Shown here piece after piece: positions 1-64,000 of a stretch of DNA of 64,000 nucleotides. How positions within the stretch are numbered: the first letter of the stretch is position 1; every line of letters begins with the position of its first letter. The position numbers and the translations under genes were made by a program. The notes under the pieces were generated by a model that worked only from the letters and a program-made list of their open reading frames with translations, did not search any database and was not told the DNA's origin. Source of the DNA: Bacteriovoracaceae bacterium (GTDB lineage Bacteria; Bdellovibrionota; Bacteriovoracia; Bacteriovoracales; Bacteriovoracaceae); NCBI GenBank assembly GCA_018649885.1, contig JABIHA010000074.1, positions 1-64,000 of the forward strand, written 5' to 3'.

Positions 1-36
1 ACCAGCTGCAATGTTTTTTAGATCATCAAATGACAT
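1..36 (-). CDS. Possible 5' end of a gene running off the left edge
   Basis: On the minus strand an ATG at 36 opens a frame reading MSFDDLKNIAAG to the window edge. There is an in-frame stop eight codons upstream and no clear Shine-Dalgarno sequence. Only 12 residues are visible, so neither function nor reality can be judged; it is reported because it would explain the left edge. Confidence 0.25.
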   Translation of the reverse strand, partial: MSFDDLKNIAAG

Positions 37-143
37 ATTAAAATATTGGCAGAAAAGTTACGCTTGGCCAAATAATATGAATGACATAGAGCCGCACCGG
101 CGAAAAAGCCTGGTGGGTTCAACAATTTATTGGGCAGTTACCC

Positions 144-343
144 TTTTGCGGTAGAACGTGCTAGCAGCACGTTCTAGTGCTATGAGGTATGTAAAGGAGG
201 GGGACTTCCGGCGCCCGGCCAGGGTCCCCCGTGAATCAAGCACCTTTTGCGGCAAAAATGCGAACAAGCATTTTTGAAGCTAAGAGGTATGTGAAAAAGG
301 TGGACTTCCGGCGCCCGGCCAGGGTCCACCGTGAATCAAGCAC
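144..343. repeat. Tandem pair of ~100-bp structured repeats
   Basis: Two head-to-tail units start at 144 and 245, each with TTTTGCGG, 101 bp apart. Each unit holds a first hairpin whose sequence is not conserved but whose pairing is: 11 bp at 152-162/166-176 in unit 1, and 9 bp at 253-261/268-276 in unit 2. A shared GAGGTATG block follows, then a GC-rich hairpin around CCGGCGCCCGG, and GTGAATCAAGCAC. The outer stem of the second hairpin (199-205/224-230 and 299-305/324-330) carries one compensatory pair, G201:C228 becoming T301:A328. The units are much richer in GC than the surroundings. No transposase, integron attC boxes or known riboswitch motif was recognised. It could be a REP-like DNA element or a tandem structured RNA. 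Confidence 0.85.
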
Positions 344-476
344 TCCCCCCCCAACCGTCAAATTTTTCAACAACCTAAAAAATATACACCTCCCCCTTCT
401 CCCAAATCCCACTCATTGATACCATTCATTCAACTTAAAATTTTGGTGGGCAACTTAAACAAACCGGGGAATACAA

Positions 477-1067
477 ATGAAAAAGATCATCATCCCTCTT
501 GCGGGTGCAATCGTCGCCATGTCAGCAAGCGCTCAATCAACAGAACAAGAAATTTCAACAGCGAAGGTTGAATCAAAAACTAGTAGCAGCTTTGAAAGTA
601 AATCAATTGAGTTATCAGCTGCATATGTTAACTCACAGCTCACCTATGCAAATGGCGAAGAAGACAAAATAGGTGGTAACGGCATAAATCTACAAACAGG
701 CTACCTTTTTCATCTATCTCCAAGTTTAACAACAACAAGTGGTCTAAGAGGAAATTACTTAATCCTAGAAGAAAAAGATTGGAAGATGGAGCACACAAAA
801 ATTAGGTCCTACGACGTTGGTGTTGCTCAACGATTTTCCTATAATATAAACCTCTCCGGTGTCATAATTCGGCCTTTCATTGAAGGCGGTTTCTCTAGAG
901 GTAGAATTCATTTTAGTGAAGACTATTCTGGCACAGCTTTTACAGGTGATTTCAAAATGACTGTTGATTATAACAAATATGGAGGTGCGGCTGGACTTCA
1001 GTTTGTGGTATCATGGACTCAAGAGTCATCTCTGCCGGAATCGGATTTTTATTCTAAATTGATATAA
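477..1067 (+). CDS. Outer-membrane beta-barrel protein, probably frameshifted near its 3' end
   Basis: The 196-residue product has a clear signal peptide (MKKIIIPLAGAIVAMSASAQ) and alternating hydrophobic strands typical of an 8-strand OmpX/OmpW-like barrel. The printed frame ends in DFYSKLI, which lacks the C-terminal aromatic residue needed for outer-membrane insertion. Shifting frame just after GLQF (about 1004-1006) gives GIMDSRVISAGIGFLF followed by TAA at 1055-1057, a textbook last barrel strand ending in Phe. The native gene therefore probably ended at 1057, and a one-base insertion or two-base deletion has extended it. A sequencing error cannot be excluded. It is a stand-alone gene followed by a terminator, and its function is unknown. 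Confidence 0.75.
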   Translation: MKKIIIPLAGAIVAMSASAQSTEQEISTAKVESKTSSSFESKSIELSAAYVNSQLTYANGEEDKIGGNGINLQTGYLFHLSPSLTTTSGLRGNYLILEEKDWKMEHTKIRSYDVGVAQRFSYNINLSGVIIRPFIEGGFSRGRIHFSEDYSGTAFTGDFKMTVDYNKYGGAAGLQFVVSWTQESSLPESDFYSKLI

Positions 1068-1068
1068 T

Positions 1069-1094
1069 GGGGAGCTTGCGTCTCCCCTATTTTT
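1069..1094 (+). terminator. Intrinsic terminator of the barrel gene
   Basis: GGGGAG (1069-1074) pairs with CTCCCC (1082-1087) across a 7-nt loop and is followed by TATTTTT. It lies between convergent genes and touches the stop codon of the minus-strand lipoprotein gene. Confidence 0.7.
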
Positions 1095-2016
1095 GGACTT
1101 TGCTCAGCTGCTTTTTAATATAAAGAATATCACTTTTTTTGATCTTCCTTTTTCTCGCCAAACTCAAACTCTTTTTATAAGCATCAATACTTTTTTTCTG
1201 ATAGGTTTCAGCGCCTGCAATTTCTTGAACTTTTAAATGCTGATACCAAGCAAAGTAAATATCCCCTATATTAAAGGTGGCCCACACTTCCCGGCTTTGA
1301 TCTTGGCCTTTAGTGACTTGAAACTCAGTCCAATACTTGTGTGCCAATATGGCATTTTGGATGGCCTGTTCAAACTTTTTGAGAGAACTCAAAGTTCCAG
1401 ATAAATTATTGTGAGTTATGGCGAGGCTTTTTAACTTGTTATCTTTGTCATCAATATCAGAAGCAACTTTTAAGGCCTCGTTCAACCACTTCTCTGACAG
1501 ATCCCATCTTTTTAGAAAATAGGCATCGACGTCAAGGCTAATGAGTGCATCATGTAACTCCAAGGCGGACCCATATTTTTTAAAAACCTGATACTCTTTT
1601 TGGTGTAAGAATGTGGCCCCTTGATAGTTTTTATTCCATCTTTGCAGCCATCCCAACTTTTTGAGAAATCGACCTTTGAGTCTTTGGAATTTATCGGAGC
1701 TTTTGTGGTAGATTCGGCTGTGGCCTGTCTCTATTATTTCCAGGGCCTTTGGGAAATCTTTATCGGCCATGGCAAGTAGTCCATGAAAATAATTAACCCA
1801 AGCTGCTTCATATGGTCCATCAATTTCAGTGGTATTCAAAAACTGCCTAGCTTTAGCGCTTCCCCCATTATTAATAAGAAAAATGATATCTTTGTATTTT
1901 TCTGGCGGGGCCAAAATACCAGTTGGCCTCGAACTCAAAGAAAAGCTTGAGCACCCAAAAGTAGCACTTAATATCACAATTAATAAAACAATTCTCACTT
2001 CAATCCTGAAATCCAT
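1087..2016 (-). CDS. TPR-like lipoprotein at the end of the pel operon
   Basis: A 309-residue protein starts with a lipoprotein signal peptide (lipobox ATFGC, Cys22). The rest is helical with repeat-like blocks (for example DFPKALEIIETG, NYQGATFLHQKEY, FEQAIQNAILAHKYW) that look like degenerate tetratricopeptide repeats. Its start overlaps the end of pelG by 22 bp, so it is probably translationally coupled and the last gene of the operon. No classical PelC (a short lipoprotein forming a periplasmic ring) is found elsewhere in the cluster. This is the only lipoprotein of the operon and could fill a similar envelope role, but no sequence similarity to PelC was recognised. Confidence 0.8.
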   Translation of the reverse strand: MDFRIEVRIVLLIVILSATFGCSSFSLSSRPTGILAPPEKYKDIIFLINNGGSAKARQFLNTTEIDGPYEAAWVNYFHGLLAMADKDFPKALEIIETGHSRIYHKSSDKFQRLKGRFLKKLGWLQRWNKNYQGATFLHQKEYQVFKKYGSALELHDALISLDVDAYFLKRWDLSEKWLNEALKVASDIDDKDNKLKSLAITHNNLSGTLSSLKKFEQAIQNAILAHKYWTEFQVTKGQDQSREVWATFNIGDIYFAWYQHLKVQEIAGAETYQKKSIDAYKKSLSLARKRKIKKSDILYIKKQLSKVQK

Positions 2017-3389
2017 TTCATAGAAATTGGTTGTTCCATGAAGGTATAGTAGTTCAAATTTTTTAATCTTCTATTAAGATTAAAGTAGGAAAGAAGAAGC
2101 GTCAAAAAGCAGCTAATGACATAGCCCAAACCGTGGAAACGGTAACCAAATTTAAGGCTAACAGTGGTCAACAGGGCGTTGGAGACAAAGAATAGGAAAT
2201 ATGACCAAAAGACCGAGTGTTCGTCTCGGAAATAAAGAGACAATATATTCATGACCAAAAACATCACCTGGAGGTAGGCACCAATTATGCCATAGCGCAG
2301 TGGAGATTCAATTAATGGAGATAGGTAGAACACACTCAGAATTTTAGGCATAAAATACCAACACATGATGCTGACAAAAGTCTGTATCTTTAACATCATC
2401 CCAAAGGTTTCTTGTAATTTTTCACCAATTGTTCTACTGGCCTCTTCTAGAAAAGGAAGAGATTTCTTTTGTTCAATAGATTTAAAATAAAAATTATAAT
2501 AGGTATAAAAACTTGTTTCTACTTTTACTAAAAATATAGCAAGAGACGGAATAATAGAAAGGTAGGCCAAGAACATCGCCGTATCATAATATGGGTTAGT
2601 ATAAAAAGGACCGACTATTTGAACACCAATACTTGAATACCAAAATATGAGTTTATCAACCCAGATACCCATATAGTAGAACATTCCTATTCCAATTAGA
2701 ACCTTGCCTTTAAGGAAATATCCTCCCAGCTCATGGGTTGTGTATTCCTTACCTGAGAACTCAACGTAAACGAGTATAGAAAGTGACAAGGCCAAAACCC
2801 AAATACCAAGTGCGTAACCAAAAATAAAACCTGTCAGGCCAAAGCTTTTTCCCAAAATCGTGCTGAAGACCAAACTTAAGATCCCGCCCCCAACAAAACT
2901 TGCAATAATTTTTCCATACCCTTTAGCAGCACTAAGAAAAACCATCCCAACCCAAGTAGACAGAACACTAATTAAAAAAAGCACACCACCAACTTTGGCA
3001 TAGAGATCAATCGGAACAAAATAGTAAAAAAGATATCCTAGCACGGCGCCAGAAGCGACACATATTGATATCACCGTAAAAAAAACTCTTCTGAAGGTGC
3101 TCACATCATAGTGATAAATTTTATCACTAATATACCTTGTTAGAGGCAGTTCAATCATTCCAAATAGAATGAGACTTCCTGCATAGGTATAAGAAATAAT
3201 AGATTTAAATACTAAAAGCTCTTTGCCCACTAACCACTGTCTCGCATAAAGCGAAATGATGGCAATGCTTAGTATGGAAATTAGCCATGGCCCACTCGAT
3301 AAGACAATGGAGTAAAAGGCACCCTTAACTCTAGAAACTGAGCTATCATCTGAAAAATATTTATTAAGTCTAAACCCTATTCCCGCCAT
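1995..3389 (-). CDS. pelG: PelG, Wzx/MATE-like inner-membrane component of Pel export
   Basis: 464 residues (Pseudomonas PelG is about 456). The N-terminus MAGIGFRLNKYF and the ~12 hydrophobic helices match the PelG family, polytopic inner-membrane proteins of the MOP flippase superfamily. PelG works with PelD, PelE and PelF to move the nascent cationic GalNAc/GlcN-type polymer across the inner membrane. The start has GGAAAGG five bases upstream and overlaps the end of pelF by 13 bp, indicating coupling. The order pelF-pelG is the same as in known pel operons. The assignment rests on N-terminal motif, length, topology and neighbours. Confidence 0.92.
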   Translation of the reverse strand: MAGIGFRLNKYFSDDSSVSRVKGAFYSIVLSSGPWLISILSIAIISLYARQWLVGKELLVFKSIISYTYAGSLILFGMIELPLTRYISDKIYHYDVSTFRRVFFTVISICVASGAVLGYLFYYFVPIDLYAKVGGVLFLISVLSTWVGMVFLSAAKGYGKIIASFVGGGILSLVFSTILGKSFGLTGFIFGYALGIWVLALSLSILVYVEFSGKEYTTHELGGYFLKGKVLIGIGMFYYMGIWVDKLIFWYSSIGVQIVGPFYTNPYYDTAMFLAYLSIIPSLAIFLVKVETSFYTYYNFYFKSIEQKKSLPFLEEASRTIGEKLQETFGMMLKIQTFVSIMCWYFMPKILSVFYLSPLIESPLRYGIIGAYLQVMFLVMNILSLYFRDEHSVFWSYFLFFVSNALLTTVSLKFGYRFHGLGYVISCFLTLLLSYFNLNRRLKNLNYYTFMEQPISMKWISGLK

Positions 3390-4873
3390 GATGCCTTTCC
3401 GCCTACAAGTGAAAATTTGTTGTATAGATTCAAATGATTACTTAGGTAATGCTCTTCTGTGTAATACCGTTTTACCCTAATTTTTCCCACCTCGCCCATC
3501 TCTTTCATCTTCACAGGATTCAACAAGATAGTGGCAATGGAGTTTCCAAGCTCTTCAGGGTGGCCAAAAGGAACAACGTCGCCTGCAGGACCTAGATCTC
3601 TATCAGCTTGCTCCATTCCAAAAATTAATTCAGAACATGAGCCTACGTCTGTTGTGACACATGGGATGCCATAGGTGAAGGCCTCTAGCAAAACGATGGG
3701 TTGACCTTCACTTATACTTGAAAGGACCATAATATCTAGCTTAGGATAATAATCCACAAGATTAACATTCCCCGTAAACTCAATACAACTGTCAAGGCCC
3801 AGAAGGGAAATTAAATCCTTACACTCTAAGTAATAGTCGGGATCTTCTTCATAAGGTCCCATTACAATGACTTTAATATTTTCCACCCTCTCAAAAACCA
3901 AAGAAATACTTTTTATAAAGGTCTTTATGTCTTTAATGGGGACAACTCTGCCAACAAGGCCTATGACAAGCTCATCTCCTCTGTCAGAATCTCTTTTGGC
4001 ATCACCAATTTTTATTCCGTTTGGAATAATCTGACATTTAGACTTTTGAGCTCCAAATTTAATCTGTTTTTCTCGATTACCATTGTAAAGAGTTGTAATA
4101 GTATCAGCGTATTCATAAGCAGTTTTGCTCATGAAGTGAAACATATTTATCCACCAATTTTTGAAAAAAGGAAGCTTCTTTTCAATTTTCAGGCCAGATT
4201 CAAAATTATAAAGCCAGTCAGCCTGGGAAATTTCAATCTCCCTCTCATGGCTATAAATTCCATGCTCTGATATGATAAAAGGAGCACCATACCTTACCTT
4301 GGCAACAGCACCTAAAAGACCTGCATATCCAGTACTGAGAGAGTGATAAATGCTGGCCCTTGGAATTTCAGTTGATAGAATTTTAAAAATTGGAAGATTC
4401 AAATACCTCCAGCTATAGAAAAAATCGATAAAAGGAGGTGCCTCACGTAAAGAGAAAAGCTTTTGGTGCATATTTAAAATGCTATCCCACCCCTGCTTTG
4501 ATTTTAAAATATCAAATAAATTGATTTTTGCGGAATTTGAATCAATAAATTGTCGATAAAATGCTTCGAGTTTAAAGGCCTCGCCACTAGATACATGCTG
4601 ATGATAATCTTCGAATGTAGATGAATCAAAATCTCTGCCTAAATCAACTGCCTCTGTCTCAATGTCCTCTTCGTATAAAAATATTTCTTTTATAAACTCT
4701 ACATTGTCAGGAATTTCATATCTCGGTTTTTTTACATCGCCACTTTTTGCGCCTATATAAACAATTCCATAGGTTATATGAGGTGTCCCCTTGATTAGTT
4801 GGTAAACACATGCTGAAACTCCCCCTCGAACATAAGGATAAGTCCCCTCAAGAAGTAAGCAAACATCAGTCAT
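3377..4873 (-). CDS. pelF: PelF, cytosolic Pel glycosyltransferase (GT4)
   Basis: The start is taken at 4873 (MTDVCLLLEGTYPYVRGGVS), which has AGAGGTG six bases upstream and overlaps the previous stop as ATGA. A longer in-frame start at 4969 would lie inside the upstream gene. The 498 residues match PelF: an N-terminal DUF3492-type donor domain with the EGTYPYVRGGVS hallmark, and a C-terminal GT-B half with the retaining-enzyme EX7E motif (EGQPIVLLE). In Pseudomonas, PelF polymerises Pel from UDP-GalNAc/UDP-GlcNAc in the cytosol and associates with PelDEG. The linked epimerase gene galE could supply the sugar nucleotide. Confidence 0.95.
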   Translation of the reverse strand: MTDVCLLLEGTYPYVRGGVSACVYQLIKGTPHITYGIVYIGAKSGDVKKPRYEIPDNVEFIKEIFLYEEDIETEAVDLGRDFDSSTFEDYHQHVSSGEAFKLEAFYRQFIDSNSAKINLFDILKSKQGWDSILNMHQKLFSLREAPPFIDFFYSWRYLNLPIFKILSTEIPRASIYHSLSTGYAGLLGAVAKVRYGAPFIISEHGIYSHEREIEISQADWLYNFESGLKIEKKLPFFKNWWINMFHFMSKTAYEYADTITTLYNGNREKQIKFGAQKSKCQIIPNGIKIGDAKRDSDRGDELVIGLVGRVVPIKDIKTFIKSISLVFERVENIKVIVMGPYEEDPDYYLECKDLISLLGLDSCIEFTGNVNLVDYYPKLDIMVLSSISEGQPIVLLEAFTYGIPCVTTDVGSCSELIFGMEQADRDLGPAGDVVPFGHPEELGNSIATILLNPVKMKEMGEVGKIRVKRYYTEEHYLSNHLNLYNKFSLVGGKASWRE

Positions 4874-6777
4874 AGGCACCTCTGTAAGTAGGGATACCAA
4901 TAAATGTGTGTTTCGCCTTGGTCTGCAATGAAGTTCAAAACAAAACCGAGCTGTTCTTTTCCAAAACAATCAGTCATAAGCTGTCTTGCACTTAAACTGT
5001 CTAGATCAGATAGTTCATGCCAATTACTATTTTCAACCCAAGCGACAATTCCTTCAGGACTTATACTATCGCCTTTTAAACTTTGCCGAAATTTATTGAC
5101 CAGACAAAACCCATTTTCAATATGCCCAACAGATCTGCTTTTAGCTAGGCAAGAATATATCTTTGATGAGAGATCATCTGGTAAACTCGCTAGGTTTAAA
5201 TCAATAATTTCCAGACACAATCTCAAGGGAAGATCGAGAAGTACTAATTCTGAGTAAAACGGCACAGATTTTACCATCTGAGAATGATTCTTTATCACTT
5301 CTGGAAAAAGAGTGAAAAATCTTGCTAAAACACGGTTTGCAGTTTTACCAATTCCGAATTCTTCAGCCTGTTCAAAGATGGTGGTAATAGATTTCAAATA
5401 AAGTCTCTTGGGATTTTGGTAAAAAAGATCAATGATTTTTAGAGCTATATTTTTATCATTACCTACTATTTTAAAAATGCTGGTCAGTTTGTCATCTTCG
5501 ATGAACTCTAAATTTTGCTCAACAAAATTAAGTAGACAAATATCTTCAAAATTAGAACGGTCTTTAATTTCAATCAAATGATCTGACAGCTTGTTTACAT
5601 TTTCTTTATCAAACCCACGATGGTGAGAAAGGATTGTCCATGAAAAATACTTAAAGACACGATCATCAGACTTCAAGCAATCAAGTAATAATTCATGAGA
5701 TGCTAGTTTTGAAACCATTAATATCTCTAGAAGCAACGATTTCAAGTAAGGGTTCTTCTTTTGCACCAGTAGCGTTTGAAACGCTGGAATCTTAACATCA
5801 CAAATATTTGAAGAAACCGCAAGGAGTACCAGGGTTTCTAATTGAGGATTGATTTTTTTGTGTTTTTTCAAATAGTAACTAATTATGTCATTAACATCTA
5901 GGTTAAGTAGTAAATTAAAAAATGAAGACTGCATTTCAAACCCTGAGAAGCTACTATAAAGTTCACTCATAAATCTCATGCTTAAACTATCATTTTTAAG
6001 ACCTTCAATAATAGATAATTTCACACTATGAGATTTTTCTTCCCGGAACCACTTAAGAAAACGTCTTCGGAAAAATGCGCCTTGATAACGAGACAAAGAG
6101 ACTAGCACTTTTGTCCTAATTTTTGAGCTGTCATGGTTTCTAAAGCTTGCGAGAAGTGAAAAATCTTTGAAAAGAAGGAATGCCGATATATATGATATAT
6201 ATTCTGAGAGCTCAGAGACATCAGGGATTCCCTTTTTTAAATTGGCCCTTGCTATGACAATCCCTCGATGCTCATGAAAGCTTTTCAATACACCAAGACT
6301 AAGAACCACAAGCTCAGAATCACATCGGTGAAGATTTTCAATAACAAATGGCAAAAATTCAATCAGATTATTCTCTCCAATAAACCGAGTAAAAAAGCTT
6401 CGTCCTTTTCCCGAAAGCGAAAGCGTTGCTTTTTTGAGAGAAATTAATTTTATGGTTCTTGTAATAATCTCGTCTGCTAAATACTCTTTAAGCATTTTCT
6501 CGCTATTTATTGAAATTGAAATTGAATCACTAACACCGAGTTCGCATAAGAGAGAAATTGTAAATGAAGAAAGCTCTATCTCTGATTCTGCTAAAATTTT
6601 ACTACACAGTGTAAAAAAGTCATCTGCCTTTACGGGGCATTCAGGGAGGCCTATGACACTCGCTAGAGTTTTAAGGTCAATCTCCTCACGCATTGAAAAG
6701 AATCGATCATATGCAACACTGCGGACTTGATATGAAGGACTATTAAAATCGCTTATGATATTTTCTACCACGCTCAT
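4870..6777 (-). CDS. Large HEAT-like helical repeat protein inside the pel operon
   Basis: 635 residues with no signal peptide and no obvious catalytic motif. The sequence is helix after helix with spacing like HEAT/ARM repeats (for example SPSYQVRSVAYDRFFSMREEID, HDSSKIRTKVLVSLSRYQGAF, SDDRVFKYFSWTILSHHRG). It is probably a cytosolic scaffold. The start is well defined: GAGGAGGG precedes ATG at 6777, which overlaps the pelE stop as ATGA. The gene sits between pelE and pelF, where no canonical pel operon has a gene. It may dock the glycosyltransferase to the PelDEG membrane complex; this is inferred from position alone. Confidence 0.8.
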   Translation of the reverse strand: MSVVENIISDFNSPSYQVRSVAYDRFFSMREEIDLKTLASVIGLPECPVKADDFFTLCSKILAESEIELSSFTISLLCELGVSDSISISINSEKMLKEYLADEIITRTIKLISLKKATLSLSGKGRSFFTRFIGENNLIEFLPFVIENLHRCDSELVVLSLGVLKSFHEHRGIVIARANLKKGIPDVSELSEYISYISAFLLFKDFSLLASFRNHDSSKIRTKVLVSLSRYQGAFFRRRFLKWFREEKSHSVKLSIIEGLKNDSLSMRFMSELYSSFSGFEMQSSFFNLLLNLDVNDIISYYLKKHKKINPQLETLVLLAVSSNICDVKIPAFQTLLVQKKNPYLKSLLLEILMVSKLASHELLLDCLKSDDRVFKYFSWTILSHHRGFDKENVNKLSDHLIEIKDRSNFEDICLLNFVEQNLEFIEDDKLTSIFKIVGNDKNIALKIIDLFYQNPKRLYLKSITTIFEQAEEFGIGKTANRVLARFFTLFPEVIKNHSQMVKSVPFYSELVLLDLPLRLCLEIIDLNLASLPDDLSSKIYSCLAKSRSVGHIENGFCLVNKFRQSLKGDSISPEGIVAWVENSNWHELSDLDSLSARQLMTDCFGKEQLGFVLNFIADQGETHIYWYPYLQRCL

Positions 6778-7742
6778 TTACGTCCCTCCTCATTAGTAAC
6801 CAGCTGATAATATTCTTCTTTCTGGTTTAAATAGTAGAATGCTTTCGTTTTTAAAGATAAGGCCTTTTCATATAGCATCTCTTTTTCACATAAAAGATTC
6901 TTGGCCTTTTCAAAAAAAGATAGCACTAATTGGTATTGTCCTTTTAAATAGTATATCTCAATAACACGGTAGTAACTTTCTACACTTGTAGTATTAAGTT
7001 GAATTGATGATAGAAAGTCGTATAGAGATTTTTCTAAAAACCTTTGAGATGTAAGTCCGTCAAGTAAATCATATTTGTAAAATTTCAAATAGGCAGTTGC
7101 TCTATCAAACAGTAAGTCAGAAGAGTGAGGATATAGTGAAATAGATTTGCTAATATCATGGATATGGTCAATAAATCTTTTTTCAATTTTATCTAATGCA
7201 CCATTTGCAAAGTAACTAACTTCATATGAAGGATCTTTTAGGGCCATTTTAAGAAGTGTTACACTCTCTTTACTTGTGGTCCTCGATAAACGTTCGATGG
7301 CACTCAATTTCAGTTGATTATTACCTGACATAAATATTTCGCCGTAACTGGCGAGATCAGTTGGCAGTTTCTCCCATTTCTCAACAATTTTTTGATTAAT
7401 ACTTGCAATTTTTCCGTCTATTTCCAAAGAGTAATCACGATACGACTTTTCAAAAAAGGTATCAACAATAAACCCTTCAAATTCAGAGTCCGAAACCTTC
7501 CTTGAAAAAATATAAAATACTAGTACAGACAACATTCCAATAATGGGTAAGAATAAATCTAAGAGAAAAACCAATACCATTCTACTCTTTTCAACACCAC
7601 CTTTGTAAAAAACAAGTAGTACAAAAACACTAATAAGCGGAGAAGCGATACAAAGCCATAGATTAAGCTCAAGAGCTAGAACTCTAAACAAAACGAGAGA
7701 AATGGTTTTAAATAGAAATAATGAACAGATCAGTTTTGTCAT
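6774..7742 (-). CDS. pelE: PelE-like membrane-anchored helical repeat protein
   Basis: 322 residues, close to the ~329 of Pseudomonas PelE. Two or three hydrophobic segments lie in the first ~85 residues, followed by a cytosolic helical region with HEAT/TPR-like repeats (LAYFAN-type block near SYEVSYFANGALDKIEKRF, then HSSDLLFDRATAYLKFYK). This membrane-plus-repeat architecture, between pelD and pelF, is that of PelE, which helps assemble the inner-membrane Pel synthase. The start codon follows the pelD stop directly with no clear Shine-Dalgarno, so translation is probably coupled. Sequence conservation is low, so the assignment is mainly from architecture and synteny. Confidence 0.75.
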   Translation of the reverse strand: MTKLICSLFLFKTISLVLFRVLALELNLWLCIASPLISVFVLLVFYKGGVEKSRMVLVFLLDLFLPIIGMLSVLVFYIFSRKVSDSEFEGFIVDTFFEKSYRDYSLEIDGKIASINQKIVEKWEKLPTDLASYGEIFMSGNNQLKLSAIERLSRTTSKESVTLLKMALKDPSYEVSYFANGALDKIEKRFIDHIHDISKSISLYPHSSDLLFDRATAYLKFYKYDLLDGLTSQRFLEKSLYDFLSSIQLNTTSVESYYRVIEIYYLKGQYQLVLSFFEKAKNLLCEKEMLYEKALSLKTKAFYYLNQKEEYYQLVTNEEGRK

Positions 7743-8966
7743 TTAATTCAATATTGGTTGCATATTCACACCAATATCTCCTCCCATTTCACGATCAAAT
7801 TCTTTCAAATATGTTATAAATTCGTCATCACTATCACAGTCTAAGTTTATATAGATATACTCCAGCTCACTTTCACCCTTTGCCAAAAGTTCATTTTGGT
7901 GCAATTTCTTTGGCCAAAGTTTTTTAACTATATCTTCAGTTGTTTTTCTTCCATCGACTGAACTACCTCGATAGTCGATGCTAATTTTAGTTTGCCTGCT
8001 GGATTTCAATGCTTTCGACGGGTTTAACACATGAAGAGATTTCGAAGTCAGAATATTTCCCTGATCATAAAATATTTGACCGCACTCCAAGGCCAATCTC
8101 TTTTTTTGAATCTCAATAGACCTCTCAATCAGCTTAACAACTGGTTTAAGTTCATCCATCTTAACATCTACAAAATTTTCAAAAGGAATATCCTCAATCA
8201 CAATCGCCCCAGTAGTCTGATTGGAGGCCTTGAGCCGAAATGCGACCCCTCCTATAAAATCAAATGGCCAGCTCTCGTGGTTTGCTAGTATACTACTACA
8301 CTCAGGATGCTCTTCAAAACACGGTAAGACCTTTTTGGCATTTTCATCAAAGTAAGACCAAGCTGAGTCACCATCAATTGATGTAACGATACTTATATTT
8401 TCACTGCCTAAGTAACCTTTAAATAACTCCACCACTCCTTGTGCCCATGCTTCCTCACGACCACTAAATATCTTTTCAAAAGATTCTGTTAGAGATGCCT
8501 CACTTGATACACGCCCTAGAAACTTTCGCCCCAGCTCTTTAAGTTCCTCTTCAAGCTCCAAGGATTTCGTAAGCACTGTCTCGAGGTGTATTCTTTGCTC
8601 TTCATGTTTTTTAAGAATTTCCAAATTCTTTCTTCTAAATCTATTAACAGACTCAGCAATAACAACTGGTATAATTAAAATAGAAAGCCCAAGAGATAGA
8701 TAAGGCGCGGTAAAGATGGTATCAATTTTCTGAAAGTCTGCCTGAAAATTAACCGTCCAAAAATAAAAGATTGATAAGGCAATACTAAAGACACCTACCT
8801 CAGCTGCATTTAACAATATTGAAGTAAAAAGTGCCAAGACTAAAAATGGATTTGGGGAGTGTCCCGTAAAGGCAAGATTATCAGGTGATTCAACTCTTCC
8901 TAGAAGGTGAATTCCTGCAATGGCAATTATTGTAAAAATGACAAATTTGACTTTTCTATTAATCAT
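7743..8966 (-). CDS. pelD: PelD-like membrane GAF protein without a visible c-di-GMP site
   Basis: 407 residues: about four N-terminal membrane helices (8-26, 40-70, 88-105), a short coiled coil (115-145), a GAF-like domain (about 150-290) and a C-terminal domain resembling a degenerate GGDEF (to LKEFDREMGGDIGVN). This is the order of Pseudomonas PelD, the c-di-GMP receptor of the Pel synthase. PelD binds c-di-GMP through an RxxD inhibitory-site motif plus a further Arg. Reading all arginines here, none is followed by xxD, so binding by the known mode looks absent. The start has AGAGGTC upstream and overlaps the receiver stop as ATGA. Confidence 0.75.
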   Translation of the reverse strand: MINRKVKFVIFTIIAIAGIHLLGRVESPDNLAFTGHSPNPFLVLALFTSILLNAAEVGVFSIALSIFYFWTVNFQADFQKIDTIFTAPYLSLGLSILIIPVVIAESVNRFRRKNLEILKKHEEQRIHLETVLTKSLELEEELKELGRKFLGRVSSEASLTESFEKIFSGREEAWAQGVVELFKGYLGSENISIVTSIDGDSAWSYFDENAKKVLPCFEEHPECSSILANHESWPFDFIGGVAFRLKASNQTTGAIVIEDIPFENFVDVKMDELKPVVKLIERSIEIQKKRLALECGQIFYDQGNILTSKSLHVLNPSKALKSSRQTKISIDYRGSSVDGRKTTEDIVKKLWPKKLHQNELLAKGESELEYIYINLDCDSDDEFITYLKEFDREMGGDIGVNMQPILN

Positions 8967-9337
8967 TTTTGACCTCTTCCAATTGAATCGAGAACTCGCT
9001 TAACTAGATCTGAGGGCATAACAGGTTTTTGAATATAATTTAACTTCATTTTGTTTACAAGCATCAACTCACTACTATTTAGATTCTTAGTAGTGAGAAA
9101 AATAATTGGTACACCCAGGTAATCAACATTTTCGCGCACTTTTTGGGCCACTTCAAGGCCATCCATTTCATCCATAATATAATCAAGAATAATTAATGAA
9201 TATTTTTTTTCTTGTATTTTTTCGATGGCAAGAATGGGATTACTAGCTGAATCAACTTTCACATTGTGAAACTCGAGCAAGCTATTTATAATAAATAAAA
9301 ATTCCTGACTATCATCAATTACTAGTATTTCTGTCAT
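8963..9337 (-). CDS. Stand-alone response-regulator receiver domain
   Basis: 124 residues forming a complete CheY-like receiver with no output domain. Acidic pair D8-D9, phosphoacceptor D52 (LIILDY), Thr in FLTTK and Lys in YIQKP are all present, so it should accept phosphoryl groups. It is wedged between pelB and pelD and overlaps pelD by ATGA. The natural partner is the hybrid kinase with a C-terminal Hpt domain encoded upstream in the same operon. A direct protein-protein effect on PelD/PelE is plausible but inferred. Confidence 0.9.
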   Translation of the reverse strand: MTEILVIDDSQEFLFIINSLLEFHNVKVDSASNPILAIEKIQEKKYSLIILDYIMDEMDGLEVAQKVRENVDYLGVPIIFLTTKNLNSSELMLVNKMKLNYIQKPVMPSDLVKRVLDSIGRGQK

Positions 9338-9340
9338 AAT

Positions 9341-12025
9341 TCAAAAGATTAGATTTAAGGCCAATCCTCCCTTAATATTTTCATTATTTTTATCACCACT
9401 ATTTTCAAAACTATATGAAAGATCTATTCCAACACTACTATTTTTAATAAAATCATATTCAATCAATGAATTAATTTCCCTGCCAAAAACCAATCCACGT
9501 TTTTTTTGAAATCCTAAGTTGGCACGTATATTTGTTTTAAGTCCTAGAGGACCAATTTTTTTGTCAAATCCAAATACTCCACCCAATTTAAGAATATCGC
9601 TTTCATTTTCATTGTACTTTGATTCGGAAATTGCCTCTAGAAAGGGTCCCATTTCAAAAGAGTGATCCTTTGTAATTTTTCTCAAATAAGACAAACCCAC
9701 TGTGCTTTCAGTATGTTTTTTGTCTTGAACTATAGGAGACTTACTTTCAAAGTAAGTGGTAAAACGATTTTTGGTGCTGGGAGTCCACTCTAAATAACTT
9801 TCAATTGAATTTTTAATAAGAGATGCTCTATTTAATAACTCTCTCTCTTCATCAATGATTTCTGAACTCAATTTAAAACTCCAGAATATTTTTTCCATAT
9901 TCAAAACAGAGAGTTCAACGGAGATAGGCATTTTCCCAAGGTGCTCACTACTATTAAAAAGGTATCCAACTGTAATTTTTCCAAAGTTTAGGTAGTAACT
10001 AATGGCAGGGAGTACTTGTTCAAGATGATTTTTCTTTTCTGAATCACTAGAGAACCTTGAATATTCAATTGAGCTTTCAAAACTCGAAAACCTTTTAGAT
10101 ACCTTGGCAGTGCCAGAGATATAATTAAGTTGACCTTGTTTGATGGCATTAGCAGTTGTTTTAATTTTAAACTGCTTCTCAACTTGTTCCTTGTTACGGA
10201 GGTAAGTAAGATAGTTTTTTTGGGACTCAGATTCTGCATCACTGCCTAGTGTCTTTTCTTTTTCATGAATAAAAGATTCAGCGGCCTTGGTTTCCCCTGC
10301 ATCTAACGAAGCATAAATCGCTGAATTTTTTAATTCAATACTATCTGGAAATTTAACGAGTGCATTTTCTAGCGTAGCAATTGCGAGTCGTCTATTTTGT
10401 TTGTTAAAATAGCATCTTGAGACGGCCAAATACTCTTCATCCAATGTAAAAGAGGCTTTCGATATCACATGATTACAATATTCGTGATATTCGTCCAGTT
10501 TGTCTGCAAGGGCAAGGAGCTCTATTTTTTTCACAGTGTAATAAGGATCTTGTGCTAAATTCCTATACTTCATGGCCAGCTCTAGCTGATTCAAGGCCTT
10601 CACAACACTGCCTGAGCCCTGCAACTGATTGACGTAGTACAAGTTGGCCTGATGATGAGATGGTCGTTTTTGAATTAAATACAATGCCGCTTGCTCAGCA
10701 GTACTATTTTCTGAAAATCTGATTGCAAGATCAAGGATTAACTCTGCCAAATCATGGTCTCTATTTTTATTTTCCCACACAGGAGCAACAAGAGCATAGG
10801 ATTTTTTATATTCACCTTTTTCGTAATGTAAACTCGCGACCTTCAAGATGACACGATCTCTTTCAGTGATTTTCTTTATAGAAGATGGGCTTCGACCATT
10901 TTTATCTGAGCTACTTAAATACTTATAATAATAAATCAGTGCCTGGTCTTTATTGCCAATTAGCTCATAAATTTCACCTAGTTCTTTATAAATTGTAGGC
11001 ATGATATTTTTCTTAAGTATAATTCGATGATAAATCCTAAGTCCTTGTGTGTACTCTTTTATTTCTATCCACCTGAGTGCCAATTGATGAAGACCGCTGC
11101 TCGACTCTTCCATTGCACTTTCATAAATTTTGTAGATACTTTTTATTTCTTCAAGATTCCCACTCTTTTTCATTCTATCTGAATGGGCAAATGCAATAAA
11201 GTCAAGGCCTGGGTGCGCTTTAAACATCTCTGCCCAAAATTCACTCTCTCTTTTTTTGCCAAACACTAACCCCGTTAATTTGCTGACAATCCTTATATAC
11301 TCAAATTCCTCTATGAATATTTTTTCAGGCATATTTAATATATCTTCAGGATTTTTAAAACGGGGATTTAAGTAAATTAAAAAGTTTTTAAGCGCCTGTC
11401 CTGCATTTAATGAGAGTTGATAAGCTTCGGCCAAAATCTTTCTCATTTCCCTATCATTTTCTAATTTTAAATAATTCTCTAGAAAAATAGTGGTTTTTTT
11501 AACATCACCGATTGAGATATAAAATGCTGAGGCCAATCTCAAGTTATTAGGCAATTGACTGCCAAGGATTTCACTAAAAATCCTATCGGCATCTACATAC
11601 ATTTTTAAATAGCGGTAACCTTCAGCGACTTTAGTTTTTTCGAGATAGAGCTCTTCTCCCTTGAAAAATTTAAAGCTCAACTCTCTCGCTTTTAATGCAT
11701 CAACAGGTCTTCGGTCCCAATCTGAGAGTTTTTTTAGCTCGCCAATATATTCCTGATTCTTTGGTCTCAATGCGACCACTTTCTTTTGAATATCAATGGC
11801 CTTTTGTAAATCACCCTGCACTACAAAATAGTCTTTTATTTTTTTTAGTGCAAAAATATTTTTTGAATCTGCCTTATTTACTTTTACCAGATAATGAAAG
11901 GCGCTCTCAAAATCATAGCTATTAAAATAGGTCATCCCAAGCTTTAAATCACTTGGAATAGTTGCTAGCACAGCAACGACAACGCTAAAGATAAAAACAA
12001 CTACCATCCCCTTACCTATTTTCAC
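9341..12025 (-). CDS. pelB: PelB-like TPR plus outer-membrane beta-barrel export protein
   Basis: 894 residues starting from GTG at 12025, with AGGAGG five bases upstream inside the end of pelA (14-bp overlap). An N-terminal membrane segment (7-22) is followed by a long periplasmic solenoid of TPR motifs (for example NLYYVNQLQGSGSVVKALNQ). The last ~270 residues form a barrel ending in GGLALNLIF with terminal Phe. This is the PelB architecture, in which the TPR region guides the polymer and binds PelA while the barrel is the outer-membrane channel. Pseudomonas PelB is ~1190 residues, so this one has fewer repeats. Next to pelA, as expected. Confidence 0.88.
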   Translation of the reverse strand: MKIGKGMVVVFIFSVVVAVLATIPSDLKLGMTYFNSYDFESAFHYLVKVNKADSKNIFALKKIKDYFVVQGDLQKAIDIQKKVVALRPKNQEYIGELKKLSDWDRRPVDALKARELSFKFFKGEELYLEKTKVAEGYRYLKMYVDADRIFSEILGSQLPNNLRLASAFYISIGDVKKTTIFLENYLKLENDREMRKILAEAYQLSLNAGQALKNFLIYLNPRFKNPEDILNMPEKIFIEEFEYIRIVSKLTGLVFGKKRESEFWAEMFKAHPGLDFIAFAHSDRMKKSGNLEEIKSIYKIYESAMEESSSGLHQLALRWIEIKEYTQGLRIYHRIILKKNIMPTIYKELGEIYELIGNKDQALIYYYKYLSSSDKNGRSPSSIKKITERDRVILKVASLHYEKGEYKKSYALVAPVWENKNRDHDLAELILDLAIRFSENSTAEQAALYLIQKRPSHHQANLYYVNQLQGSGSVVKALNQLELAMKYRNLAQDPYYTVKKIELLALADKLDEYHEYCNHVISKASFTLDEEYLAVSRCYFNKQNRRLAIATLENALVKFPDSIELKNSAIYASLDAGETKAAESFIHEKEKTLGSDAESESQKNYLTYLRNKEQVEKQFKIKTTANAIKQGQLNYISGTAKVSKRFSSFESSIEYSRFSSDSEKKNHLEQVLPAISYYLNFGKITVGYLFNSSEHLGKMPISVELSVLNMEKIFWSFKLSSEIIDEERELLNRASLIKNSIESYLEWTPSTKNRFTTYFESKSPIVQDKKHTESTVGLSYLRKITKDHSFEMGPFLEAISESKYNENESDILKLGGVFGFDKKIGPLGLKTNIRANLGFQKKRGLVFGREINSLIEYDFIKNSSVGIDLSYSFENSGDKNNENIKGGLALNLIF

Positions 12026-14000
12026 TTCTCCCTCCTATTTCGAAAAGAAAAGCACTCTCGCGAGTTACTCCATCAGCAGTATCAATTTTTCCATTGGCCT
12101 TTTTTACTTCCTTGACCCAACCATTACATGACTTTATATATTCTTGTTTCGGCGGTTTATGAGACAAGACGATATTGGCGTGATCATCACTCCCAAGATA
12201 GAGGTACAAACTACCTTGATAAAATCCATGCCCAATAATATTCTTTGATTTATTGTAGTCAGGGTATCGCCCGTCTTGTTCAAAGCGTATTGTTTTTATA
12301 TATTTAGCATTTTCAACTCTGTAGTTACCAACATCTTGCTTATAGGTTTTTATTTCCTGATAATTGCTAATAAGCTTAATATAGTCACTTGCAAACATCA
12401 TGGTTTTATCTGTTTTGTCTAACCACCTGTATATATCGTTAAGCGCCTTTAGTGAGGCAATCTTCTCACCTGAATAAAAATGATAGTAAATATTTATTGG
12501 TTTAATTCTTACCGGGCTTTCTGTTCGCTCAAATGTTTCAATCACATCTTTAAAACCACTATAAGGACCTTCCCAGGTATTGGTATAAATATTTTCGTTG
12601 GCATTGGAAGCATAGACTTGTGTATACTCCTCAACTGTTCTGTACAAAGATGATAGGTTTGAGTAGCTGTTATATATACGATCGAAGCGACTATCCCCGC
12701 CATTCATATTGAGAATTCCACTCAATGCACTTTGCCTTAGCGCTTCCTTCGGAGGTCTGCATGAGCCTGACCACAACAACACATTTGTTTTTTTTCCCTC
12801 TGACACCAAATTTTTATTGATGTACTCCAAGGAGCTTACTACTTCAGTTTGATAATTGAGATCATATCCTGGGATGTCATAAGCCAGGATCGTCCCTTTG
12901 TGAGAGAGGTGATCATCGCCTAGATACGAGACGACCTCTTCGCTAGATGGGTTTTTCTCCCAACTTAAAGGATGAGAATATGTGTGACTTGCAGCTTCGA
13001 CATAGGGAAGTGAGAATAATTTTTTAGTCTCACTCACCGCCACTTCATTCCCTTTGAGATTTGGGTCAATTTCGGCAACTACTACTGAGGCCGTCGTGGG
13101 AAATTTATATTTTTGAACAATTTTTTCACTTACAATCTTCCCGCTATTACTCTTTCTATCAATATCACTGATATTTATAAAACCATCTCCATCAATATGG
13201 ATATATGAGATCCTATTTCCACACAATGTAGTTGTGTCAGGAATAGGTATATCGACAACTCCATACACCTTCTCTATTAGTTTAAAAGGATTAACTCTCC
13301 ACTGAGTTCGATGGTTGTAAGGATCAGAAAATATATCAAATCCTTCCTGTACATACCCAAATCTGGTAGAAAAGGTAATTACATCTGCAGGGATTTTCTG
13401 TCCCCTCACCTCAATTTGTAACCAATTTTCTGCTCGAGGTTTCTTATTCTGGACTAATCTAACATAATTGATTTCCCCAACGAGGGTTCTTTCAAACTCA
13501 ACAAGATCTTTATTAAAATTATCCTTAGTTTTAAAAAGTAATGAATTTTCAAAGAAAAGATCGTAAAACGTTAAACCAACACTACGTAGCCTTCTATTTA
13601 CGATATTCGTCCTGACAACTTTCCCATTTTGATCTTTAAATGCTCCCAGCTCTCCCATAACTAAAGTAGGGATTTTTAATTCTAATACTTGCTCAAGCCA
13701 AGCAAGGTAACTTTTTGGAGATTTTTGCTTTTGATCTAAAAGCCAAGAGACAATCCCAGCATACTGCTGCTTCAATTTAATTGGTGAGATTCTTGGAACT
13801 CCATTATTTAGATCATGATATTCCAGTATATAACCGTAGTGATTGAAGACCACTTCAAAGTGCTTGTGGAGATAAGTTTGTTCATACTCAGAGGTTGAGT
13901 ATTCGGTACTGTCCCACAATGCTAGAATTCTACGTTTTATTGGGGCTGCATTAACGTTGACTGCGATTAGTAAAAGTAGGATAGCAAGTGACTTGATCAT
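12012..14000 (-). CDS. pelA: PelA-like periplasmic polysaccharide deacetylase lacking the hydrolase domain
   Basis: Start at 14000 (MIKSLAILLLLIAVNVNA, signal peptide), with GGGAGG just upstream and ATGA overlap with the kinase stop; a GTG four codons earlier is less likely. 662 residues against ~948 for Pseudomonas PelA. The C-terminal half has the metal-dependent deacetylase signatures: HIDGDGF (about 268-274), SHTYSHP (two His) and LLWSGSCRPP. The N-terminal ~220 residues (ALWDSTEYSTSEYEQ onward) resemble the flavodoxin-like linker region before the deacetylase. No region long enough for the N-terminal glycoside hydrolase of PelA is present. Expected role is partial deacetylation of Pel during export with PelB. 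Confidence 0.88.
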   Translation of the reverse strand: MIKSLAILLLLIAVNVNAAPIKRRILALWDSTEYSTSEYEQTYLHKHFEVVFNHYGYILEYHDLNNGVPRISPIKLKQQYAGIVSWLLDQKQKSPKSYLAWLEQVLELKIPTLVMGELGAFKDQNGKVVRTNIVNRRLRSVGLTFYDLFFENSLLFKTKDNFNKDLVEFERTLVGEINYVRLVQNKKPRAENWLQIEVRGQKIPADVITFSTRFGYVQEGFDIFSDPYNHRTQWRVNPFKLIEKVYGVVDIPIPDTTTLCGNRISYIHIDGDGFINISDIDRKSNSGKIVSEKIVQKYKFPTTASVVVAEIDPNLKGNEVAVSETKKLFSLPYVEAASHTYSHPLSWEKNPSSEEVVSYLGDDHLSHKGTILAYDIPGYDLNYQTEVVSSLEYINKNLVSEGKKTNVLLWSGSCRPPKEALRQSALSGILNMNGGDSRFDRIYNSYSNLSSLYRTVEEYTQVYASNANENIYTNTWEGPYSGFKDVIETFERTESPVRIKPINIYYHFYSGEKIASLKALNDIYRWLDKTDKTMMFASDYIKLISNYQEIKTYKQDVGNYRVENAKYIKTIRFEQDGRYPDYNKSKNIIGHGFYQGSLYLYLGSDDHANIVLSHKPPKQEYIKSCNGWVKEVKKANGKIDTADGVTRESAFLFEIGGRSENR

Positions 14001-15934
14001 CTTCCCTCCCACGTTTTCATAGAAGAGCCAAACTCAGCTATAGTTTTTTTCCAAATATTAACAAGATAGTTCTTTTCATATACAATATTTTCTATTTCCT
14101 GGTTTTCAATTAAATCAATCATTCTCTTGCAATGTGTCTCTAGCCTTTTTGCACCAATACCATGTGAGGTATTACGCAACGTATGGACGATCTTGTATAA
14201 TCCTTTTTGATCAATACCGCTTTCCAGTGATGTAATGGATTTATTAGACTCAGCTTCAAAAATACTATACATCTCAAATAAAAATTGTTCATTATTTGAT
14301 AGCTTTTGTAATTCACTAAGCCTGCCATCATCAATATACATATTGTTTTCAAAAGGAAGTGCTGACCACTGTTTAACGCAATTAATTAATTCTTCTCTTC
14401 CATACGGTTTTTGTAGAATATCACTGACAGTTCCATTTTTTTTGAGTTCATAAACCTTTTCAGATGTTTCGGCGGTCAGTAATACCACAGTGGGTCGACG
14501 TTCTAATGGGATCTTTTTCTTGAGCTCACCAATCAGTTCATCTCCGCTCGTTCCATTAATATTGAAATCAATGAAAATAAGATCAAATATACTCGATTCT
14601 AATACTTGGTCCACATCTTGAGCACTATTAAACGTTTCAATACTTCCCGGAATATCCTTCAAATATAGACCAAATATTTTATTATGAATTAAATCATCAT
14701 CTACAAGTAAGATATTGCATTCCCGACTTCCCCCTTCTTTGACATCAACCTTGGGAGTGCCCTTAAGGGTGGGGAGATTTAAATAAAAAGAAAAAGTACT
14801 TCCTTCACCACTTTTACTTTTTATCTCGAGCCTTGAATCCATGGCCTTTAAAATATTTTGGCAAATTGCAAGACCTAGACCTGTACCTCCATATTTTTGG
14901 AAGATAGATGAATCCTCTTGCCTGTGAGATCTCAGGATACTGCTTGTATATTCTTTTTTAATACCCTTTCCTGAATCGATTACTTTAAATGAGAGTGTCG
15001 CCATCTTCGAGCTTTGTTGTATTAATTTACAGCTAAAGATTACTGAGCCTGCATCTGTAAATTTAATGGCATTATCTATTAAATTCTGTAGTACTTGCTT
15101 TATCCTAGTGGCATCACCGCAATAGCTGAAGTTATCGGCCTTTTCAATTTGAAAACTTAGATTTATATTCTTTGCTTCGGCCTTAAATTTTGAAATGGTG
15201 AAAATTTCGCCAAAGATCTGAGAGATGTCTATTTTTTCATCTCTAAGTGAAAAGGTTCCCGACTTTAGTCTAGTCATTTCGAGCAGATCATCAACGATTC
15301 TTTGGAGCGAATGCCCAGATTGTATAATCTCTTTTACTGTATTTTTCTCATCTTCACTCCGAAGACGTTTTAACAATTCATTGCTCAGTCCCATTACACC
15401 GCTAATTGGTCCTTTTAATTCGTGACCTATTGTGGCCACAAACTCTTCTTTGTGGGAAACAAGCCCTTCTAATTTCTTTTTACTTGCGCTTAGTGTTTCA
15501 ATTGCATCTAAACTATTTTCTCTTTCTTTTTTTACTCTTAATGAAAGAAAGATTCTATTAAATAGTAAAGGAAAAGAGATAGGGATTGTTACGAATTGAT
15601 TTATATCCAAATTCAAAACAGAGTAGTCTTCATTTTTAATATGATCTCTATAGAGCCATATAATGGGCAGGTTACACGAGTCATGAACCTCTCGAATTAA
15701 TTTAACAACTGCAATCCCATCGGGATATTCTATTCCCTCATCTATGATTAAAATATCGTAATCTTTTTCACTTAATTTCTTTAGTATTTCAAATCCTGAA
15801 TTGGTTGTGTCGACACTAATGCCGCGCGAATCGAGGCGTTTTGCAATGACTTTACGATAAATAGCATCTTGAGAGGCGACCAATGCCTTCCCTGAAATCA
15901 TATCAATGCCTCTAGTCTCGTTGTTCAAATTCAT
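13997..15934 (-). CDS. Hybrid sensor histidine kinase: receiver-HisKA-HATPase-receiver-Hpt
   Basis: 645 residues, soluble, no membrane helices. Order: N-terminal receiver (about 15-125, D65), dimerisation domain with H171 (IGHELKGPISG), HATPase with a DNAIKF N-box and GTGLGLAI G-box, second receiver (LLVDDD, phosphoacceptor in FIDFN), and a C-terminal Hpt domain (VHTLRNTSHGIGAKRL). The protein can run a His-Asp-His relay and pass phosphate to a separate receiver, most simply the receiver gene between pelB and pelD. The ATG at 15934 overlaps the HD-GYP stop by ATGA; an ATG at 15901 with AGAGG upstream is an alternative. First signalling kinase of the pel operon; its stimulus is unknown. Confidence 0.93.
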   Translation of the reverse strand: MNLNNETRGIDMISGKALVASQDAIYRKVIAKRLDSRGISVDTTNSGFEILKKLSEKDYDILIIDEGIEYPDGIAVVKLIREVHDSCNLPIIWLYRDHIKNEDYSVLNLDINQFVTIPISFPLLFNRIFLSLRVKKERENSLDAIETLSASKKKLEGLVSHKEEFVATIGHELKGPISGVMGLSNELLKRLRSEDEKNTVKEIIQSGHSLQRIVDDLLEMTRLKSGTFSLRDEKIDISQIFGEIFTISKFKAEAKNINLSFQIEKADNFSYCGDATRIKQVLQNLIDNAIKFTDAGSVIFSCKLIQQSSKMATLSFKVIDSGKGIKKEYTSSILRSHRQEDSSIFQKYGGTGLGLAICQNILKAMDSRLEIKSKSGEGSTFSFYLNLPTLKGTPKVDVKEGGSRECNILLVDDDLIHNKIFGLYLKDIPGSIETFNSAQDVDQVLESSIFDLIFIDFNINGTSGDELIGELKKKIPLERRPTVVLLTAETSEKVYELKKNGTVSDILQKPYGREELINCVKQWSALPFENNMYIDDGRLSELQKLSNNEQFLFEMYSIFEAESNKSITSLESGIDQKGLYKIVHTLRNTSHGIGAKRLETHCKRMIDLIENQEIENIVYEKNYLVNIWKKTIAEFGSSMKTWEGR

Positions 15935-17217
15935 ACTACCTGTAGTAATAAATCAAATGCCCATAGCATTTGGGAGTTTCTATATTTGTTTTCTAATTCT
16001 GATAAAATTAACTCTTCATCGAGGTGATGGTACTTAACTTTTTTTAGTTTTGTTAAATATTCTTTTGCAACTAAGAATATCATCAAGGTTCTATCCATTA
16101 CCTCTTCATCAATCCCGTATGGGTATCCAGATCCATCCCAACTCTCATGATGTTTGAGGATCATATTCTCGACTTTTGTTTCCGAAAACATTGAATTTCT
16201 CAAAAGCTGTGAGGCAAGAATCGGATGATTTAATATTTGTTCTTTTTCTATTGGGTCTAGTAGATCTAGATTAGATTTGCTTCCCTCTGATTTTGAATTC
16301 ATTTCTTGACCATCAATTCCAACATCGTGAAGTAGCGATGCCAAGCAAATCCCTTTTAAATCATCTAGTGTACTTTCTTCTGCAGCAGCAATCATTTTGC
16401 TACACAAAATGCTAAGCATTAGCCCATGCTCAGATATAAAAAGGTACTCTTCTTTCATAATGAAGTACTTTAAAACCTGTGCCAATTTTTCAATGCTTTC
16501 ACACTGCTCTAAAATCGCCTTCGTTATGTAGGCAAGTAGGTATAAGACCGTTTTATTAAGTCCTATCTTTTTGGCCAGCTCAATTGAGAGGTAATGGAAT
16601 TTGAATAGGAAAGGTGCTATCTGCGATAAATTGGATTCATCAACCTCTTTTAACTGTGAAAAAAGTCTATTGGCAACAAGTGAAATGACTTCTACGTAGT
16701 CTTCACTTTTGACGTAGAGGTATTCAACTTTATTTAAATTTTCAATTGTTGAAAATGCAGGCAATAGTTTGCCATCCCCAATGGGCAATAGAATATATTT
16801 TTCGTCACTAACTTTAACATATAGTTCTATTTTAATTTCCTCAATACTTTCAAGGAGATTAATTCTAACTCTCTCAAACTCACCTAAGCCTTTTTTGGGA
16901 TTTCCATCTTTACAAATGGCCTCATCAACAATTTTCAATAATTGATCTAAGTCTAAAGGGTCAATAACTTGCCTTAAATTGTCGTCACAGTTTTTTAGTC
17001 CTGCCGGAAAACGATATGAAAATACCTTTCGACCTTTGACTTCTGGCCAGGGGAAAAATTGTTCATTGGCAATAATGATACAAGGGGACTCATCAAAAGT
17101 AGTTCCCTTTTGATCAAATTTTGAAAAGGTCACGACATCGTGACCTAGTTCAAATTTAATGGAACTGGAAATTAATTCTCTTAAAGAATCAATTTCTTCA
17201 GCTACGTACACGAGCAT
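15931..17217 (-). CDS. HD-GYP domain protein, probable c-di-GMP phosphodiesterase
   Basis: Start chosen at 17217 (MLVYVAEEID), with GGGGGAG upstream and a 20-bp overlap with galE. 428 residues: an N-terminal ~100-residue pseudo-receiver-like domain without a clear phospho-Asp, a middle helical region, and an HD-GYP domain with HDVGID and the diagnostic HHESWDGSGYP (about 356-366). HD-GYP enzymes hydrolyse c-di-GMP to pGpG/GMP. Its place as second gene of the pel operon suggests local control of c-di-GMP around Pel synthesis, even though PelD here lacks the usual binding motif. Catalytic activity is predicted from intact motifs only. Confidence 0.9.
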   Translation of the reverse strand: MLVYVAEEIDSLRELISSSIKFELGHDVVTFSKFDQKGTTFDESPCIIIANEQFFPWPEVKGRKVFSYRFPAGLKNCDDNLRQVIDPLDLDQLLKIVDEAICKDGNPKKGLGEFERVRINLLESIEEIKIELYVKVSDEKYILLPIGDGKLLPAFSTIENLNKVEYLYVKSEDYVEVISLVANRLFSQLKEVDESNLSQIAPFLFKFHYLSIELAKKIGLNKTVLYLLAYITKAILEQCESIEKLAQVLKYFIMKEEYLFISEHGLMLSILCSKMIAAAEESTLDDLKGICLASLLHDVGIDGQEMNSKSEGSKSNLDLLDPIEKEQILNHPILASQLLRNSMFSETKVENMILKHHESWDGSGYPYGIDEEVMDRTLMIFLVAKEYLTKLKKVKYHHLDEELILSELENKYRNSQMLWAFDLLLQVV

Positions 17218-18199
17218 CAAGCTCCCCCAACTTCTTTTCCCAATTAAGTGCAGTTTCCACAATGATCTTTAAACTTTGGTACTTTGGCTCCCAACCCAGT
17301 ACTTCTTTTATCTTTCCACATTTTGACATAACAACGCTGGCATCTCCTGGTCGTCTGGGTGCTAGCTCGACACGGAAATCAACTCCCGATATTTCTTTAA
17401 CAATATTCAATACTTCATTGACACTAAAACCTGTGCCGTACCCGCAATTCAAAATGTGAGATTTTTTATTCACAAGTAGATACTTCAGCGCATTTACATG
17501 TGCCATTGCTAAATCTTGGACATGGATATAATCCCTGATGCAAGTACCATCGGCCGTCTCATAGTCAGTCCCAAATACCTTCATCCCTTCTCTTTTCCCA
17601 AGTGCTGTTTCACAAGCAACTTTGATAAGATGTGTGGCGCCTGGAAAACATTGTCCTATTTGGCCAGATGGATCGGCTCCCGACACATTAAAGTATCTAA
17701 GTGCAATATAATTGAACTGCTCATGGGCAAAAGAAGTGTCTTTTAGCATTTGTTCAGTCATCAACTTTGAATGACCATAAGGATTAATGGGAGAGGTCTT
17801 TGCTTGTTCGTCCGCAACGCCATCTTCTAGCATCCCATATACTGCTGCCGTAGAAGAAAAAATAAAATTTGGTACACCATATTTCTTACAAAGATTAATG
17901 ACTCTAAATGAATTAACGGTATTGTTACTATAATAACTAAGAGGATCTGAAACTGAATCAGGAACAACGATGCTTCCAGCAAAATGCAAAACACCAACGA
18001 ATTGATTGTCTTTAAATAGCTGCTCGATGGAATCTTGATCTTCTAGATGACCTTCAACAAACTCCCCAAATAAAACATTTTCACGTCTTCCAGTGGAAAG
18101 GTTGTCGTATACAACGATCTCGAAACCTTCTTCTCCTAAACATTTGACTACATGTGAGCCGATATATCCGGCGCCACCAGTAACTAAAATTTTCCCCAT
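17198..18199 (-). CDS. galE: UDP-sugar 4-epimerase (GalE/PelX type), first gene of the pel operon
   Basis: 333 residues, an extended short-chain dehydrogenase. GGAGYIG (8-14) is the NAD-binding loop; SSTAAVYG and YGHSK (catalytic Tyr/Lys) complete the active site; NPYGHSK and RYFNVSGADPSG are GalE hallmarks. It interconverts UDP-Glc/UDP-Gal or UDP-GlcNAc/UDP-GalNAc. In several pel clusters an epimerase (PelX) supplies UDP-GalNAc for Pel, which is the likely role here. ATG at 18199 has GGGGAG six bases upstream. The 9 bases around this Shine-Dalgarno (18205-18213) are perfectly complementary to the loop of a candidate small RNA at 49836-49844. Confidence 0.95.
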   Translation of the reverse strand: MGKILVTGGAGYIGSHVVKCLGEEGFEIVVYDNLSTGRRENVLFGEFVEGHLEDQDSIEQLFKDNQFVGVLHFAGSIVVPDSVSDPLSYYSNNTVNSFRVINLCKKYGVPNFIFSSTAAVYGMLEDGVADEQAKTSPINPYGHSKLMTEQMLKDTSFAHEQFNYIALRYFNVSGADPSGQIGQCFPGATHLIKVACETALGKREGMKVFGTDYETADGTCIRDYIHVQDLAMAHVNALKYLLVNKKSHILNCGYGTGFSVNEVLNIVKEISGVDFRVELAPRRPGDASVVMSKCGKIKEVLGWEPKYQSLKIIVETALNWEKKLGELDARVRS

Positions 18200-18552
18200 G
18201 GTTACTCCCCTACTATTTCAAAGTCTTATGGATGAATTATTAACTGAGTTGAAGCACCCTGTGAAGCGGTGCGGAAATTTTTCTATAGTGAGTGCCGCGT
18301 TATTTAAGTACCTAACCTCTTGATTTTATAGAAGGCAAATATTCTAACTATATTATTTTTCAATTGGTACCTAACTATAAGAAAAGACGTAATTTTCTTC
18401 AGATTACAACTTAATATTTATAGATATTATTCAATATCTTCTCTCTCCTATTTTCAAGTAGTTATGGAAATTCTTGAATTTGCTAGGCAGATAGTGACCC
18501 TCTGCATGTATTTAATATTATTTGGGATAATGAACTAAATCATAGGATTCTC
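18200..18552. promoter_or_regulatory. Divergent regulatory region between the pel operon and the sigma-factor operon
   Basis: This 353-bp AT-rich gap must hold the promoters of both divergent operons. On the minus strand GTTAGGTAC occurs at 18375-18367 and again at 18316-18308, with a third core GTTAG at 18348-18344; spacings of about 27 and 32 bp put them roughly on the same helical face. TATAAA at 18332-18327 (minus) and GATAAT at 18525-18530 (plus) are possible -10 elements, both without a good -35. GCACC/GGTGC (near 18255-18272) could form a small hairpin. No riboswitch motif was recognised. Confidence 0.5.
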
Positions 18553-19182
18553 GTGGGAATAGCAAAAAAAATGAAACTTTTATCCAGTCTGTCCGTATTA
18601 TCCTCAAAGACAGATGAAGAGCTGATGAGGCTAGTTAGAGATAAGTCTGATCAGGAGGCATTTGCCATTCTCTTCAATAAGTTTAAAGGACCTATCGTGG
18701 GTTTTGTTTACGGGATGGTTAAAAACAGAAATCTAGCAGAAGACCTTACCCAAGAAGTCTTCATGAAAGTTTTCCGTTTTAGAGAGTCCTACGCTGGTGA
18801 CGGAAAATTTACCACATGGCTGTGGTCAATCGCTAGAAACACTACCATCGATTACTTTAGGAAGAAAAAGGATTTTCTACTCGATGATTTACTCTCCCCT
18901 GACAGTGGCGAAGGGGCCACGATAGAGAGTATTTCAGATGGCAAAGTAGAAGGACCAGAGGCAGAGCTAATAGAGAAAAGCGATGCCCTAATGATAAGAG
19001 AGTGTATGGATAAACTTCCGCCAAAACAAAAGGAGGCCCTCACTCTTAGAGTATTTAGTGAATTAAGCTATGATGAAATAGCATCTGCGATGAATATTTC
19101 TAAGGCCAATGTCAAATCTTTGATTTTTAGGGCCAAGGAAAAATTGATTAAATTAGTTGAGGACGGAAATGAAAACGACTAG
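18553..19182 (+). CDS. ECF-type RNA polymerase sigma factor
   Basis: 209 residues. Region 2 (about 37-95) includes NLAEDLTQEVFMKVF and FTTWLWSIARNTTIDYFRKKK; region 4 (about 157-200) includes LPPKQKEALTLRVFSELSYDEIASAMNISKANVKSLIFRAKEKL-type helix-turn-helix. Regions 1 and 3 are missing, as in group 4 sigma factors. GTG at 18553 has AGGA five bases upstream; an in-frame ATG at 18571 has no good ribosome-binding site. It directs core polymerase to a specific regulon, probably envelope-related given its operon partners. It reads divergently from the pel operon. Confidence 0.95.
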   Translation: MGIAKKMKLLSSLSVLSSKTDEELMRLVRDKSDQEAFAILFNKFKGPIVGFVYGMVKNRNLAEDLTQEVFMKVFRFRESYAGDGKFTTWLWSIARNTTIDYFRKKKDFLLDDLLSPDSGEGATIESISDGKVEGPEAELIEKSDALMIRECMDKLPPKQKEALTLRVFSELSYDEIASAMNISKANVKSLIFRAKEKLIKLVEDGNEND

Positions 19183-19546
19183 ATTTGAAAATGCTCTTAA
19201 AAATAAACTTGAGGTAGGCCTCAGTGGTGATTTTGATAGCGCTTTCTGGACCAAATTTAATTCAGAGTTTGAAGAGAAAATTTCAACCTCTAAAAGTAGC
19301 GTAAAAGCGAAAAGACCATGGTTTCTATCAAAAGCATTTATGGCAGGGATATCATTTGCTGCTTTTCTTGTAATAAGTGTGACTGTTTTTAAGCCTTTTG
19401 AGGAATTATCACCTCAGTCACAAATGGAAGTGGCAATGATCCTGGAAATGGAGCCTGCACTTGATAACTTAGATCTATTTTCGCAAGTTGATAACCTAGA
19501 ATTAACAGAAGACGAGTGGAATGTACTTGTTGGAGATATAATATAA
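19169..19546 (+). CDS. Probable single-pass membrane anti-sigma factor
   Basis: Start at 19169 (MKTTRFENAL), inside the end of the sigma gene, with GAGG upstream. 125 residues: a cytosolic N-terminal ~45 residues, one membrane helix (about 52-70, AFMAGISFAAFLVISVTVF) and a ~55-residue acidic periplasmic tail. No zinc-binding HxxxCxxC motif is present. Size, topology and coupling to an ECF sigma gene argue for an anti-sigma factor; no family match was recognised, so the role is inferred. Confidence 0.75.
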   Translation: MKTTRFENALKNKLEVGLSGDFDSAFWTKFNSEFEEKISTSKSSVKAKRPWFLSKAFMAGISFAAFLVISVTVFKPFEELSPQSQMEVAMILEMEPALDNLDLFSQVDNLELTEDEWNVLVGDII

Positions 19547-19753
19547 ATGATTAAATTATTTATGGTCATGTTGGTATCACTAACAATGGCAAATGAAATA
19601 AAGCTAAGTGATGAAGACAAGGATATCATTGAAAACCTTGAGTTTTACATGATGCTTGAGCACTTAGATGAAGAGGGTGCTTACTTAGACGAAAGCGATT
19701 CTAAAAAAGAAAAACCAAATAGTGAATTAGACAAGGGAAAGGGCATATCATGA
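19547..19753 (+). CDS. Small exported acidic protein in the sigma operon
   Basis: 68 residues beginning at the base after the previous stop and overlapping the next start by ATGA. A short hydrophobic N-terminus (MIKLFMVMLVSLTMA) looks like a signal peptide; the mature part is acidic (DEDKDIIENLEFY, HLDEEGAYLDESD). The partner encoded next is extremely basic, so the two could bind each other, as a charge-based inference. Function unknown. Confidence 0.65.
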   Translation: MIKLFMVMLVSLTMANEIKLSDEDKDIIENLEFYMMLEHLDEEGAYLDESDSKKEKPNSELDKGKGIS

Positions 19754-20361
19754 AGTATTTAATTCTATTATTTTTACTTATAGGATTCTCTCCCCTTTCT
19801 ACTACAAATGTATGGGGGCAAGAAGAAGCTTCTACTACAACTCAAGAGCTTCCAAGCACAAAGCAAGCAAAAATAGACTTTTGGAATTCACTTTCAAAAG
19901 AAGAAAAGCAAAAGCTTAGAGGAAAAAGAAAGAAATGGAAGGCCATGCCTACCAAAAAGCGCGAGCTACTTAGAAGAAGGTATTCAAAGTTTAGAAAACT
20001 TCCAAAAGCTAGAAGAGTAAAAACAATAAAAAATCTAAAATATTACCAATCTTTAACACCAAAGAAAAAAAGAGATATACAATCAAGACTTGAAAAATTT
20101 AATAACCTCTCTCCTGAAGAGAAGGCCAAAAGAATTGAAAGACTAAAAGAGCTGAAAAGAAGAAAAATGGCCCTCAAACGAAAAAGGGCAAAAGCAAAAA
20201 GAAAGGCACTTCAGCAGCAAAATAGTGTTGAGGGAAGTAGAAAGAAACAAAAAATAAAAAAGAGAATGCAAAGACGGAAAAAGAGAACCCGAAGGCAACG
20301 CAGAAGACGAAGAAGAAGACAAAGAGCAAATGCTCAAGCTCCTGGAAATACCGGGGGCTAA
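19750..20361 (+). CDS. Exported DUF3106-like protein with an arginine/lysine-rich tail
   Basis: 203 residues with a signal peptide (cleavage near NVWGQEE). Residues ~40-130 carry repeats of the type FWNSLSKEEKQKLRGKRKKW, MPTKKRELLRRRYSKFRKLP and LTPKKKRDIQSRLEKFNNLS, the DUF3106-like pattern found downstream of ECF sigma/anti-sigma pairs. The last ~75 residues are mostly Arg and Lys (QRRRRRRRQR). Such a cationic exported tail could bind lipopolysaccharide, nucleic acid or acidic polymers. Last gene of the four-gene sigma operon. Low-complexity composition raises the chance of drift, but the frame is intact and overlapped. Confidence 0.8.
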   Translation: MKYLILLFLLIGFSPLSTTNVWGQEEASTTTQELPSTKQAKIDFWNSLSKEEKQKLRGKRKKWKAMPTKKRELLRRRYSKFRKLPKARRVKTIKNLKYYQSLTPKKKRDIQSRLEKFNNLSPEEKAKRIERLKELKRRKMALKRKRAKAKRKALQQQNSVEGSRKKQKIKKRMQRRKKRTRRQRRRRRRRQRANAQAPGNTGG

Positions 20362-20375
20362 TGCCAGCTACCCCC
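20353..20375. terminator. GC hairpin between convergent genes
   Basis: GGGGG (20353-20357) faces CCCCC (20371-20375) around the two convergent stop codons, with a minor inner CT/AG pairing. No T tract follows on either strand, so it is at best a weak bidirectional terminator. Confidence 0.35.
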
Positions 20376-20844
20376 CAGACTCTTCAAAATTCTCTATAAT
20401 TTTCCAAGTATGATCAGATAATAATTTTACATGTGCTAAACACTTCTTATACCCTTTTGAATTTCCCCATTCATTTGGAGCAACAAGAGATAAAACATTT
20501 TTCCCAGTCTTCCTTTCATAGAGAAAATACTCTTGGCCAATATCTGGCTGAAAATTCATATCGGCTTCATAAACAAGATGAGATACTTCCACTCTACTTT
20601 GAATTCCTTTGGCCTGCTTAGCAAGCAGCCTCATTTGTTCCAGTACAATATCTAGCTGATCCTGTGTTTGCTCTCTCATGGCAGACATCGCCTTACCTTT
20701 GATAACACCTCTTTTTGTGGGAGTTATAGCAAATCCTCCTACGGTATGGGCATATTCAATGAGGCCTGGTAAGTCCACGCATTTCTCTTTCATTTTTGCT
20801 AAGTCAATTTTACTTATATCAATTGGTATTCTCTTAGAATTCAC
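20368..20844 (-). CDS. DUF2452 family protein
   Basis: 158 residues matching the DUF2452 pattern: LPGLIEYAHTVGGFAI, KGVIKGKAMSAM, EQTQDQLDIVLEQMRLLAKQAK, VYEADMNFQPDIGQEYFLYER, NVLSLVAPNEWG and the closing VKLLSDHTWKIIE. The family is soluble and of unknown function. The length is that of the whole family, so the gene is complete. It is monocistronic: the gap upstream (20845-21099) is AT-rich and holds a short palindrome ATCTCG-aaa-CGAGAT at 21001-21015. Confidence 0.85.
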   Translation of the reverse strand: MNSKRIPIDISKIDLAKMKEKCVDLPGLIEYAHTVGGFAITPTKRGVIKGKAMSAMREQTQDQLDIVLEQMRLLAKQAKGIQSRVEVSHLVYEADMNFQPDIGQEYFLYERKTGKNVLSLVAPNEWGNSKGYKKCLAHVKLLSDHTWKIIENFEESGG

Positions 20845-21099
20845 AACTTACTCCCATTAAAAGTATTGGAAAATCCAAGCTGAGTTCAAAAATAGGAATC
20901 AAAGCTTTGGATTAAAATTTTAATTTTCAATGAAGTTATTTTAATTAAGAAAAAATAGAGGAGAGCACTACTCCTGAGTAGAATTCAAAAAAGTGCACAA
21001 ATCTCGAAACGAGATCATCCATCAGCACAGCCTAACAAAATTGTCTGTTTTTGCCTATTATTACTTATAGGCCAATCTACAGTAAGCAATTTCTTACAA

Positions 21100-21561
21100 C
21101 TAGAGTATCTGTTGAAATTCTTGAATACAATTTACCATTTCATTTCTCAGTGTCAGCTCTTTTGCTTTAAGAAGTGAAAATGCCTCCTTCAAAAGTTGGG
21201 ACTGGGTGGCCTCGTGAACATCTTCATAGAGAGTAATAACGTGCTTGTTCCACTCAATATTGGCATCAATAATTTGGTCGCTATCAAAGAAGCTTTTAAT
21301 AGGAGGAAGGTAATCATCAAAGCTTTTGTATAGACACTCTGGGCGAAATTGAATCCAAGTTTCGAGAAGCTGTCCATCAAGTCGTTTACCAAACTCTTCT
21401 ACTTCTTCCACAGATTTTTTGTGCCAATTTAAAGAGTATGTAAGAAGCATTCTAGAGCGAACCGAAGTTTCTAAATTAAGGCGGGTCTGCAAAAATTCAC
21501 AAATGTCATTTTTAAACTCGGTAATGTGGTCAAAAACGTTCTTAGTTTGTATAAAGCTCAT
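21100..21561 (-). CDS. Hypothetical all-helical protein
   Basis: 153 residues, no signal peptide, no membrane segment. Long amphipathic helices (NVFDHITEFKNDICEFLQTRLNL; EAFSLLKAKELTLRNEMVN) suggest a small four-helix or coiled-coil protein. No family was recognised. Downstream of the membrane ferredoxin gene on the same strand, but separated by ~140 bp with a CCGAG/CTCGG hairpin (near 21668-21684), so probably its own transcript. Confidence 0.65.
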   Translation of the reverse strand: MSFIQTKNVFDHITEFKNDICEFLQTRLNLETSVRSRMLLTYSLNWHKKSVEEVEEFGKRLDGQLLETWIQFRPECLYKSFDDYLPPIKSFFDSDQIIDANIEWNKHVITLYEDVHEATQSQLLKEAFSLLKAKELTLRNEMVNCIQEFQQIL

Positions 21562-21700
21562 CTCCCATCATCCTTGTCTAGGGGCCACTTGGCGTCATCG
21601 TCATTAACAAGTTTACACCAAAATGGTGCGAAGCCAACATCGATCGTCAGGTAATGATTACACTTTCCGAGAAATTTACTCGGTTAATGGAACGTGATTT

Positions 21701-22552
21701 CTAAGCCTTGTTATACTTGATTACTTCAACAGGACAAGCGTCAGAGGCCTCAAGGATTTTGAGCCCGTCATCCAAAGGAGCACCGGCCCTAATAATGCAG
21801 GAATCTTGTGTTACTTCAAAAACTTCAGGATAAATATCTTCACAGGCATTGCATACAATGCACCCATCTTCGATCCAAACTTTTGAAACAGAAAATTGCT
21901 CTGCTTCAGCTGCCCCATCAGCAGAACCTCCTGAACCTCCACCAGGATTAAATAAGTGGATAAACTCTGGATTAGTCGGCAGTACAAGGTGTTTTTCTTT
22001 CCCAGGCACTGATTCAGCAATCATACTATGTTGATTTTGGTGGTAAAAAGCTGCTGATGAACCACTTGAGTCGGCAAAGTCATTAATGGATTTATGAGCA
22101 CCTTTTAATAACTTCAAAAACCTCTCACCCTTAAAGTCATAGGTGAAACTGAGCCCCCCATCATTAGATATCAACTCAACACTAACTGATGCTTTATCCA
22201 CGCCCTTGGCCTTAAGAAGCTCTCCAAAAGCGGCTCCCATATCAAGATCAACGCCAAATGAGCCGGACTTGGCATCGAAGGTTTTAGTTACCTCACCTTG
22301 AGTAGGACTTCCAAAAGGGTTAAAGAGCCTAACCTTGACCTTGTCAATCTTGCCTGGCTCTTTTGAGCTATTCCATGCAAGGTGAAAAGAAAATCCATTT
22401 TCGCCTCGCGAAGTACGTAAGAATGTAAATCTAGGTTTGCCGAAAAAAAACTCGCCGGTTCCAAATAAAAGGCTAAGTACCCCAAGCCCAACGACTAATC
22501 CCACTACCATAACTGTAGATATTCCCAAGGCAATTAAACTGCTTATGCTCAT
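21701..22552 (-). CDS. Membrane-anchored protein with a C-terminal 4Fe-4S ferredoxin domain
   Basis: 283 residues. One N-terminal membrane helix (about 8-30) is followed by a ~180-residue beta-rich domain of unknown type (FTFLRTSRGENGFSFHLAWN onward), a Gly/Ser-rich linker (NPGGGSGGSADGA), and a ferredoxin domain with CIVCNACEDIYPEVF and ACPVE, giving four Cys ligands for one [4Fe-4S] cluster. It should accept or donate single electrons at the membrane. The middle domain was not recognised, and no linked redox enzyme identifies its partner. Confidence 0.8.
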   Translation of the reverse strand: MSISSLIALGISTVMVVGLVVGLGVLSLLFGTGEFFFGKPRFTFLRTSRGENGFSFHLAWNSSKEPGKIDKVKVRLFNPFGSPTQGEVTKTFDAKSGSFGVDLDMGAAFGELLKAKGVDKASVSVELISNDGGLSFTYDFKGERFLKLLKGAHKSINDFADSSGSSAAFYHQNQHSMIAESVPGKEKHLVLPTNPEFIHLFNPGGGSGGSADGAAEAEQFSVSKVWIEDGCIVCNACEDIYPEVFEVTQDSCIIRAGAPLDDGLKILEASDACPVEVIKYNKA

Positions 22553-22702
22553 AATTTTTGGCCCCTTTAGGCGTTTTCAATGTCATTACAAAAGCGTTAA
22601 CATTTCAACTCTCAACAAAAGACTGGATAAAACCAGAAGTATTGATTAAACAAGTAGGATATCAACGTAAATATAGTATAACTTTCGGGAATTTATCTGT
22701 AC

Positions 22703-23515
22703 ATGGGGAAGCCAAAAATATTTAGAAGGGTTAAATTTAGGCCAAGAAAGATGATCGGCCAATTTTTTCGCTATTCGCGGCTCAGCATAAGCTTATCCTT
22801 TGTGGGGGTTTCCATGGTGATTCTACTAATTCCCCCGGCGATCTTACTCTATTCACTTGAACCACACAGAAGGATCCACTATTTTGGATATTTTTGGAAA
22901 ATCTTCACCAAGATTGTTTTAAAAGTTGGTGTCTCAGCTAAAATCACGGCCATTGATAGAAGGGCAACTTTTCACAGTATTGATGGCAGAGGGCTTGTGA
23001 TCTCCAATCATCTATCTATGGTAGATATTCCACTTATGGCCGAGCATCACATTGTTGTCCCTATAATGAAAAAAGAAGTAGCTGAAATTCCTCTTTTTGG
23101 AAAAATTATTCAAGTCGTCTCCCCCATTACGGTGGATAGAAGAGATCCGGGCTCAAGGCAGAGATCTTTTAAAGAGTGTATTCGAAGAATGAAAATGGGC
23201 TGGCCCGTACAATCTTATCCGGAGGGAACGAGGTCAAAGGACGGAATTCCTAAACCACTTGATAAAATCTACCCCAGACTGATTATGGCCGCTTATGAAT
23301 ACAAAATCCCTGTAACTCCTGTCTCTTTATATGGCACTGACCAAATTTTGACAGGCCAAGGAGAAATTCGACTTGGTAAAAAGATAGGGATCATCACCCA
23401 TGAAGAAGTTTGGCCCCAAGATTATGATGACTGCGATGAATTTGTTGCTCATGTATGGGACATCGTTTTGGGTGGATATAATGAACTCGACAAAATGTTA
23501 AAACCTACTAGTTAA
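22703..23515 (+). CDS. plsC: 1-acyl-sn-glycerol-3-phosphate acyltransferase (PlsC family)
   Basis: 270 residues. A hydrophobic N-terminal segment (33-50) anchors the protein in the inner membrane. The acyltransferase motifs are NHLSMVD (HX4D catalytic dyad), YPEGTRS (glycerophosphate binding) and PVTPVSLYG. It adds the second acyl chain to lysophosphatidic acid to make phosphatidic acid. The ATG at 22703 lacks a good Shine-Dalgarno; an ATG 16 codons later (AAGAAAG upstream) is possible. Its last codons overlap truB on the opposite strand. Confidence 0.88.
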   Translation: MGKPKIFRRVKFRPRKMIGQFFRYSRLSISLSFVGVSMVILLIPPAILLYSLEPHRRIHYFGYFWKIFTKIVLKVGVSAKITAIDRRATFHSIDGRGLVISNHLSMVDIPLMAEHHIVVPIMKKEVAEIPLFGKIIQVVSPITVDRRDPGSRQRSFKECIRRMKMGWPVQSYPEGTRSKDGIPKPLDKIYPRLIMAAYEYKIPVTPVSLYGTDQILTGQGEIRLGKKIGIITHEEVWPQDYDDCDEFVAHVWDIVLGGYNELDKMLKPTS

Positions 23516-24440
23516 ATACAACGACAGGCCTTAATAAAGATTCTGTAAAAGTTGCCAAACCTAAAACCTTACCGTCATACTCAGGCCATATGAGAGTGCC
23601 ATCTTTAAACTCTTTATCTATATTTAATTGAAGTCCATTTAAAAATTGCTTACCCTGAGTTTCATTTAACTTCCACCCCGGATAAGGAAGTGCTTCAAAA
23701 ACTGGAAAACCTTTTAATTGCTCCCCTGCGCAGCGATCCATAGGCCAGTCTTTTTTATGCAGACTCGATTTGGTTGAAATCGGTCCAATGGATTCACGCA
23801 CCAGTGAAACTAAAACTCCCAAAGTCCCTAACTCTTCAGCACAATCACTAAAAAGAGAACGAATATATGTTCCTGAGCTGACTTTGTAGCGAATCGATAA
23901 ATAAGGAAAAGAATATTTTACAACTTCTAAATCATAAACATGCCTCAGCACTTGTTCTTTTTTAATTATGACCCCTTCTCTGGCCCATTTGTGGAGCGGT
24001 CGACCTTCGAATTTAGCTGCAGAAAAAGTATGCGGAGATTGCAGGTATTCACCTACAAATTTCGAGCGCAGGATATTTTCAATAAACTCTTTTGAAAAAG
24101 TTGAGATTTTTTTATGAAAATATTCGCTAGTGTCCATCTTCTCTACCGGCACCGTCAAGTCCCCTGTTGAAGTCCAGTGACCTAGTTTTCCAACGGCCAG
24201 GTAGGTCTTAGGCAGATCATCATGTATATATTCATTAAAGCGCGTAGCTTGGGCCACACCAATAAGAAGAACTCCACTTGCAAATGGATCTAGGGTTCCA
24301 AAGTGCCCAATTTTTCCATAACCTATAGGCAAGTTTCTTTTAAAGTGTCTTACTACATCTACTGATGATATTCCGGCGGGTTTAAATGCATTAAAGATTA
24401 GCGGCTGGGGGTAGAGAGTTCTATCGAGGTTTGCCTTCAC
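23508..24440 (-). CDS. truB: tRNA pseudouridine-55 synthase TruB
   Basis: 310 residues. Near the N-terminus FNAFKPAGISS and the catalytic block GHFGTLDPFASGVLLIG (nucleophile Asp in TLDP) are the TruB signatures; the SSGTYIRSLFSD motif is also present. It converts U55 to pseudouridine in the T-loop of tRNAs. Last gene of the rimP-nusA-infB-rbfA-truB operon, immediately after rbfA. Confidence 0.97.
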   Translation of the reverse strand: MKANLDRTLYPQPLIFNAFKPAGISSVDVVRHFKRNLPIGYGKIGHFGTLDPFASGVLLIGVAQATRFNEYIHDDLPKTYLAVGKLGHWTSTGDLTVPVEKMDTSEYFHKKISTFSKEFIENILRSKFVGEYLQSPHTFSAAKFEGRPLHKWAREGVIIKKEQVLRHVYDLEVVKYSFPYLSIRYKVSSGTYIRSLFSDCAEELGTLGVLVSLVRESIGPISTKSSLHKKDWPMDRCAGEQLKGFPVFEALPYPGWKLNETQGKQFLNGLQLNIDKEFKDGTLIWPEYDGKVLGLATFTESLLRPVVVFN

Positions 24441-24800
24441 TTATTTACTAGTTTTTTCTTTTTCACTATTTAGAATTTGCTCAATATTGTGGGTGGATTC
24501 AAATTGAGCGTCATAGATAAATGTGACAGAGGGGGTATATCTTAAGTTTAAAACTTTAGACAAAAGAGATCTAAATTTTCCTCTGATGCCTTCAAGAGCA
24601 ACTTTAGCGTCCCCTCTTTTTTCAACCTTAAAAGTATCCCAGTAAAACTTGCTCCAAGAGTAATCAGGTGAAAGCTCAACTCTAGTAAATGAGATGAACT
24701 GCAACCTAGGATCTGAAAATCCTTGCCTTAAAAGCAGATTGCCTTCCTCTTTAAGCCCATCTTCATACTGGGCACGTTTGTTATATTTTTCTCTGGCCAT
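24441..24800 (-). CDS. rbfA: Ribosome-binding factor A
   Basis: 119 residues with a KH-like fold. DPRLQFISFTRVELSPDYSWSKFYW and LRYTPSVTFIYDAQFE match RbfA, which binds the 30S subunit and assists 16S rRNA 5' end maturation. Located between infB and truB as in most bacteria. Start at 24800 is 4 bp after the infB stop. Confidence 0.95.
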   Translation of the reverse strand: MAREKYNKRAQYEDGLKEEGNLLLRQGFSDPRLQFISFTRVELSPDYSWSKFYWDTFKVEKRGDAKVALEGIRGKFRSLLSKVLNLRYTPSVTFIYDAQFESTHNIEQILNSEKEKTSK

Positions 24801-24803
24801 AGT

Positions 24804-27479
24804 TTATAATGTTGCTTCAACAGCAGCTTCCAACTTTCTAGCTTTCTTCTCTATTGTGTAGGCCTCAAAAAGATCACTTTGTTTAACATCATTAAAATTC
24901 TCAAGTCCGATACCACATTCATAGCCATTGGCCACTTCTTTGACATCATCTTTGAATCTTTTAAGAGAAGACATTTTGCCATCAAATACAATTTTCCCTT
25001 CTCTTAGAAGTCTAATATTACAACCTCTTTGAATTTTGCCATCAATAACTGATGAACCGGCAATCACACCAATTTTTGGTATGCTGAAAGTTTCTCTAAC
25101 TTCTGCTCTACCAATGTAAACTTCGATTTCTTCAGGATCAAGTAGACCTTCAAGAGCTAGTTTCACATCATTTATTAACTCATAAATAATTGAGTAAGTT
25201 TTAACTTCAACACCAGTTTGCTCAGCAAGTCTTCTTGCAGAGGTAACAGGTCTCATATTAAAGCCAAAAATAAATCCACCACATGAGCCAGCAAGAGTTA
25301 CATCACTGTCAGTAATAGGACCAACTCCGCCACCAATGACTTTGACATTAACTTCTTCGTTACCGAGGCACTCCAGTGAGCTTCTGATGGCTTCATAGGA
25401 GCCTTGAACATCACTTCTTACAATAAGATTAAGAATTTTTGTTTCTTCACCAGGACCCTGTGCACTTGCAAAGAAGTCCTCAAGGCTGACTTGTTTCTCC
25501 GCAATTGGAGCATTTTCAAGGGCCTTTCTTTCATTAATTCTATTTTCTACAATTTTCTTGGCCTCTCTCTCATTTTTAACAACGTCGAGAAGATCTCCAG
25601 GAGATGGAGGATTATTAAGCCCAAGTACCTGTACAGGAGTTGATGGTCCTGCAGCTTTTAAATCTTTACCATTGTAATCCATCAAACTTCTGGAGCGACC
25701 ATAGGTTTCTCCTACCACTAAAAAGTCACCCTTTTTGAGAGTTCCTGTTTGAACTAAAATAGTGCAAATAGGGCCTCTTCCGGTTTCGATTTTTGATTCT
25801 ATCACTACGCCTTTAGCTCGTCCCTTGGGATTTGCCTCAAGCTCCAACATCTCAGACTGAAGGGAAATTGATTCAAGTAAAGTATCAACTCCATCACCCT
25901 TAAGTGCACTGATTGGGATAAATAGAGTTTGACCACCCCACTCTTCAGGAGTTAGATCAAATTCGACTAATTCTTGTTTAACTCGATCAGGGTTTGCCTC
26001 TTCTTTATCCATCTTATTCACGGCCACAATAATCGGGCAGCCTGCATTTTGAGCATATCTGATAGATTCTTTTGTTTGAGGCATTACGCCATCGTCAGCC
26101 GCCACAACCAGTACTACAAGGTCAGTGACTTGAGCCCCTCTTTGTCTCATGGCCCCAAAAGCTGCGTGGCCCGGAGTATCCAAAAAGGTCAAAGTGGAAT
26201 CATTCACTTGAACTGAGTAAGCTCCAATATGCTGGGTAATACCACCAGCTTCTCCAGAAGCCACTTTGGCCTCTCTTATATAATCTAAAAGGGTCGTCTT
26301 CCCATGATCCACATGTCCCATTATTGTAATAATAGGATTTCGACCAACCTTTTTCTTGTCTTTATCTTTGTCTTCACTTGTAGCAAGCATTTTTTCTTCA
26401 TAAAAGGCGATATCTTCAACTCTATAGTCATAGAAGGTTGCCACTTTCTCGCAAAGATCCATCCCTAAAAAGTCATTCATAGAAACAAGTAAATTGAGTT
26501 CAAGACACTTAAGTTGAAGTTCTGAAAATTTAACTTTTAATTTTAAGGCCAACTCAGAAACCTTCGCCCCTTTGTGAAGCCCAACAACCCTTTTACTATC
26601 TTTAACTCCAAGGACTCGAGTTTGCTGCTTACTGCCTGAGAAAATTTTCTTTTTACCGAACTGCCGATAAAGACTTTTACCAGGTGCTGCCGTTGAATAG
26701 TTTTTAAGTTCTTCATCAGCACGCATTTGAACCAAGTCACGAGCCTTATTAGCAACTTTAGGTTTTGCTACCATAGCAGCAAGACCACCAAGTCTCTTTT
26801 TACTATCTGCAGCTTTCGTTACTGGAGTTCCTGCAACCTTAGAATTTGGGTCTTCAGCTTCTGGCTTTTTAGGCGCTTCAGCTGTTTTTTCTTTTTTGGC
26901 TGCCACTTCTTCAGGTGGAATGAAGACAGGAGTAAATGTGTGCATTTTGTCTGGCTTTAAGTACTCCTTAGAGCTTTTTTCTTCAGCAGTGGCTTCTGCT
27001 ACAACAGGTGCCGCCTCAACTGCGGCTGGCTCTGGCATATGAACAACTCTAAGTCCTGACCCTTCTCCTTCTTCTACTGGAGCTGCTGACTCCCTAGTTG
27101 TGATAGGAGTAGGTTCTGCCGGCACATCTGATATTTCAGTTTCTTTCGCAACCTCTTCAGAAGGTGTTGCTACCAACTTCTTTTTAACTGTCTTTCGCCT
27201 TACTGTGACGACCTTCTTTTTGTTTTCTTTCTTCTCAGCTTCGTCAGAAGACTTGGCCGCAACTTTTTTCTTGGCCCTTTTCTTAACGACTTTTTTCTTT
27301 ACTTCTTTTTTTCCAGCTGGATCCGCTTCTTTCATAAGACCCATGGCCTTATCAATCTCTTCATCACTGAGAGTTGCCATGTGATTTCTCACACTAAATC
27401 CGAAGGACTTAAGTTTTTCCACTAAATCTAGTGCACCTAAGTCTAATTCCTTGGCCAGTTCAAATATTTTTTTTGGCAT
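24804..27479 (-). CDS. infB: Translation initiation factor IF-2
   Basis: 891 residues. The N-terminus MPKKIFELAKELDLGALDLVEKLKS is an IF2_N domain; a long Lys/Ala/Glu-rich linker (about 55-330) follows; then the G domain with GHVDHGKTTLLD, DTPGHAAF and NKMD; then domains II-IV, which bind fMet-tRNA and the ribosome. It delivers initiator tRNA to the 30S subunit in a GTP-dependent way. Length is normal for a proteobacterial-type IF-2 with an extended N-terminus. In operon with nusA and rbfA. Confidence 0.98.
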   Translation of the reverse strand: MPKKIFELAKELDLGALDLVEKLKSFGFSVRNHMATLSDEEIDKAMGLMKEADPAGKKEVKKKVVKKRAKKKVAAKSSDEAEKKENKKKVVTVRRKTVKKKLVATPSEEVAKETEISDVPAEPTPITTRESAAPVEEGEGSGLRVVHMPEPAAVEAAPVVAEATAEEKSSKEYLKPDKMHTFTPVFIPPEEVAAKKEKTAEAPKKPEAEDPNSKVAGTPVTKAADSKKRLGGLAAMVAKPKVANKARDLVQMRADEELKNYSTAAPGKSLYRQFGKKKIFSGSKQQTRVLGVKDSKRVVGLHKGAKVSELALKLKVKFSELQLKCLELNLLVSMNDFLGMDLCEKVATFYDYRVEDIAFYEEKMLATSEDKDKDKKKVGRNPIITIMGHVDHGKTTLLDYIREAKVASGEAGGITQHIGAYSVQVNDSTLTFLDTPGHAAFGAMRQRGAQVTDLVVLVVAADDGVMPQTKESIRYAQNAGCPIIVAVNKMDKEEANPDRVKQELVEFDLTPEEWGGQTLFIPISALKGDGVDTLLESISLQSEMLELEANPKGRAKGVVIESKIETGRGPICTILVQTGTLKKGDFLVVGETYGRSRSLMDYNGKDLKAAGPSTPVQVLGLNNPPSPGDLLDVVKNEREAKKIVENRINERKALENAPIAEKQVSLEDFFASAQGPGEETKILNLIVRSDVQGSYEAIRSSLECLGNEEVNVKVIGGGVGPITDSDVTLAGSCGGFIFGFNMRPVTSARRLAEQTGVEVKTYSIIYELINDVKLALEGLLDPEEIEVYIGRAEVRETFSIPKIGVIAGSSVIDGKIQRGCNIRLLREGKIVFDGKMSSLKRFKDDVKEVANGYECGIGLENFNDVKQSDLFEAYTIEKKARKLEAAVEATL

Positions 27480-27506
27480 GAGGTTTATCTCCCTACTTTA
27501 CCCAAT

Positions 27507-28919
27507 TTACTTCAATTTAAATGCTGCGAGTTCTTCTCTCAGCCTTCTTTCTGCATCAGAGAATTTGTCTTCTCCGTCTTCTAATTCTTCTGATCCACGT
27601 TTGATGTAGCCTTTGTGCTCAGAAGGTACAGCAGAAGCAGAAACAATTTCTTCACCTTCTTCAGGCTCAAGCATGACAGTTCCCTCTTCAATTGCCTTGA
27701 GAGTACTGTCAATAATATCCTGACAAATAGTCGGACTTGATCCTGTAAACTTTTCTAAGTCAGCAGCAGTTGCACCACTCAAATCTCCTATAGACATAAT
27801 TCCACAGTTGACTAAAAGTTGAGCCGTTGCATCATTAACACCAGGAATTTGGACCAAATTCTCCACGGCCACTTTAACTTTTTCTTGAAGCTTAGTTTTA
27901 GAAACAATATTTATTTTGTGAGCAGTGAGCATCGCTGCCAACCTCACATTCTGTCCTCTTCTACCAATAGCAAGTGAGAGTTGATCTTCTTCAACAATGA
28001 CATCCTCAGATTTTTCTTCACCGTTAATCATAATTGAAGTGATCTCTGCAGGAGCAAGAGCGGCCCTTGTGAATGTCTCCAAATCAGGACTCCACTTCAC
28101 AATATCAATTTTCTCACCTTGTAATTCATTGACAACATTTTGAACCCTTGAGCCTTTCATACCCACACAAGCCCCAACTGGGTCAATGTCTTTATCACTT
28201 GTAGTAACTGCAATTTTGGCCCTAAATCCAGGCTCTCTTGCAGCTGCTTTTATTTCGATACTTCCATCTTGAATCTCAGGGACTTCAATTTCAAAAAGCT
28301 TAACCAAAAATAATGGAGAAGTTCTTGAAAGTCTGATCTCTGGTCCTCTATTGGTCATGACAACTTCAGTTAGATAAGCTTGAATCCTATCGCCTGTTTT
28401 AAAGTTTTCTCCAGGAATGATCTCGCGCTTTGGTAGAATAGCATCGGCCTTTCCAAGATCAACAACTACGTTGCCTCTTTCATAACGTCTTGCAATACCT
28501 GTAATCAAATCCCCTTCTCTGTGCTTAAATTCAGCAAATAGGATTTCTCTTTCAGCATCTCTCACTTTTTGAAAAATAATTTGTTTAGCTGTTTGAACAT
28601 CAACACGGCTAAAACCTGGCTCATCAATTTTCATCCCCAACTGATCACCAACTTCGCAATCGGGATCAAGTTCTTTGGCCTTTTTAAAACCAATTTCTAA
28701 AATAGGATCTCTAACCGTCTCAACAACATTTTTGTATTGATATATTTCGATGTCGCCATCTTCTTCATTATATTTTGTTTCATACTCGCCTTGGATACCA
28801 AATTTCTTTCTGGTTGTTACTAAAAAGGCCTGTTCGATTGCGCCAACAATCACATCCTTTTTAATTCCTCGGTCTTTTCCAAGTGCTTCGATGACTTTAC
28901 CAATTTCTGAAAAATCCAT
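27507..28919 (-). CDS. nusA: Transcription termination/antitermination protein NusA
   Basis: 470 residues: N-terminal RNA-polymerase-binding domain (1-130, with FSEIGKVIEALGKDRGI and DGDIEIYQ), S1 domain (about 132-200, GDLITGIARRYERGNVVVDLG), KH1 (with DPVGACVGMKGSRVQNVVNEL) and KH2 (with LSLAIGRRGQNVRLAAMLT), then one HhH-like repeat (IPGVNDATAQLLVNCGIMS) and an acidic tail. It modulates pausing and termination. The operon leader contains a strong terminator just before rimP, a position where autoregulation would act. Confidence 0.97.
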   Translation of the reverse strand: MDFSEIGKVIEALGKDRGIKKDVIVGAIEQAFLVTTRKKFGIQGEYETKYNEEDGDIEIYQYKNVVETVRDPILEIGFKKAKELDPDCEVGDQLGMKIDEPGFSRVDVQTAKQIIFQKVRDAEREILFAEFKHREGDLITGIARRYERGNVVVDLGKADAILPKREIIPGENFKTGDRIQAYLTEVVMTNRGPEIRLSRTSPLFLVKLFEIEVPEIQDGSIEIKAAAREPGFRAKIAVTTSDKDIDPVGACVGMKGSRVQNVVNELQGEKIDIVKWSPDLETFTRAALAPAEITSIMINGEEKSEDVIVEEDQLSLAIGRRGQNVRLAAMLTAHKINIVSKTKLQEKVKVAVENLVQIPGVNDATAQLLVNCGIMSIGDLSGATAADLEKFTGSSPTICQDIIDSTLKAIEEGTVMLEPEEGEEIVSASAVPSEHKGYIKRGSEELEDGEDKFSDAERRLREELAAFKLK

Positions 28920-28938
28920 AATCCCCTCAACTATTCAT

Positions 28939-29466
28939 CTATTCATCTATTAAGTTATTCAATTCAGGATCCACATTTGCTTTTTTAATTCTTTCATATG
29001 AACAAATATGCTTAAAATCCTCGCCATCACTAAAAGTGATGGACTCTTCACCAGCGCTTTCAAGAGTTGCCAAAACTTTATTCTCTCCGGCCCAACTTTT
29101 GGGAAGCCCTGTAGTATTTGAATCAAATCTATCACTAAGTGAAATTTTTATTCTCTGCCCACAGGCCATTTCAAAATGCTTTATGGTACAAAGTTTTCTG
29201 TAGACACCAGGAGATGAAACCTCAAGGGTTAACTCGCTCGGCATCCAATCCAACTCCTCAATATGAGCAGTCATAGCTTTATCAACTTTTATACAATCCT
29301 CTATGACAGCACTTTCTGTCTGAGAGTCCATAACAAATAACCTCAGTAATTGATTTCCAGGAAAGTACTCCAGGTCATAAAGAACCAGACCGCAATCATC
29401 GACTACTGTCTGGCAAAGTTCGTTAAATTTTTTTTCAATCCCAGTGGGAATACTTTTCAAAACCAT
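28939..29466 (-). CDS. rimP: Ribosome maturation factor RimP
   Basis: 175 residues from ATG at 29466 (MVLKSIPTGIEKK); a GTG at 29472 is also possible, but a longer frame to 29511 runs into the terminator hairpin and is unlikely. CGLVLYDLEYFPGNQLLRLFV, DCIKVDKAM and LTLEVSSPGVYRKL are RimP signatures. It is needed for 30S subunit maturation. First gene of the rimP-nusA-infB-rbfA-truB operon. No clear Shine-Dalgarno was seen. Confidence 0.93.
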   Translation of the reverse strand: MVLKSIPTGIEKKFNELCQTVVDDCGLVLYDLEYFPGNQLLRLFVMDSQTESAVIEDCIKVDKAMTAHIEELDWMPSELTLEVSSPGVYRKLCTIKHFEMACGQRIKISLSDRFDSNTTGLPKSWAGENKVLATLESAGEESITFSDGEDFKHICSYERIKKANVDPELNNLIDE

Positions 29467-29487
29467 CTTCACTTTTAAAACTTGTGC

Positions 29488-29526
29488 AAAAAAAAAGGGT
29501 GCACCATTCAATGAATGCCACCCTTT
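29488..29526 (-). terminator. Strong intrinsic terminator directly upstream of rimP (possible attenuator)
   Basis: On the minus strand AAAGGGTG (29526-29519 side) pairs with CACCCTTT (29501-29494), an internal 3x1 loop follows, then a CATTC/GAATG stem with a 3-nt loop, and nine T residues (29496-29488). It ends only ~22 bases before the rimP ATG, leaving no room for a promoter between. It either ends the acetyltransferase transcript or gates read-through into rimP-nusA. Confidence 0.88.
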
Positions 29527-29557
29527 GCCAAACGCACAATAAATTTTAGAGTTGCTC

Positions 29558-30040
29558 CTATTCTTTACCAGTTAGGGCCTCAGAAAGCAAACTTTTCTCG
29601 AATATTAAAGCATCTTCACCCGCCCCATAAAAGTGCTTGCTTACATGAATTTGGACAAATTTCATATGCCGATAAAATGCAATGGCACTGTGATTTGTCT
29701 CCGAAACTTCTAAGAAAATTCTGGACGCCCCTTTCTGTCGCATCGACTCAATTGCAAAATTCAACAACTCAGTGCCTAATCTTTTTTTCCGCGCGGGCGG
29801 ATCTGTTAATATCTTTAACAGATGCCCTACCTCATCCCCTTCAATTTTCTTAAACAAGGCAACACCTAGGAGATTTCCGTGACTGCTGGCCCTGAATATC
29901 CAATATGAATCATTGCGTAAGGAGTCTCGCCAAGCATTTTCCTTCCAAGGAGTGGGAAAATGGCGTTTATCCCAAAACATAATGAGCTCCAAGGCCGACT
30001 CACTCAGCTGCGATAGTCTTGATTCAAGAATTTCTATCAT
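29558..30040 (-). CDS. GNAT-family N-acetyltransferase (RimI-like)
   Basis: 160 residues with the GNAT core: LLGVALFKKIEGDEVGHLLKILTDP (beta4), ARKKRLGTELLNFAIESM (acetyl-CoA loop, variant of RxxGxG/A) and IFLEVSETNHSAIAFYRHMKFVQI (beta5-alpha4), typical of RimI-type enzymes that acetylate protein N-termini. Its true substrate cannot be told from sequence. Start overlaps the stop of the preceding exported-protein gene by one base (TAATG), so they are one transcript, ended by the terminator before rimP. Confidence 0.85.
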   Translation of the reverse strand: MIEILESRLSQLSESALELIMFWDKRHFPTPWKENAWRDSLRNDSYWIFRASSHGNLLGVALFKKIEGDEVGHLLKILTDPPARKKRLGTELLNFAIESMRQKGASRIFLEVSETNHSAIAFYRHMKFVQIHVSKHFYGAGEDALIFEKSLLSEALTGKE

Positions 30041-30636
30041 TAAAAATAGACCTGATGTGGAATTTGAGCGTTGAGGGAGCTTCTGAATGCCTTCATGGCC
30101 TCTTGCAGAGACTTTGGATCTTTCTCTGCGACGAAGCGTGATCTAATTAATACCTCTGCATGCATAAATCTTTTTAGAGACGAGACAGTGGCACGACCTA
30201 TTTTTTTGACACACCCATTTTTGATGGCCGCTTGCTTTAATAAATTTATGGTCTCAGTCTTTATTAAAACTTTTTGTCCAGAAGAGTACTTTATGAGTTT
30301 TGATAAAAATAAAAGGTCAAAAATAGTTTTTTTATTTGAAGGGCCTAAGTTATCTAAATTTTTCTTCAGCAGACTCAAATCCTGGTGTTTCACTCCTACC
30401 ATTTTAAAAATCATGGCATCTGCGTAACTACATCTAAACTCAGAAGTTTTTGCCAACAATTTGATCACATCACTCTTGAAAAAAACTTTAGTATCTACTC
30501 GGAAAAAGGCCTTTCCACTTTCAACTAATACTCTCATTGGACCCGCCACAGGAGTTTTATTTTCAGACAACTCCTGAGCAAAAAGCTGAGAAGAGCTAAT
30601 AAGGATGAAAGCAGTTGTTATTGCAATAAGCCGCAT
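30040..30636 (-). CDS. Exported protein of unknown function
   Basis: 198 residues with a signal peptide (MRLIAITTAFILISSSQLFA-QEL). The mature part is basic, with two or three cysteines (FRCSYADAMIF, KNGCVKKIG) and several helices. No family recognised. Translationally coupled to the downstream acetyltransferase gene. Its promoter region contains a perfect palindrome at 30684-30701. Confidence 0.7.
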   Translation of the reverse strand: MRLIAITTAFILISSSQLFAQELSENKTPVAGPMRVLVESGKAFFRVDTKVFFKSDVIKLLAKTSEFRCSYADAMIFKMVGVKHQDLSLLKKNLDNLGPSNKKTIFDLLFLSKLIKYSSGQKVLIKTETINLLKQAAIKNGCVKKIGRATVSSLKRFMHAEVLIRSRFVAEKDPKSLQEAMKAFRSSLNAQIPHQVYF

Positions 30637-30683
30637 TAGATAAGCTTATCTTTAAGAAACAACAATTCCAATTAAATAAGGAT

Positions 30684-30701
30684 ATACTGGTTCCAGTATA
30701 A
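30684..30701. promoter_or_regulatory. Perfect 8-bp palindrome, probable operator
   Basis: TATACTGG-tt-CCAGTATA is a perfect inverted repeat with a 2-bp centre, 48 bp upstream of the exported-protein gene start and just after the end of the TPR/winged-helix regulator gene. The tight spacing and absence of a T tract favour a protein-binding site over a terminator. Confidence 0.55.
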
Positions 30702-30704
30702 TTG

Positions 30705-31991
30705 TTAAACGGGTGTGCAGATCTCTGGAAATCCTTGTGCACGGTCAATATGAATTTCTTGATTTCTATTAAATCGTATTTTCACATGAGGATTGAATGT
30801 GTACCCATCCTTTCCACGCAACAAGTATTTTCTCTTATCATCTTTGGGCTCGATCAACTTACGAAGCCTACTGACACTAGTATAAATTAGCTTGTCGTGA
30901 ATTAATGGATTGTACTCATCTCTCCAAATAGATTTGGCCAAGTCGTCCTTATTAAAATAGATCCCAGGGTTTTGGGCCAATAAAAATAATATTTCAAGAA
31001 GTACAAAACGGTGCTTGAAATCAATTGTTCCCAGGCTCTTTTCCATGACGAGCCTTCTATTTCTATCGAGGTAAAGATCCACATTGGAGTCATTCACATC
31101 TTCGATTTCTAGTTTTATCAGTGTGCTAAGTCTTCTGAAGTTGCTTTGGTCAAAAAGGCTAAGACCCCATTCAAAGTAGATCAGTGCCTTATTAAATTCA
31201 CCCATATTTTTGTAGACCACACCTTCACCTAAAAGTGCATATCCATATAGATTCCAGTAAGTCTTCTTTTGAAGCGAGAAGCTGGCAAACTTAAAATGTT
31301 CAAGAGATTTGGTATACTGGCCTAGAGCATTATATATCTTACCAAGTAAGATGTGCATCGATCCCAGTAGATAATACTTCTTGAGAATTTGAAGCAACTC
31401 TCTTAGTTGCTCAAGATACCTTAGGGCCTTTGTATTCTCACCTTTTTGAAAATAGCTTTGTCCTAATGAATAGAGGCATTTAGCTAGTATTTCGGGCTCA
31501 TTTTCTTCTCTAGATTTTTGATGTGCGCTCAGAAAATACTCAATCGCTTTGTCTTGATTTTTTTTGTAGGTTTCGAGTGCCCCAAGGTAGAAGAAATATT
31601 CTGATTTAAGCTGGGGCAATATAGTGGGGGCCCTATCCATCAGGAGGGCCAGCTCATTTATTTGGGCCTGAGCATTTTCCATTTTTTGTTTTTCGGAATA
31701 AATTCTAATTGTGAAGCCATAGATTTTAACTAGGCCGAAGAAATTTTCCGGTAAGATTATGTATTTCTTAGACAACTCAAAGTATTCGAGGGCCTTTTCC
31801 ATGTCGCATTTGTCGTAGTAGAGCTTGGCAAGCTTATAAAAGCCCTCGCCCTGTTCCTTGCGGCTGGATGCGAGTTTAGCAAACTCCTCGTCCAGGCTTC
31901 CGTCAATTGGAGCATGGATAGCAGCACTGAGTGCTGTATCAATCTGGTTTAAATTACCGGTACTTTCGGTGGTTCCCTGACTCACTTCCAT
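30705..31991 (-). CDS. TPR-domain protein with C-terminal OmpR-type winged helix
   Basis: Start at 31991 (MEVSQGTTEST), with GGGAGG upstream; the TTG at 32006 lies before this site. 428 residues: about seven TPR motifs (for example YDKCDMEKALEYFELSKKY, KGENTKALRYLEQLREL, MGEFNKALIYFEWGLSLF) and a C-terminal domain with LLEILFLLAQNPGIYFNKDDLA, SVSRLRKLIEP and LLRGKDGYTFNP, the pattern of a Trans_reg_C winged helix. It is probably a DNA-binding regulator whose TPR part senses a partner protein. Target unknown; the palindrome downstream is a candidate site. Confidence 0.85.
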   Translation of the reverse strand: MEVSQGTTESTGNLNQIDTALSAAIHAPIDGSLDEEFAKLASSRKEQGEGFYKLAKLYYDKCDMEKALEYFELSKKYIILPENFFGLVKIYGFTIRIYSEKQKMENAQAQINELALLMDRAPTILPQLKSEYFFYLGALETYKKNQDKAIEYFLSAHQKSREENEPEILAKCLYSLGQSYFQKGENTKALRYLEQLRELLQILKKYYLLGSMHILLGKIYNALGQYTKSLEHFKFASFSLQKKTYWNLYGYALLGEGVVYKNMGEFNKALIYFEWGLSLFDQSNFRRLSTLIKLEIEDVNDSNVDLYLDRNRRLVMEKSLGTIDFKHRFVLLEILFLLAQNPGIYFNKDDLAKSIWRDEYNPLIHDKLIYTSVSRLRKLIEPKDDKRKYLLRGKDGYTFNPHVKIRFNRNQEIHIDRAQGFPEICTPV

Positions 31992-32251
31992 CTTCCCTCC
32001 CAACAAAGAGATGAAACAATTTAATTCTAGTATGAGCTCCCCTACGGGCCCATCTAAACGCAGTCATCTTACACATTTATTAACGCTTTGCAAACCCATC
32101 CCCTGTATTTCTTACATTTGAGATTCCAAACTACCAATTATTGGGGCTTTTTATACTGCGATGGGGCAATCAATAGTGTTCACAAATACTTATTTTCAGA
32201 GTAAATTGCTCCTTTGTTTTTTACAAATCTTACACCTAAAAAGGAACACTC
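31992..32251. promoter_or_regulatory. Divergent promoter region (TPR regulator / thrS)
   Basis: 260 bp between divergent genes. AT-rich; the thrS side has TATACT (32152-32157) and a Shine-Dalgarno AAGGA before 32252. No T-box, tRNA-like operator or terminator hairpin was seen in the thrS leader. Confidence 0.4.
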
Positions 32252-34012
32252 ATGAGTGAAAGGCCAGAATTTGACCTCGAGACCATTCGCCATTCAACCG
32301 CTCATCTGATGGCACAAGCCATTTTTAGACTATTTCCAGATGAAGATATTCAACTGGGAGTAGGCCCTACCACAGAGACAGGCTGTTATTACGATATAAA
32401 AATGGGGCATATTCTAAATGACTCAGATTTAAAAAGTATAGAAAAGACCATGAAAAAAATCATCAAGGAGAAACTTCCTGTTGAGAGAAAAGTCTTTGAT
32501 CGAAATAAGGCCTTGGAGTTTTTTAAAAAAGAAGGCCAAATATATAAAATAGAGCTCATCAGTGAACTTCCAGAAGATGAAGAGATCTCCACTTACACTC
32601 AAGGAGAATTTGTCGATCTGTGTAGAGGACCTCACGTAGAGAATACTTACAACTTGCCAATGAGCTTTAAAGTAACCAGCACTGCCGGAGCTTACTGGAG
32701 AGGAGATCAAGAAAATGATCAACTCCAAAGAGTTTATGCCATTGTCTTTGATAATAAAGAACACCTCCAGGCCCATTTGAAATTTCTGGAAGAGGCCAAG
32801 AAGAGAGATCATAGAAAACTAGGCACTGAATTGGGCCTTTTTCAATTTGAACAAGTATCTCCTGCATGCCCATTTTTTACCCCAAAAGGGACGGTCGTTT
32901 ACAACGAATTAACTGACTTTATGAGAAGGCTGTACTTCAAATTTGACTATCATGAAGTGATCACTCCACAAATACTCGATAGTGAGCTATGGCACACCTC
33001 TGGACACTATGAGAACTACAAAGAAAATATGTATTTCACCCCAATAGATGAGCGTGAATTTGCAGTAAAGCCCATGAACTGCCCCTGCCACATGCTGATG
33101 TTTAGACACCAGAAAAGAAGTTACAGGGAACTTCCCATGAGAATCGCAGATTTTGGAAGACTACACCGTTACGAAAGATCTGGAGCAATATCTGGTCTCA
33201 CAAGAGTTAGGTCATTTTGCCAGGATGACGCCCATATTTTCTTAGGACTTGAGCAAATTCAAGATGAAATAAAAAAGCTGCTCGATATGTTCTTCATTTG
33301 CTACGAACATTTTGGCTTCAATGAAATAAAAATTAATTTAAGCACTAGACCTGAAAAAAGAGTCGGTTCTGAAGAGGTATGGGATAAGGCTGAAAGTGCC
33401 CTTCGAGAAGCACTTGAAAATAGCGACCACGATTTTTCAATAAAAGAAGGTGATGGTGCATTTTACGGCCCCAAAATTGATATTGATGTAGCAGATGCAC
33501 TTAACCGCTACCATCAGCTCGGAACAATCCAACTAGATTTCAATTTGCCAGATAGATTTGATTTGAAATTTAATAACTCTGAAGGTGGACAAGAAAGACC
33601 AGTAGTCATTCACCGTGCACTTTTAGGATCACTAGAAAGATTTTTTGGTGTGTACCTAGAGCATATTGCAGGTGTTTTCCCATTTTGGTTGGCGCCTGAA
33701 CAAGCTGTCATCATACCAGTTAACAATGAAGGACATCTTGAAGCAGCTAAGGCCCTCACTGTTGAGTTAAAAAAGGCCGGCTATAGAGTCAGAGTAGACG
33801 ATCGTAATGAATCCCTTGGCAAAAAGACAAGGGAAACGCAAAAAGCAAAAATTCCCTACATGCTCGTTATGGGTGACAACGAAATTGAAAAAGGCAGTGT
33901 TTCCATTAGAAAATATGGGGAACGTGAGGCCATTGACTTAAGTAGAGATGAGCTATTTTCACAGTTCAGTGAACTTCAAGCACAAAGAGTGCCTGAACAA
34001 CTTAGAGATTAA
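32252..34012 (+). CDS. thrS: Threonyl-tRNA synthetase without the TGS domain
   Basis: 586 residues against ~640 for the usual enzyme. It begins directly in the editing domain (HSTAHLMAQAIFRLFPD, with DLCRGPHV), so the N-terminal ~60-residue TGS domain is absent. The catalytic class II core is intact: motif 2 (FGRLHRYERSGAISGLTRVRSF), zinc ligands in NCPCHM and the later His, and motif 3 (HRALLGSLERFFG). The C-terminal anticodon-binding domain is present. The ATG has AAGGA upstream, and no TGS-like coding was found before it. Likely cotranscribed with ddl. Confidence 0.96.
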   Translation: MSERPEFDLETIRHSTAHLMAQAIFRLFPDEDIQLGVGPTTETGCYYDIKMGHILNDSDLKSIEKTMKKIIKEKLPVERKVFDRNKALEFFKKEGQIYKIELISELPEDEEISTYTQGEFVDLCRGPHVENTYNLPMSFKVTSTAGAYWRGDQENDQLQRVYAIVFDNKEHLQAHLKFLEEAKKRDHRKLGTELGLFQFEQVSPACPFFTPKGTVVYNELTDFMRRLYFKFDYHEVITPQILDSELWHTSGHYENYKENMYFTPIDEREFAVKPMNCPCHMLMFRHQKRSYRELPMRIADFGRLHRYERSGAISGLTRVRSFCQDDAHIFLGLEQIQDEIKKLLDMFFICYEHFGFNEIKINLSTRPEKRVGSEEVWDKAESALREALENSDHDFSIKEGDGAFYGPKIDIDVADALNRYHQLGTIQLDFNLPDRFDLKFNNSEGGQERPVVIHRALLGSLERFFGVYLEHIAGVFPFWLAPEQAVIIPVNNEGHLEAAKALTVELKKAGYRVRVDDRNESLGKKTRETQKAKIPYMLVMGDNEIEKGSVSIRKYGEREAIDLSRDELFSQFSELQAQRVPEQLRD

Positions 34013-34025
34013 TGAGGAGGGCACT

Positions 34026-35021
34026 ATGCCCAAAAATATTATAGTCTTTCACGGAGGCGGCGGAAGTGAGCACGAGATATCAAATATCTCTTCTCAATTT
34101 CTTCTTAAAAGACTTGGCCCGATTGAAAATATCAATATTCATACGGTCCTAATCAAAGCACCAGGTGTTTGGGAATGGGGCATGCACGGAGAATGCTTCC
34201 TCACTTGTGATGGAAAGTTAAAGGCCAGTAATACGGAAATCCGCGCCGACTATGCTATCCCTTGGATTCACGGAACTCCGGGTGAGACTGGTGAAATTCA
34301 GTGCCTTCTTGAAATGATGAAAGTTCCCTATTTAGGCAGCTCCTTTGAACAATCAAGCTTATGTTTTAACAAAGTTTCAACAAAGCTGTACTTGAATTCT
34401 AGAGGGATTAAAAATTCTAATTTTACTTATTTAGGTTCTATAGAAGAATTTCATAAAGCAGAAGAGTTTTTCCATAAAAGCTCTGGGATTATATTTGTTA
34501 AGGCCTCTCATCAAGGCTCCTCTGTGGGCTGCTATAAAGTTGAAAGTGAGAGTCAGCTTAAATCTTCCATTGAAAAGGCCTTTGAATTATCAAGCTATGT
34601 ATTGTGTGAAGAATTTATTAATGGAAGAGAGCTTGAAGTCGCCGTTTATGAATATGAGGGTGAACTCCACGTCACAGCTCCAGCGGAAATACATTGCCCT
34701 ACAGGTTTTTATGACTACGACCAAAAATACAATAGCTCTAGCCAAACAAAAACAAGTACTGTTGCAGAGGGACTCTCAAAAAAATGTATTGATGAAATAT
34801 CACAAATGGCCAAGCAAACCTTTGAGTTATTTAAACTTAAAGACCATGTAAGAGTTGATTTCTTTGTGACAGATAACGAGACCGTATATCTAGGTGAGCC
34901 TAATACTTATCCGGGTCTGACAGAAATTTCATTATTTCCACAAATGATAGAAAGCAGCGGTGTAGGGTTTACTCGGTGGCTTACTGATAGAATTGAAACC
35001 TCCATCGGAAGACTAGAGTAA
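34026..35021 (+). CDS. ddl: D-alanine--D-alanine ligase family (ATP-grasp)
   Basis: Start at 34026 (MPKNIIVFHGGGGSEHEIS), with GAGGAGGG upstream; the longer frame overlaps thrS. 331 residues with the Ddl N-terminal motif HGGGGSEHEIS, ATP-grasp residues (FVKASHQGSSVGCYKV; CEEFINGRELEVAVYE) and the metal-binding LGEPNTYPGLTEISLFPQM. It joins two D-Ala for peptidoglycan precursors. Loops differ from E. coli DdlB, so a related D-Ala-D-X ligase cannot be ruled out. Confidence 0.9.
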   Translation: MPKNIIVFHGGGGSEHEISNISSQFLLKRLGPIENINIHTVLIKAPGVWEWGMHGECFLTCDGKLKASNTEIRADYAIPWIHGTPGETGEIQCLLEMMKVPYLGSSFEQSSLCFNKVSTKLYLNSRGIKNSNFTYLGSIEEFHKAEEFFHKSSGIIFVKASHQGSSVGCYKVESESQLKSSIEKAFELSSYVLCEEFINGRELEVAVYEYEGELHVTAPAEIHCPTGFYDYDQKYNSSSQTKTSTVAEGLSKKCIDEISQMAKQTFELFKLKDHVRVDFFVTDNETVYLGEPNTYPGLTEISLFPQMIESSGVGFTRWLTDRIETSIGRLE

Positions 35022-35582
35022 GAGCCTAGAGTGCACTCGAACAAATTTGTTTAAAACCTGATCCCAGTAAAATACTAAGGCCACATTCTTAAAGTAGATG
35101 ACCTTAAATCCTTCACGTTTCATATAGTGATCTCCACCATTTTTAATGTCTGCAACCAAAGGAGTTGTTTGATGGCCCAAAAAAACATTTTTTAATTCAG
35201 GATTAATATCAATCATTTGGAAAAAGTGAGCAACCTTCCCACCATCATCCCAGTCGACGTAGAGAAGTTTAACTCTTTTATCACGCTTATCTATGGCAAA
35301 AAATACACAGCCATACTTTGTTGCTTGGATAAAAGCGTCACAAATATAATCATCAAAATAACGGCTTCTCGAACGGTGCTTTTCAAAAAAATCTAAGGCC
35401 TCCCCCTCCAGTGGCATATGTCCTAAAAAGGTAAAAGGATAATATTTCAAATCATCAACAATTTTATCTTTAAGCTTTTCTCTATTACCTGTGTAATCAA
35501 ATTCGGCAAGAGAACAACCCATGGTGAAAAGCATGAATCCTTTAAGGACTATCAAGCTTAACCAGCGAAATGACTGGAACAT
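35013..35582 (-). CDS. Lipoprotein of unknown function
   Basis: Start at 35582 (MFQSFRWL) with GAAGG upstream. 189 residues; lipobox LFTMGC-S gives a mature N-terminus at Cys. The mature part contains CDAFIQATKYGCVFFAID and a conserved-looking LYVDWDDGGKVAHFFQMIDINPE. No family recognised. It overlaps the 3' end of the Ppx-Apt gene by ~40 bp, so it is coupled to it. Confidence 0.75.
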   Translation of the reverse strand: MFQSFRWLSLIVLKGFMLFTMGCSLAEFDYTGNREKLKDKIVDDLKYYPFTFLGHMPLEGEALDFFEKHRSRSRYFDDYICDAFIQATKYGCVFFAIDKRDKRVKLLYVDWDDGGKVAHFFQMIDINPELKNVFLGHQTTPLVADIKNGGDHYMKREGFKVIYFKNVALVFYWDQVLNKFVRVHSRLLL

Positions 35583-37080
35583 CTTCAACCTTCTCCCTCA
35601 TATTATTTTTGGAATACTCTACTATAAATCCCATCCCAACGACTTTGGCACCAGACTTCTTCACTAACTCAAAGCACGCCACAGCACTTTTTCCGGTAGA
35701 TACTATATCGTCAACGATAAAAACTCTGTCAAACTCTCCAAGTGAGCTGGCCCCAATTTCGAGAGAATTTTTTTTATCATCAGCTTTGAAGTGAGTAGTT
35801 ACTTTCTCACCAGGAAGCCTTGAGCCCTTCCTTGCCAGCACTAGACCAAATTCTAAGTATTGTGCAATTGCAGCTGCCGGGATAAATCCACTGGCATCAA
35901 TTCCTATAATCTTATTTGCACCAGTTTCAATGACGGCCATCGCCAAGTCTTTTGTGGTTAATCGAAAAGTCTGAGGATTTTCATATATTTTTGAAATATC
36001 AATAAATGCTCTTCCATGAAGAGGTGTATTGGGATGTTTAATAAATTGCGCTTTTAAAAGGTTTTGATTTACCCCTGTTTCTATTTTTCCAAACTTATCT
36101 TTGATTTTTCCAAGTCTAGTATTGAATTTATTTAATTCATTCTCTCTTTTTTCATCACGAAATTTTCCAATGATTGAAAAAATGAGACCGTCTCTCAGCC
36201 CTACAAAAGGGACTAAAATTTCATCTCCTTGTGACTGTTCGACAACCAAATTTAAAACCAAAGCAGCTGGGAAGGCAACATCAGAGCGGTCTGCTGTGAA
36301 GCCAAACTCTTTCATAATCCCAGAAGTTCCAAGCTCTTCAAACTGTACTTTCAGTTGAGCTAATTTTTTGCCACTAATAACACCTAACCCAGTGTGATTA
36401 GTGTCTCCAGTAAGTGAAGCAAAACGCTCTATATTTCCACCTGTACCCAAAATCCTTTTGATTTTCCCGGCCTTACTGGCCTTTTTCAAAAATGGTGTGA
36501 TGAGCTCTTTATATTCTTTCAAAACCTCTTTTTTCGATCTGTTTTTCAAATGCTCTAAGGTTCTTATGGTCCCCATGGGATAAGACTCTCTCATTAGGAC
36601 TTCACCTTTATCGACAAAGCTCAACTCAACACTACCGCCCCCTATATCGATCATCAGTGAACAACCTCTACTTAAATCCACTACATTAAAAACGGCAGAG
36701 CTTATAAGTTCTGCCTCTCTATCACCAGAAATAGTATTAATACAAATACCCGATTTCTCTGTGATTAAATCTACAAACTCTTTAGAATTTTCAGCTTCTC
36801 TCAGCGCTGATGTGCCAACTGCCATAATTTCAGATACATTATAAAAATCTATAATATTGGAAAATTGCACGAATGTTTCTGCCGATTTAGTAAGTGTTTC
36901 CTCAGAAATTTTACCGGTATTAAAAACATCAAGACCAAGACGTAAGGGAAAGCGTACTTTATCTAGAAGAAAATATGTCCCATCCTTTAGATATCTAACA
37001 ATCACGAGCCGGACTGCATTTGATCCTAAGTCAATGGCGGCAAATATTCTTTTTTTCTTTTTAAATGGCCAAAGTAACAT
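35542..37080 (-). CDS. Fusion: Ppx/GppA phosphatase plus adenine phosphoribosyltransferase-like domain
   Basis: 512 residues in one uninterrupted frame. Residues ~12-310 are a Ppx/GppA domain (AAIDLGSNAVRL, AVGTSALREAENS, DIGGGSVELSF), which acts on polyphosphate or pppGpp. Residues ~325-512 are a type I phosphoribosyltransferase most like Apt: HPNTPLHGRAFIDI, GIDASGFIPAAAIA, VLARKGSRLPG and the PRPP loop VFIVDDIVSTGKSA (453-466). Apt makes AMP from adenine and PRPP. Both active sites look intact. The fusion would couple alarmone/polyphosphate hydrolysis to purine salvage. No internal start with a ribosome-binding site was seen at the junction. Confidence 0.9.
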   Translation of the reverse strand: MLLWPFKKKKRIFAAIDLGSNAVRLVIVRYLKDGTYFLLDKVRFPLRLGLDVFNTGKISEETLTKSAETFVQFSNIIDFYNVSEIMAVGTSALREAENSKEFVDLITEKSGICINTISGDREAELISSAVFNVVDLSRGCSLMIDIGGGSVELSFVDKGEVLMRESYPMGTIRTLEHLKNRSKKEVLKEYKELITPFLKKASKAGKIKRILGTGGNIERFASLTGDTNHTGLGVISGKKLAQLKVQFEELGTSGIMKEFGFTADRSDVAFPAALVLNLVVEQSQGDEILVPFVGLRDGLIFSIIGKFRDEKRENELNKFNTRLGKIKDKFGKIETGVNQNLLKAQFIKHPNTPLHGRAFIDISKIYENPQTFRLTTKDLAMAVIETGANKIIGIDASGFIPAAAIAQYLEFGLVLARKGSRLPGEKVTTHFKADDKKNSLEIGASSLGEFDRVFIVDDIVSTGKSAVACFELVKKSGAKVVGMGFIVEYSKNNMREKVEDVPVISLVKLDSP

Positions 37081-37093
37081 CTAGCTCTCACTT

Positions 37094-37127
37094 AAAAAAA
37101 GAGAAGACTCCAAAATAGAGCCTTCTC
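37094..37127 (-). terminator. Intrinsic terminator of the subtilisin gene
   Basis: GAGAAG/CTTCTC (37101-37106 with 37122-37127) plus an inner CTC/GAG stem, followed on the minus strand by seven T (37100-37094). It lies between the protease stop and the Ppx-Apt start, only 14 bases before the latter. Confidence 0.85.
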
Positions 37128-37145
37128 ATGACAATTCTAATTTTA

Positions 37146-38516
37146 TTAGAAACTAAGTGTAGAGGGAAGAGGAAAAACGAATTGAGTAGATGAATCTCTT
37201 AAACTATGGCCCTCGCCTGAAATAGTAAGTGGTACATCTTTAACTGAAATTTGTGCTTTTTTTATAGAGTCTACAATAGGCATAGTCTTACTAAGATTGG
37301 CCGCCAACTCCGCACGCTGTGAATTCACAATTCCTTCACTTTTAACTTTTTTGCTCAAAAAGATCTTTGTGTCTACAGTTTGCATGATAATTTCTTTAAT
37401 CTGAGCAGGTTTTAGGTTCTTATTTATTGATCTTAATCTTCCCGCAATCCTTGCAACATATGGAGCCGCTTGTGAGGTTCCACTCACCTCCATATATTGG
37501 TCACCAGGAATAGTCGATCTGATAATAACTCCAGGAGCTGCAACATCAACTCTGTCTTCACCGTAGTTAGAAAATTTTGCTAGAAGCTTTCTATCCATCG
37601 TAGCTGCGACACTTATAACATTATCTCTTTCGACACTGGCCGGACTTGCTGGAAACTGATCATTATCACTGCCATCATTACCAGCAGCAAAAACAAAGAG
37701 AGTGTCAGGAGCCGCATCAACAAAAGACTCTCCACCTACAACCATTGCCTCAAGAAAAAACTTACTATAAGTTTCTAGTTCAGCAGCCGTTGGCTTTCTC
37801 CACCATAGCCCCATAAAAAGTGGAGTCACAATTGCCTTGGCCTGTCCAATTCCAGTACCAAATGACCCATTGGCCACTTCTACCGAGTGATTGTTAAGGT
37901 ATTCACCCATCTCTTTAAAAAGCACCCCTTGCTGTTTTGATAACTCAGTGATTAACCCTTTAATAAGGCCATCTCTAATGCCAGCAGCAAATGCCTGCAT
38001 CCCTAAAACGCGGGCCCGGTGGATGAAGGGCTTAACTTCAGTTGGGATTAATTTTAACCCCATAATTTTATTTCCCGGAACTCCTTTAGCAGCGATACCA
38101 GCTACGTGAGTGCCATGGATAAAATTCCCAAATTTTTGAACTTCCATCAAAAACTTAGGGTTCTTTGTTTGGGCCTTTGCCCAAGAAATTTCATCTGCAG
38201 TCGCTGTTCCTTCAAAAATCTTTTTTTGAATTTCAAAAAAACGATAGGGGTCTTTACTAAACGTTCCCAAATATTTGTAGTCGATAATATCACTGTTTGA
38301 CTCAGCAAAATTCCAACCATAAAAATCATCGGGGTAACCGTTACCATCTTCATCTCGAAGATTTCCTGGAGTCTCTCCAGCATTGGTCCACATTTGAGCC
38401 GCCAAATCTGTGTGCTTATAGTCAACTCCAGAGTCAACAATGGCCACAGTAGAGGCATGTGAAAAACTAATAAATAAAAATAGAATAATAGGTAATAGAG
38501 TCGTCTGTGCTTTCAT
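37146..38516 (-). CDS. Exported subtilisin-like serine protease (S8)
   Basis: 456 residues with a signal peptide (to about SHA-STVAIV). The catalytic triad is visible: Asp in STVAIVDSGVDYKH, His in FIHGTHVAGIAAKG, Ser in VSGTSQAAPYVARIAG; the oxyanion Asn is in FAAGNDGSDNDQFPAS. Almost no propeptide separates the signal from the catalytic domain. The C-terminal ~90 residues are an extra domain ending in aromatic FPLPSTLSF. AAGGAGGAGCT precedes the ATG. Secreted proteases of this type could act in nutrition or predation; the substrate is unknown. Confidence 0.92.
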   Translation of the reverse strand: MKAQTTLLPIILFLFISFSHASTVAIVDSGVDYKHTDLAAQMWTNAGETPGNLRDEDGNGYPDDFYGWNFAESNSDIIDYKYLGTFSKDPYRFFEIQKKIFEGTATADEISWAKAQTKNPKFLMEVQKFGNFIHGTHVAGIAAKGVPGNKIMGLKLIPTEVKPFIHRARVLGMQAFAAGIRDGLIKGLITELSKQQGVLFKEMGEYLNNHSVEVANGSFGTGIGQAKAIVTPLFMGLWWRKPTAAELETYSKFFLEAMVVGGESFVDAAPDTLFVFAAGNDGSDNDQFPASPASVERDNVISVAATMDRKLLAKFSNYGEDRVDVAAPGVIIRSTIPGDQYMEVSGTSQAAPYVARIAGRLRSINKNLKPAQIKEIIMQTVDTKIFLSKKVKSEGIVNSQRAELAANLSKTMPIVDSIKKAQISVKDVPLTISGEGHSLRDSSTQFVFPLPSTLSF

Positions 38517-38718
38517 AAAAAGCTCCTCCTTGAGACACTGTTCATCCTTGACAATAATTGAATGCTACTATCTTCAAATCCTAAGTATTCTCTGTCAACG
38601 ATTATGAGTTTGTTAAAAACTTACACCTAGAATAATCCACTTGTAATAAATTCAAGAGACCTCCCAACACTAACCGCGTTGTGTTATAAATACCCAAAAT
38701 ATTTAATGGGGGATTACA

Positions 38719-39426
38719 GTGGAAATCACGAATAAAGAGGAGTCCTGGAAAGGATTCAACCTAATAGCCAATACTTATGACCAAATTAATAGACTGACTT
38801 CACTAGGAATTGATGGTTCCTGGAGAAAAAAATTGGCATGTTATCTTCCACATAAAGAACATCTTGATATTCTTGACCTTGCCACTGGCACTGCTGAAGT
38901 CGCCATTGAGCTTAGCAACATTTACAAGCATCGCGCCAAAATCACTGGTGTAGACCCAGCTGCTCATATGGTTGAAATCGGCCAAAATAAAATAAAAGAA
39001 CAAGGCCTTGATAAACAAATCTCACTCCAAGTGGGAAATGCCATGAATTTGGATTTTGACGATAATAGCTTTGATGCCGTCACCATTGCCTTCGGAATCA
39101 GAAATGTTCCCAATATAGATACGGCACTCAAAGAAATCTTCCGAGTTTTAAGGCCCGGAGGCAGAGTCGTTATCCTTGAATTCTCACTTCCTAAAAATAT
39201 TTTCGTCAAATCGGGCTACCTGCTCTACTTTCGACACATACTCCCCACCATTGGCAGGATCATTTCAGGTCACAAAAATGCCTATAGCTACCTTAATAAG
39301 AGTGTTGAGGACTTCCCTTACGGTGACGCCTTTCTAACCCACCTTGGAAAAGCAGGGTTAATCAGGGTAAAAGATACTCCTTTAAGTCTAGGTATTGCAT
39401 CCATTTACACAGGTGATAAAATTTAG
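38719..39426 (+). CDS. ubiE: Ubiquinone/menaquinone C-methyltransferase UbiE/MenG
   Basis: 235 residues from GTG at 38719, with GGGGGA upstream. SAM-binding motif I is LDLATGTAEVAIEL; NAMNLDFDDNSFDAVTIAFGIRNV and FRVLRPGGRVVILEFSLP are UbiE/MenG hallmarks. It methylates the quinone ring in the last steps of menaquinone or ubiquinone synthesis. A candidate -10 TATAAA lies near 38682. The outer-membrane gene downstream begins ~70 bp later. Confidence 0.95.
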   Translation: MEITNKEESWKGFNLIANTYDQINRLTSLGIDGSWRKKLACYLPHKEHLDILDLATGTAEVAIELSNIYKHRAKITGVDPAAHMVEIGQNKIKEQGLDKQISLQVGNAMNLDFDDNSFDAVTIAFGIRNVPNIDTALKEIFRVLRPGGRVVILEFSLPKNIFVKSGYLLYFRHILPTIGRIISGHKNAYSYLNKSVEDFPYGDAFLTHLGKAGLIRVKDTPLSLGIASIYTGDKI

Positions 39427-39496
39427 AGAGAAGGTGGCCAGATTACCCGAGGCTTTGGGTTTGCTATCTTTCACATCGTTTTCAAGGGAGAAGTCG

Positions 39497-40090
39497 TTGT
39501 TCAAGGTAATTGCCATTACTTTGCTAACTTTCTACTGCTTTAGTAAGCAGGCTTCAGCGCTTGAAGCGAGGGCCTATGCTCTAATCAATCTGTCCGACCC
39601 TTCATATAAAGATGCTAATGATGAGGATATTTCAACTAGCATGAGAGGTGCACTTGGTATTGGCGCACTTGGAGCCATTGACTTGATCCCCATGTTCTTT
39701 CAAATGGAGTCAGGGCTTATTTACAATAAGAAAAAATTCGCCATAGACCCTGATGGCACTACAGAATCATGGAGCATGCTAGAAATCCCTATAGGAGTAA
39801 GATTTAAGTTAAATCCTTTTAGTGTAATGGCCGGTTTCTATTACCAGATGTATATGGGAACAGTTAAGGTTGCTGACGCTGAAAATAACTTTAACGAGTA
39901 TGAGTTTGAAAAGAAAAAATATGGCACCTCCGATTTAGGCTTCTACATGGGAGCTGGCTACAATTTTTATGGTTTTTTGTTCACCGATATAAGACTAGGC
40001 TACGGATTCAAAAATAACCACATTGGTGGAAGTAGTTTAAAATTTGTTCAATACCAAATATGGATTGGGGTCAAGTTTAGCCTTTTTTAA
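39497..40090 (+). CDS. Outer-membrane beta-barrel protein
   Basis: Start taken as TTG at 39497, with GGGAG six bases upstream, giving a clean signal peptide (FKVIAITLLTFYCFSKQASA). The longer frame would begin inside ubiE. About 197 residues of alternating strands (GVRFKLNPFSVMAGFYYQMYMG, YGTSDLGFYMGAGYNFYGFLF) end in WIGVKFSLF with the terminal Phe needed for BAM-dependent insertion. It resembles small 8- or 10-strand barrels; function unknown. Confidence 0.8.
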   Translation: MFKVIAITLLTFYCFSKQASALEARAYALINLSDPSYKDANDEDISTSMRGALGIGALGAIDLIPMFFQMESGLIYNKKKFAIDPDGTTESWSMLEIPIGVRFKLNPFSVMAGFYYQMYMGTVKVADAENNFNEYEFEKKKYGTSDLGFYMGAGYNFYGFLFTDIRLGYGFKNNHIGGSSLKFVQYQIWIGVKFSLF

Positions 40091-40923
40091 TCCCTATTCA
40101 TCTGCCTTTTAACTTTTTCCAAAATACTTAGGACCTCATCGCATTCTTCTTCTGTGAATCCACTAAGGCCACAGCTTGGAGTTAAAACGATCGGTATTTC
40201 ATGAGGTGTCATTAACATTCGATTCAAAAAGCTAATTACTAATTTTTCATCGTATGAGTTTTTCTTATCTGTTGGATAAACTCCAATGAACACAAAATGG
40301 GATTGTTTTCGAAATTCTTTTAAAAAACTATCCAATTGTTCTAGTTCCTCACGAAATTGATAAAGATCAAAAGAAAAAAATGAGGGTGCAATTTTTTTAA
40401 TGGTGGATAGCGCAGGCCTCCCACAACAATGGAGCCCCCAATTAATATTGGGAAACTTTTTTCTAAGGCCATCAAAAAATTCAAGTAGATCATCCTCATT
40501 AACAAATTCAATTGAAGGGCAGTCAAAACAAAGTAAACAATTTGGAATCATTGCCCATAACTCGCCTGCGGTTTGCAATAAATTTGATCTGGAGTTTTGA
40601 TAGGCATGAGGATCATCATTGTATTGCATCAATAATAAATCAGGACCGGGCAAATGAATGCAAAGCCTATCCTCTGATTTTTTGTCAATGGTCATCAAGT
40701 TGATTCTATCTTGGTATAGCTCTAACCTCTTTTGGTGATCACTTATTCGCAAATTTTCCAATTGCCCAATAAGAGAATGCTTTGGATTTAGCTGGGGTAA
40801 TTCAAATAATACTGGAATATCTAACTTTCTAGAAAAGCTTAGCGCACAGTCATAGTTTTTATGGGGAAGTGAGCCAATTGCAGAGGTAATGAATTTTTGA
40901 TTAACAAGCTCTCCATTTACCAC
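40087..40923 (-). CDS. MetE/UROD-fold protein (cobalamin-independent methionine synthase-like)
   Basis: 278 residues from GTG at 40923 with GGAG upstream. The N-terminus TSAIGSLPHKNYDCALSF and the later WGLHCCGRPAL and IVLTPSCGLSGF match the C-terminal catalytic half of MetE-like proteins; His, Cys and Cys could be the zinc ligands. It is far shorter than full MetE (~750), like the short archaeal/bacterial MetE-like enzymes that use other methyl donors. Substrate uncertain. It converges on the barrel gene with a 4-bp overlap. Confidence 0.75.
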   Translation of the reverse strand: MVNGELVNQKFITSAIGSLPHKNYDCALSFSRKLDIPVLFELPQLNPKHSLIGQLENLRISDHQKRLELYQDRINLMTIDKKSEDRLCIHLPGPDLLLMQYNDDPHAYQNSRSNLLQTAGELWAMIPNCLLCFDCPSIEFVNEDDLLEFFDGLRKKFPNINWGLHCCGRPALSTIKKIAPSFFSFDLYQFREELEQLDSFLKEFRKQSHFVFIGVYPTDKKNSYDEKLVISFLNRMLMTPHEIPIVLTPSCGLSGFTEEECDEVLSILEKVKRQMNRD

Positions 40924-40935
40924 AGTTTTTCTCCA

Positions 40936-41142
40936 CTACTTCCAAATGCCCAAAATGAGAGGGAAGTTAAGTATTTTTAGTTGACCATTGTCTTTTTTTG
41001 ATTGTTTCAAATTACCTTCGCTTTTAGACTCAGAATATACCTTGTTGAGAGACATAGGGAGTATTCCCCTTAGATACTGAACATGATGTTCCAAAGGTCT
41101 AAGTAAGGGTCTCCCCTTTTTTTTCCCTAAAATTTCGCCCAT
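40936..41142 (-). CDS. Doubtful small ORF after the cysteine desulfurase gene
   Basis: 68 codons starting inside the end of the desulfurase gene, with no Shine-Dalgarno. The product is basic and Pro/Leu-rich at its N-terminus (KKKGRPLLRPLEHH). It could be a translationally coupled small protein or merely open sequence filling the ~190-bp gap. No homology recognised. Confidence 0.25.
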   Translation of the reverse strand: MGEILGKKKGRPLLRPLEHHVQYLRGILPMSLNKVYSESKSEGNLKQSKKDNGQLKILNFPLILGIWK

Positions 41143-42272
41143 ACATTTTTAAAAATATCTATAATTTCTTCTACTTCACTATTTTTTATTCTGTAGTCCC
41201 AAGACAACCTAATCACTCTTTTGGCCTCGTCAGTACTCGCTCCGAGGGCCCTCGCCACATGGTTTGGAAGAGAGCTTCCAGAGCTGCAGGCAGAGCCAGC
41301 GCTAAGCTGAATTCCCGCCATATCAAAAGCTGCAATTTGTATATCTGAATTTATCCGTGGATGAGAAAGAAGAAGTGTATTGCCTCCTTGCCCGGTACAT
41401 CCATAACACTTAATTAAAGGTTCCAAAGCTTGCAGTGAGCTTTGTATTTTATGGTAAACATTGTCTAAATGAACAAAATCAATTTTTTTCTCGAGCTCTT
41501 CAAGTGCCAAATAAATAGAGTAGATCCCCTCAGTATTGGGAGTGCCTCCCCTAAGGCCTTGGTCGCCTCCTCCTTCAATTAACCCGGGGAATTCAATGGA
41601 TCTGGTGTATGTCCAGCCAACCCCTTTAAAAGCACCAAATTTGTGTCCTGAGTAGGTTGCAAAATCGATGCACTGCTCATGTTTAAATGGGAATTCTATT
41701 TTCCCAATAGACTGGGCCGCATCTACATGAATAACAAGGCCTTGGTGCTTTGCCTTTAGATCATTCAAAAGACTTTGATCCCAAATCACACCGGTCTCAT
41801 TATTGGCCCATAAATAATTTAATAAAATTGGTCTATTTTTATTGCTATCCAAAAGCTTTTCAAGCCCCTCCAGGTCAGGACTACCATCTTCATTAACTCC
41901 AAAAAATTGGCTTTTAAATGATTTTTTCTCGCCCCAATTTGATAAGGCAAAGCAAAGCTTATGATCAATTTCTGAGAATAAAAATAGCCCATTCGGGTGA
42001 GCTTCCCAGAAGCCTTTAACAATAGTGTTAATACCTTCAGTCGCTCCTGAATGAAAAAAGAGATTGGACTCACCTTGAAGGTGAGATATTTTTTTTAAAA
42101 GTAAATTCTTGGTGGTATTAATTATTTTTTGAGATTTCTGGCCCGAAGAATGCCTAGAGTTTGCATTGCCAAAAAAAAAGTCCCCTTTGGAGATCCAGTC
42201 ATTGACTGAATCTGCCACAGGAGACGTTGCATTGTGATCTAAATAATGATGTTTACTGGTTAATCTCACCAA
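41127..42272 (-). CDS. Cysteine desulfurase (NifS/IscS family)
   Basis: About 381 residues; start is TTG at 42272 or GTG three bases later, inside the end of the regulator gene. YLDHNATSP, GATEGIN, HVDAAQSIGKI and SGHKFGAFKGVG (PLP lysine) are class V aminotransferase motifs; SAGSACSSGS holds the sulfur-carrying Cys. It supplies sulfur for Fe-S clusters or tRNA thiolation. No iscU gene follows, so it may be IscS/NifS acting with a scaffold elsewhere. Coupled to the IscR-like gene. Confidence 0.92.
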   Translation of the reverse strand: MVRLTSKHHYLDHNATSPVADSVNDWISKGDFFFGNANSRHSSGQKSQKIINTTKNLLLKKISHLQGESNLFFHSGATEGINTIVKGFWEAHPNGLFLFSEIDHKLCFALSNWGEKKSFKSQFFGVNEDGSPDLEGLEKLLDSNKNRPILLNYLWANNETGVIWDQSLLNDLKAKHQGLVIHVDAAQSIGKIEFPFKHEQCIDFATYSGHKFGAFKGVGWTYTRSIEFPGLIEGGGDQGLRGGTPNTEGIYSIYLALEELEKKIDFVHLDNVYHKIQSSLQALEPLIKCYGCTGQGGNTLLLSHPRINSDIQIAAFDMAGIQLSAGSACSSGSSLPNHVARALGASTDEAKRVIRLSWDYRIKNSEVEEIIDIFKNVWAKF

Positions 42273-42810
42273 TTGTCGGTCTTATGGCCGAAGTATATGA
42301 GTTGCTTTGTGCATTATTAGTGTCTCCACCAAACTCATTAGTAACTTCAGTTCCTCTCGCCTTTCTTGTAAGATCACCCAGCGAAGTTGTTGCAAGATAT
42401 TCTTGCATGATGACGCCTAAGTTTTCAAAATAACTCTTAGTTTGATCAAACTCAGGTGTTTGTGCCATTCCCTCACCGTGTGGTACTGGAGTGCCTTCTG
42501 CCACCATCGTAGCTACTGCTACATTGGCCTTAATGTCTTTGGCCGGATTAATGTTTTCACCAACGCAATCGAGAACATCTTTAATAGATATTTCATCCAT
42601 TGCTCTGCCTAGTACATATCCACCGCCAGGTCCTCTAACAGACTTGACTGCTCTACCGTTTCTGAGCTTTCTGAAAAGTTGCTCAAGATAGTGTAGTGAA
42701 ATGTTTTGACGAGTTGAAATTTCTTGAAGCCGAACTGGGTTCCCTTTTGAATGGGCTGTTAAGTCCAACATTGCTCTAACTGCGTAACGTCCTTTAGAAG
42801 TAAGTCTCAT
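42253..42810 (-). CDS. Rrf2/IscR-family regulator lacking the Fe-S ligand cysteines
   Basis: 185 residues. The N-terminal winged helix is typical: MRLTSKGRYAVRAMLDLTAH, LHYLEQLFRKLRNG, VRGPGGGYVLGR. In IscR three Cys and one His bind a [2Fe-2S] cluster at about residues 92-107; here the region between LDCVGENINPAKD and YFENLG holds no further Cys, so a cluster of the known kind cannot form. Position before a cysteine desulfurase gene is like iscR. GGAGGATGACC precedes the ATG. The C-terminal tail (after ~150) is longer than usual and Asn/Thr-rich. Confidence 0.9.
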   Translation of the reverse strand: MRLTSKGRYAVRAMLDLTAHSKGNPVRLQEISTRQNISLHYLEQLFRKLRNGRAVKSVRGPGGGYVLGRAMDEISIKDVLDCVGENINPAKDIKANVAVATMVAEGTPVPHGEGMAQTPEFDQTKSYFENLGVIMQEYLATTSLGDLTRKARGTEVTNEFGGDTNNAQSNSYTSAIRPTIGEINQ

Positions 42811-43187
42811 TGGTCATCCTCCATAATAAATTAATTTAAACTATTCCCTGTAACCCAACAAATCGTGTGAATGTTGACGCCATTCTGGTGAGTGCCATCC
42901 ACGCACTCAAAAAAGGTATTAGTCAAAAATCATTCTCTCGATTCCGAACTAAGCTTCCGTTAAATAGTATGATGCCATTACTCAACTTTCGTCAACCTCC
43001 AATTACAAAATTGAGGAAAAATTTTTGGTACGGTTCTAAGACCGCTGTAACCCCTGTATTTTCTTCAGGAATGCCCAAAATTCAGTGTCACTTTTGCACC
43101 GAAATTTCGCTGACTAAAAGGGAATATTTTTCCTTTTTGGTTGGTTTTTTACCCGTGGGAAGTTCTTTCATATTCAAACATTTTGAA
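42811..43187. promoter_or_regulatory. Intergenic region with a palindrome upstream of the iscR-like gene
   Basis: 377 bp without a convincing gene. TGAGTGC-catccac-GCACTCA (42889-42909) is a perfect 7-bp inverted repeat about 80 bp upstream of the regulator's start and could be its operator. Nearer tsaE, AAAAGG/CCTTTT (near 43116-43138) could form a weak terminator for the tsaE transcript on the minus strand. Frames that span this stretch have no ribosome-binding site and look accidental. Confidence 0.45.
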
Positions 43188-43643
43188 TTAGAAGCCACCA
43201 ATAGAGCTGAGATTGAAATTTCTGGATGGATTGGCGGTTGAATCAGTTGGTTTATTTGTAGAAATATTGAGCTCATAAAAGACAAAATCATCGCCAAGGA
43301 GCTTGTAGAGCATGCTTGCGTGCTCAATTCCCCACTCAAAAAAGATCCATTTTTTGTTTTCAACATAAAGACCGAGTTCAAGATGAAGTACTTCTTCGGG
43401 CCCGTTTAATCTAAACAAGTCTCCGTGAAGAAAATCTGAGTACTCACTGATAATGGCATAGGTTGGAGACGTTATATCAAGCTCTGGGCAAAAGGCCTTG
43501 GTAAAAGTTGTTTTCCCAACCCCAACGTCACCAGTCAAGATAGTCACTGATGGAATCTCTAAATGCTCTCTAATTTCATCCGCAACATAAGGCAAGTCGT
43601 TCTCAAAAGCCTTTTTGAGAGTTGCAATTTCCACTCTATCCAA
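43188..43643 (-). CDS. tsaE: tRNA t6A-synthesis ATPase TsaE
   Basis: 151 residues. P-loop GDVGVGKTT (38-46), then ITSPTYAIISEY and FLHGDLFRL, and WIFFEWGIE (TsaE Walker B-like). With TsaB, TsaC and TsaD it makes threonylcarbamoyl-adenosine at tRNA position 37. The C-terminal ~25 residues (STNKPTDSTANPSRN) are an extra tail. Last gene of the cdaA-to-tsaE operon; overlaps the NAD(P)HX gene by 8 bp. Confidence 0.93.
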   Translation of the reverse strand: MDRVEIATLKKAFENDLPYVADEIREHLEIPSVTILTGDVGVGKTTFTKAFCPELDITSPTYAIISEYSDFLHGDLFRLNGPEEVLHLELGLYVENKKWIFFEWGIEHASMLYKLLGDDFVFYELNISTNKPTDSTANPSRNFNLSSIGGF

Positions 43644-45237
43644 TTTTGACCTCGTCTAGTTTTTTGAAAGCATCAGAAAAATTTTCAATGACGTCACCTG
43701 CTGTCATCACTCTTCGCCCAAGCTTTTTCCCAGCAATATCGCCCGCCATAGAGTGTAGCACTAATCCTAAGCAGATGCCCTGATAATAAACTTCTTTTTC
43801 ATCCCGAGCGCTGGGAGAAATAATTTGTCTATCAATCTCAGTCGCCTTTTGGGCCAGCATACCACCTAAAACACCGGCCAAAACATCACCCGAGCCACCT
43901 GTTGCTAGCCCTTCATTGGGAAGATAATTGACATAAATATCTCCGGTGGGAAGTGCCACAAAAGAGCTAGGTCCCTTGAGCAAAATTGTCACACCCGTCT
44001 TGTCGACTACATCTTTTAAATGAGTAATGGGGTCTTCCAGAATTTTTTTAACATCTACACCAATAAATCTCGCGAACTCTCCCAAGTGTGGGGTAAGAAC
44101 CGTTAGGTCGGCCCTCTTTTGAAGTAGCTCTCTATCTTTTTCTAAGGAAAGTACATTTATGGCATCAGCATCTAATACCACTGGACCATCAAAGCATTTC
44201 ATCACCTCGACAACTGCCCTTCTTGAATACTCAGACCAACCAAGCCCAGGGCCTATGACCACACTACTAAAGTTTTCCAATTGTAAGAGCAATGCTTCTG
44301 CTTTTTCATCGTCTATAGGAATTTTACCCATCATAATCTCAGGAATAACTCTGCTGCACATCTCCTGATATGACCGCTCCCAAGTAATGGCCGTAACGAG
44401 TCCAACTCCAACTTTTAGAGCTGCTTTTGAGGCCAGTGCAAGCGCTCCTGTTAGTCCTGGACTTCCACCCACAACCAGGCAATGTCCAAAAGTGTTTTTG
44501 TGGGCAAAGCGCGAGCGTTTCTTTTTTAAAATCCCAGCTTTTTTGTAGTCTATAAGCTTTTTATTGCCGGCCATCAACAGCTCTGGTGGAAAGCCCGCAT
44601 CAAGTATATGCAGCTTTCCAATCCTCTGTGGACCTTGATCAATAAGGTGACCTATTTTGGCAGCAGCAATAGCAAGAGTAGTTGTGGCCTTTATAGCGCC
44701 ACCTTCATAAAAGCCAGTGTCTCCCATAATTCCTGAAGGGATATCGATAGAAACCATCTCATCAGCATACTCATTGGCAAGTTTGATAACATCGAGAACA
44801 AAGGCAGACAGAGGAAGCCTTACGCCGGTGCCAAAGATAGCATCTATGACAAAATACTCATCTTGATTGTTGTGGAAATAGGATAAGAGTTCATCTGGAT
44901 CTTTTATATCATTGACTTTAATGCCATAGTTTCTGGCCAACTGAAGCTGAAACTTTAACTCATCAGAGCAATCGGCCTCAGAAAAAAGCATAAAGGCCCT
45001 GACACTAATACCATGTTTTATAAGATGTCTGCCAATGGCCAAACCATCAGCTCCATTATTGCCCCTTCCGACAAGTAGTACAATTTCACCAAAATCTCTA
45101 TCTTTTAAAAAGTTACTAAATAAATAATCTGCTCCATCGCTTCCTACATTTTCAATAATAAGGGATTCAGTCATGCCAAACTTACTAAAGGTAAGCTCTT
45201 CAATTTCTTTCATTTCTGCTGTATTAACAATTCTCAT
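43636..45237 (-). CDS. nnrD: Bifunctional NAD(P)HX epimerase/dehydratase (Nnr)
   Basis: Start at ATG 45237 with GAGAGGGG upstream. 533 residues: N-terminal YjeF_N epimerase domain (VGRGNNGADGLAIGRHL, DAIFGTGVRLPLS, DIPSG) and C-terminal ADP-dependent dehydratase with a ribokinase-like fold (GGSPGLTGALALASKAAL, VIGPGLGWS, LDADAINVLS, GSGDVLAGVLGGMLAQ). It repairs hydrated NADH/NADPH. Domain order and length are those of E. coli YjeF. Often linked to tsaE, as here. Confidence 0.96.
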   Translation of the reverse strand: MRIVNTAEMKEIEELTFSKFGMTESLIIENVGSDGADYLFSNFLKDRDFGEIVLLVGRGNNGADGLAIGRHLIKHGISVRAFMLFSEADCSDELKFQLQLARNYGIKVNDIKDPDELLSYFHNNQDEYFVIDAIFGTGVRLPLSAFVLDVIKLANEYADEMVSIDIPSGIMGDTGFYEGGAIKATTTLAIAAAKIGHLIDQGPQRIGKLHILDAGFPPELLMAGNKKLIDYKKAGILKKKRSRFAHKNTFGHCLVVGGSPGLTGALALASKAALKVGVGLVTAITWERSYQEMCSRVIPEIMMGKIPIDDEKAEALLLQLENFSSVVIGPGLGWSEYSRRAVVEVMKCFDGPVVLDADAINVLSLEKDRELLQKRADLTVLTPHLGEFARFIGVDVKKILEDPITHLKDVVDKTGVTILLKGPSSFVALPTGDIYVNYLPNEGLATGGSGDVLAGVLGGMLAQKATEIDRQIISPSARDEKEVYYQGICLGLVLHSMAGDIAGKKLGRRVMTAGDVIENFSDAFKKLDEVKIG

Positions 45238-45970
45238 CAAAAACCCCTCTCAAATCTTTCACAACCCTAGCAAGCCCCAGGAATACCGCTTCCGAAACAA
45301 CCCAGTGACCAATATTATATTCTTCAAAACCACCTGATTTTAAAAGTGGTAATACGCTCTTATTAGTAAGCCCGTGACCAGCGTGACAAGCGATATTTTT
45401 TGAATCTAAAAAAGCCTTGGCCTTTTGGAATGAACTCAAATGGCCCGAAATATCTTCACCATTTAAAAAATCCGTTGCATATTCACCCGTATGGATTTCA
45501 ACAGCATCAACGCGAAGATCGAGGGCCCTCATTAAAATTTCTTCGCGGGCCTCAAGAAAAAGAGAAATTTTAACTCCCTTAATTTTTTCTTTAAGCTGAT
45601 TACACACACCTTGAAGTTTGGAAAAAATATCATCACTTAGTAAATTGAGGCCACCTTCGGTTGTTAACTCTTCACGTTTTTCAGGAACGAGGCAGATCCA
45701 GCTAGGGGCCACTTCAATTGCAATATTCAAAATGTCCTCAGCTGCTCCCATTTCTAAATTAAGTGGTTTACCAAATTTTCTTGTCACGAGTGCAATGGCA
45801 ATAACATCTGTGTCTTGAATATGCCTTCTGTCTTCTCTTAAATGAATTGTGATCTGATCTGCGCCATTTTCCAAGGCCATTTCAGCAGCACCCACAAGAC
45901 TTGGGTATGATTCCCCTCTGGCCTGTCTAAGCGTTGCTACATGATCAATATTTATACCTAGTCGCGGCAC
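45224..45970 (-). CDS. pdxJ: Pyridoxine 5'-phosphate synthase PdxJ
   Basis: Start taken as GTG at 45970 (PRLGINIDHVATLRQARG), six bases after GAGGAG; a TTG two codons earlier abuts the Shine-Dalgarno. About 248 residues. NIDHVATLRQARG, ADQITIHLREDRRHIQD, NLEMGA and HAGHGLTNKSV are PdxJ motifs. It condenses 3-amino-acetone phosphate with deoxyxylulose 5-phosphate to give pyridoxine 5'-phosphate. In operon between glmM and nnr. Confidence 0.96.
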   Translation of the reverse strand: MPRLGINIDHVATLRQARGESYPSLVGAAEMALENGADQITIHLREDRRHIQDTDVIAIALVTRKFGKPLNLEMGAAEDILNIAIEVAPSWICLVPEKREELTTEGGLNLLSDDIFSKLQGVCNQLKEKIKGVKISLFLEAREEILMRALDLRVDAVEIHTGEYATDFLNGEDISGHLSSFQKAKAFLDSKNIACHAGHGLTNKSVLPLLKSGGFEEYNIGHWVVSEAVFLGLARVVKDLRGVFDENC

Positions 45971-45992
45971 AATCAACTCCTCTTCAAATCGT

Positions 45993-47354
45993 TTAGTTTA
46001 GCGCTTTCTTCACTACTTCTGCCAATTCTTTACAAAGGGCCAGGATCTCCTTTTCAGACTCTCCTTCAATCATGACTCTGGCAAGAGCTTCTGTACCTGA
46101 ATAGCGAAGAATCACTCTACCTGAATCCCCTAGCTCTTTTTCCGTCTTTTTGAGTGCTTTAGATATGGCCTCAACCTGGTCAAATTCAGGTTTAGTGGCC
46201 ACTCGCACATTTTCCATCACTTGTGGAAAAAGAGTAATCTCACCAATTAAATCACAAAGAGGTCTTTGATAAAATTTAACTGCTTCGAGTATTTTGAGTG
46301 CTGCGAGAATTCCATCTCCAGTAGTAGAAAATTGCCTAAATATAATATGCCCTGAGGGTTCTCCTCCTAAAATAGCACCAGACTTTTTCATTCTCTCTAA
46401 AATATAGCGGTCTCCCACATCAGCTCGATGAAACTTAAGACCAATACCTTCAATAAATTTCTCAAGCCCTAGATTTGACATTGTTGTACCAACAACCTCA
46501 TCACCCGGCCCTAGCTCGCCTTTATCTAACAAAAATTTTGCACATACACCGATCAGTCTATCACCGTGAACAACTTGCGAGCGCTCATTAATCATTGTTA
46601 GGCGGTCGCCGTCTCCATCTAAGCAAATCCCAAGGTCTGCTCTGTAAGTGGAAACCATGTCAGCACAATTTTTTGGAAAAAGTGAGCCACACATAAGATT
46701 AATATTTTTCCCGTTGGGGTTATCACCCATAGAAACGACCTCCGCTCCCAATTCTTCAAAAACCATGGGAGCCACTCTATAGGCAGCTCCATTGGCCCCA
46801 TCAACAATCAGTCTGAGTCCGGCAAGAGAGCAATCACTCCCAAGAGCAGATTTAACATGAACAATATAACGGCCGTGAATCTCATCAATTCTTTTAGTTC
46901 TTCCAAGTTCACCATCAGATTTAAGAGGAAGAGACACTTCTCCCAAAGTCATCTTTTCTAATTCTAACTCCACGGCGTCTGGAAGCTTGTTTCCCTCATT
47001 ATCAAAAATTTTAATTCCATTGTCGTGAAACGGGTTATGAGAAGCTGAAATCATTACCCCTGCATCGGCCCTCATACTCTGGACAACAAAGGCCACTCCT
47101 GGTGTTGGAAGAGGTCCAGTAAGAATGGCCCTGCCCCCTTGAGAGCATACCCCTGAGGCAAAAGCTTGCTCAATCATATAGCAGCTAAGCCTGGTGTCTT
47201 TCCCGATAATAATGAGAGGCGTTCTTCCCCGTTGTAATTTTTGAAAATAGTGCGTGACGGCCCGGCCTAAGGCCATGGCGATTTCACCAGTGATCGGATA
47301 GAGATTTGCCTTGCCGCGAACCCCATCAGTTCCAAAAAGCTTTCTTTTTGTCAT
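45993..47354 (-). CDS. glmM: Phosphoglucosamine mutase GlmM
   Basis: Start at 47354 (MTKRKLFGTDGVRGKAN), with GGAGAC five bases upstream. 453 residues; catalytic serine loop MISASHNPFHDNGIK (Ser about 105), metal-binding DGDGDR and sugar-binding GGEPSGHI. It converts GlcN-6-P to GlcN-1-P for UDP-GlcNAc. This feeds peptidoglycan, lipopolysaccharide and, in this organism, probably Pel. The cdaA-cdaR-glmM order is the conserved c-di-AMP module, in which CdaA activity is modulated by CdaR and GlmM. Confidence 0.97.
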   Translation of the reverse strand: MTKRKLFGTDGVRGKANLYPITGEIAMALGRAVTHYFQKLQRGRTPLIIIGKDTRLSCYMIEQAFASGVCSQGGRAILTGPLPTPGVAFVVQSMRADAGVMISASHNPFHDNGIKIFDNEGNKLPDAVELELEKMTLGEVSLPLKSDGELGRTKRIDEIHGRYIVHVKSALGSDCSLAGLRLIVDGANGAAYRVAPMVFEELGAEVVSMGDNPNGKNINLMCGSLFPKNCADMVSTYRADLGICLDGDGDRLTMINERSQVVHGDRLIGVCAKFLLDKGELGPGDEVVGTTMSNLGLEKFIEGIGLKFHRADVGDRYILERMKKSGAILGGEPSGHIIFRQFSTTGDGILAALKILEAVKFYQRPLCDLIGEITLFPQVMENVRVATKPEFDQVEAISKALKKTEKELGDSGRVILRYSGTEALARVMIEGESEKEILALCKELAEVVKKALN

Positions 47355-47426
47355 AATGTCTCCGTTTCTTTGAGAAGCCATATTATCAATTAATCAATGT
47401 CTTTGGAAGAAATCTTAACTGATCTG

Positions 47427-48323
47427 CTATTTGATTTTTACAGAAATCTTTTCAGGGTGAACTTTTAAGAGATGAATGTCGTCAGGCAGTAATGCCTTGA
47501 GAGCGATTTTGACTTTCCCAGAGCTGCTCTCTGGGATATCGGCAACAATTTGGACCTCACTTTTACTAATTTTTCTACCAGGCTCTTCGGCCAGTACTTC
47601 TAAAGTTGCATAACGATGTGAAGCAGAGACAATTTTTTTGGAACTTAGAAATCTTATTTTCAGCTTTTTGAGCGTTAGATTGGCAGAGGTAGGCCGAACT
47701 TGATAATGAAGTTTGATATCCCGCTCCTTGTCAATATGAACGACTCTGGAATCTTCCATTAGAGGAAACACATTGAGACTGCCTTCACCTTTAAGGGTTG
47801 AAAGATCAACCGGCTTAGTTGGTACGGAGCTAACTTCATCAACAAGAGATTTTGGTCCACCAATAGTTATGGTTTTTTTAGATAATTTTTTTGAAAGGAT
47901 CTTTTGCCCCTCAGATACTTCCCCCACTAAAGACATCTTAAGCGGAACTTTCTTTTCATAATATTTATCAATTTTAATTTCAATAAACTCAGGCCTTAGA
48001 ACCTTTGTACTCACCCCCAAAGGAACTGAAACCATGTCCCCATTAGGTTTTAGCTTATAAGACTTTTGCTTTTTCTTAAATTTATGGCGTATATCCATTA
48101 CAATTTTTTGATCACTTCTGGCCAAGTTTCGCAGGAAAGCACGGGGTCCTGTAAATTTAAAGTTAACTTCAGTTTCTGACAGAGAAAGAACTTTATAACC
48201 TTTGGGAGTAATTACCTCCACTTCTAGGGACTTTTCAATTTCCAGTGGCAATGTACTCAGAACATAAATCCAAAGTAAGAAGGAGAAGAAGAGGGAGAAA
48301 AATTTGAGTATATTTTTATTCAA
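47427..48323 (-). CDS. cdaR: YbbR-domain protein CdaR, regulator of the diadenylate cyclase
   Basis: 298 residues from TTG at 48323, with AGAGGGG upstream, overlapping the cdaA stop. One N-terminal membrane helix (about 7-24) followed by extracytoplasmic YbbR repeats (LEVEVITPKGYKVLSLSETEVNFKFTG-type block, and VPLKMSLVGEVSEGQKILSKKLS). In Firmicutes CdaR binds and modulates CdaA. Assigned by topology and by its place between cdaA and glmM. Confidence 0.9.
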   Translation of the reverse strand: MNKNILKFFSLFFSFLLWIYVLSTLPLEIEKSLEVEVITPKGYKVLSLSETEVNFKFTGPRAFLRNLARSDQKIVMDIRHKFKKKQKSYKLKPNGDMVSVPLGVSTKVLRPEFIEIKIDKYYEKKVPLKMSLVGEVSEGQKILSKKLSKKTITIGGPKSLVDEVSSVPTKPVDLSTLKGEGSLNVFPLMEDSRVVHIDKERDIKLHYQVRPTSANLTLKKLKIRFLSSKKIVSASHRYATLEVLAEEPGRKISKSEVQIVADIPESSSGKVKIALKALLPDDIHLLKVHPEKISVKIK

Positions 48324-49126
48324 ACTTTGTCCCCTCTAAGGCGTCTATTATGGGTGATACCACTTTCTGCTATAAGAAGCCGGTACAGGCCATCTCTCAT
48401 TTCTTTTGGTCCGACCAGGGGGATTATTTCTGCTCTGTGAAAGAGATGAAATTTTCCAGTCTCTTCACTGACAGTAATGACAACGCAGTCGGTGAGCTCA
48501 CTTATTCCCAAGGCCGCCCGGTGCCTAGTGCCCAAATGACGATGAATTTCAACACTTTTAGACAAAGGTAAGAAGCAACCTGCAGAGTTGAGTCTATTTC
48601 CTGAGATAATAACCGCCCCATCATGAAGAGGACTTTGATGCTGAAAAAGACCATAGAGCAAATCTGCTCCCAAAAGAGAGTCTAGCTTTGTCCCTGTATT
48701 GGCGTAATTGAGAAGTCCATTTTGTTTTTCAAATACAATTAAGGCGCCTAGCTTTTCTTTACTCAAGGCCCAGCTTGCCTCTACCACTTCTTCTATTAAC
48801 CCCTCGGTCGTCTTCCCTCTCCTGCGACTCCAAAGACCCGCTCTTCCCACTGAGACTAATGCCTGCCTTATGGGATCTTGAAAGAGGATCACCATTATGA
48901 TGAAAAAATCTCTAAAAAATTGTCTTAGTATCCAATTGAGAGAATAAAGTTCATATGAGCTACTTACGATGAACAAAATCACTAAGGCCATGAGCCCAAA
49001 TAACATCTGGACACCACGAGTTCCCTGCAGAATTAACAAGAAATTATATAAAACGATCGCCACAATAAAAATATCTAGCGAGTCGGTCCAAGTAAATTGT
49101 CCTATAAATTCGCTCAAGCGATCCAT
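48320..49126 (-). CDS. cdaA: Diadenylate cyclase CdaA (c-di-AMP synthase)
   Basis: Start at 49126 (MDRLSEFIGQFTW) with AGGT upstream; an ATG 11 codons earlier lacks a ribosome-binding site. 268 residues: three N-terminal membrane helices (about 18-90) and a DAC domain with LHDGAVII (DGA at 169-171) and GTRHRAALG (RHR at 201-203). It makes c-di-AMP from two ATP. First gene of the cdaA-cdaR-glmM-pdxJ-nnr-tsaE operon. Confidence 0.97.
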   Translation of the reverse strand: MDRLSEFIGQFTWTDSLDIFIVAIVLYNFLLILQGTRGVQMLFGLMALVILFIVSSSYELYSLNWILRQFFRDFFIIMVILFQDPIRQALVSVGRAGLWSRRRGKTTEGLIEEVVEASWALSKEKLGALIVFEKQNGLLNYANTGTKLDSLLGADLLYGLFQHQSPLHDGAVIISGNRLNSAGCFLPLSKSVEIHRHLGTRHRAALGISELTDCVVITVSEETGKFHLFHRAEIIPLVGPKEMRDGLYRLLIAESGITHNRRLRGDKV

Positions 49127-49211
49127 AGATTTACCTTTTCTAAACAATCCATATAACATAGTTTCGACTTTCCAATTTTATGATTAAATTATTTAAAAAA
49201 GGATTTATGAT

Positions 49212-49658
49212 ATGGATAATTTGGCCACCTTAGAAATTGAGACCGATGGAATGGGCCTTACTGATATAACAGACCAAATTAGGGTTTTGTTTAACCAGTA
49301 CTTTTCAAAAATCATCAGCGTCTATCCATGCGGTATTCTCCACTTTCATATTCCCCATACCAGCTGTGCCATTACAATGTCCGAGGCATTTGATCCCAGT
49401 GCAAAAAAAGATCTTGAAAGTTTTATGGATCATATAGCACCTCAAAACCTCCCTTTCATTACCCATACAGCAGAAGGTCCAGATGACTCTCCCTCTCATA
49501 TGAAATCGATTATTGTTGGTGAAAATAGATTTGTTTTTATTGATGCTGGACAACTCTTACTTGGAACTTGGCAGGGGATCTATTTATGTGAGTTCAGGTC
49601 ATCACCAAAAAAACGTAAGATCCATATGAAGTACGCTCCCGATGCTTTCAATATATAG
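49212..49658 (+). CDS. yjbQ: YjbQ/UPF0047 family protein
   Basis: 148 residues with the UPF0047 pattern: GILHFHIPHTSCAITMSE, DHIAP, HTAEGPDDSPSHMKSIIVG and LGTWQGIYLCEFR. The fold binds a metal through conserved His; E. coli YjbQ has weak thiamine-phosphate synthase activity. AAGGA precedes the ATG. Divergent from cdaA; the sigma-54-type small-RNA candidate begins ~155 bp after its stop. Confidence 0.92.
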   Translation: MDNLATLEIETDGMGLTDITDQIRVLFNQYFSKIISVYPCGILHFHIPHTSCAITMSEAFDPSAKKDLESFMDHIAPQNLPFITHTAEGPDDSPSHMKSIIVGENRFVFIDAGQLLLGTWQGIYLCEFRSSPKKRKIHMKYAPDAFNI

Positions 49659-49787
49659 TTAGTTTTCTGTACATGGTGCTCATATTCTTCATAGCTGGGT
49701 TTACTCAGATCTGTTCACTCCTGGGGAATTTCACCCAATTTGCAAAACTTAAAGGCCTTGAATTTTAAAGAGTTTTTAAAGGGTTTT

Positions 49788-49803
49788 TGGCACCATCTTT
49801 GCT
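49788..49803 (+). promoter_or_regulatory. Sigma-54 promoter (-24/-12)
   Basis: TGGCAC at 49788-49793, five bases, then TTGC at 49799-49802. GG (49789-49790) and GC (49801-49802) are exactly 10 bp apart, the invariant spacing of sigma-54 promoters. Predicted transcription start is 49813-49815, the first base of a perfect RNA stem. No coding region follows before the terminator. Confidence 0.8.
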
Positions 49804-49813
49804 CTTATAAGAG

Positions 49814-49910
49814 CTAGGATGGCAAGTGCGTTTCTCTCCCCTACCCATAGTGCAAGCTCGCCATCACTAGAATAAGGCATCCAAGCTTCCCCCCGGCTTG
49901 GGTGCCTTTT
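49814..49910 (+). ncRNA. Candidate sigma-54-dependent small RNA with C-rich loops
   Basis: About 97 nt from the predicted start to the T tract. Stem 1 is 10 bp: CTAGGATGGC (49814-49823) with GCCATC-a-CTAG (49860-49870, one bulged A). It encloses a 36-nt loop with CUCUCCCCUACCC. Stem 2 is the terminator with loop UUCCCCCCG. Both single-stranded C-rich segments could bind Shine-Dalgarno sequences, as in several trans-acting RNAs. Bases 49836-49844 are perfectly complementary to GUAGGGGAG, the galE Shine-Dalgarno at 18213-18205. No open frame with a start and ribosome-binding site is present. Expression is predicted, not shown. Confidence 0.7.
49876..49910 (+). terminator. Intrinsic terminator of the small RNA
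   Basis: GGCAtCCAAGC (49876-49886) pairs with GCTTGGgTGCC (49896-49906), 11 pairs including one G-T wobble, a 9-nt C-rich loop, then TTTT. It also separates this strand from the convergent regulator gene. Confidence 0.9.
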
Positions 49911-49921
49911 ACTATATTTGC

Positions 49922-51901
49922 TTAGGCAGCTTCCTTATCATCAGATGATATTAAAGTATTTGGTGAAATCGGCACAACATTTTTTGTCTCAAGAGATTCT
50001 ATAATTTTATCGGCCTGCAATAATTTCTTTCGGAGGGCCTCTCTAGAAATACCCATCGCCTTTGCAGCTTTTGATTTATTGTTACCATTTCTTTTTATTT
50101 CGGCAAAAATTAACTTCCTCTCAATAAGCGCCATTCTGTCTTTTAGAGGAATACTGTAATCCGATGCAAAAGGAATATCTCCAAAAACCTGATAAGTCGA
50201 TTTGGTTTGATCGTAAAGTGGTAAGGCCTGATCGGGAAGCTTTGATATTGTATGAGATTTAGGATTATATGTAACCATTCGTGAAATACAATTTCCAAGC
50301 TCTTTAACATTACCTGGCCAATCATAATCCTTAAGCTTGCCCAAAATTTTGGGAGACATAGTCTTTTCGAGTAGTCCTTGTTTTTTGCATTCATTTTTCA
50401 AGAAGTAAGAAATCAACTCCTCAATATCTTTCCCTCTTTTTCTTAGTGAAGGCATTTCAATGGGTGTTTGAGCAAGAAACTCATAGAGATCTTTATTGAA
50501 CTCACCATTATTCACCATTCCCTCTAGATCTTTTGAGGAGGTGGTATGAAGTCTAACATCTAAGGCCACAGTCGAGCCTTCAATAGTTTTTTGAGAGAGC
50601 ACTTCAACAAGTTTTTTCTGATGAGGAATTGGGAGAAAACAAATTTCTTGTAGAACAAGTGTTCCTCCGTGAGAGTTTGCAAGTTTGCCTCCGAGATCTC
50701 CCTTACCAAAAAGTTCTTCCCAAATTGCATCTTCTTCTTTCCCACCACAAGTCACACATTCATAGCTCTTAGGACCTCTTGGACCCTCTTTATGGATAAT
50801 TCTAGAAAGCAGAGATTTTCCACTTCCATACTCTCCATTTACAAGAAGTGGGGTTTCCAAATTTTTAACTTTTATAATCGACTCTCTTACTCCCTTCATC
50901 ACCTGAGACTTTCCTATCAACACAAATTCCCGGTTGAATGGAGGAGAGAATCTTCTAATTGTCGATTTTTCTGAAATAGGATCATAGTCGTGAAAAATAG
51001 CAGAAAGTACTAAAGATAAAACTTTTAGTGTAATTTCATCTTCACTATTGAATCTTTCAAAGCTTCTCTTATTGAGAATCATAATCACACCAACGACTTT
51101 TTCTTCGCGATTGTGAAAGGGGTAACTAAGTACAGATTTAGGCTCTACACCAAAGCGGTGTTCTGGATCATCTGGCTTAATTCTTGAAGTATTTTTTCTA
51201 AAATCAATATTGAGCGGGATTCCTGTGGTAAATACAGCTCCGGGAACTCCAAGTCGGTAATCAAACTTGAGGTCTTCTTTGGGAACTCCAAAGGCCGCAA
51301 TACTTTGTAATTCATTTTCTTCAGTATTAATTAAAAATAGACTTGCCCTAGATCCATGAACATTTCTCACAACATCTTGCAGTACTCCATTGATAAAATC
51401 CTCTCTTCTTCCAAAGTTAGTCATATCTTTGAAAATAGACAACAGGAGTGAAAACATTTCCATGCCTTCATTTGAACTTGTGTATCTTTCTTTTAATGCT
51501 GATTTTGATAGACACTCTCTAAGTCTCTCATGAGAAAAACTGTGAACGAAGGCCTCTATGAATTTTTTAAGATCTCCAAAATCTTCCTCTTCAAACTCCA
51601 CTCCATATATAATCAGCTCTTCGTTATGAGAATCCGAAAACGCTCTCACAACAGTAGATTTCAAGTCTAGTGAAAATCCTTTAAAGTGAAGAGAAACTCT
51701 CAATTCATCTTCAGATGAAATTCTCTCTTTGGTTTTAAAACCAAGACCTGTCACACTCACATCAACAAGCTTGCCATCATCTATATATACAAAGTTGCCA
51801 CTATCATCTTCTTTCTCCACTAAAAATCGAATATCATCGGCCTCCTCAATAGCAATCCTATAGGATTGATAGAAGCGGTATTCTGACATACTTGATAACA
51901 T
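49922..51901 (-). CDS. PilZ-GAF-AAA+-Fis regulator, degenerate NtrC-type enhancer-binding protein
   Basis: 659 residues; ATG at 51901 has GGGAGG six bases upstream. Domains: PilZ-like (1-115, DVSVTGLGF giving D47xS49xxG52, but no clear RxxxR), GAF (about 165-300), AAA+ (about 325-545) and Fis-type helix-turn-helix (NKSKAAKAMGISREALRKKLL, near 600-625). Walker A is intact (NGEYGSGKS). The GAFTGA loop that contacts sigma-54 is missing (ELFGKGDLGGKLANSHGG), and Walker B reads TLVLQEI instead of TLFLDEI. Classical sigma-54 activation is therefore unlikely; it may act at sigma-70 promoters. PilZ suggests a c-di-GMP link, which is inference. Confidence 0.9.
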   Translation of the reverse strand: MLSSMSEYRFYQSYRIAIEEADDIRFLVEKEDDSGNFVYIDDGKLVDVSVTGLGFKTKERISSEDELRVSLHFKGFSLDLKSTVVRAFSDSHNEELIIYGVEFEEEDFGDLKKFIEAFVHSFSHERLRECLSKSALKERYTSSNEGMEMFSLLLSIFKDMTNFGRREDFINGVLQDVVRNVHGSRASLFLINTEENELQSIAAFGVPKEDLKFDYRLGVPGAVFTTGIPLNIDFRKNTSRIKPDDPEHRFGVEPKSVLSYPFHNREEKVVGVIMILNKRSFERFNSEDEITLKVLSLVLSAIFHDYDPISEKSTIRRFSPPFNREFVLIGKSQVMKGVRESIIKVKNLETPLLVNGEYGSGKSLLSRIIHKEGPRGPKSYECVTCGGKEEDAIWEELFGKGDLGGKLANSHGGTLVLQEICFLPIPHQKKLVEVLSQKTIEGSTVALDVRLHTTSSKDLEGMVNNGEFNKDLYEFLAQTPIEMPSLRKRGKDIEELISYFLKNECKKQGLLEKTMSPKILGKLKDYDWPGNVKELGNCISRMVTYNPKSHTISKLPDQALPLYDQTKSTYQVFGDIPFASDYSIPLKDRMALIERKLIFAEIKRNGNNKSKAAKAMGISREALRKKLLQADKIIESLETKNVVPISPNTLISSDDKEAA

Positions 51902-52004
51902 AGATTGCCTCCCAAAAGAGATATTTCAATACATCTAGTCGGTAATCCACCCCTTTAACTTAGCTCTTTGCCATAAATAATTGCCAATTTTAAATTCACA
52001 CTTC

Positions 52005-52023
52005 CCTGACCTTTTAAGTCAGG
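52005..52023. promoter_or_regulatory. Inverted repeat upstream of the PilZ-GAF-AAA+ gene
   Basis: CCTGAC-cttttaa-GTCAGG is a perfect 6-bp inverted repeat about 100 bp upstream of the regulator start, in a 265-bp gap (51902-52166) otherwise without features. It could be an operator or a weak terminator for the ATP-grasp gene; the T tract is poor. Confidence 0.4.
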
Positions 52024-52166
52024 TTTCAATGAGATCACTTTACCCATAACGACATCTAGGCAATTATCCCAACTCATTACAAAGGAGATTCTAGTTTATC
52101 TTAAGTTATTTTAACTTTATGAAAGCTGTACAGGGAAGTTTAATTACCCAAGTGTAAAGCTATGTT

Positions 52167-53030
52167 TTAACACAAAAGAGAAATAATCATGGATGCCACA
52201 TTTTGAGCTGAGCACTCTTCCCAGTGTTCAAAACTGGGCATTGAATTAACCTCTAAAATGAGGGGGCATGACCCATCAAAAATGAAATCAATGGCCCCAT
52301 AACTAAGCTTTGAAGTTCTCATCACTGACTCTGCTAATGACCTTAAGGACTGGTCTAACTGTCCCAAACTTATAAACTTGGCCGAAGTCTTATACTGATG
52401 GTTTTTTTTCACCTGAGTACCAGTCTTTTCAATGGCCCCCAGGATTTCTCCCCCCACGAACATTACCCGACATTCTTTCTCGGCTTTAACGAATGGCTGA
52501 ATCAAGAAGTTTTGATCTTTTTGATAAAACTGAGTTTCAAGCACACCACAAAGCTCATCAAAGTGAGATATTTTAAATACCCCTTTGCCTCCATTGCCCC
52601 AAAAAGTTTTGACCATATATGCTCCACCTTCTCCCAGAGCACTCGACATATTTCTAACCGAAGCCTCATTTATCGGCCCTCTGTGAATATAGCTTCTCAC
52701 ATGTGCAAGCTCATGAGACTTAAGCCATAGAAGCTGCGAAGCCTTGGAGCGGAACACTTCAATACAATCTGGGTCATTAATGAGCTTCGCACCCATAGCT
52801 TTCAACCCTCTCGACACAAGAAGATCATAGCTATCCCTCAAAACACCTGAGCTGCGATGAATTACATAATCTGGCACTTCTGCCACTTCTGGCCCACACT
52901 CGCTTGTTGAAAGATAAAATGGGTTTGCACACACCACACTAAGACCTGCATGCTGGGCCTCCTCAATTAACTTTCTATTGGAGTAGCTATGTGGATTCAA
53001 AGTCATTATTTCTAAATTTTTTCGCTTCAA
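52167..53030 (-). CDS. RimK-type ATP-grasp ligase
   Basis: 287 residues from a TTG start with AAGGA upstream. ATP-grasp features: YMVKTFWGNGGKGVFKI (glycine-rich loop), FLIQPFVKAEKECRVMFVGG and LEVNSMPSFEHWE (metal-binding E/N). The N-terminal part resembles RimK/lysine-biosynthesis ligases. These enzymes add amino acids to proteins or small molecules; the substrate is not evident. Stands alone on its strand. Confidence 0.85.
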   Translation of the reverse strand: MKRKNLEIMTLNPHSYSNRKLIEEAQHAGLSVVCANPFYLSTSECGPEVAEVPDYVIHRSSGVLRDSYDLLVSRGLKAMGAKLINDPDCIEVFRSKASQLLWLKSHELAHVRSYIHRGPINEASVRNMSSALGEGGAYMVKTFWGNGGKGVFKISHFDELCGVLETQFYQKDQNFLIQPFVKAEKECRVMFVGGEILGAIEKTGTQVKKNHQYKTSAKFISLGQLDQSLRSLAESVMRTSKLSYGAIDFIFDGSCPLILEVNSMPSFEHWEECSAQNVASMIISLLC

Positions 53031-53116
53031 GTTATTTCCTTTTGGCCTTAGACAAACTTCTATTCATTCATTATCATGGCCTAGACCAATTTAACCCTTT
53101 AGCTTGAAAAGTCGAA

Positions 53117-54247
53117 ATGAGTTTTATCTCCATAATTATAATTATCCTTAGTTTTACACTTTCTGGATGCCAAAACAGAGGGTTTAACCGCGCCCCTGAA
53201 AAAAAATCGACCACAAGTAAAACTGTATCTAAATCAACTCCAATGCTCAAACCGGCTGAAAAAAGGCCAAGTGTGTTGAAAAAGACCAAGGCCATCACTA
53301 AGGCCCCGACAAAAGTTGTGGCACAAGAAAAAATTGTCAAAAAGAAATCGAAACCCACTTTGACAAAGAAAGTGAAAACATACTGCTCTAAAATTGATAA
53401 AAAATTTCTTCATTGGGGTTGGGGTCTTAGCCAATGTAAGAAAACCAATTGGAATCATGTGAGAGACTCGGTGTGGGGAGACCCTTTAATTTGGGCCATA
53501 TACGGAAGTGAAAAAGAGCATAAAGTTACACACAAAGATACCACCATGATATTTTGTGGAGTACACGGTGATGAAATTACTCCCATAAAATTTTGTTTTG
53601 ATATTATTAGATATTTAGAAGAAATGGACCCTGCGGAATTCGATAACAAATTGATTGTAGTTGCGCCGGTTGTTTCACCCGATAGTTTTTTTAAAAAAAG
53701 ACCTACAAGAACTAATGCAAGGGCGGTGGATATTAACCGCAACTTCCCCACCAAAGATTGGAATAAAAAAGCTATAAAAATGTGGAAGACAAGATATAGG
53801 AGCGATAAAAGAAGGTATCCAGGTAAAAGTTCTCTGTCTGAGCCCGAGACCCTATTTCAAGTCAATTTAATAAGAAGATATGGTCCAGACAAAATTATCT
53901 CTATCCACGCACCTTTGACCCTTTTAGATTATGATGGACCTGAAGATGATGTCTCCATCAAGAAAACTGGTCAAGGGATTTTGGCCTCAAAACTTCTCTC
54001 CCAAATGAGTCAAAGTGCTTCTGGCTACAAAATCAAAAATTACCCTTACTTTCCTGGCTCACTTGGCAATTGGGCAGGAAAAGAAAGAAATATTCCTGTT
54101 TACACTCTTGAGCTTCCAGACTCTGATAATCGAAAACATAAAAAATACTGGGAGCTTTTTCAGCCAGCTATTGAGGCCGCCATTAATAAAGACTTAAGGC
54201 ACCCCAAAAAAATCAAGAAAAACAAATTAGTTCAACGCAGTTTTTAA
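53117..54247 (+). CDS. Lipoprotein with M14 zinc carboxypeptidase domain (MpaA-like)
   Basis: 376 residues. Lipobox FTLSGC near Cys18, then a Lys/Thr/Pro-rich linker to ~105, then an M14 domain: zinc ligands in FCGVHGDEITP (HxxE) and IISIHAPL (His), substrate-binding Arg/Asn in DINRNFP, catalytic Glu in VYTLELP. The family includes the murein-peptide amidase MpaA and D,L-carboxypeptidases. A lipid-anchored form would act on peptidoglycan in the periplasm, of self or prey. The extreme basicity of the linker is notable. Confidence 0.88.
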   Translation: MSFISIIIIILSFTLSGCQNRGFNRAPEKKSTTSKTVSKSTPMLKPAEKRPSVLKKTKAITKAPTKVVAQEKIVKKKSKPTLTKKVKTYCSKIDKKFLHWGWGLSQCKKTNWNHVRDSVWGDPLIWAIYGSEKEHKVTHKDTTMIFCGVHGDEITPIKFCFDIIRYLEEMDPAEFDNKLIVVAPVVSPDSFFKKRPTRTNARAVDINRNFPTKDWNKKAIKMWKTRYRSDKRRYPGKSSLSEPETLFQVNLIRRYGPDKIISIHAPLTLLDYDGPEDDVSIKKTGQGILASKLLSQMSQSASGYKIKNYPYFPGSLGNWAGKERNIPVYTLELPDSDNRKHKKYWELFQPAIEAAINKDLRHPKKIKKNKLVQRSF

Positions 54248-56616
54248 GCTGATTCCCCTTTAGGCATTTTAGGTAATTTAAAAACCATGATAATGGGGAT
54301 AATCAGAAAAATTGCACCCACAATATAGGGGGCACCAGAACCGCCTCTCCAGTAAAGTAGGCAAGCAAGAAGAGGACCAAAAACTCTCGCCAAGGCCCCA
54401 AGGGATCTAAAAACTCCAATGGCCTCTCCTTGATATTTACCGGGAGTGTATAGACTCACAAGAGATGTCAAACAAGGGATAGTCATAGCAGAGCCAACCG
54501 CTAAGAAGAAAAGTCCTAGAAAAAGTGGAAATGTTGTATGGGCAAAGCTTATAGAAAGCAAACCGGGAATTAAACAAACAAGTCCCATTAAGGCCATCTT
54601 TTTTTCTCCTACTTGATGGGCCTTTCTTCTTACAACACCACCTTGAACAAAGGCCAAAACAAAGCCTATAAAAATAAACATCCCGGCATTATCAAGAGAT
54701 GTATATGACAGTCTTTCAACGGCCAAAAATGTCAAAGTGAATTCCATTCCAGAGAAGGCCAATAAAAAGAGAAAGTGAGCAATATTTGTTTGGTTAACAC
54801 CAGCATAAGGCAGTGGTTTAAATAAGGTCAAAGGATTAGAAGAGCGTTTACTTTTGTGAATCTCTTGGTCATTTGTAGGTCTTGTTTCCTTAAACTTTTT
54901 ATATAAAAGACTAAAGCTTGCAAGACTAAGGATAAAACTTAAAAGAGCAGGAGTTGAAAAAGGATTGACTCCATATGATGCCAATTGAGGGAAACTTTTC
55001 GTAAGATCAATCATAGAGAGTATCCCTCCCATTGCTGGTCCAATAATAAATCCAAGCGCAAAGGCAATACCAATGAAGGCCATACCTTTTGAACGATTAC
55101 TAGAACTGGTTACATCGGCAACAACAGCTGTAGCAGTTGAAATATTACCGCCCATAATCCCACCCATTATTCGGGCAATACATAACAGAGTGAATGAACC
55201 TGAAAAAAACCAAAGCAGATAACTTAAGGCCAGTCCCATCACGGAAACCAGAAGTACCGGTCTTCTACCTATACGGTCTGAAAGCCTGCCCCAAAAAGGC
55301 GCTGCTAAGAACTGTAGAAAAGAGTACATCGCCCCTAGCACTCCTCCAAAGAGAACGACAGGCTGAACTTGGCCACCACCAGATTGAATCAAAGTGGTGA
55401 TTCCTTCAAAAATCATTTTCAAAAAAGGATTTCCAGCATCAACTTCAAGGTAATATTTTGCCATTGCTGGGAACATGGGAAAAATTATTGAAAATCCCAC
55501 TAAGTCTAAAAATAAAACAAAGAAGATGAGTTTTAGAGAACTTTTTGCATTTTCACTAAGTGGTGGAGATTCTACTTTTTGCTTAGGCATGATTTTTGTC
55601 ACTTCGCTTTCTAAAGGTTGATATTCTAAGTTTTGAGGGTCCCCGTCACCTTCCAATCGTGATACAAGGTACTCCCCAAACTCTGTGCTAAATTTTTCAT
55701 CACTATTTAAACATGGAATTAAATGGATTTGAGCCCCGTCCTCTTTGACAAATTCAGCTAGCTCAAATCCTATCTCATCAATAGTTTCAAGACAGTCCAC
55801 AACAAAGCTTGGACAATAAACGTAAATATTTTTGTGCCCTGTAGCTGCCAGATCCCTGCAATACTTATCGGTGTAAGGGCCCAACCACCTCTCTGAGCCA
55901 AAACGTGACTGGAAAGTCATGTGGATGTCTTTTTCTTCAAAAATGCTGAGGAGCTCCTGCTTCATGAGATAAAACGTCTCACTACAGTGAAATAAATAGG
56001 GGTCACCCTTTTCTAAAATTCTTCTAAGCGGTATCCCATGAAAAGAAATCACTAGAACATCGCCAGGACACTTGTTCGCAGCTGCCTTTTTTATGATGCT
56101 GACACTTGCATCGATAAAGGCCTTAGTTTTATGAAAACTGGAAATAAATCGAATGTCACTAAGAGCGACTTTTTTATCTAAAATTGAGCTGATCCTGTCC
56201 CAAACACTTCCAGTTGTACTTTCTGAAAACTGGGGAAAAAGTGGAACTACAGTCAAACAATCAAACTTCTCAAGGTCTGCCAAGCTCTGCTCAACTAAAT
56301 TGTTTCCCAGCAAGTAGCCCACCCTTAACTGGATCCCATCGCGCTCCATGACCCCGGCCAAGGAGTGCCTTAAATCTTCAGTACCAGTAATAAGAGGAAA
56401 GCTTTCGCCGTCCCAAATACGAGCGTAGGCCTTAGCAGATCTTTTTGGCCTAAAGGGCAATACAAACAGCTCAAGGATGATTTTCCATAGTATTGGGTTT
56501 AAATCAACGACTTTAGGATCTGAGAGAAATTTTCGAAGAAAATCTCTAACATCTTTGATGCTTGGAGATTTGGGAGACCCCAGTTGTACTAATACAACTA
56601 GATCATTTTTTCTCAC
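54244..56616 (-). CDS. hemH: Fusion: ferrochelatase (HemH) plus MFS transporter
   Basis: 790 residues in one frame from GTG at 56616. Residues ~1-320 are ferrochelatase (VLVQLGSPKSP; VISFHGIPLRR with catalytic His; FQSRFGSERWLGPYTD; CPSFVVDCLETIDEIG), which inserts Fe2+ into protoporphyrin IX. A ~45-residue linker leads to a 12-helix MFS domain (~365-790) with the family motif GRLSDRIGRRPVLL, most like drug/H+ antiporters of the TetA group. No internal start with a ribosome-binding site occurs at the junction. The fusion may channel haem or porphyrin, or protect against porphyrin; this is inference. Confidence 0.92.
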   Translation of the reverse strand: MRKNDLVVLVQLGSPKSPSIKDVRDFLRKFLSDPKVVDLNPILWKIILELFVLPFRPKRSAKAYARIWDGESFPLITGTEDLRHSLAGVMERDGIQLRVGYLLGNNLVEQSLADLEKFDCLTVVPLFPQFSESTTGSVWDRISSILDKKVALSDIRFISSFHKTKAFIDASVSIIKKAAANKCPGDVLVISFHGIPLRRILEKGDPYLFHCSETFYLMKQELLSIFEEKDIHMTFQSRFGSERWLGPYTDKYCRDLAATGHKNIYVYCPSFVVDCLETIDEIGFELAEFVKEDGAQIHLIPCLNSDEKFSTEFGEYLVSRLEGDGDPQNLEYQPLESEVTKIMPKQKVESPPLSENAKSSLKLIFFVLFLDLVGFSIIFPMFPAMAKYYLEVDAGNPFLKMIFEGITTLIQSGGGQVQPVVLFGGVLGAMYSFLQFLAAPFWGRLSDRIGRRPVLLVSVMGLALSYLLWFFSGSFTLLCIARIMGGIMGGNISTATAVVADVTSSSNRSKGMAFIGIAFALGFIIGPAMGGILSMIDLTKSFPQLASYGVNPFSTPALLSFILSLASFSLLYKKFKETRPTNDQEIHKSKRSSNPLTLFKPLPYAGVNQTNIAHFLFLLAFSGMEFTLTFLAVERLSYTSLDNAGMFIFIGFVLAFVQGGVVRRKAHQVGEKKMALMGLVCLIPGLLSISFAHTTFPLFLGLFFLAVGSAMTIPCLTSLVSLYTPGKYQGEAIGVFRSLGALARVFGPLLACLLYWRGGSGAPYIVGAIFLIIPIIMVFKLPKMPKGESA

Positions 56617-56737
56617 TTTTGGGCCCCCTCACTGACTAGATGCACAACAAACTTTACTTTTACTCTTTGGCAGGGGTATATATACGCGATCTTTCAAAGC
56701 GTGTCACTTATTAGCTGATGTAAATCAGGAGCTTACA

Positions 56738-57271
56738 ATGGCCAAGTCCAATATTTCTAAGAAAAAAAAGCAAGCGGGCCTTGAGCGCATGAGCGAGTTA
56801 TCAAAATTGGGCTCAGCTTCGACACTTTATGAAACAGAGTATGACCCAGAAATATTAGAGAAATTCGAAAATAAGAACCCGACCGCACCAGGATGGGTAA
56901 GCTTTGTCTGCACAGAGTTCACTTCTCTTTGCCCAATTACAGGTCAACCTGATTTCGCCAAAATTTTTATTAATTATATTGCCGATAAAACTATGGTTGA
57001 GAGTAAGTCTTTAAAGCTCTATCTATTTAGCTTTAGAAATCATGGGGCCTTTCACGAAGATTGTGTCCACTCCATGGCCTCGGACTTATTCAAACTCATG
57101 AAGCCACACTTTATTGAAGTTATAGGTGAGTTCACTCCTAGAGGAGGAATATCTATTTTCCCCTATACTAGTTTTAGCTCAAAAAAGAAAAAATATGTGG
57201 AATTAAAGAATTTTAGAGATCTAAATTTTGCACCCGGTAAATATTCTATTGAATTAGGCCGTCCATATTAA
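56738..57271 (+). CDS. queF: NADPH-dependent preQ0 reductase QueF
   Basis: 177 residues of the unimodular type. [13 protein letters not shown] holds the nucleophilic Cys65 and Asp72; [22 protein letters not shown] is the QueF/NADPH signature. It reduces preQ0 to preQ1 for queuosine in tRNA. AGGAG precedes the ATG. No preQ1 riboswitch was recognised in the 120-bp leader. The N-terminal ~25 residues are a basic extension. Confidence 0.96.
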
Positions 57272-57277
57272 AAATCA

Positions 57278-57643
57278 TTAACTTGTAAGCTCAGCTATCT
57301 TAGCTTCAATTTCATCTAGCTCAAATGGCTTGGCAATAAATCCGTAAGCTCCCATTTCTGTAAGCTCACTGCTTGTCCAATCTGGTTCTCCGGTTATAAA
57401 GAGAAATTTACATCCCCTAGAGAGCACGTCTTCTTTTATTTCCTTCAGTACATCTAATCCACTCATACCAGGCATATTAGTGTCACATAAAAATACATCG
57501 GGTTTAAATTCAGCGTAGAGCTTAACAGCACCCACCCCATCAGCACCTGATCTTACCTCGTGGCCAAGTGAGCTGATCACCTCCACAAGAATTTCTAAAA
57601 TGTCTTCTTCATCATCAACTAAAAGTATTTTTTTTGAACTCAC
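57278..57643 (-). CDS. Stand-alone receiver-domain protein
   Basis: Start taken as GTG at 57643 (SSKKILLVDDEEDILEIL), eight bases after AAGG; the longer frame to 57823 would run through the small-RNA gene and is unlikely. 121 residues: acidic DDEED, phosphoacceptor Asp in VFLCDTNMPGMSGLDVL, Thr in FLFITGEPDW, Lys in FIAKPFE. No output domain. The upstream transcription unit is the candidate CsrA-binding small RNA, 67 bp away. Confidence 0.85.
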   Translation of the reverse strand: MSSKKILLVDDEEDILEILVEVISSLGHEVRSGADGVGAVKLYAEFKPDVFLCDTNMPGMSGLDVLKEIKEDVLSRGCKFLFITGEPDWTSSELTEMGAYGFIAKPFELDEIEAKIAELTS

Positions 57644-57709
57644 GGAAGTTGCCTTTGCAAAAAAACATATTGAGTAATTGTACTTAAATTTGAGAGATAA
57701 ACCAAAGGG

Positions 57710-57745
57710 AAAAAAAGAAAGGGAGCCTCCTGCTAAGCTCCCTTT
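57710..57745 (-). terminator. Intrinsic terminator of the AGGA small RNA
   Basis: AAAGGGAGC and GCTCCCTTT form a 9-bp stem with a 10-nt loop (57736-57727), followed by C and seven T (57716-57710) on the minus strand. A T tract on the other side (57743-57749, plus strand) would let it work in both directions. Confidence 0.93.
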
Positions 57746-57790
57746 TTTTCGGCATCCTGCCTGTACTCTGAGCAACATCCTGTCGCCCAC
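57710..57790 (-). ncRNA. Candidate CsrB/RsmZ-like small RNA with three AGGA loops
   Basis: About 81 nt on the minus strand from the predicted start near 57790 to the T tract. Hairpin 1: 8-bp stem 57789-57782/57776-57769 (two G-U pairs), loop AGGAU (57781-57777). Hairpin 2: GGC/GCC stem 57761-57759/57753-57751, loop AGGAU (57758-57754). Hairpin 3: terminator stem 57745-57737/57726-57718, loop UUAGCAGGAG containing AGGA. GGA exposed in a hairpin loop, with ACAGGAUGU near the CsrA consensus, is the hallmark of CsrA/RsmA-sequestering RNAs. No start codon with a ribosome-binding site is present. Function is inferred from structure. Confidence 0.75.
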
Positions 57791-57796
57791 ACTTCT

Positions 57797-57824
57797 ATTA
57801 TACAAAAGATTTGACCAGATCAAA
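57797..57824 (-). promoter_or_regulatory. Promoter and palindromic operator of the AGGA small RNA
   Basis: Minus strand TATAAT (57802-57797) is a perfect -10. TTGATC (57823-57818), 15 bp upstream, is a partial -35. The -35 lies inside TTTGATCTGGTCAAA (57824-57810), a near-perfect 15-bp palindrome suited to a dimeric regulator. A second palindrome GGGCTaAGCCC lies at 57917-57927, nearer the divergent gene at 57981. Confidence 0.7.
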
Positions 57825-57980
57825 GGTAGTTTTTTTTGGGTAATCTTTGCCCCTCAGTGTTAAAATGAGACCTAGCTCTAAGTTCATTTGCAGGAGCCCC
57901 TTTGGAGAGGTAGAATGGGCTAAGCCCTTAAATATTTTACATAAAAATACTTGAATGCGCAGGCGCCCATAAGGAGAAAA

Positions 57981-58313
57981 ATGAAGCTATTTAAAAAACT
58001 CACTCCTTTCTCCGAGAAATCCCCTCGGGAATACCCGGAAAAAATTTACACTTATTTTGTACCAGCACCTCCAAGAAGAAAGCATGGATACCGGGAAAAG
58101 GCCTTTGATAAACTAGCTGCCAGCGTAATTGCGAGAGGTTTTAAAATAGTCAGTGTGCACACCGAAAGTTTAAATACAGATGGTAGCTCTGGGATATGGA
58201 TTATTTTAATTTTAATGCCCTTACATAACGAAGCTGCCCAGTTAGACTTAGATGAACTGCAACCTTATTCTTTGACTGACGATTCAGAAATTATTTATGA
58301 AGAGAATCACTAA
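57981..58313 (+). CDS. Hypothetical protein
   Basis: Start at 57981 (MKLFKKLTPFSEK) with AAGGAG five bases upstream. 110 residues; basic N-terminus with Pro/Arg (PAPPRRKHGYR), a central beta/hydrophobic stretch (GIWIILILMPLH) and an acidic C-terminus. No family recognised. Overlaps the next gene by 17 bp, so the two are coupled. Confidence 0.7.
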   Translation: MKLFKKLTPFSEKSPREYPEKIYTYFVPAPPRRKHGYREKAFDKLAASVIARGFKIVSVHTESLNTDGSSGIWIILILMPLHNEAAQLDLDELQPYSLTDDSEIIYEENH

Positions 58314-59595
58314 ATTTATTTTACTTATTTCAAGTATTACAATACTACCAAGTTGTTCAGTTTTTATTGAAAATATTTTCGTTGAAAAAAATGAATATCA
58401 ACTTAAAGAAATAAAGAGCACAAAATACTGCCCAAAAGAAAGCAAACATGGAGCACATCGTTTTTATTCTTCCTCAGAAAAGGTCAATAGGCTTTTCTCT
58501 GATTTTTTAGAAAACAATAAAAATCTCAATCTATATTTTAGTGAGAAAATGGTTCTTTGGGGACTCATTCAAGTTAATGCTCAGCCTTTCCTTTCCTCCC
58601 CAGCTTCAAGACTTCAGGCAATTGTTTACTATGGAGGAAAATTCAAATTTTGGGATTTTAAGAAACCAGAAAAATCGTCTTACTCTTATATTAAAGCACT
58701 AGACGACATACTCCACGACTACCCTTCTAAAAGAAGTCTGAAGAGTCTTGCAGGGCTACTCGATAAAAAATTTCAATCTACTATTACTGTTAGTAAAGAG
58801 CTAGCTGTACTTCTATCGAAAAAAAGAAACCTTCTTTTGAAAAATCCAATATTAAAAAAGACCTACTTTCGAGATAATGAGCTACTTAGAGTTAATGAAC
58901 CACTTTTCAAAGTATCCTTTTCACAACTAATCGCAAAATACCAAAAAAAGAGCACGCCTTGGATTAAAAAAAACCACACACACCAAGTTCTATTTCCTAT
59001 TGAACTAGAAAATATTGATGATAATTTCGATTTAGCCGAGTGCAATTTTGATCCCGGACTCTATAAAAACAAGGTTTTTATACTCGATAAAGAGCAAATA
59101 TTCGTCACTAGCTTTGGGATGGTAGACCATAAACAAAATAGCTTTTTGGCAATTTCAGGGCAAAACCTAGCGAGCGTAGAAGAAATAGACAACTTCAAAA
59201 TGATTAGGGGGAGGTGGCCAAAAAGGCTCGGTTCTTGGTGCATTCTTCAAAACCAAAAACCAAAGCTTTCCGTTGTCCTTACCAGCTTTAATAGTAGGGA
59301 TTCGGGGCAACTGCTCATGGGCCCGCTAGAAAAAATTGAGAGATTAAAACTAGACCAAAGTAAAATATCAACATTAATAGAGGCCGGTCGAGAAATTTTC
59401 TTTCTATCCCCGCCTCGAATTTATATCGAGTCAAGAATTTTAAAAAATCAGCATATTGAAAAAAACTTGAAGTCTCAGTTGCCTGTATACCATGCAGATA
59501 AAATTGGGAATATTCACTCTTTGCTAAGAAGTGAAGACAAAAAAATGTCACTCATAATTGATTCAAGGTTTAATGGAAACTTACTCTGCAAATAA
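58297..59595 (+). CDS. Large lipoprotein of unknown function
   Basis: 432 residues. Lipobox ILPSC gives Cys20. The mature protein is basic with many aromatic residues and several Cys (STKYCPKES, DLAECNFDPG, LGSWCILQN, LLCK at the end). No family recognised. Its start lies inside the preceding gene and its end overlaps the ferredoxin gene, so it is the middle gene of a three-gene operon. An envelope role is inferred from the lipid anchor. Confidence 0.75.
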   Translation: MKRITKFILLISSITILPSCSVFIENIFVEKNEYQLKEIKSTKYCPKESKHGAHRFYSSSEKVNRLFSDFLENNKNLNLYFSEKMVLWGLIQVNAQPFLSSPASRLQAIVYYGGKFKFWDFKKPEKSSYSYIKALDDILHDYPSKRSLKSLAGLLDKKFQSTITVSKELAVLLSKKRNLLLKNPILKKTYFRDNELLRVNEPLFKVSFSQLIAKYQKKSTPWIKKNHTHQVLFPIELENIDDNFDLAECNFDPGLYKNKVFILDKEQIFVTSFGMVDHKQNSFLAISGQNLASVEEIDNFKMIRGRWPKRLGSWCILQNQKPKLSVVLTSFNSRDSGQLLMGPLEKIERLKLDQSKISTLIEAGREIFFLSPPRIYIESRILKNQHIEKNLKSQLPVYHADKIGNIHSLLRSEDKKMSLIIDSRFNGNLLCK

Positions 59596-59854
59596 CGTAT
59601 CAATTATTCTGGAAGGTGTTGCATCATCAAAAAAGAAGTATCTACGCCTTAAAGATAGTGATGATTTAAAATTATCGCTCTTATCCTATCTGGAATCATG
59701 TAATATCCCCATTGCTTCATCATGTAATGGGGAGGGCATTTGTAAGAAATGCATCGTAGGTGATGATCTTCTTTCTTGCCAAATAAATCTCAAAGATTTT
59801 TTGGATAGTTTTAATGAAGAAGACTCTCCAACAATCAAGGTATCCTACCTGTGA
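59573..59854 (+). CDS. [2Fe-2S] plant-type ferredoxin
   Basis: Start at 59573 (METYSANNVSII) with AAGG upstream; the ATA-region codon at 59558 has none. 93 residues; ligand pattern SSCNGEGICKKC...LSCQ (C-x5-C-x2-C, then the fourth Cys) defines a [2Fe-2S] cluster of the adrenodoxin/plant fold. Short for the family. It overlaps the unknown lipoprotein gene, so the two may be functionally linked, though one is cytosolic and the other exported. Confidence 0.85.
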   Translation: METYSANNVSIILEGVASSKKKYLRLKDSDDLKLSLLSYLESCNIPIASSCNGEGICKKCIVGDDLLSCQINLKDFLDSFNEEDSPTIKVSYL

Positions 59855-59878
59855 TTGCCAGAGGGCCTCAAACTCATT

Positions 59879-60607
59879 TTACAATAATTTAATATCACCA
59901 TTTGCTGAGAAATAGATGGTATAAGTCATATCGTGCTTTGTTACAGCAGTTCCGACTTTGACATTGAGATTAAGCATGCAGCCTATTACTGGATCACCCT
60001 CAGCACCCTCGTTTGTCACCGAAATTAACTCTGTAGAAGTACTGGCCTTAACAGTCCATCCTGCAAACACTTCCGTAGGAACCTGAACACCTTGTAGATA
60101 TTTTCCAGCTCCCTTGTAGCTTCCACCATAAGACATAGTAGGTGAGAATTTGACTTTCGCCATTTTCATTCCATATAGATTTTTAAATACAATTTCATAA
60201 CTTTTTTTCAAAGGTCTACTCCAGTTTGCCATTTCCCAAGGCCGGAGGACTAAACCTGTCGCACTTTTAGGAACAAAACTCAGATGCTTTCCTTTGACAA
60301 TAATTTCGGGTTGTCTTTTTTCTAAAAAGGTTAAAACAGACTCCACTGTTTTAAGTCCCAATATCATGGTCTCGTGAAGAGTTTTCATATCAAATTCTAG
60401 ACTCTTTTCACTGAGTAGTGATTTAAGAGGATCAACCTCATCACTTTGCCCTTTAAAAATATTTTCTTCATTTGCAATTGATTGAGAAAGAATAATCTCC
60501 CCAGTTTGCATGTCGCGGATTTCAACAGAATTAATCTCGGCAGGCCCTATAGCAAAGACAGAATTTGCGCAAAGCCAAAAACTAAAACCCAATAAAAATT
60601 TTCTCAT
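59879..60607 (-). CDS. Exported protein of unknown function
   Basis: 242 residues with a signal peptide (MRKFLLGFSFWLCANSVFA-IGP). Beta-rich mature part, with blocks such as EINSVEIRDMQTGEIILSQSI and YEIVFKNLYGMKMAKVKFSP. No family recognised. Monocistronic; a ~200-bp gap separates it from the divergent nuclease gene. Confidence 0.75.
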   Translation of the reverse strand: MRKFLLGFSFWLCANSVFAIGPAEINSVEIRDMQTGEIILSQSIANEENIFKGQSDEVDPLKSLLSEKSLEFDMKTLHETMILGLKTVESVLTFLEKRQPEIIVKGKHLSFVPKSATGLVLRPWEMANWSRPLKKSYEIVFKNLYGMKMAKVKFSPTMSYGGSYKGAGKYLQGVQVPTEVFAGWTVKASTSTELISVTNEGAEGDPVIGCMLNLNVKVGTAVTKHDMTYTIYFSANGDIKLL

Positions 60608-60815
60608 TTTCGTACCTCCAGAAGAATATTTTTTTTTGTGCCCGTATGCAGTAAACTAAATGTGATGGAGAGGTCAATAAAGTAAACCTAACAAAACCTC
60701 TCTGTATGCCTGAATTAACAGCTTCTGTGCACTGAACCTTGTCAATTGAAATGGTTTATAGTCCATTAGTACTACCAATGCAAACGATAAGAATAACTAA
60801 TACGGGAGATTGTTT

Positions 60816-61733
60816 TTGAACTCTAAACTTTTGGTCACCATGTTATTTCTAGCTGCAGCAAATCATCTCTATGCTCTATCTATTTCCACATATAATATTC
60901 GAAATTTTGATTATGACTCAAGGTCTAAAACCTCTACTAACAAATCCAAATTGGCCGAAATATTAGAAAACCTTGAAAGTGATTTAGTGGCCGTCCAAGA
61001 AATTACTAAACCCAAAAAGTTTAAAGAGTTTATTAATCATTTTCTTCCTGCCTATGGAGTCGCCCTTTCAAGATGCGGAGGAGCAAATTCTCAAAGCCTT
61101 GGATTTATCTACAATAAAAATCAGCTGAGACTTGATGGCTTCTATGAAGACGATAGAACAAATGCCTACCAGGGCATGTCAAATAAAGGCTGTCCTACCC
61201 AAGGCTCAAGGCCTTTGGCAGTCGCCAAATTTACTAACCTATCCGCAAAATCTGGATTAAGAGATTTCACCGCTATTGCTGTCCATCTCAAGGCAGGCCC
61301 CTCTCCAAAGAGTGTGGGAAAAAGAAAGAAACAACTTTTAATCATTCGCGAAATTATTGATGAAATTCGAGAATTTGAAGATGTAAATATCGCCATAATG
61401 GGAGATTTTAATACAACTAGCTTTAATAAAGGTGGTATCGGCTTAAGTAATTTCGAAGATTTTGCTATAAACTCTGGACTAAATAACATCACCTACCAAG
61501 ACGTAAAATGCTCAAACTATTATTTCCCAAACTATGGTAGTCCCATCGTTAAGTCCTCGCTCTTAGACCACATTCTCATTAGTGATGAAATGAGTGAGTA
61601 CTTTGAGTATATAAAATCAAGCTCCACTCTATTTTGCAGAAACTTATCTTGCTCTGATATGGACAAAGAAAAAGTTGATGTTTTATTTGACCAAGTATCC
61701 GACCACTGCCCTATAATATCCCACCTCAAATAA
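60816..61733 (+). CDS. Exported endonuclease/exonuclease/phosphatase-family nuclease
   Basis: Start taken as TTG at 60816, eight bases after GGGAG (a TTG at 60810 is too close). About 305 residues with a signal peptide ending near LYA-LSI. EEP motifs in order: STYNIRNF, VAVQEI (metal Glu), VHLKAG (His), IMGDFNT (Asp/Asn), LLDHILIS, SDHCPI (catalytic His). It resembles secreted DNases of this superfamily. Several Cys could form disulfides outside the cytosol. In a predator it could degrade prey DNA; this is inference. Confidence 0.9.
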   Translation: MNSKLLVTMLFLAAANHLYALSISTYNIRNFDYDSRSKTSTNKSKLAEILENLESDLVAVQEITKPKKFKEFINHFLPAYGVALSRCGGANSQSLGFIYNKNQLRLDGFYEDDRTNAYQGMSNKGCPTQGSRPLAVAKFTNLSAKSGLRDFTAIAVHLKAGPSPKSVGKRKKQLLIIREIIDEIREFEDVNIAIMGDFNTTSFNKGGIGLSNFEDFAINSGLNNITYQDVKCSNYYFPNYGSPIVKSSLLDHILISDEMSEYFEYIKSSSTLFCRNLSCSDMDKEKVDVLFDQVSDHCPIISHLK

Positions 61734-61787
61734 CTCATTTTGTGATAGGATAATTGAAATTATTCAGCTCCTCATTAAGGAAAAAAC

Positions 61788-62369
61788 GTGAAATATTTAT
61801 CCATTGATATAGAGTCAACAGGCCTAGACCAAGACTGTCACATGATAGAGTTTGCAATGGTTCCCTTCGACTCCGAAAAAGGACTAGAGGAAACGCTTGC
61901 CAGAGAATATCTAATAACTTGCCCAAGTTTTGATTCCCTCAGGCCAAAACTAAACTCATGGGTTGCTGAGAATATGAGTGAGCTTATTATGCGTGCACAT
62001 AGTTCAGGTATGCCACTTGCATCATTCAAGTCACAGTTCACCGAATACCTCGAATCAAGCGAAGTAAAATCCTACTTTGGAGATGACCCAATTGTCATTT
62101 TTGGCAAATCACTCAATGCCATAGACCTACCCTTTCTAAATAGAGATTTAGGATGGGAGTTTATGAGAAAGTATTTTTCACATAGGACATGTGACCTTTC
62201 TTGTATTGGATACGCCCTTGTGGATTTAGGAACATTGCCAATAGGTTGTGAGGGTGGATCATCGCTGATGAACTATTTTAATATGGGTGATGTGGCCCAC
62301 ACGGCTTTAGAAGATGCTAAAAATACTGCCATAATGTATCTTAAGATTCTTGAGAAATTCAGTTGCTAG
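61788..62369 (+). CDS. DEDD-family 3'-5' exonuclease
   Basis: 193 residues from GTG at 61788 with AAGGAA upstream. Exo I: YLSIDIESTGLDQD (Asp, Glu). Exo II: GKSLNAIDLPFLNRD (Asp). Exo III: HTALEDAKNT (His, Asp), so DEDDh type. It resembles the DnaQ/oligoribonuclease group in length. It could act on DNA or short RNA; not distinguishable by eye. It converges on the LysM-M23 gene with an 11-bp overlap. Confidence 0.88.
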   Translation: MKYLSIDIESTGLDQDCHMIEFAMVPFDSEKGLEETLAREYLITCPSFDSLRPKLNSWVAENMSELIMRAHSSGMPLASFKSQFTEYLESSEVKSYFGDDPIVIFGKSLNAIDLPFLNRDLGWEFMRKYFSHRTCDLSCIGYALVDLGTLPIGCEGGSSLMNYFNMGDVAHTALEDAKNTAIMYLKILEKFSC

Positions 62370-63075
62370 CGGCCTTTTTCTTTTTAGAAAGTGCTGCCAC
62401 TTTTCTCCCTTTCAAGTGAGAGTTCAGGTAAACATAAGGATTTTGTGCCTTTTGTCCTTTGCGTATTTCAAAATGAAGGTGAGGTCCTGTTGCCCTCCCT
62501 GTCTGTCCTACTTGTGCTAAAACCTGTCCCTGGTGAACCCACTGCCCTTTTTTCACAAAGTTCTTTTTATTATGGGCATAAACTGTGTGCCAACCATTTT
62601 CATGAGAAATGACAATCATTCTGCCATAACCTCTAACCCAGCCCTGATGGAGTACTCTGCCCTTTTTTACGGCCAAAATATGGGTGCCTGTTCTAGCGGC
62701 TATATCAAGTCCATCGTGATGTCTTCCACCTCTTGGACCAAAACGTGAACTAATATTCTTTGAGCTAGGGACAGGCCAGACTAGAGGCCCTAGATCACTA
62801 GGAAGCGCTTCGCCTGAACTATAGTTTCTATTATCTATCTTTGCTAGAAGCCCACCAATGACTCCCCCATTTTCAGGTATAAATAAATAGTCACCAACAA
62901 CCAGGGTTCTATTTTGATTTAAATTTAATAGCTGAGTGGCCCCGATATGAAATCTTTTGGCCAAATGGTCATAACTGTCTCCCGACTTCACTTGATAATA
63001 GTGCCCAGATCTAAGGTGAGCGCAAGAACACAACAAAATTGTGAAAAAAACGAGAGGAAGTATTTTATTTACCAT
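62359..63075 (-). CDS. LysM-M23 lipoprotein (NlpD-like)
   Basis: Start at 63075 (MVNKILPLVFFTILLCSC); an ATG at 63096 would overlap surE. 238 residues: lipobox LLCSC, one LysM motif (YYQVKSGDSYDHLAKRFHIG), and an M23 domain with HHDGLDIAA, HTVYAHNKK and GPHLHFEIRKG. The first zinc ligand (H in RGGRHHDGLD), Asp and the HxH motif are all present, so it may be an active endopeptidase rather than an NlpD-type activator. surE upstream mirrors the surE-nlpD neighbourhood of E. coli. Confidence 0.9.
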   Translation of the reverse strand: MVNKILPLVFFTILLCSCAHLRSGHYYQVKSGDSYDHLAKRFHIGATQLLNLNQNRTLVVGDYLFIPENGGVIGGLLAKIDNRNYSSGEALPSDLGPLVWPVPSSKNISSRFGPRGGRHHDGLDIAARTGTHILAVKKGRVLHQGWVRGYGRMIVISHENGWHTVYAHNKKNFVKKGQWVHQGQVLAQVGQTGRATGPHLHFEIRKGQKAQNPYVYLNSHLKGRKVAALSKKKKAASN

Positions 63076-63080
63076 TAACT

Positions 63081-63851
63081 TCAATCCCAGCTCCATAGTT
63101 CAATCATTTCATCGTAAATATCGCGGTGACCTTCTTCTCGGTTCATCACATCCAAACATGATAGTGAAACAAAATTCTCAGATACTGCTTCACAGTCAGA
63201 ACCCTCTATAATTTCATCTCCTCGATAATTGCCACCAATAAAATAATAAATATTTCCCTTGTCACATATTCGTTTTTTTAATTCGGGTATATATATTCTT
63301 TTACCTACTTCTGTAAGTTTCGCCCCAGACAACTTTTCAATTGGTAAATTAGGTACGTTTATATTTGCAAGTGTGTGATGTGCAATTTTTCTCGAACATC
63401 CAGATTCAATAAATGCTTTTATAAGTTTAGCTGCAGACAAAAAGTGTTTTTGATCTTCATCTGAATAATTTAAGGCCAAGCTGACGGCCACAGATGGAAT
63501 TCCATGAAGGGCAGCTTCTCTTGCAGCTGCAACAGTTCCCGAGTAGTAACGATCCTGACCCAGGTTAGCACCATTATTAATTCCTGATACTACTAGATCA
63601 GGAAATGAATCTTTGTAAAAAGCTTCAAGGGCAAGAAGTGTACAATCTGCGGGGTAGCCGTTCACTGCGTACCTATTTTCACCACACTCTTCTAACAGCA
63701 ATTCTTTTAGCAGTGAAATCCCGTGCCCTGTACTAGACATCTCATACCTGGGGGCCACGGTTATGATATCTCCAACAGAAGACAACTCGTCTTCTAAGGC
63801 CTTTATCCCAGGGGCATTAATTCCATCATCGTTGGTAATTAATATCCTCAT
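63081..63851 (-). CDS. surE: 5'/3'-nucleotidase SurE
   Basis: 256 residues; TGAGG lies seven bases before the ATG. MRILITNDDGINAPGI (metal-binding Asp pair), APRYEMSSTGHGIS, GYPADCTLLAL and VSGINNGANLGQDRYYSGTVAAAREA are SurE signatures. It dephosphorylates nucleoside monophosphates in stress. Followed directly by the LysM-M23 gene. Confidence 0.97.
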   Translation of the reverse strand: MRILITNDDGINAPGIKALEDELSSVGDIITVAPRYEMSSTGHGISLLKELLLEECGENRYAVNGYPADCTLLALEAFYKDSFPDLVVSGINNGANLGQDRYYSGTVAAAREAALHGIPSVAVSLALNYSDEDQKHFLSAAKLIKAFIESGCSRKIAHHTLANINVPNLPIEKLSGAKLTEVGKRIYIPELKKRICDKGNIYYFIGGNYRGDEIIEGSDCEAVSENFVSLSCLDVMNREEGHRDIYDEMIELWSWD

Positions 63852-63860
63852 GTGAAAACC

Positions 63861-64000
63861 TCAGCCTTGTTGTAAATTATTCAAATTGGATTTAAATAGA
63901 TGATACTGTTTTGTCATTCGAGTTAAGTCAACATTCCTGTAGCATTCTTCAACTTCGGGTCCAATTCCAAGAGAGATAATCCCTAGATCAAAGAATTCAA
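63861..64000 (-). CDS. 3' end of a gene entering from the right edge
   Basis: On the minus strand an open frame runs from the window edge to TGA at 63863-63861 and encodes about 45 residues (starting EFFDLGIISLGIGPEVEE, ending LNNLQQG). It ends 10 bp before surE and probably belongs to the same transcript. Too short to identify. Confidence 0.5.
   Translation of the reverse strand, partial: EFFDLGIISLGIGPEVEECYRNVDLTRMTKQYHLFKSNLNNLQQG

Follow-up and report, generated by a model that had tools for sequence, protein, structure and literature searches.

The window analyzed here is a stretch of 64,000 nucleotides, taken as a whole from contig JABIHA010000074.1 of a Bacteriovoracaceae bacterium. 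Its minus strand carries a short structured unit with its own -10 element and terminator, and the plus strand carries two genes that diverge from it. The features of the locus are the following.

57711..57791, minus strand: small RNA of ~80 nt, its start inferred from the -10 box and its end from the U tract
57797..57802, minus strand: -10 promoter element, a perfect TATAAT read in the sequence
57769..57789, minus strand: hairpin 1, CsrA-type site 1, an 8-bp stem closing on the loop AGGAU (57781-57777)
57751..57761, minus strand: hairpin 2, CsrA-type site 2, GGC-AGGAU-GCC, the loop starting 23 nt past that of hairpin 1
57711..57745, minus strand: intrinsic terminator and U tract, from the terminator scan, with the loop UUAGCAGGAG containing GCAGGAG
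57839..57851, strand not applicable: palindrome GGCAAAGATTACC, a probable operator, centred 43 bp upstream of the -10 box
57981..58313, plus strand: divergent neighbour gene of 110 aa, not part of the RNA, adjoining it in 80 of 100 loci
58297-59595, plus strand: lipoprotein-like gene of 432 aa behind the 110-aa gene, without a Pfam match

Further along the minus strand, positions 54244-56616 hold a single 790-aa ORF which, judging by its translation only, appears to encode a ferrochelatase-type enzyme fused to a major-facilitator-type transporter.

The first-pass annotation had reported a perfect TATAAT, an ~80-nt unit without a usable ORF, and a strong terminator, all of which are borne out by the sequence and by the terminator scan. 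The three AGGA hairpin loops that it described, including an 8-bp stem on AGGAU, are all present in the window, but only the first two are conserved as GGA sites. The -35 region is poor, and the RNA promoter fails a sigma-70 scan. The 88-nt stretch folds with -33.9 kcal/mol (z = -3.6), and none of 200 shuffles is equally stable. Two GGA hairpin loops also arise in 31 of 2000 dinucleotide shuffles (1.6%); judged from one sequence alone, the two-GGA-loop pattern is moderately unusual, and suggestive without being decisive. The feature is judged real because ~115 of the 129 genomes in the family share it and its stems covary strongly. Comparison of the homologues reveals no conserved ORF in the unit: the frames opened at AGGAUG end early or run off, and the linkers differ in length. 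Among 100 homologues, the -10 box reads TATAAT in 68 and TATACT in 24. Since the -10 box, the terminator and the palindrome are all conserved without any conserved ORF, the unit meets the criterion of an independent non-coding unit, the transcript itself not being shown.

A DNA search of 97 relatives returns ~27 homologues, every one within the window's family, which comprises Bacteriovorax, Halobacteriovorax and relatives (Bdellovibrionota, Bacteriovoracales, as placed by named records). With E 0.01 as the limit, a covariance model built from 28 copies matches 117 of the 129 genomes of the family; the score is 40 bits or higher in ~115 of these, and the RNA is nearly always a single strong copy per genome. 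Against the window, at positions 57714-57798, the model (R1) scores 82.7 bits, with a whole-genome E of 4.4e-18. Elsewhere in the phylum it yields weak matches only, of ~30-37 bits. As candidates for homologues outside the family these were rejected: most are generic terminators, and a few are AGGA hairpins in tandem. Regarding the covariation, standard pairs occupy 94.7% of the pair cells in a 100-copy alignment and 14 of the 17 pairs have changed on both sides in a compensatory manner, six of them among the 8 pairs of hairpin 1. The covariation score is reached by none of 500 shuffles and is lost when the pairing partners are slid. This alignment was fitted to the model's own structure and is thereby biased in its favour; the result is upheld by a MAFFT alignment of 28 copies made without such fitting, which has two-sided changes in 10 of 17 pairs and a score again reached in 0 of 500 shuffles.

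While the stems vary, the loops do not drift freely. Across the copies, the hairpin 1 loops are AGGAU, AGGAA, AUGGAU and AGGAC, and those of hairpin 2 are AGGAU, AGGAA, AAGGAU, ACGGAU and AGGAC. GGA is retained in 99 of 100 copies in hairpin 1 and in 96 of 100 in hairpin 2, over covarying stems; it is gone from one of the two loops in five copies and from both in none. One divergent copy, L211, is poorly aligned in hairpin 1. Both loops thus hold the CsrA recognition motif A(N)GGA(N), although the stems change and so do N and X. The same pattern, with A and GGA fixed and N and X variable, is that of the A(N)GGAX rule established for RsmE (PMC4005645). The majority of the loops are pentaloops devoid of N, a type whose affinity for RsmE is 10- to 1000-fold below that of hexaloops (PMC4005645). 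The loop-to-loop spacing amounts to 20-25 nt in 96 of 100 copies, around 22 nt. This is close to the 18 nt given as optimal for a single CsrA dimer, and also to the 21 nt between the hairpins of the Campylobacter jejuni flaA leader (PMC4894983). The terminator loop behaves differently and is not counted as a CsrA site, because its GGA is found in just 28 of 100 homologues; a three-site decoy is rejected on the same ground. The GCAGG core of this loop (57736-57727) is nevertheless kept in nearly all copies.

The window genome contains one csrA gene, in the order flgL-csrA-fliW. Using Pfam models, by which csrA, fliW and fliM were identified, csrA is found in 119 of 129 family genomes (72 of 73 of the best assemblies) and fliW in 115 of 124 (71 of 72 of the best assemblies). 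Several genomes without csrA or fliW miss both, as would be expected from assembly gaps at adjacent genes. Like the RNA, csrA is nearly universal in the family, so that co-loss gives no support either way. All 33 CsrA sequences compared keep R6, R44 and E46 as well as the FliW-contact residue N55. The roles of R6, E46 and N55 have been described (PMC11934962); R44 has a role in RNA binding. The CsrA length is mostly 72-77 aa in these 33 sequences, and N55, the C-terminal extension and fliW beside csrA together satisfy the definition of a FliW-type Csr system. Hfq was not detected in 30 genomes.

Upstream of the RNA, the palindrome follows the consensus GGnAAnnnTTnCC, with 7 or 8 of the 8 consensus positions present in 96 of 99 copies vs 1.5% of shuffles, and its centre is mostly located 42-48 bp upstream of the -10 box. 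The GacA/UvrY box TGTAAG-N6-CTTACA was not found upstream of the RNA, the best scores being no higher than those of shuffled sequence. A search for further palindrome copies in ten genomes returned no recurrent second target, with counts no higher than those of a reversed-pattern control. The 110-aa gene and the lipoprotein-like gene adjoin the RNA in most family genomes. The 110-aa gene has no Pfam match and is confined to the window's family among 241 genomes of the phylum. Since it is conserved beside the RNA, the palindrome could also serve this gene.

Candidate targets are found among the flagellar genes. Following up the weak model matches revealed AGGA hairpins in tandem at start codons, read at L214 and L221 outside the family and at L222 and L223 inside. 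In L221, which comes from a different family of the phylum, such hairpins (around oriented position 1217) overlap the start codon of a flgK-like gene. Of 18 flgJ leaders, located by ORF positions, 15 exhibit an AGGA-loop hairpin on the Shine-Dalgarno or close to the start region, and 11 a tandem; the corresponding shuffle means are 0.3 and 0. The tandem spacing is 22-27 nt (mode 22), similar to that of the sRNA. The leaders of the neighbouring flgM, flgK and flgL bear a hairpin in 3, 3 and 0 cases and no tandem. The fliM gene first surfaced in one genome, in a scan of all loci, and was then checked as a prediction: its leaders (L273-L301, the window genome being L298) display an AGGA-loop hairpin on the Shine-Dalgarno in 29 of 29 cases, with a second hairpin upstream in 14 of 29. 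Control ORFs give an AGGA hairpin in 13 of 92 and a tandem in 0 of 92. The AGGA hairpins at the Shine-Dalgarno could partly reflect the Shine-Dalgarno itself, yet the control genes are without tandem. The csrA leaders contain one AGGA hairpin in 6 of 17 genomes, the window genome included; there, the flgJ leader has only a weak tandem (3 and 4 bp), and the fliM leader a single hairpin. The fliM leader is thus a possible CsrA-controlled leader in its own right, an inference made from its sequence. The names flgJ, flgK, flgM and flgL rest on gene position and on reading of the translations, not on a family search.

The RNA resembles CsrB/CsrC and RsmX/RsmY/RsmZ of the Gammaproteobacteria in being non-coding, in having a promoter and a terminator, in presenting GGA in hairpin loops, and in its occurrence in a genome with csrA. 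It differs from the CsrB/RsmZ RNAs by two conserved sites instead of many and by another palindrome in place of the GacA/UvrY box, and its genomes carry fliW. An Rfam scan reports no family at the gathering threshold, the CsrB/RsmZ families included; under relaxed settings, the top bacterial sRNA match is PrrB_RsmZ, a CsrA-titrating RNA (20.3 bits vs a threshold of 44 bits). The unit therefore matches the CsrB/RsmZ RNAs in every testable feature except the control site, yet stays below their Rfam thresholds, and its binding and titration of CsrA remain unproven. The TwoAYGGAY RNA of Rfam also consists of two hairpins with GGA-containing loops. It is absent from the matches of the Rfam scan, relaxed thresholds included. 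Among bacteria with FliW, the nearest earlier claims concern C. jejuni and Geobacter sulfurreducens. The flaA mRNA leader of C. jejuni, which titrates CsrA, likewise carries a pair of GGA hairpins, 21 nt apart, and its genome also encodes CsrA and FliW (PMC4894983). However, it is part of an mRNA, whereas the family RNA is short and free-standing, with a promoter and a terminator of its own. In G. sulfurreducens, CsrB/C-type sRNAs have been proposed as CsrA decoys in a genome with FliW (PMC5568370, PMC11934962), but these are machine-learning predictions and were called uncharacterised in 2026.

What is established is a conserved structured unit, its loop motif and spacing, the presence of csrA and fliW in the genome, and matching hairpins in flagellar leaders. 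From these, the ~80-nt stand-alone sRNA is likely a two-site CsrA decoy that derepresses flagellar genes in a FliW-bearing lineage, transcription, CsrA binding and the direction of regulation being inferred. According to this model, the RNA would be made under a transcription factor probably bound to the upstream palindrome, whose role is itself inferred. Its two hairpins, ~22 nt apart and each offering an A(N)GGA(N) loop, could fill both RNA-binding faces of one CsrA dimer. Synthesis of the RNA would lower the amount of free CsrA, and leaders with a matching AGGA hairpin would be freed from repression, above all those of fliM and flgJ, and that of csrA itself in some genomes. FliW may inhibit the same CsrA in the same cell by protein binding. 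Because only two sites are conserved, each RNA is expected to titrate at most about one dimer, and it would need to be abundant. The support for the decoy reading is comparative only, without expression or binding data behind it. The proposal of a CsrA-sequestering sRNA in the first-pass annotation is thus supported by comparative evidence, as a two-site and not a three-site RNA, transcription and CsrA binding remaining inferred. Its expectation of a csrA gene and its assignment to a Bdellovibrionota-type organism both held, as did the covariance search that it proposed for stems conserved around an invariant AGGA loop: the stems change and the loops keep A(N)GGA(N) family-wide. A link to exopolysaccharide genes, which it evoked, is unsupported, the matching target-side hairpins lying on flagellar genes.

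Among the other explanations, the one that survives best assumes that CsrA does bind the RNA, but that the RNA is an effector or client which CsrA stabilises or presents and which acts by base pairing or another route. It has a precedent in Bacillus subtilis, where CsrA promotes pairing between the sRNA SR1 and its mRNA (cited in PMC7652899), and the GCAGG core of the terminator loop is kept though unneeded for CsrA. However, no single-stranded seed is conserved, since the linkers outside the hairpins and the terminator differ between copies in both length and sequence, and the two sites are spaced much as in the candidate target leaders; we find this explanation unlikely. An ordinary base-pairing sRNA, whose AGGA loops would pair with UCCU-like mRNA stretches without CsrA, is less plausible still, to the point of being very improbable. 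Base-pairing sRNAs typically have a U tail and exposed, conserved loops, but the loops here are 5 or 6 nt long with N and X variable and A and GGA fixed, which is a protein-recognition pattern, and the 30 genomes searched lack a detectable Hfq. A leader or attenuator of the downstream gene, in the window a same-strand response regulator starting ~70 nt past the terminator, can be practically ruled out: the downstream genes fall into ~40 unrelated clusters over 99 loci and lie on the opposite strand in 54 of them, so that this cis-leader reading was rejected for want of conserved downstream genes. Practically ruled out as well is a ribosome decoy or small-peptide gene, suggested by the likeness of AGGA to a Shine-Dalgarno and by the start codon that AGGAUG adds to it, since the loops do not lengthen toward AGGAGG, the AGGAA and AGGAC variants abolish AUG in at least one quarter of the copies, the frames differ and stop early, and the coding reading fails for lack of a conserved frame.

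The two-site decoy thus remains the preferred reading, and the variation of the downstream genes between genomes is a point in favour of a stand-alone RNA. To our knowledge of the literature searched, outside which most subscription journals and all preprints fall, nothing pairs CsrA with Halobacteriovorax, and the few small-RNA papers on Bacteriovorax or Bdellovibrio found there are, by title and abstract, apparently not about such an RNA. The RNA, previously unnamed, has the shape of a double decoy for CsrA, a flagellar regulator, even though the bacteria that carry it also possess FliW, thought to replace such RNAs. Across bacteria, FliW and BarA-UvrY (GacS-GacA), the driver of CsrA sRNAs, show a strong anti-correlation (PMC4682653), and according to a 2020 review it was still to be determined whether FliW and sRNAs act jointly in any species (PMC7652899). 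A bolder reading, to which we lean by a narrow margin, is that two antagonists, a palindrome-regulated two-site decoy RNA and FliW, act simultaneously on one CsrA throughout the family. If true, predatory bacteria would offer a clear example of one CsrA shared by an sRNA and FliW, with flagellum assembly genes (fliM, flgJ) under its control. A near-universal conserved decoy in a FliW-bearing family makes the FliW/sRNA question testable in culturable predators. For Bacteriovoracales, the analysis puts forward a post-transcriptional flagellar circuit whose proposed leaders are those of fliM, flgJ and csrA. It also suggests that, in minimal form, CsrA decoys reach beyond the Gammaproteobacteria. 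Lastly, phage records return no match to the RNA, and viral contigs give three pattern matches, one of which is identical in sequence to a family copy and is likely host DNA.
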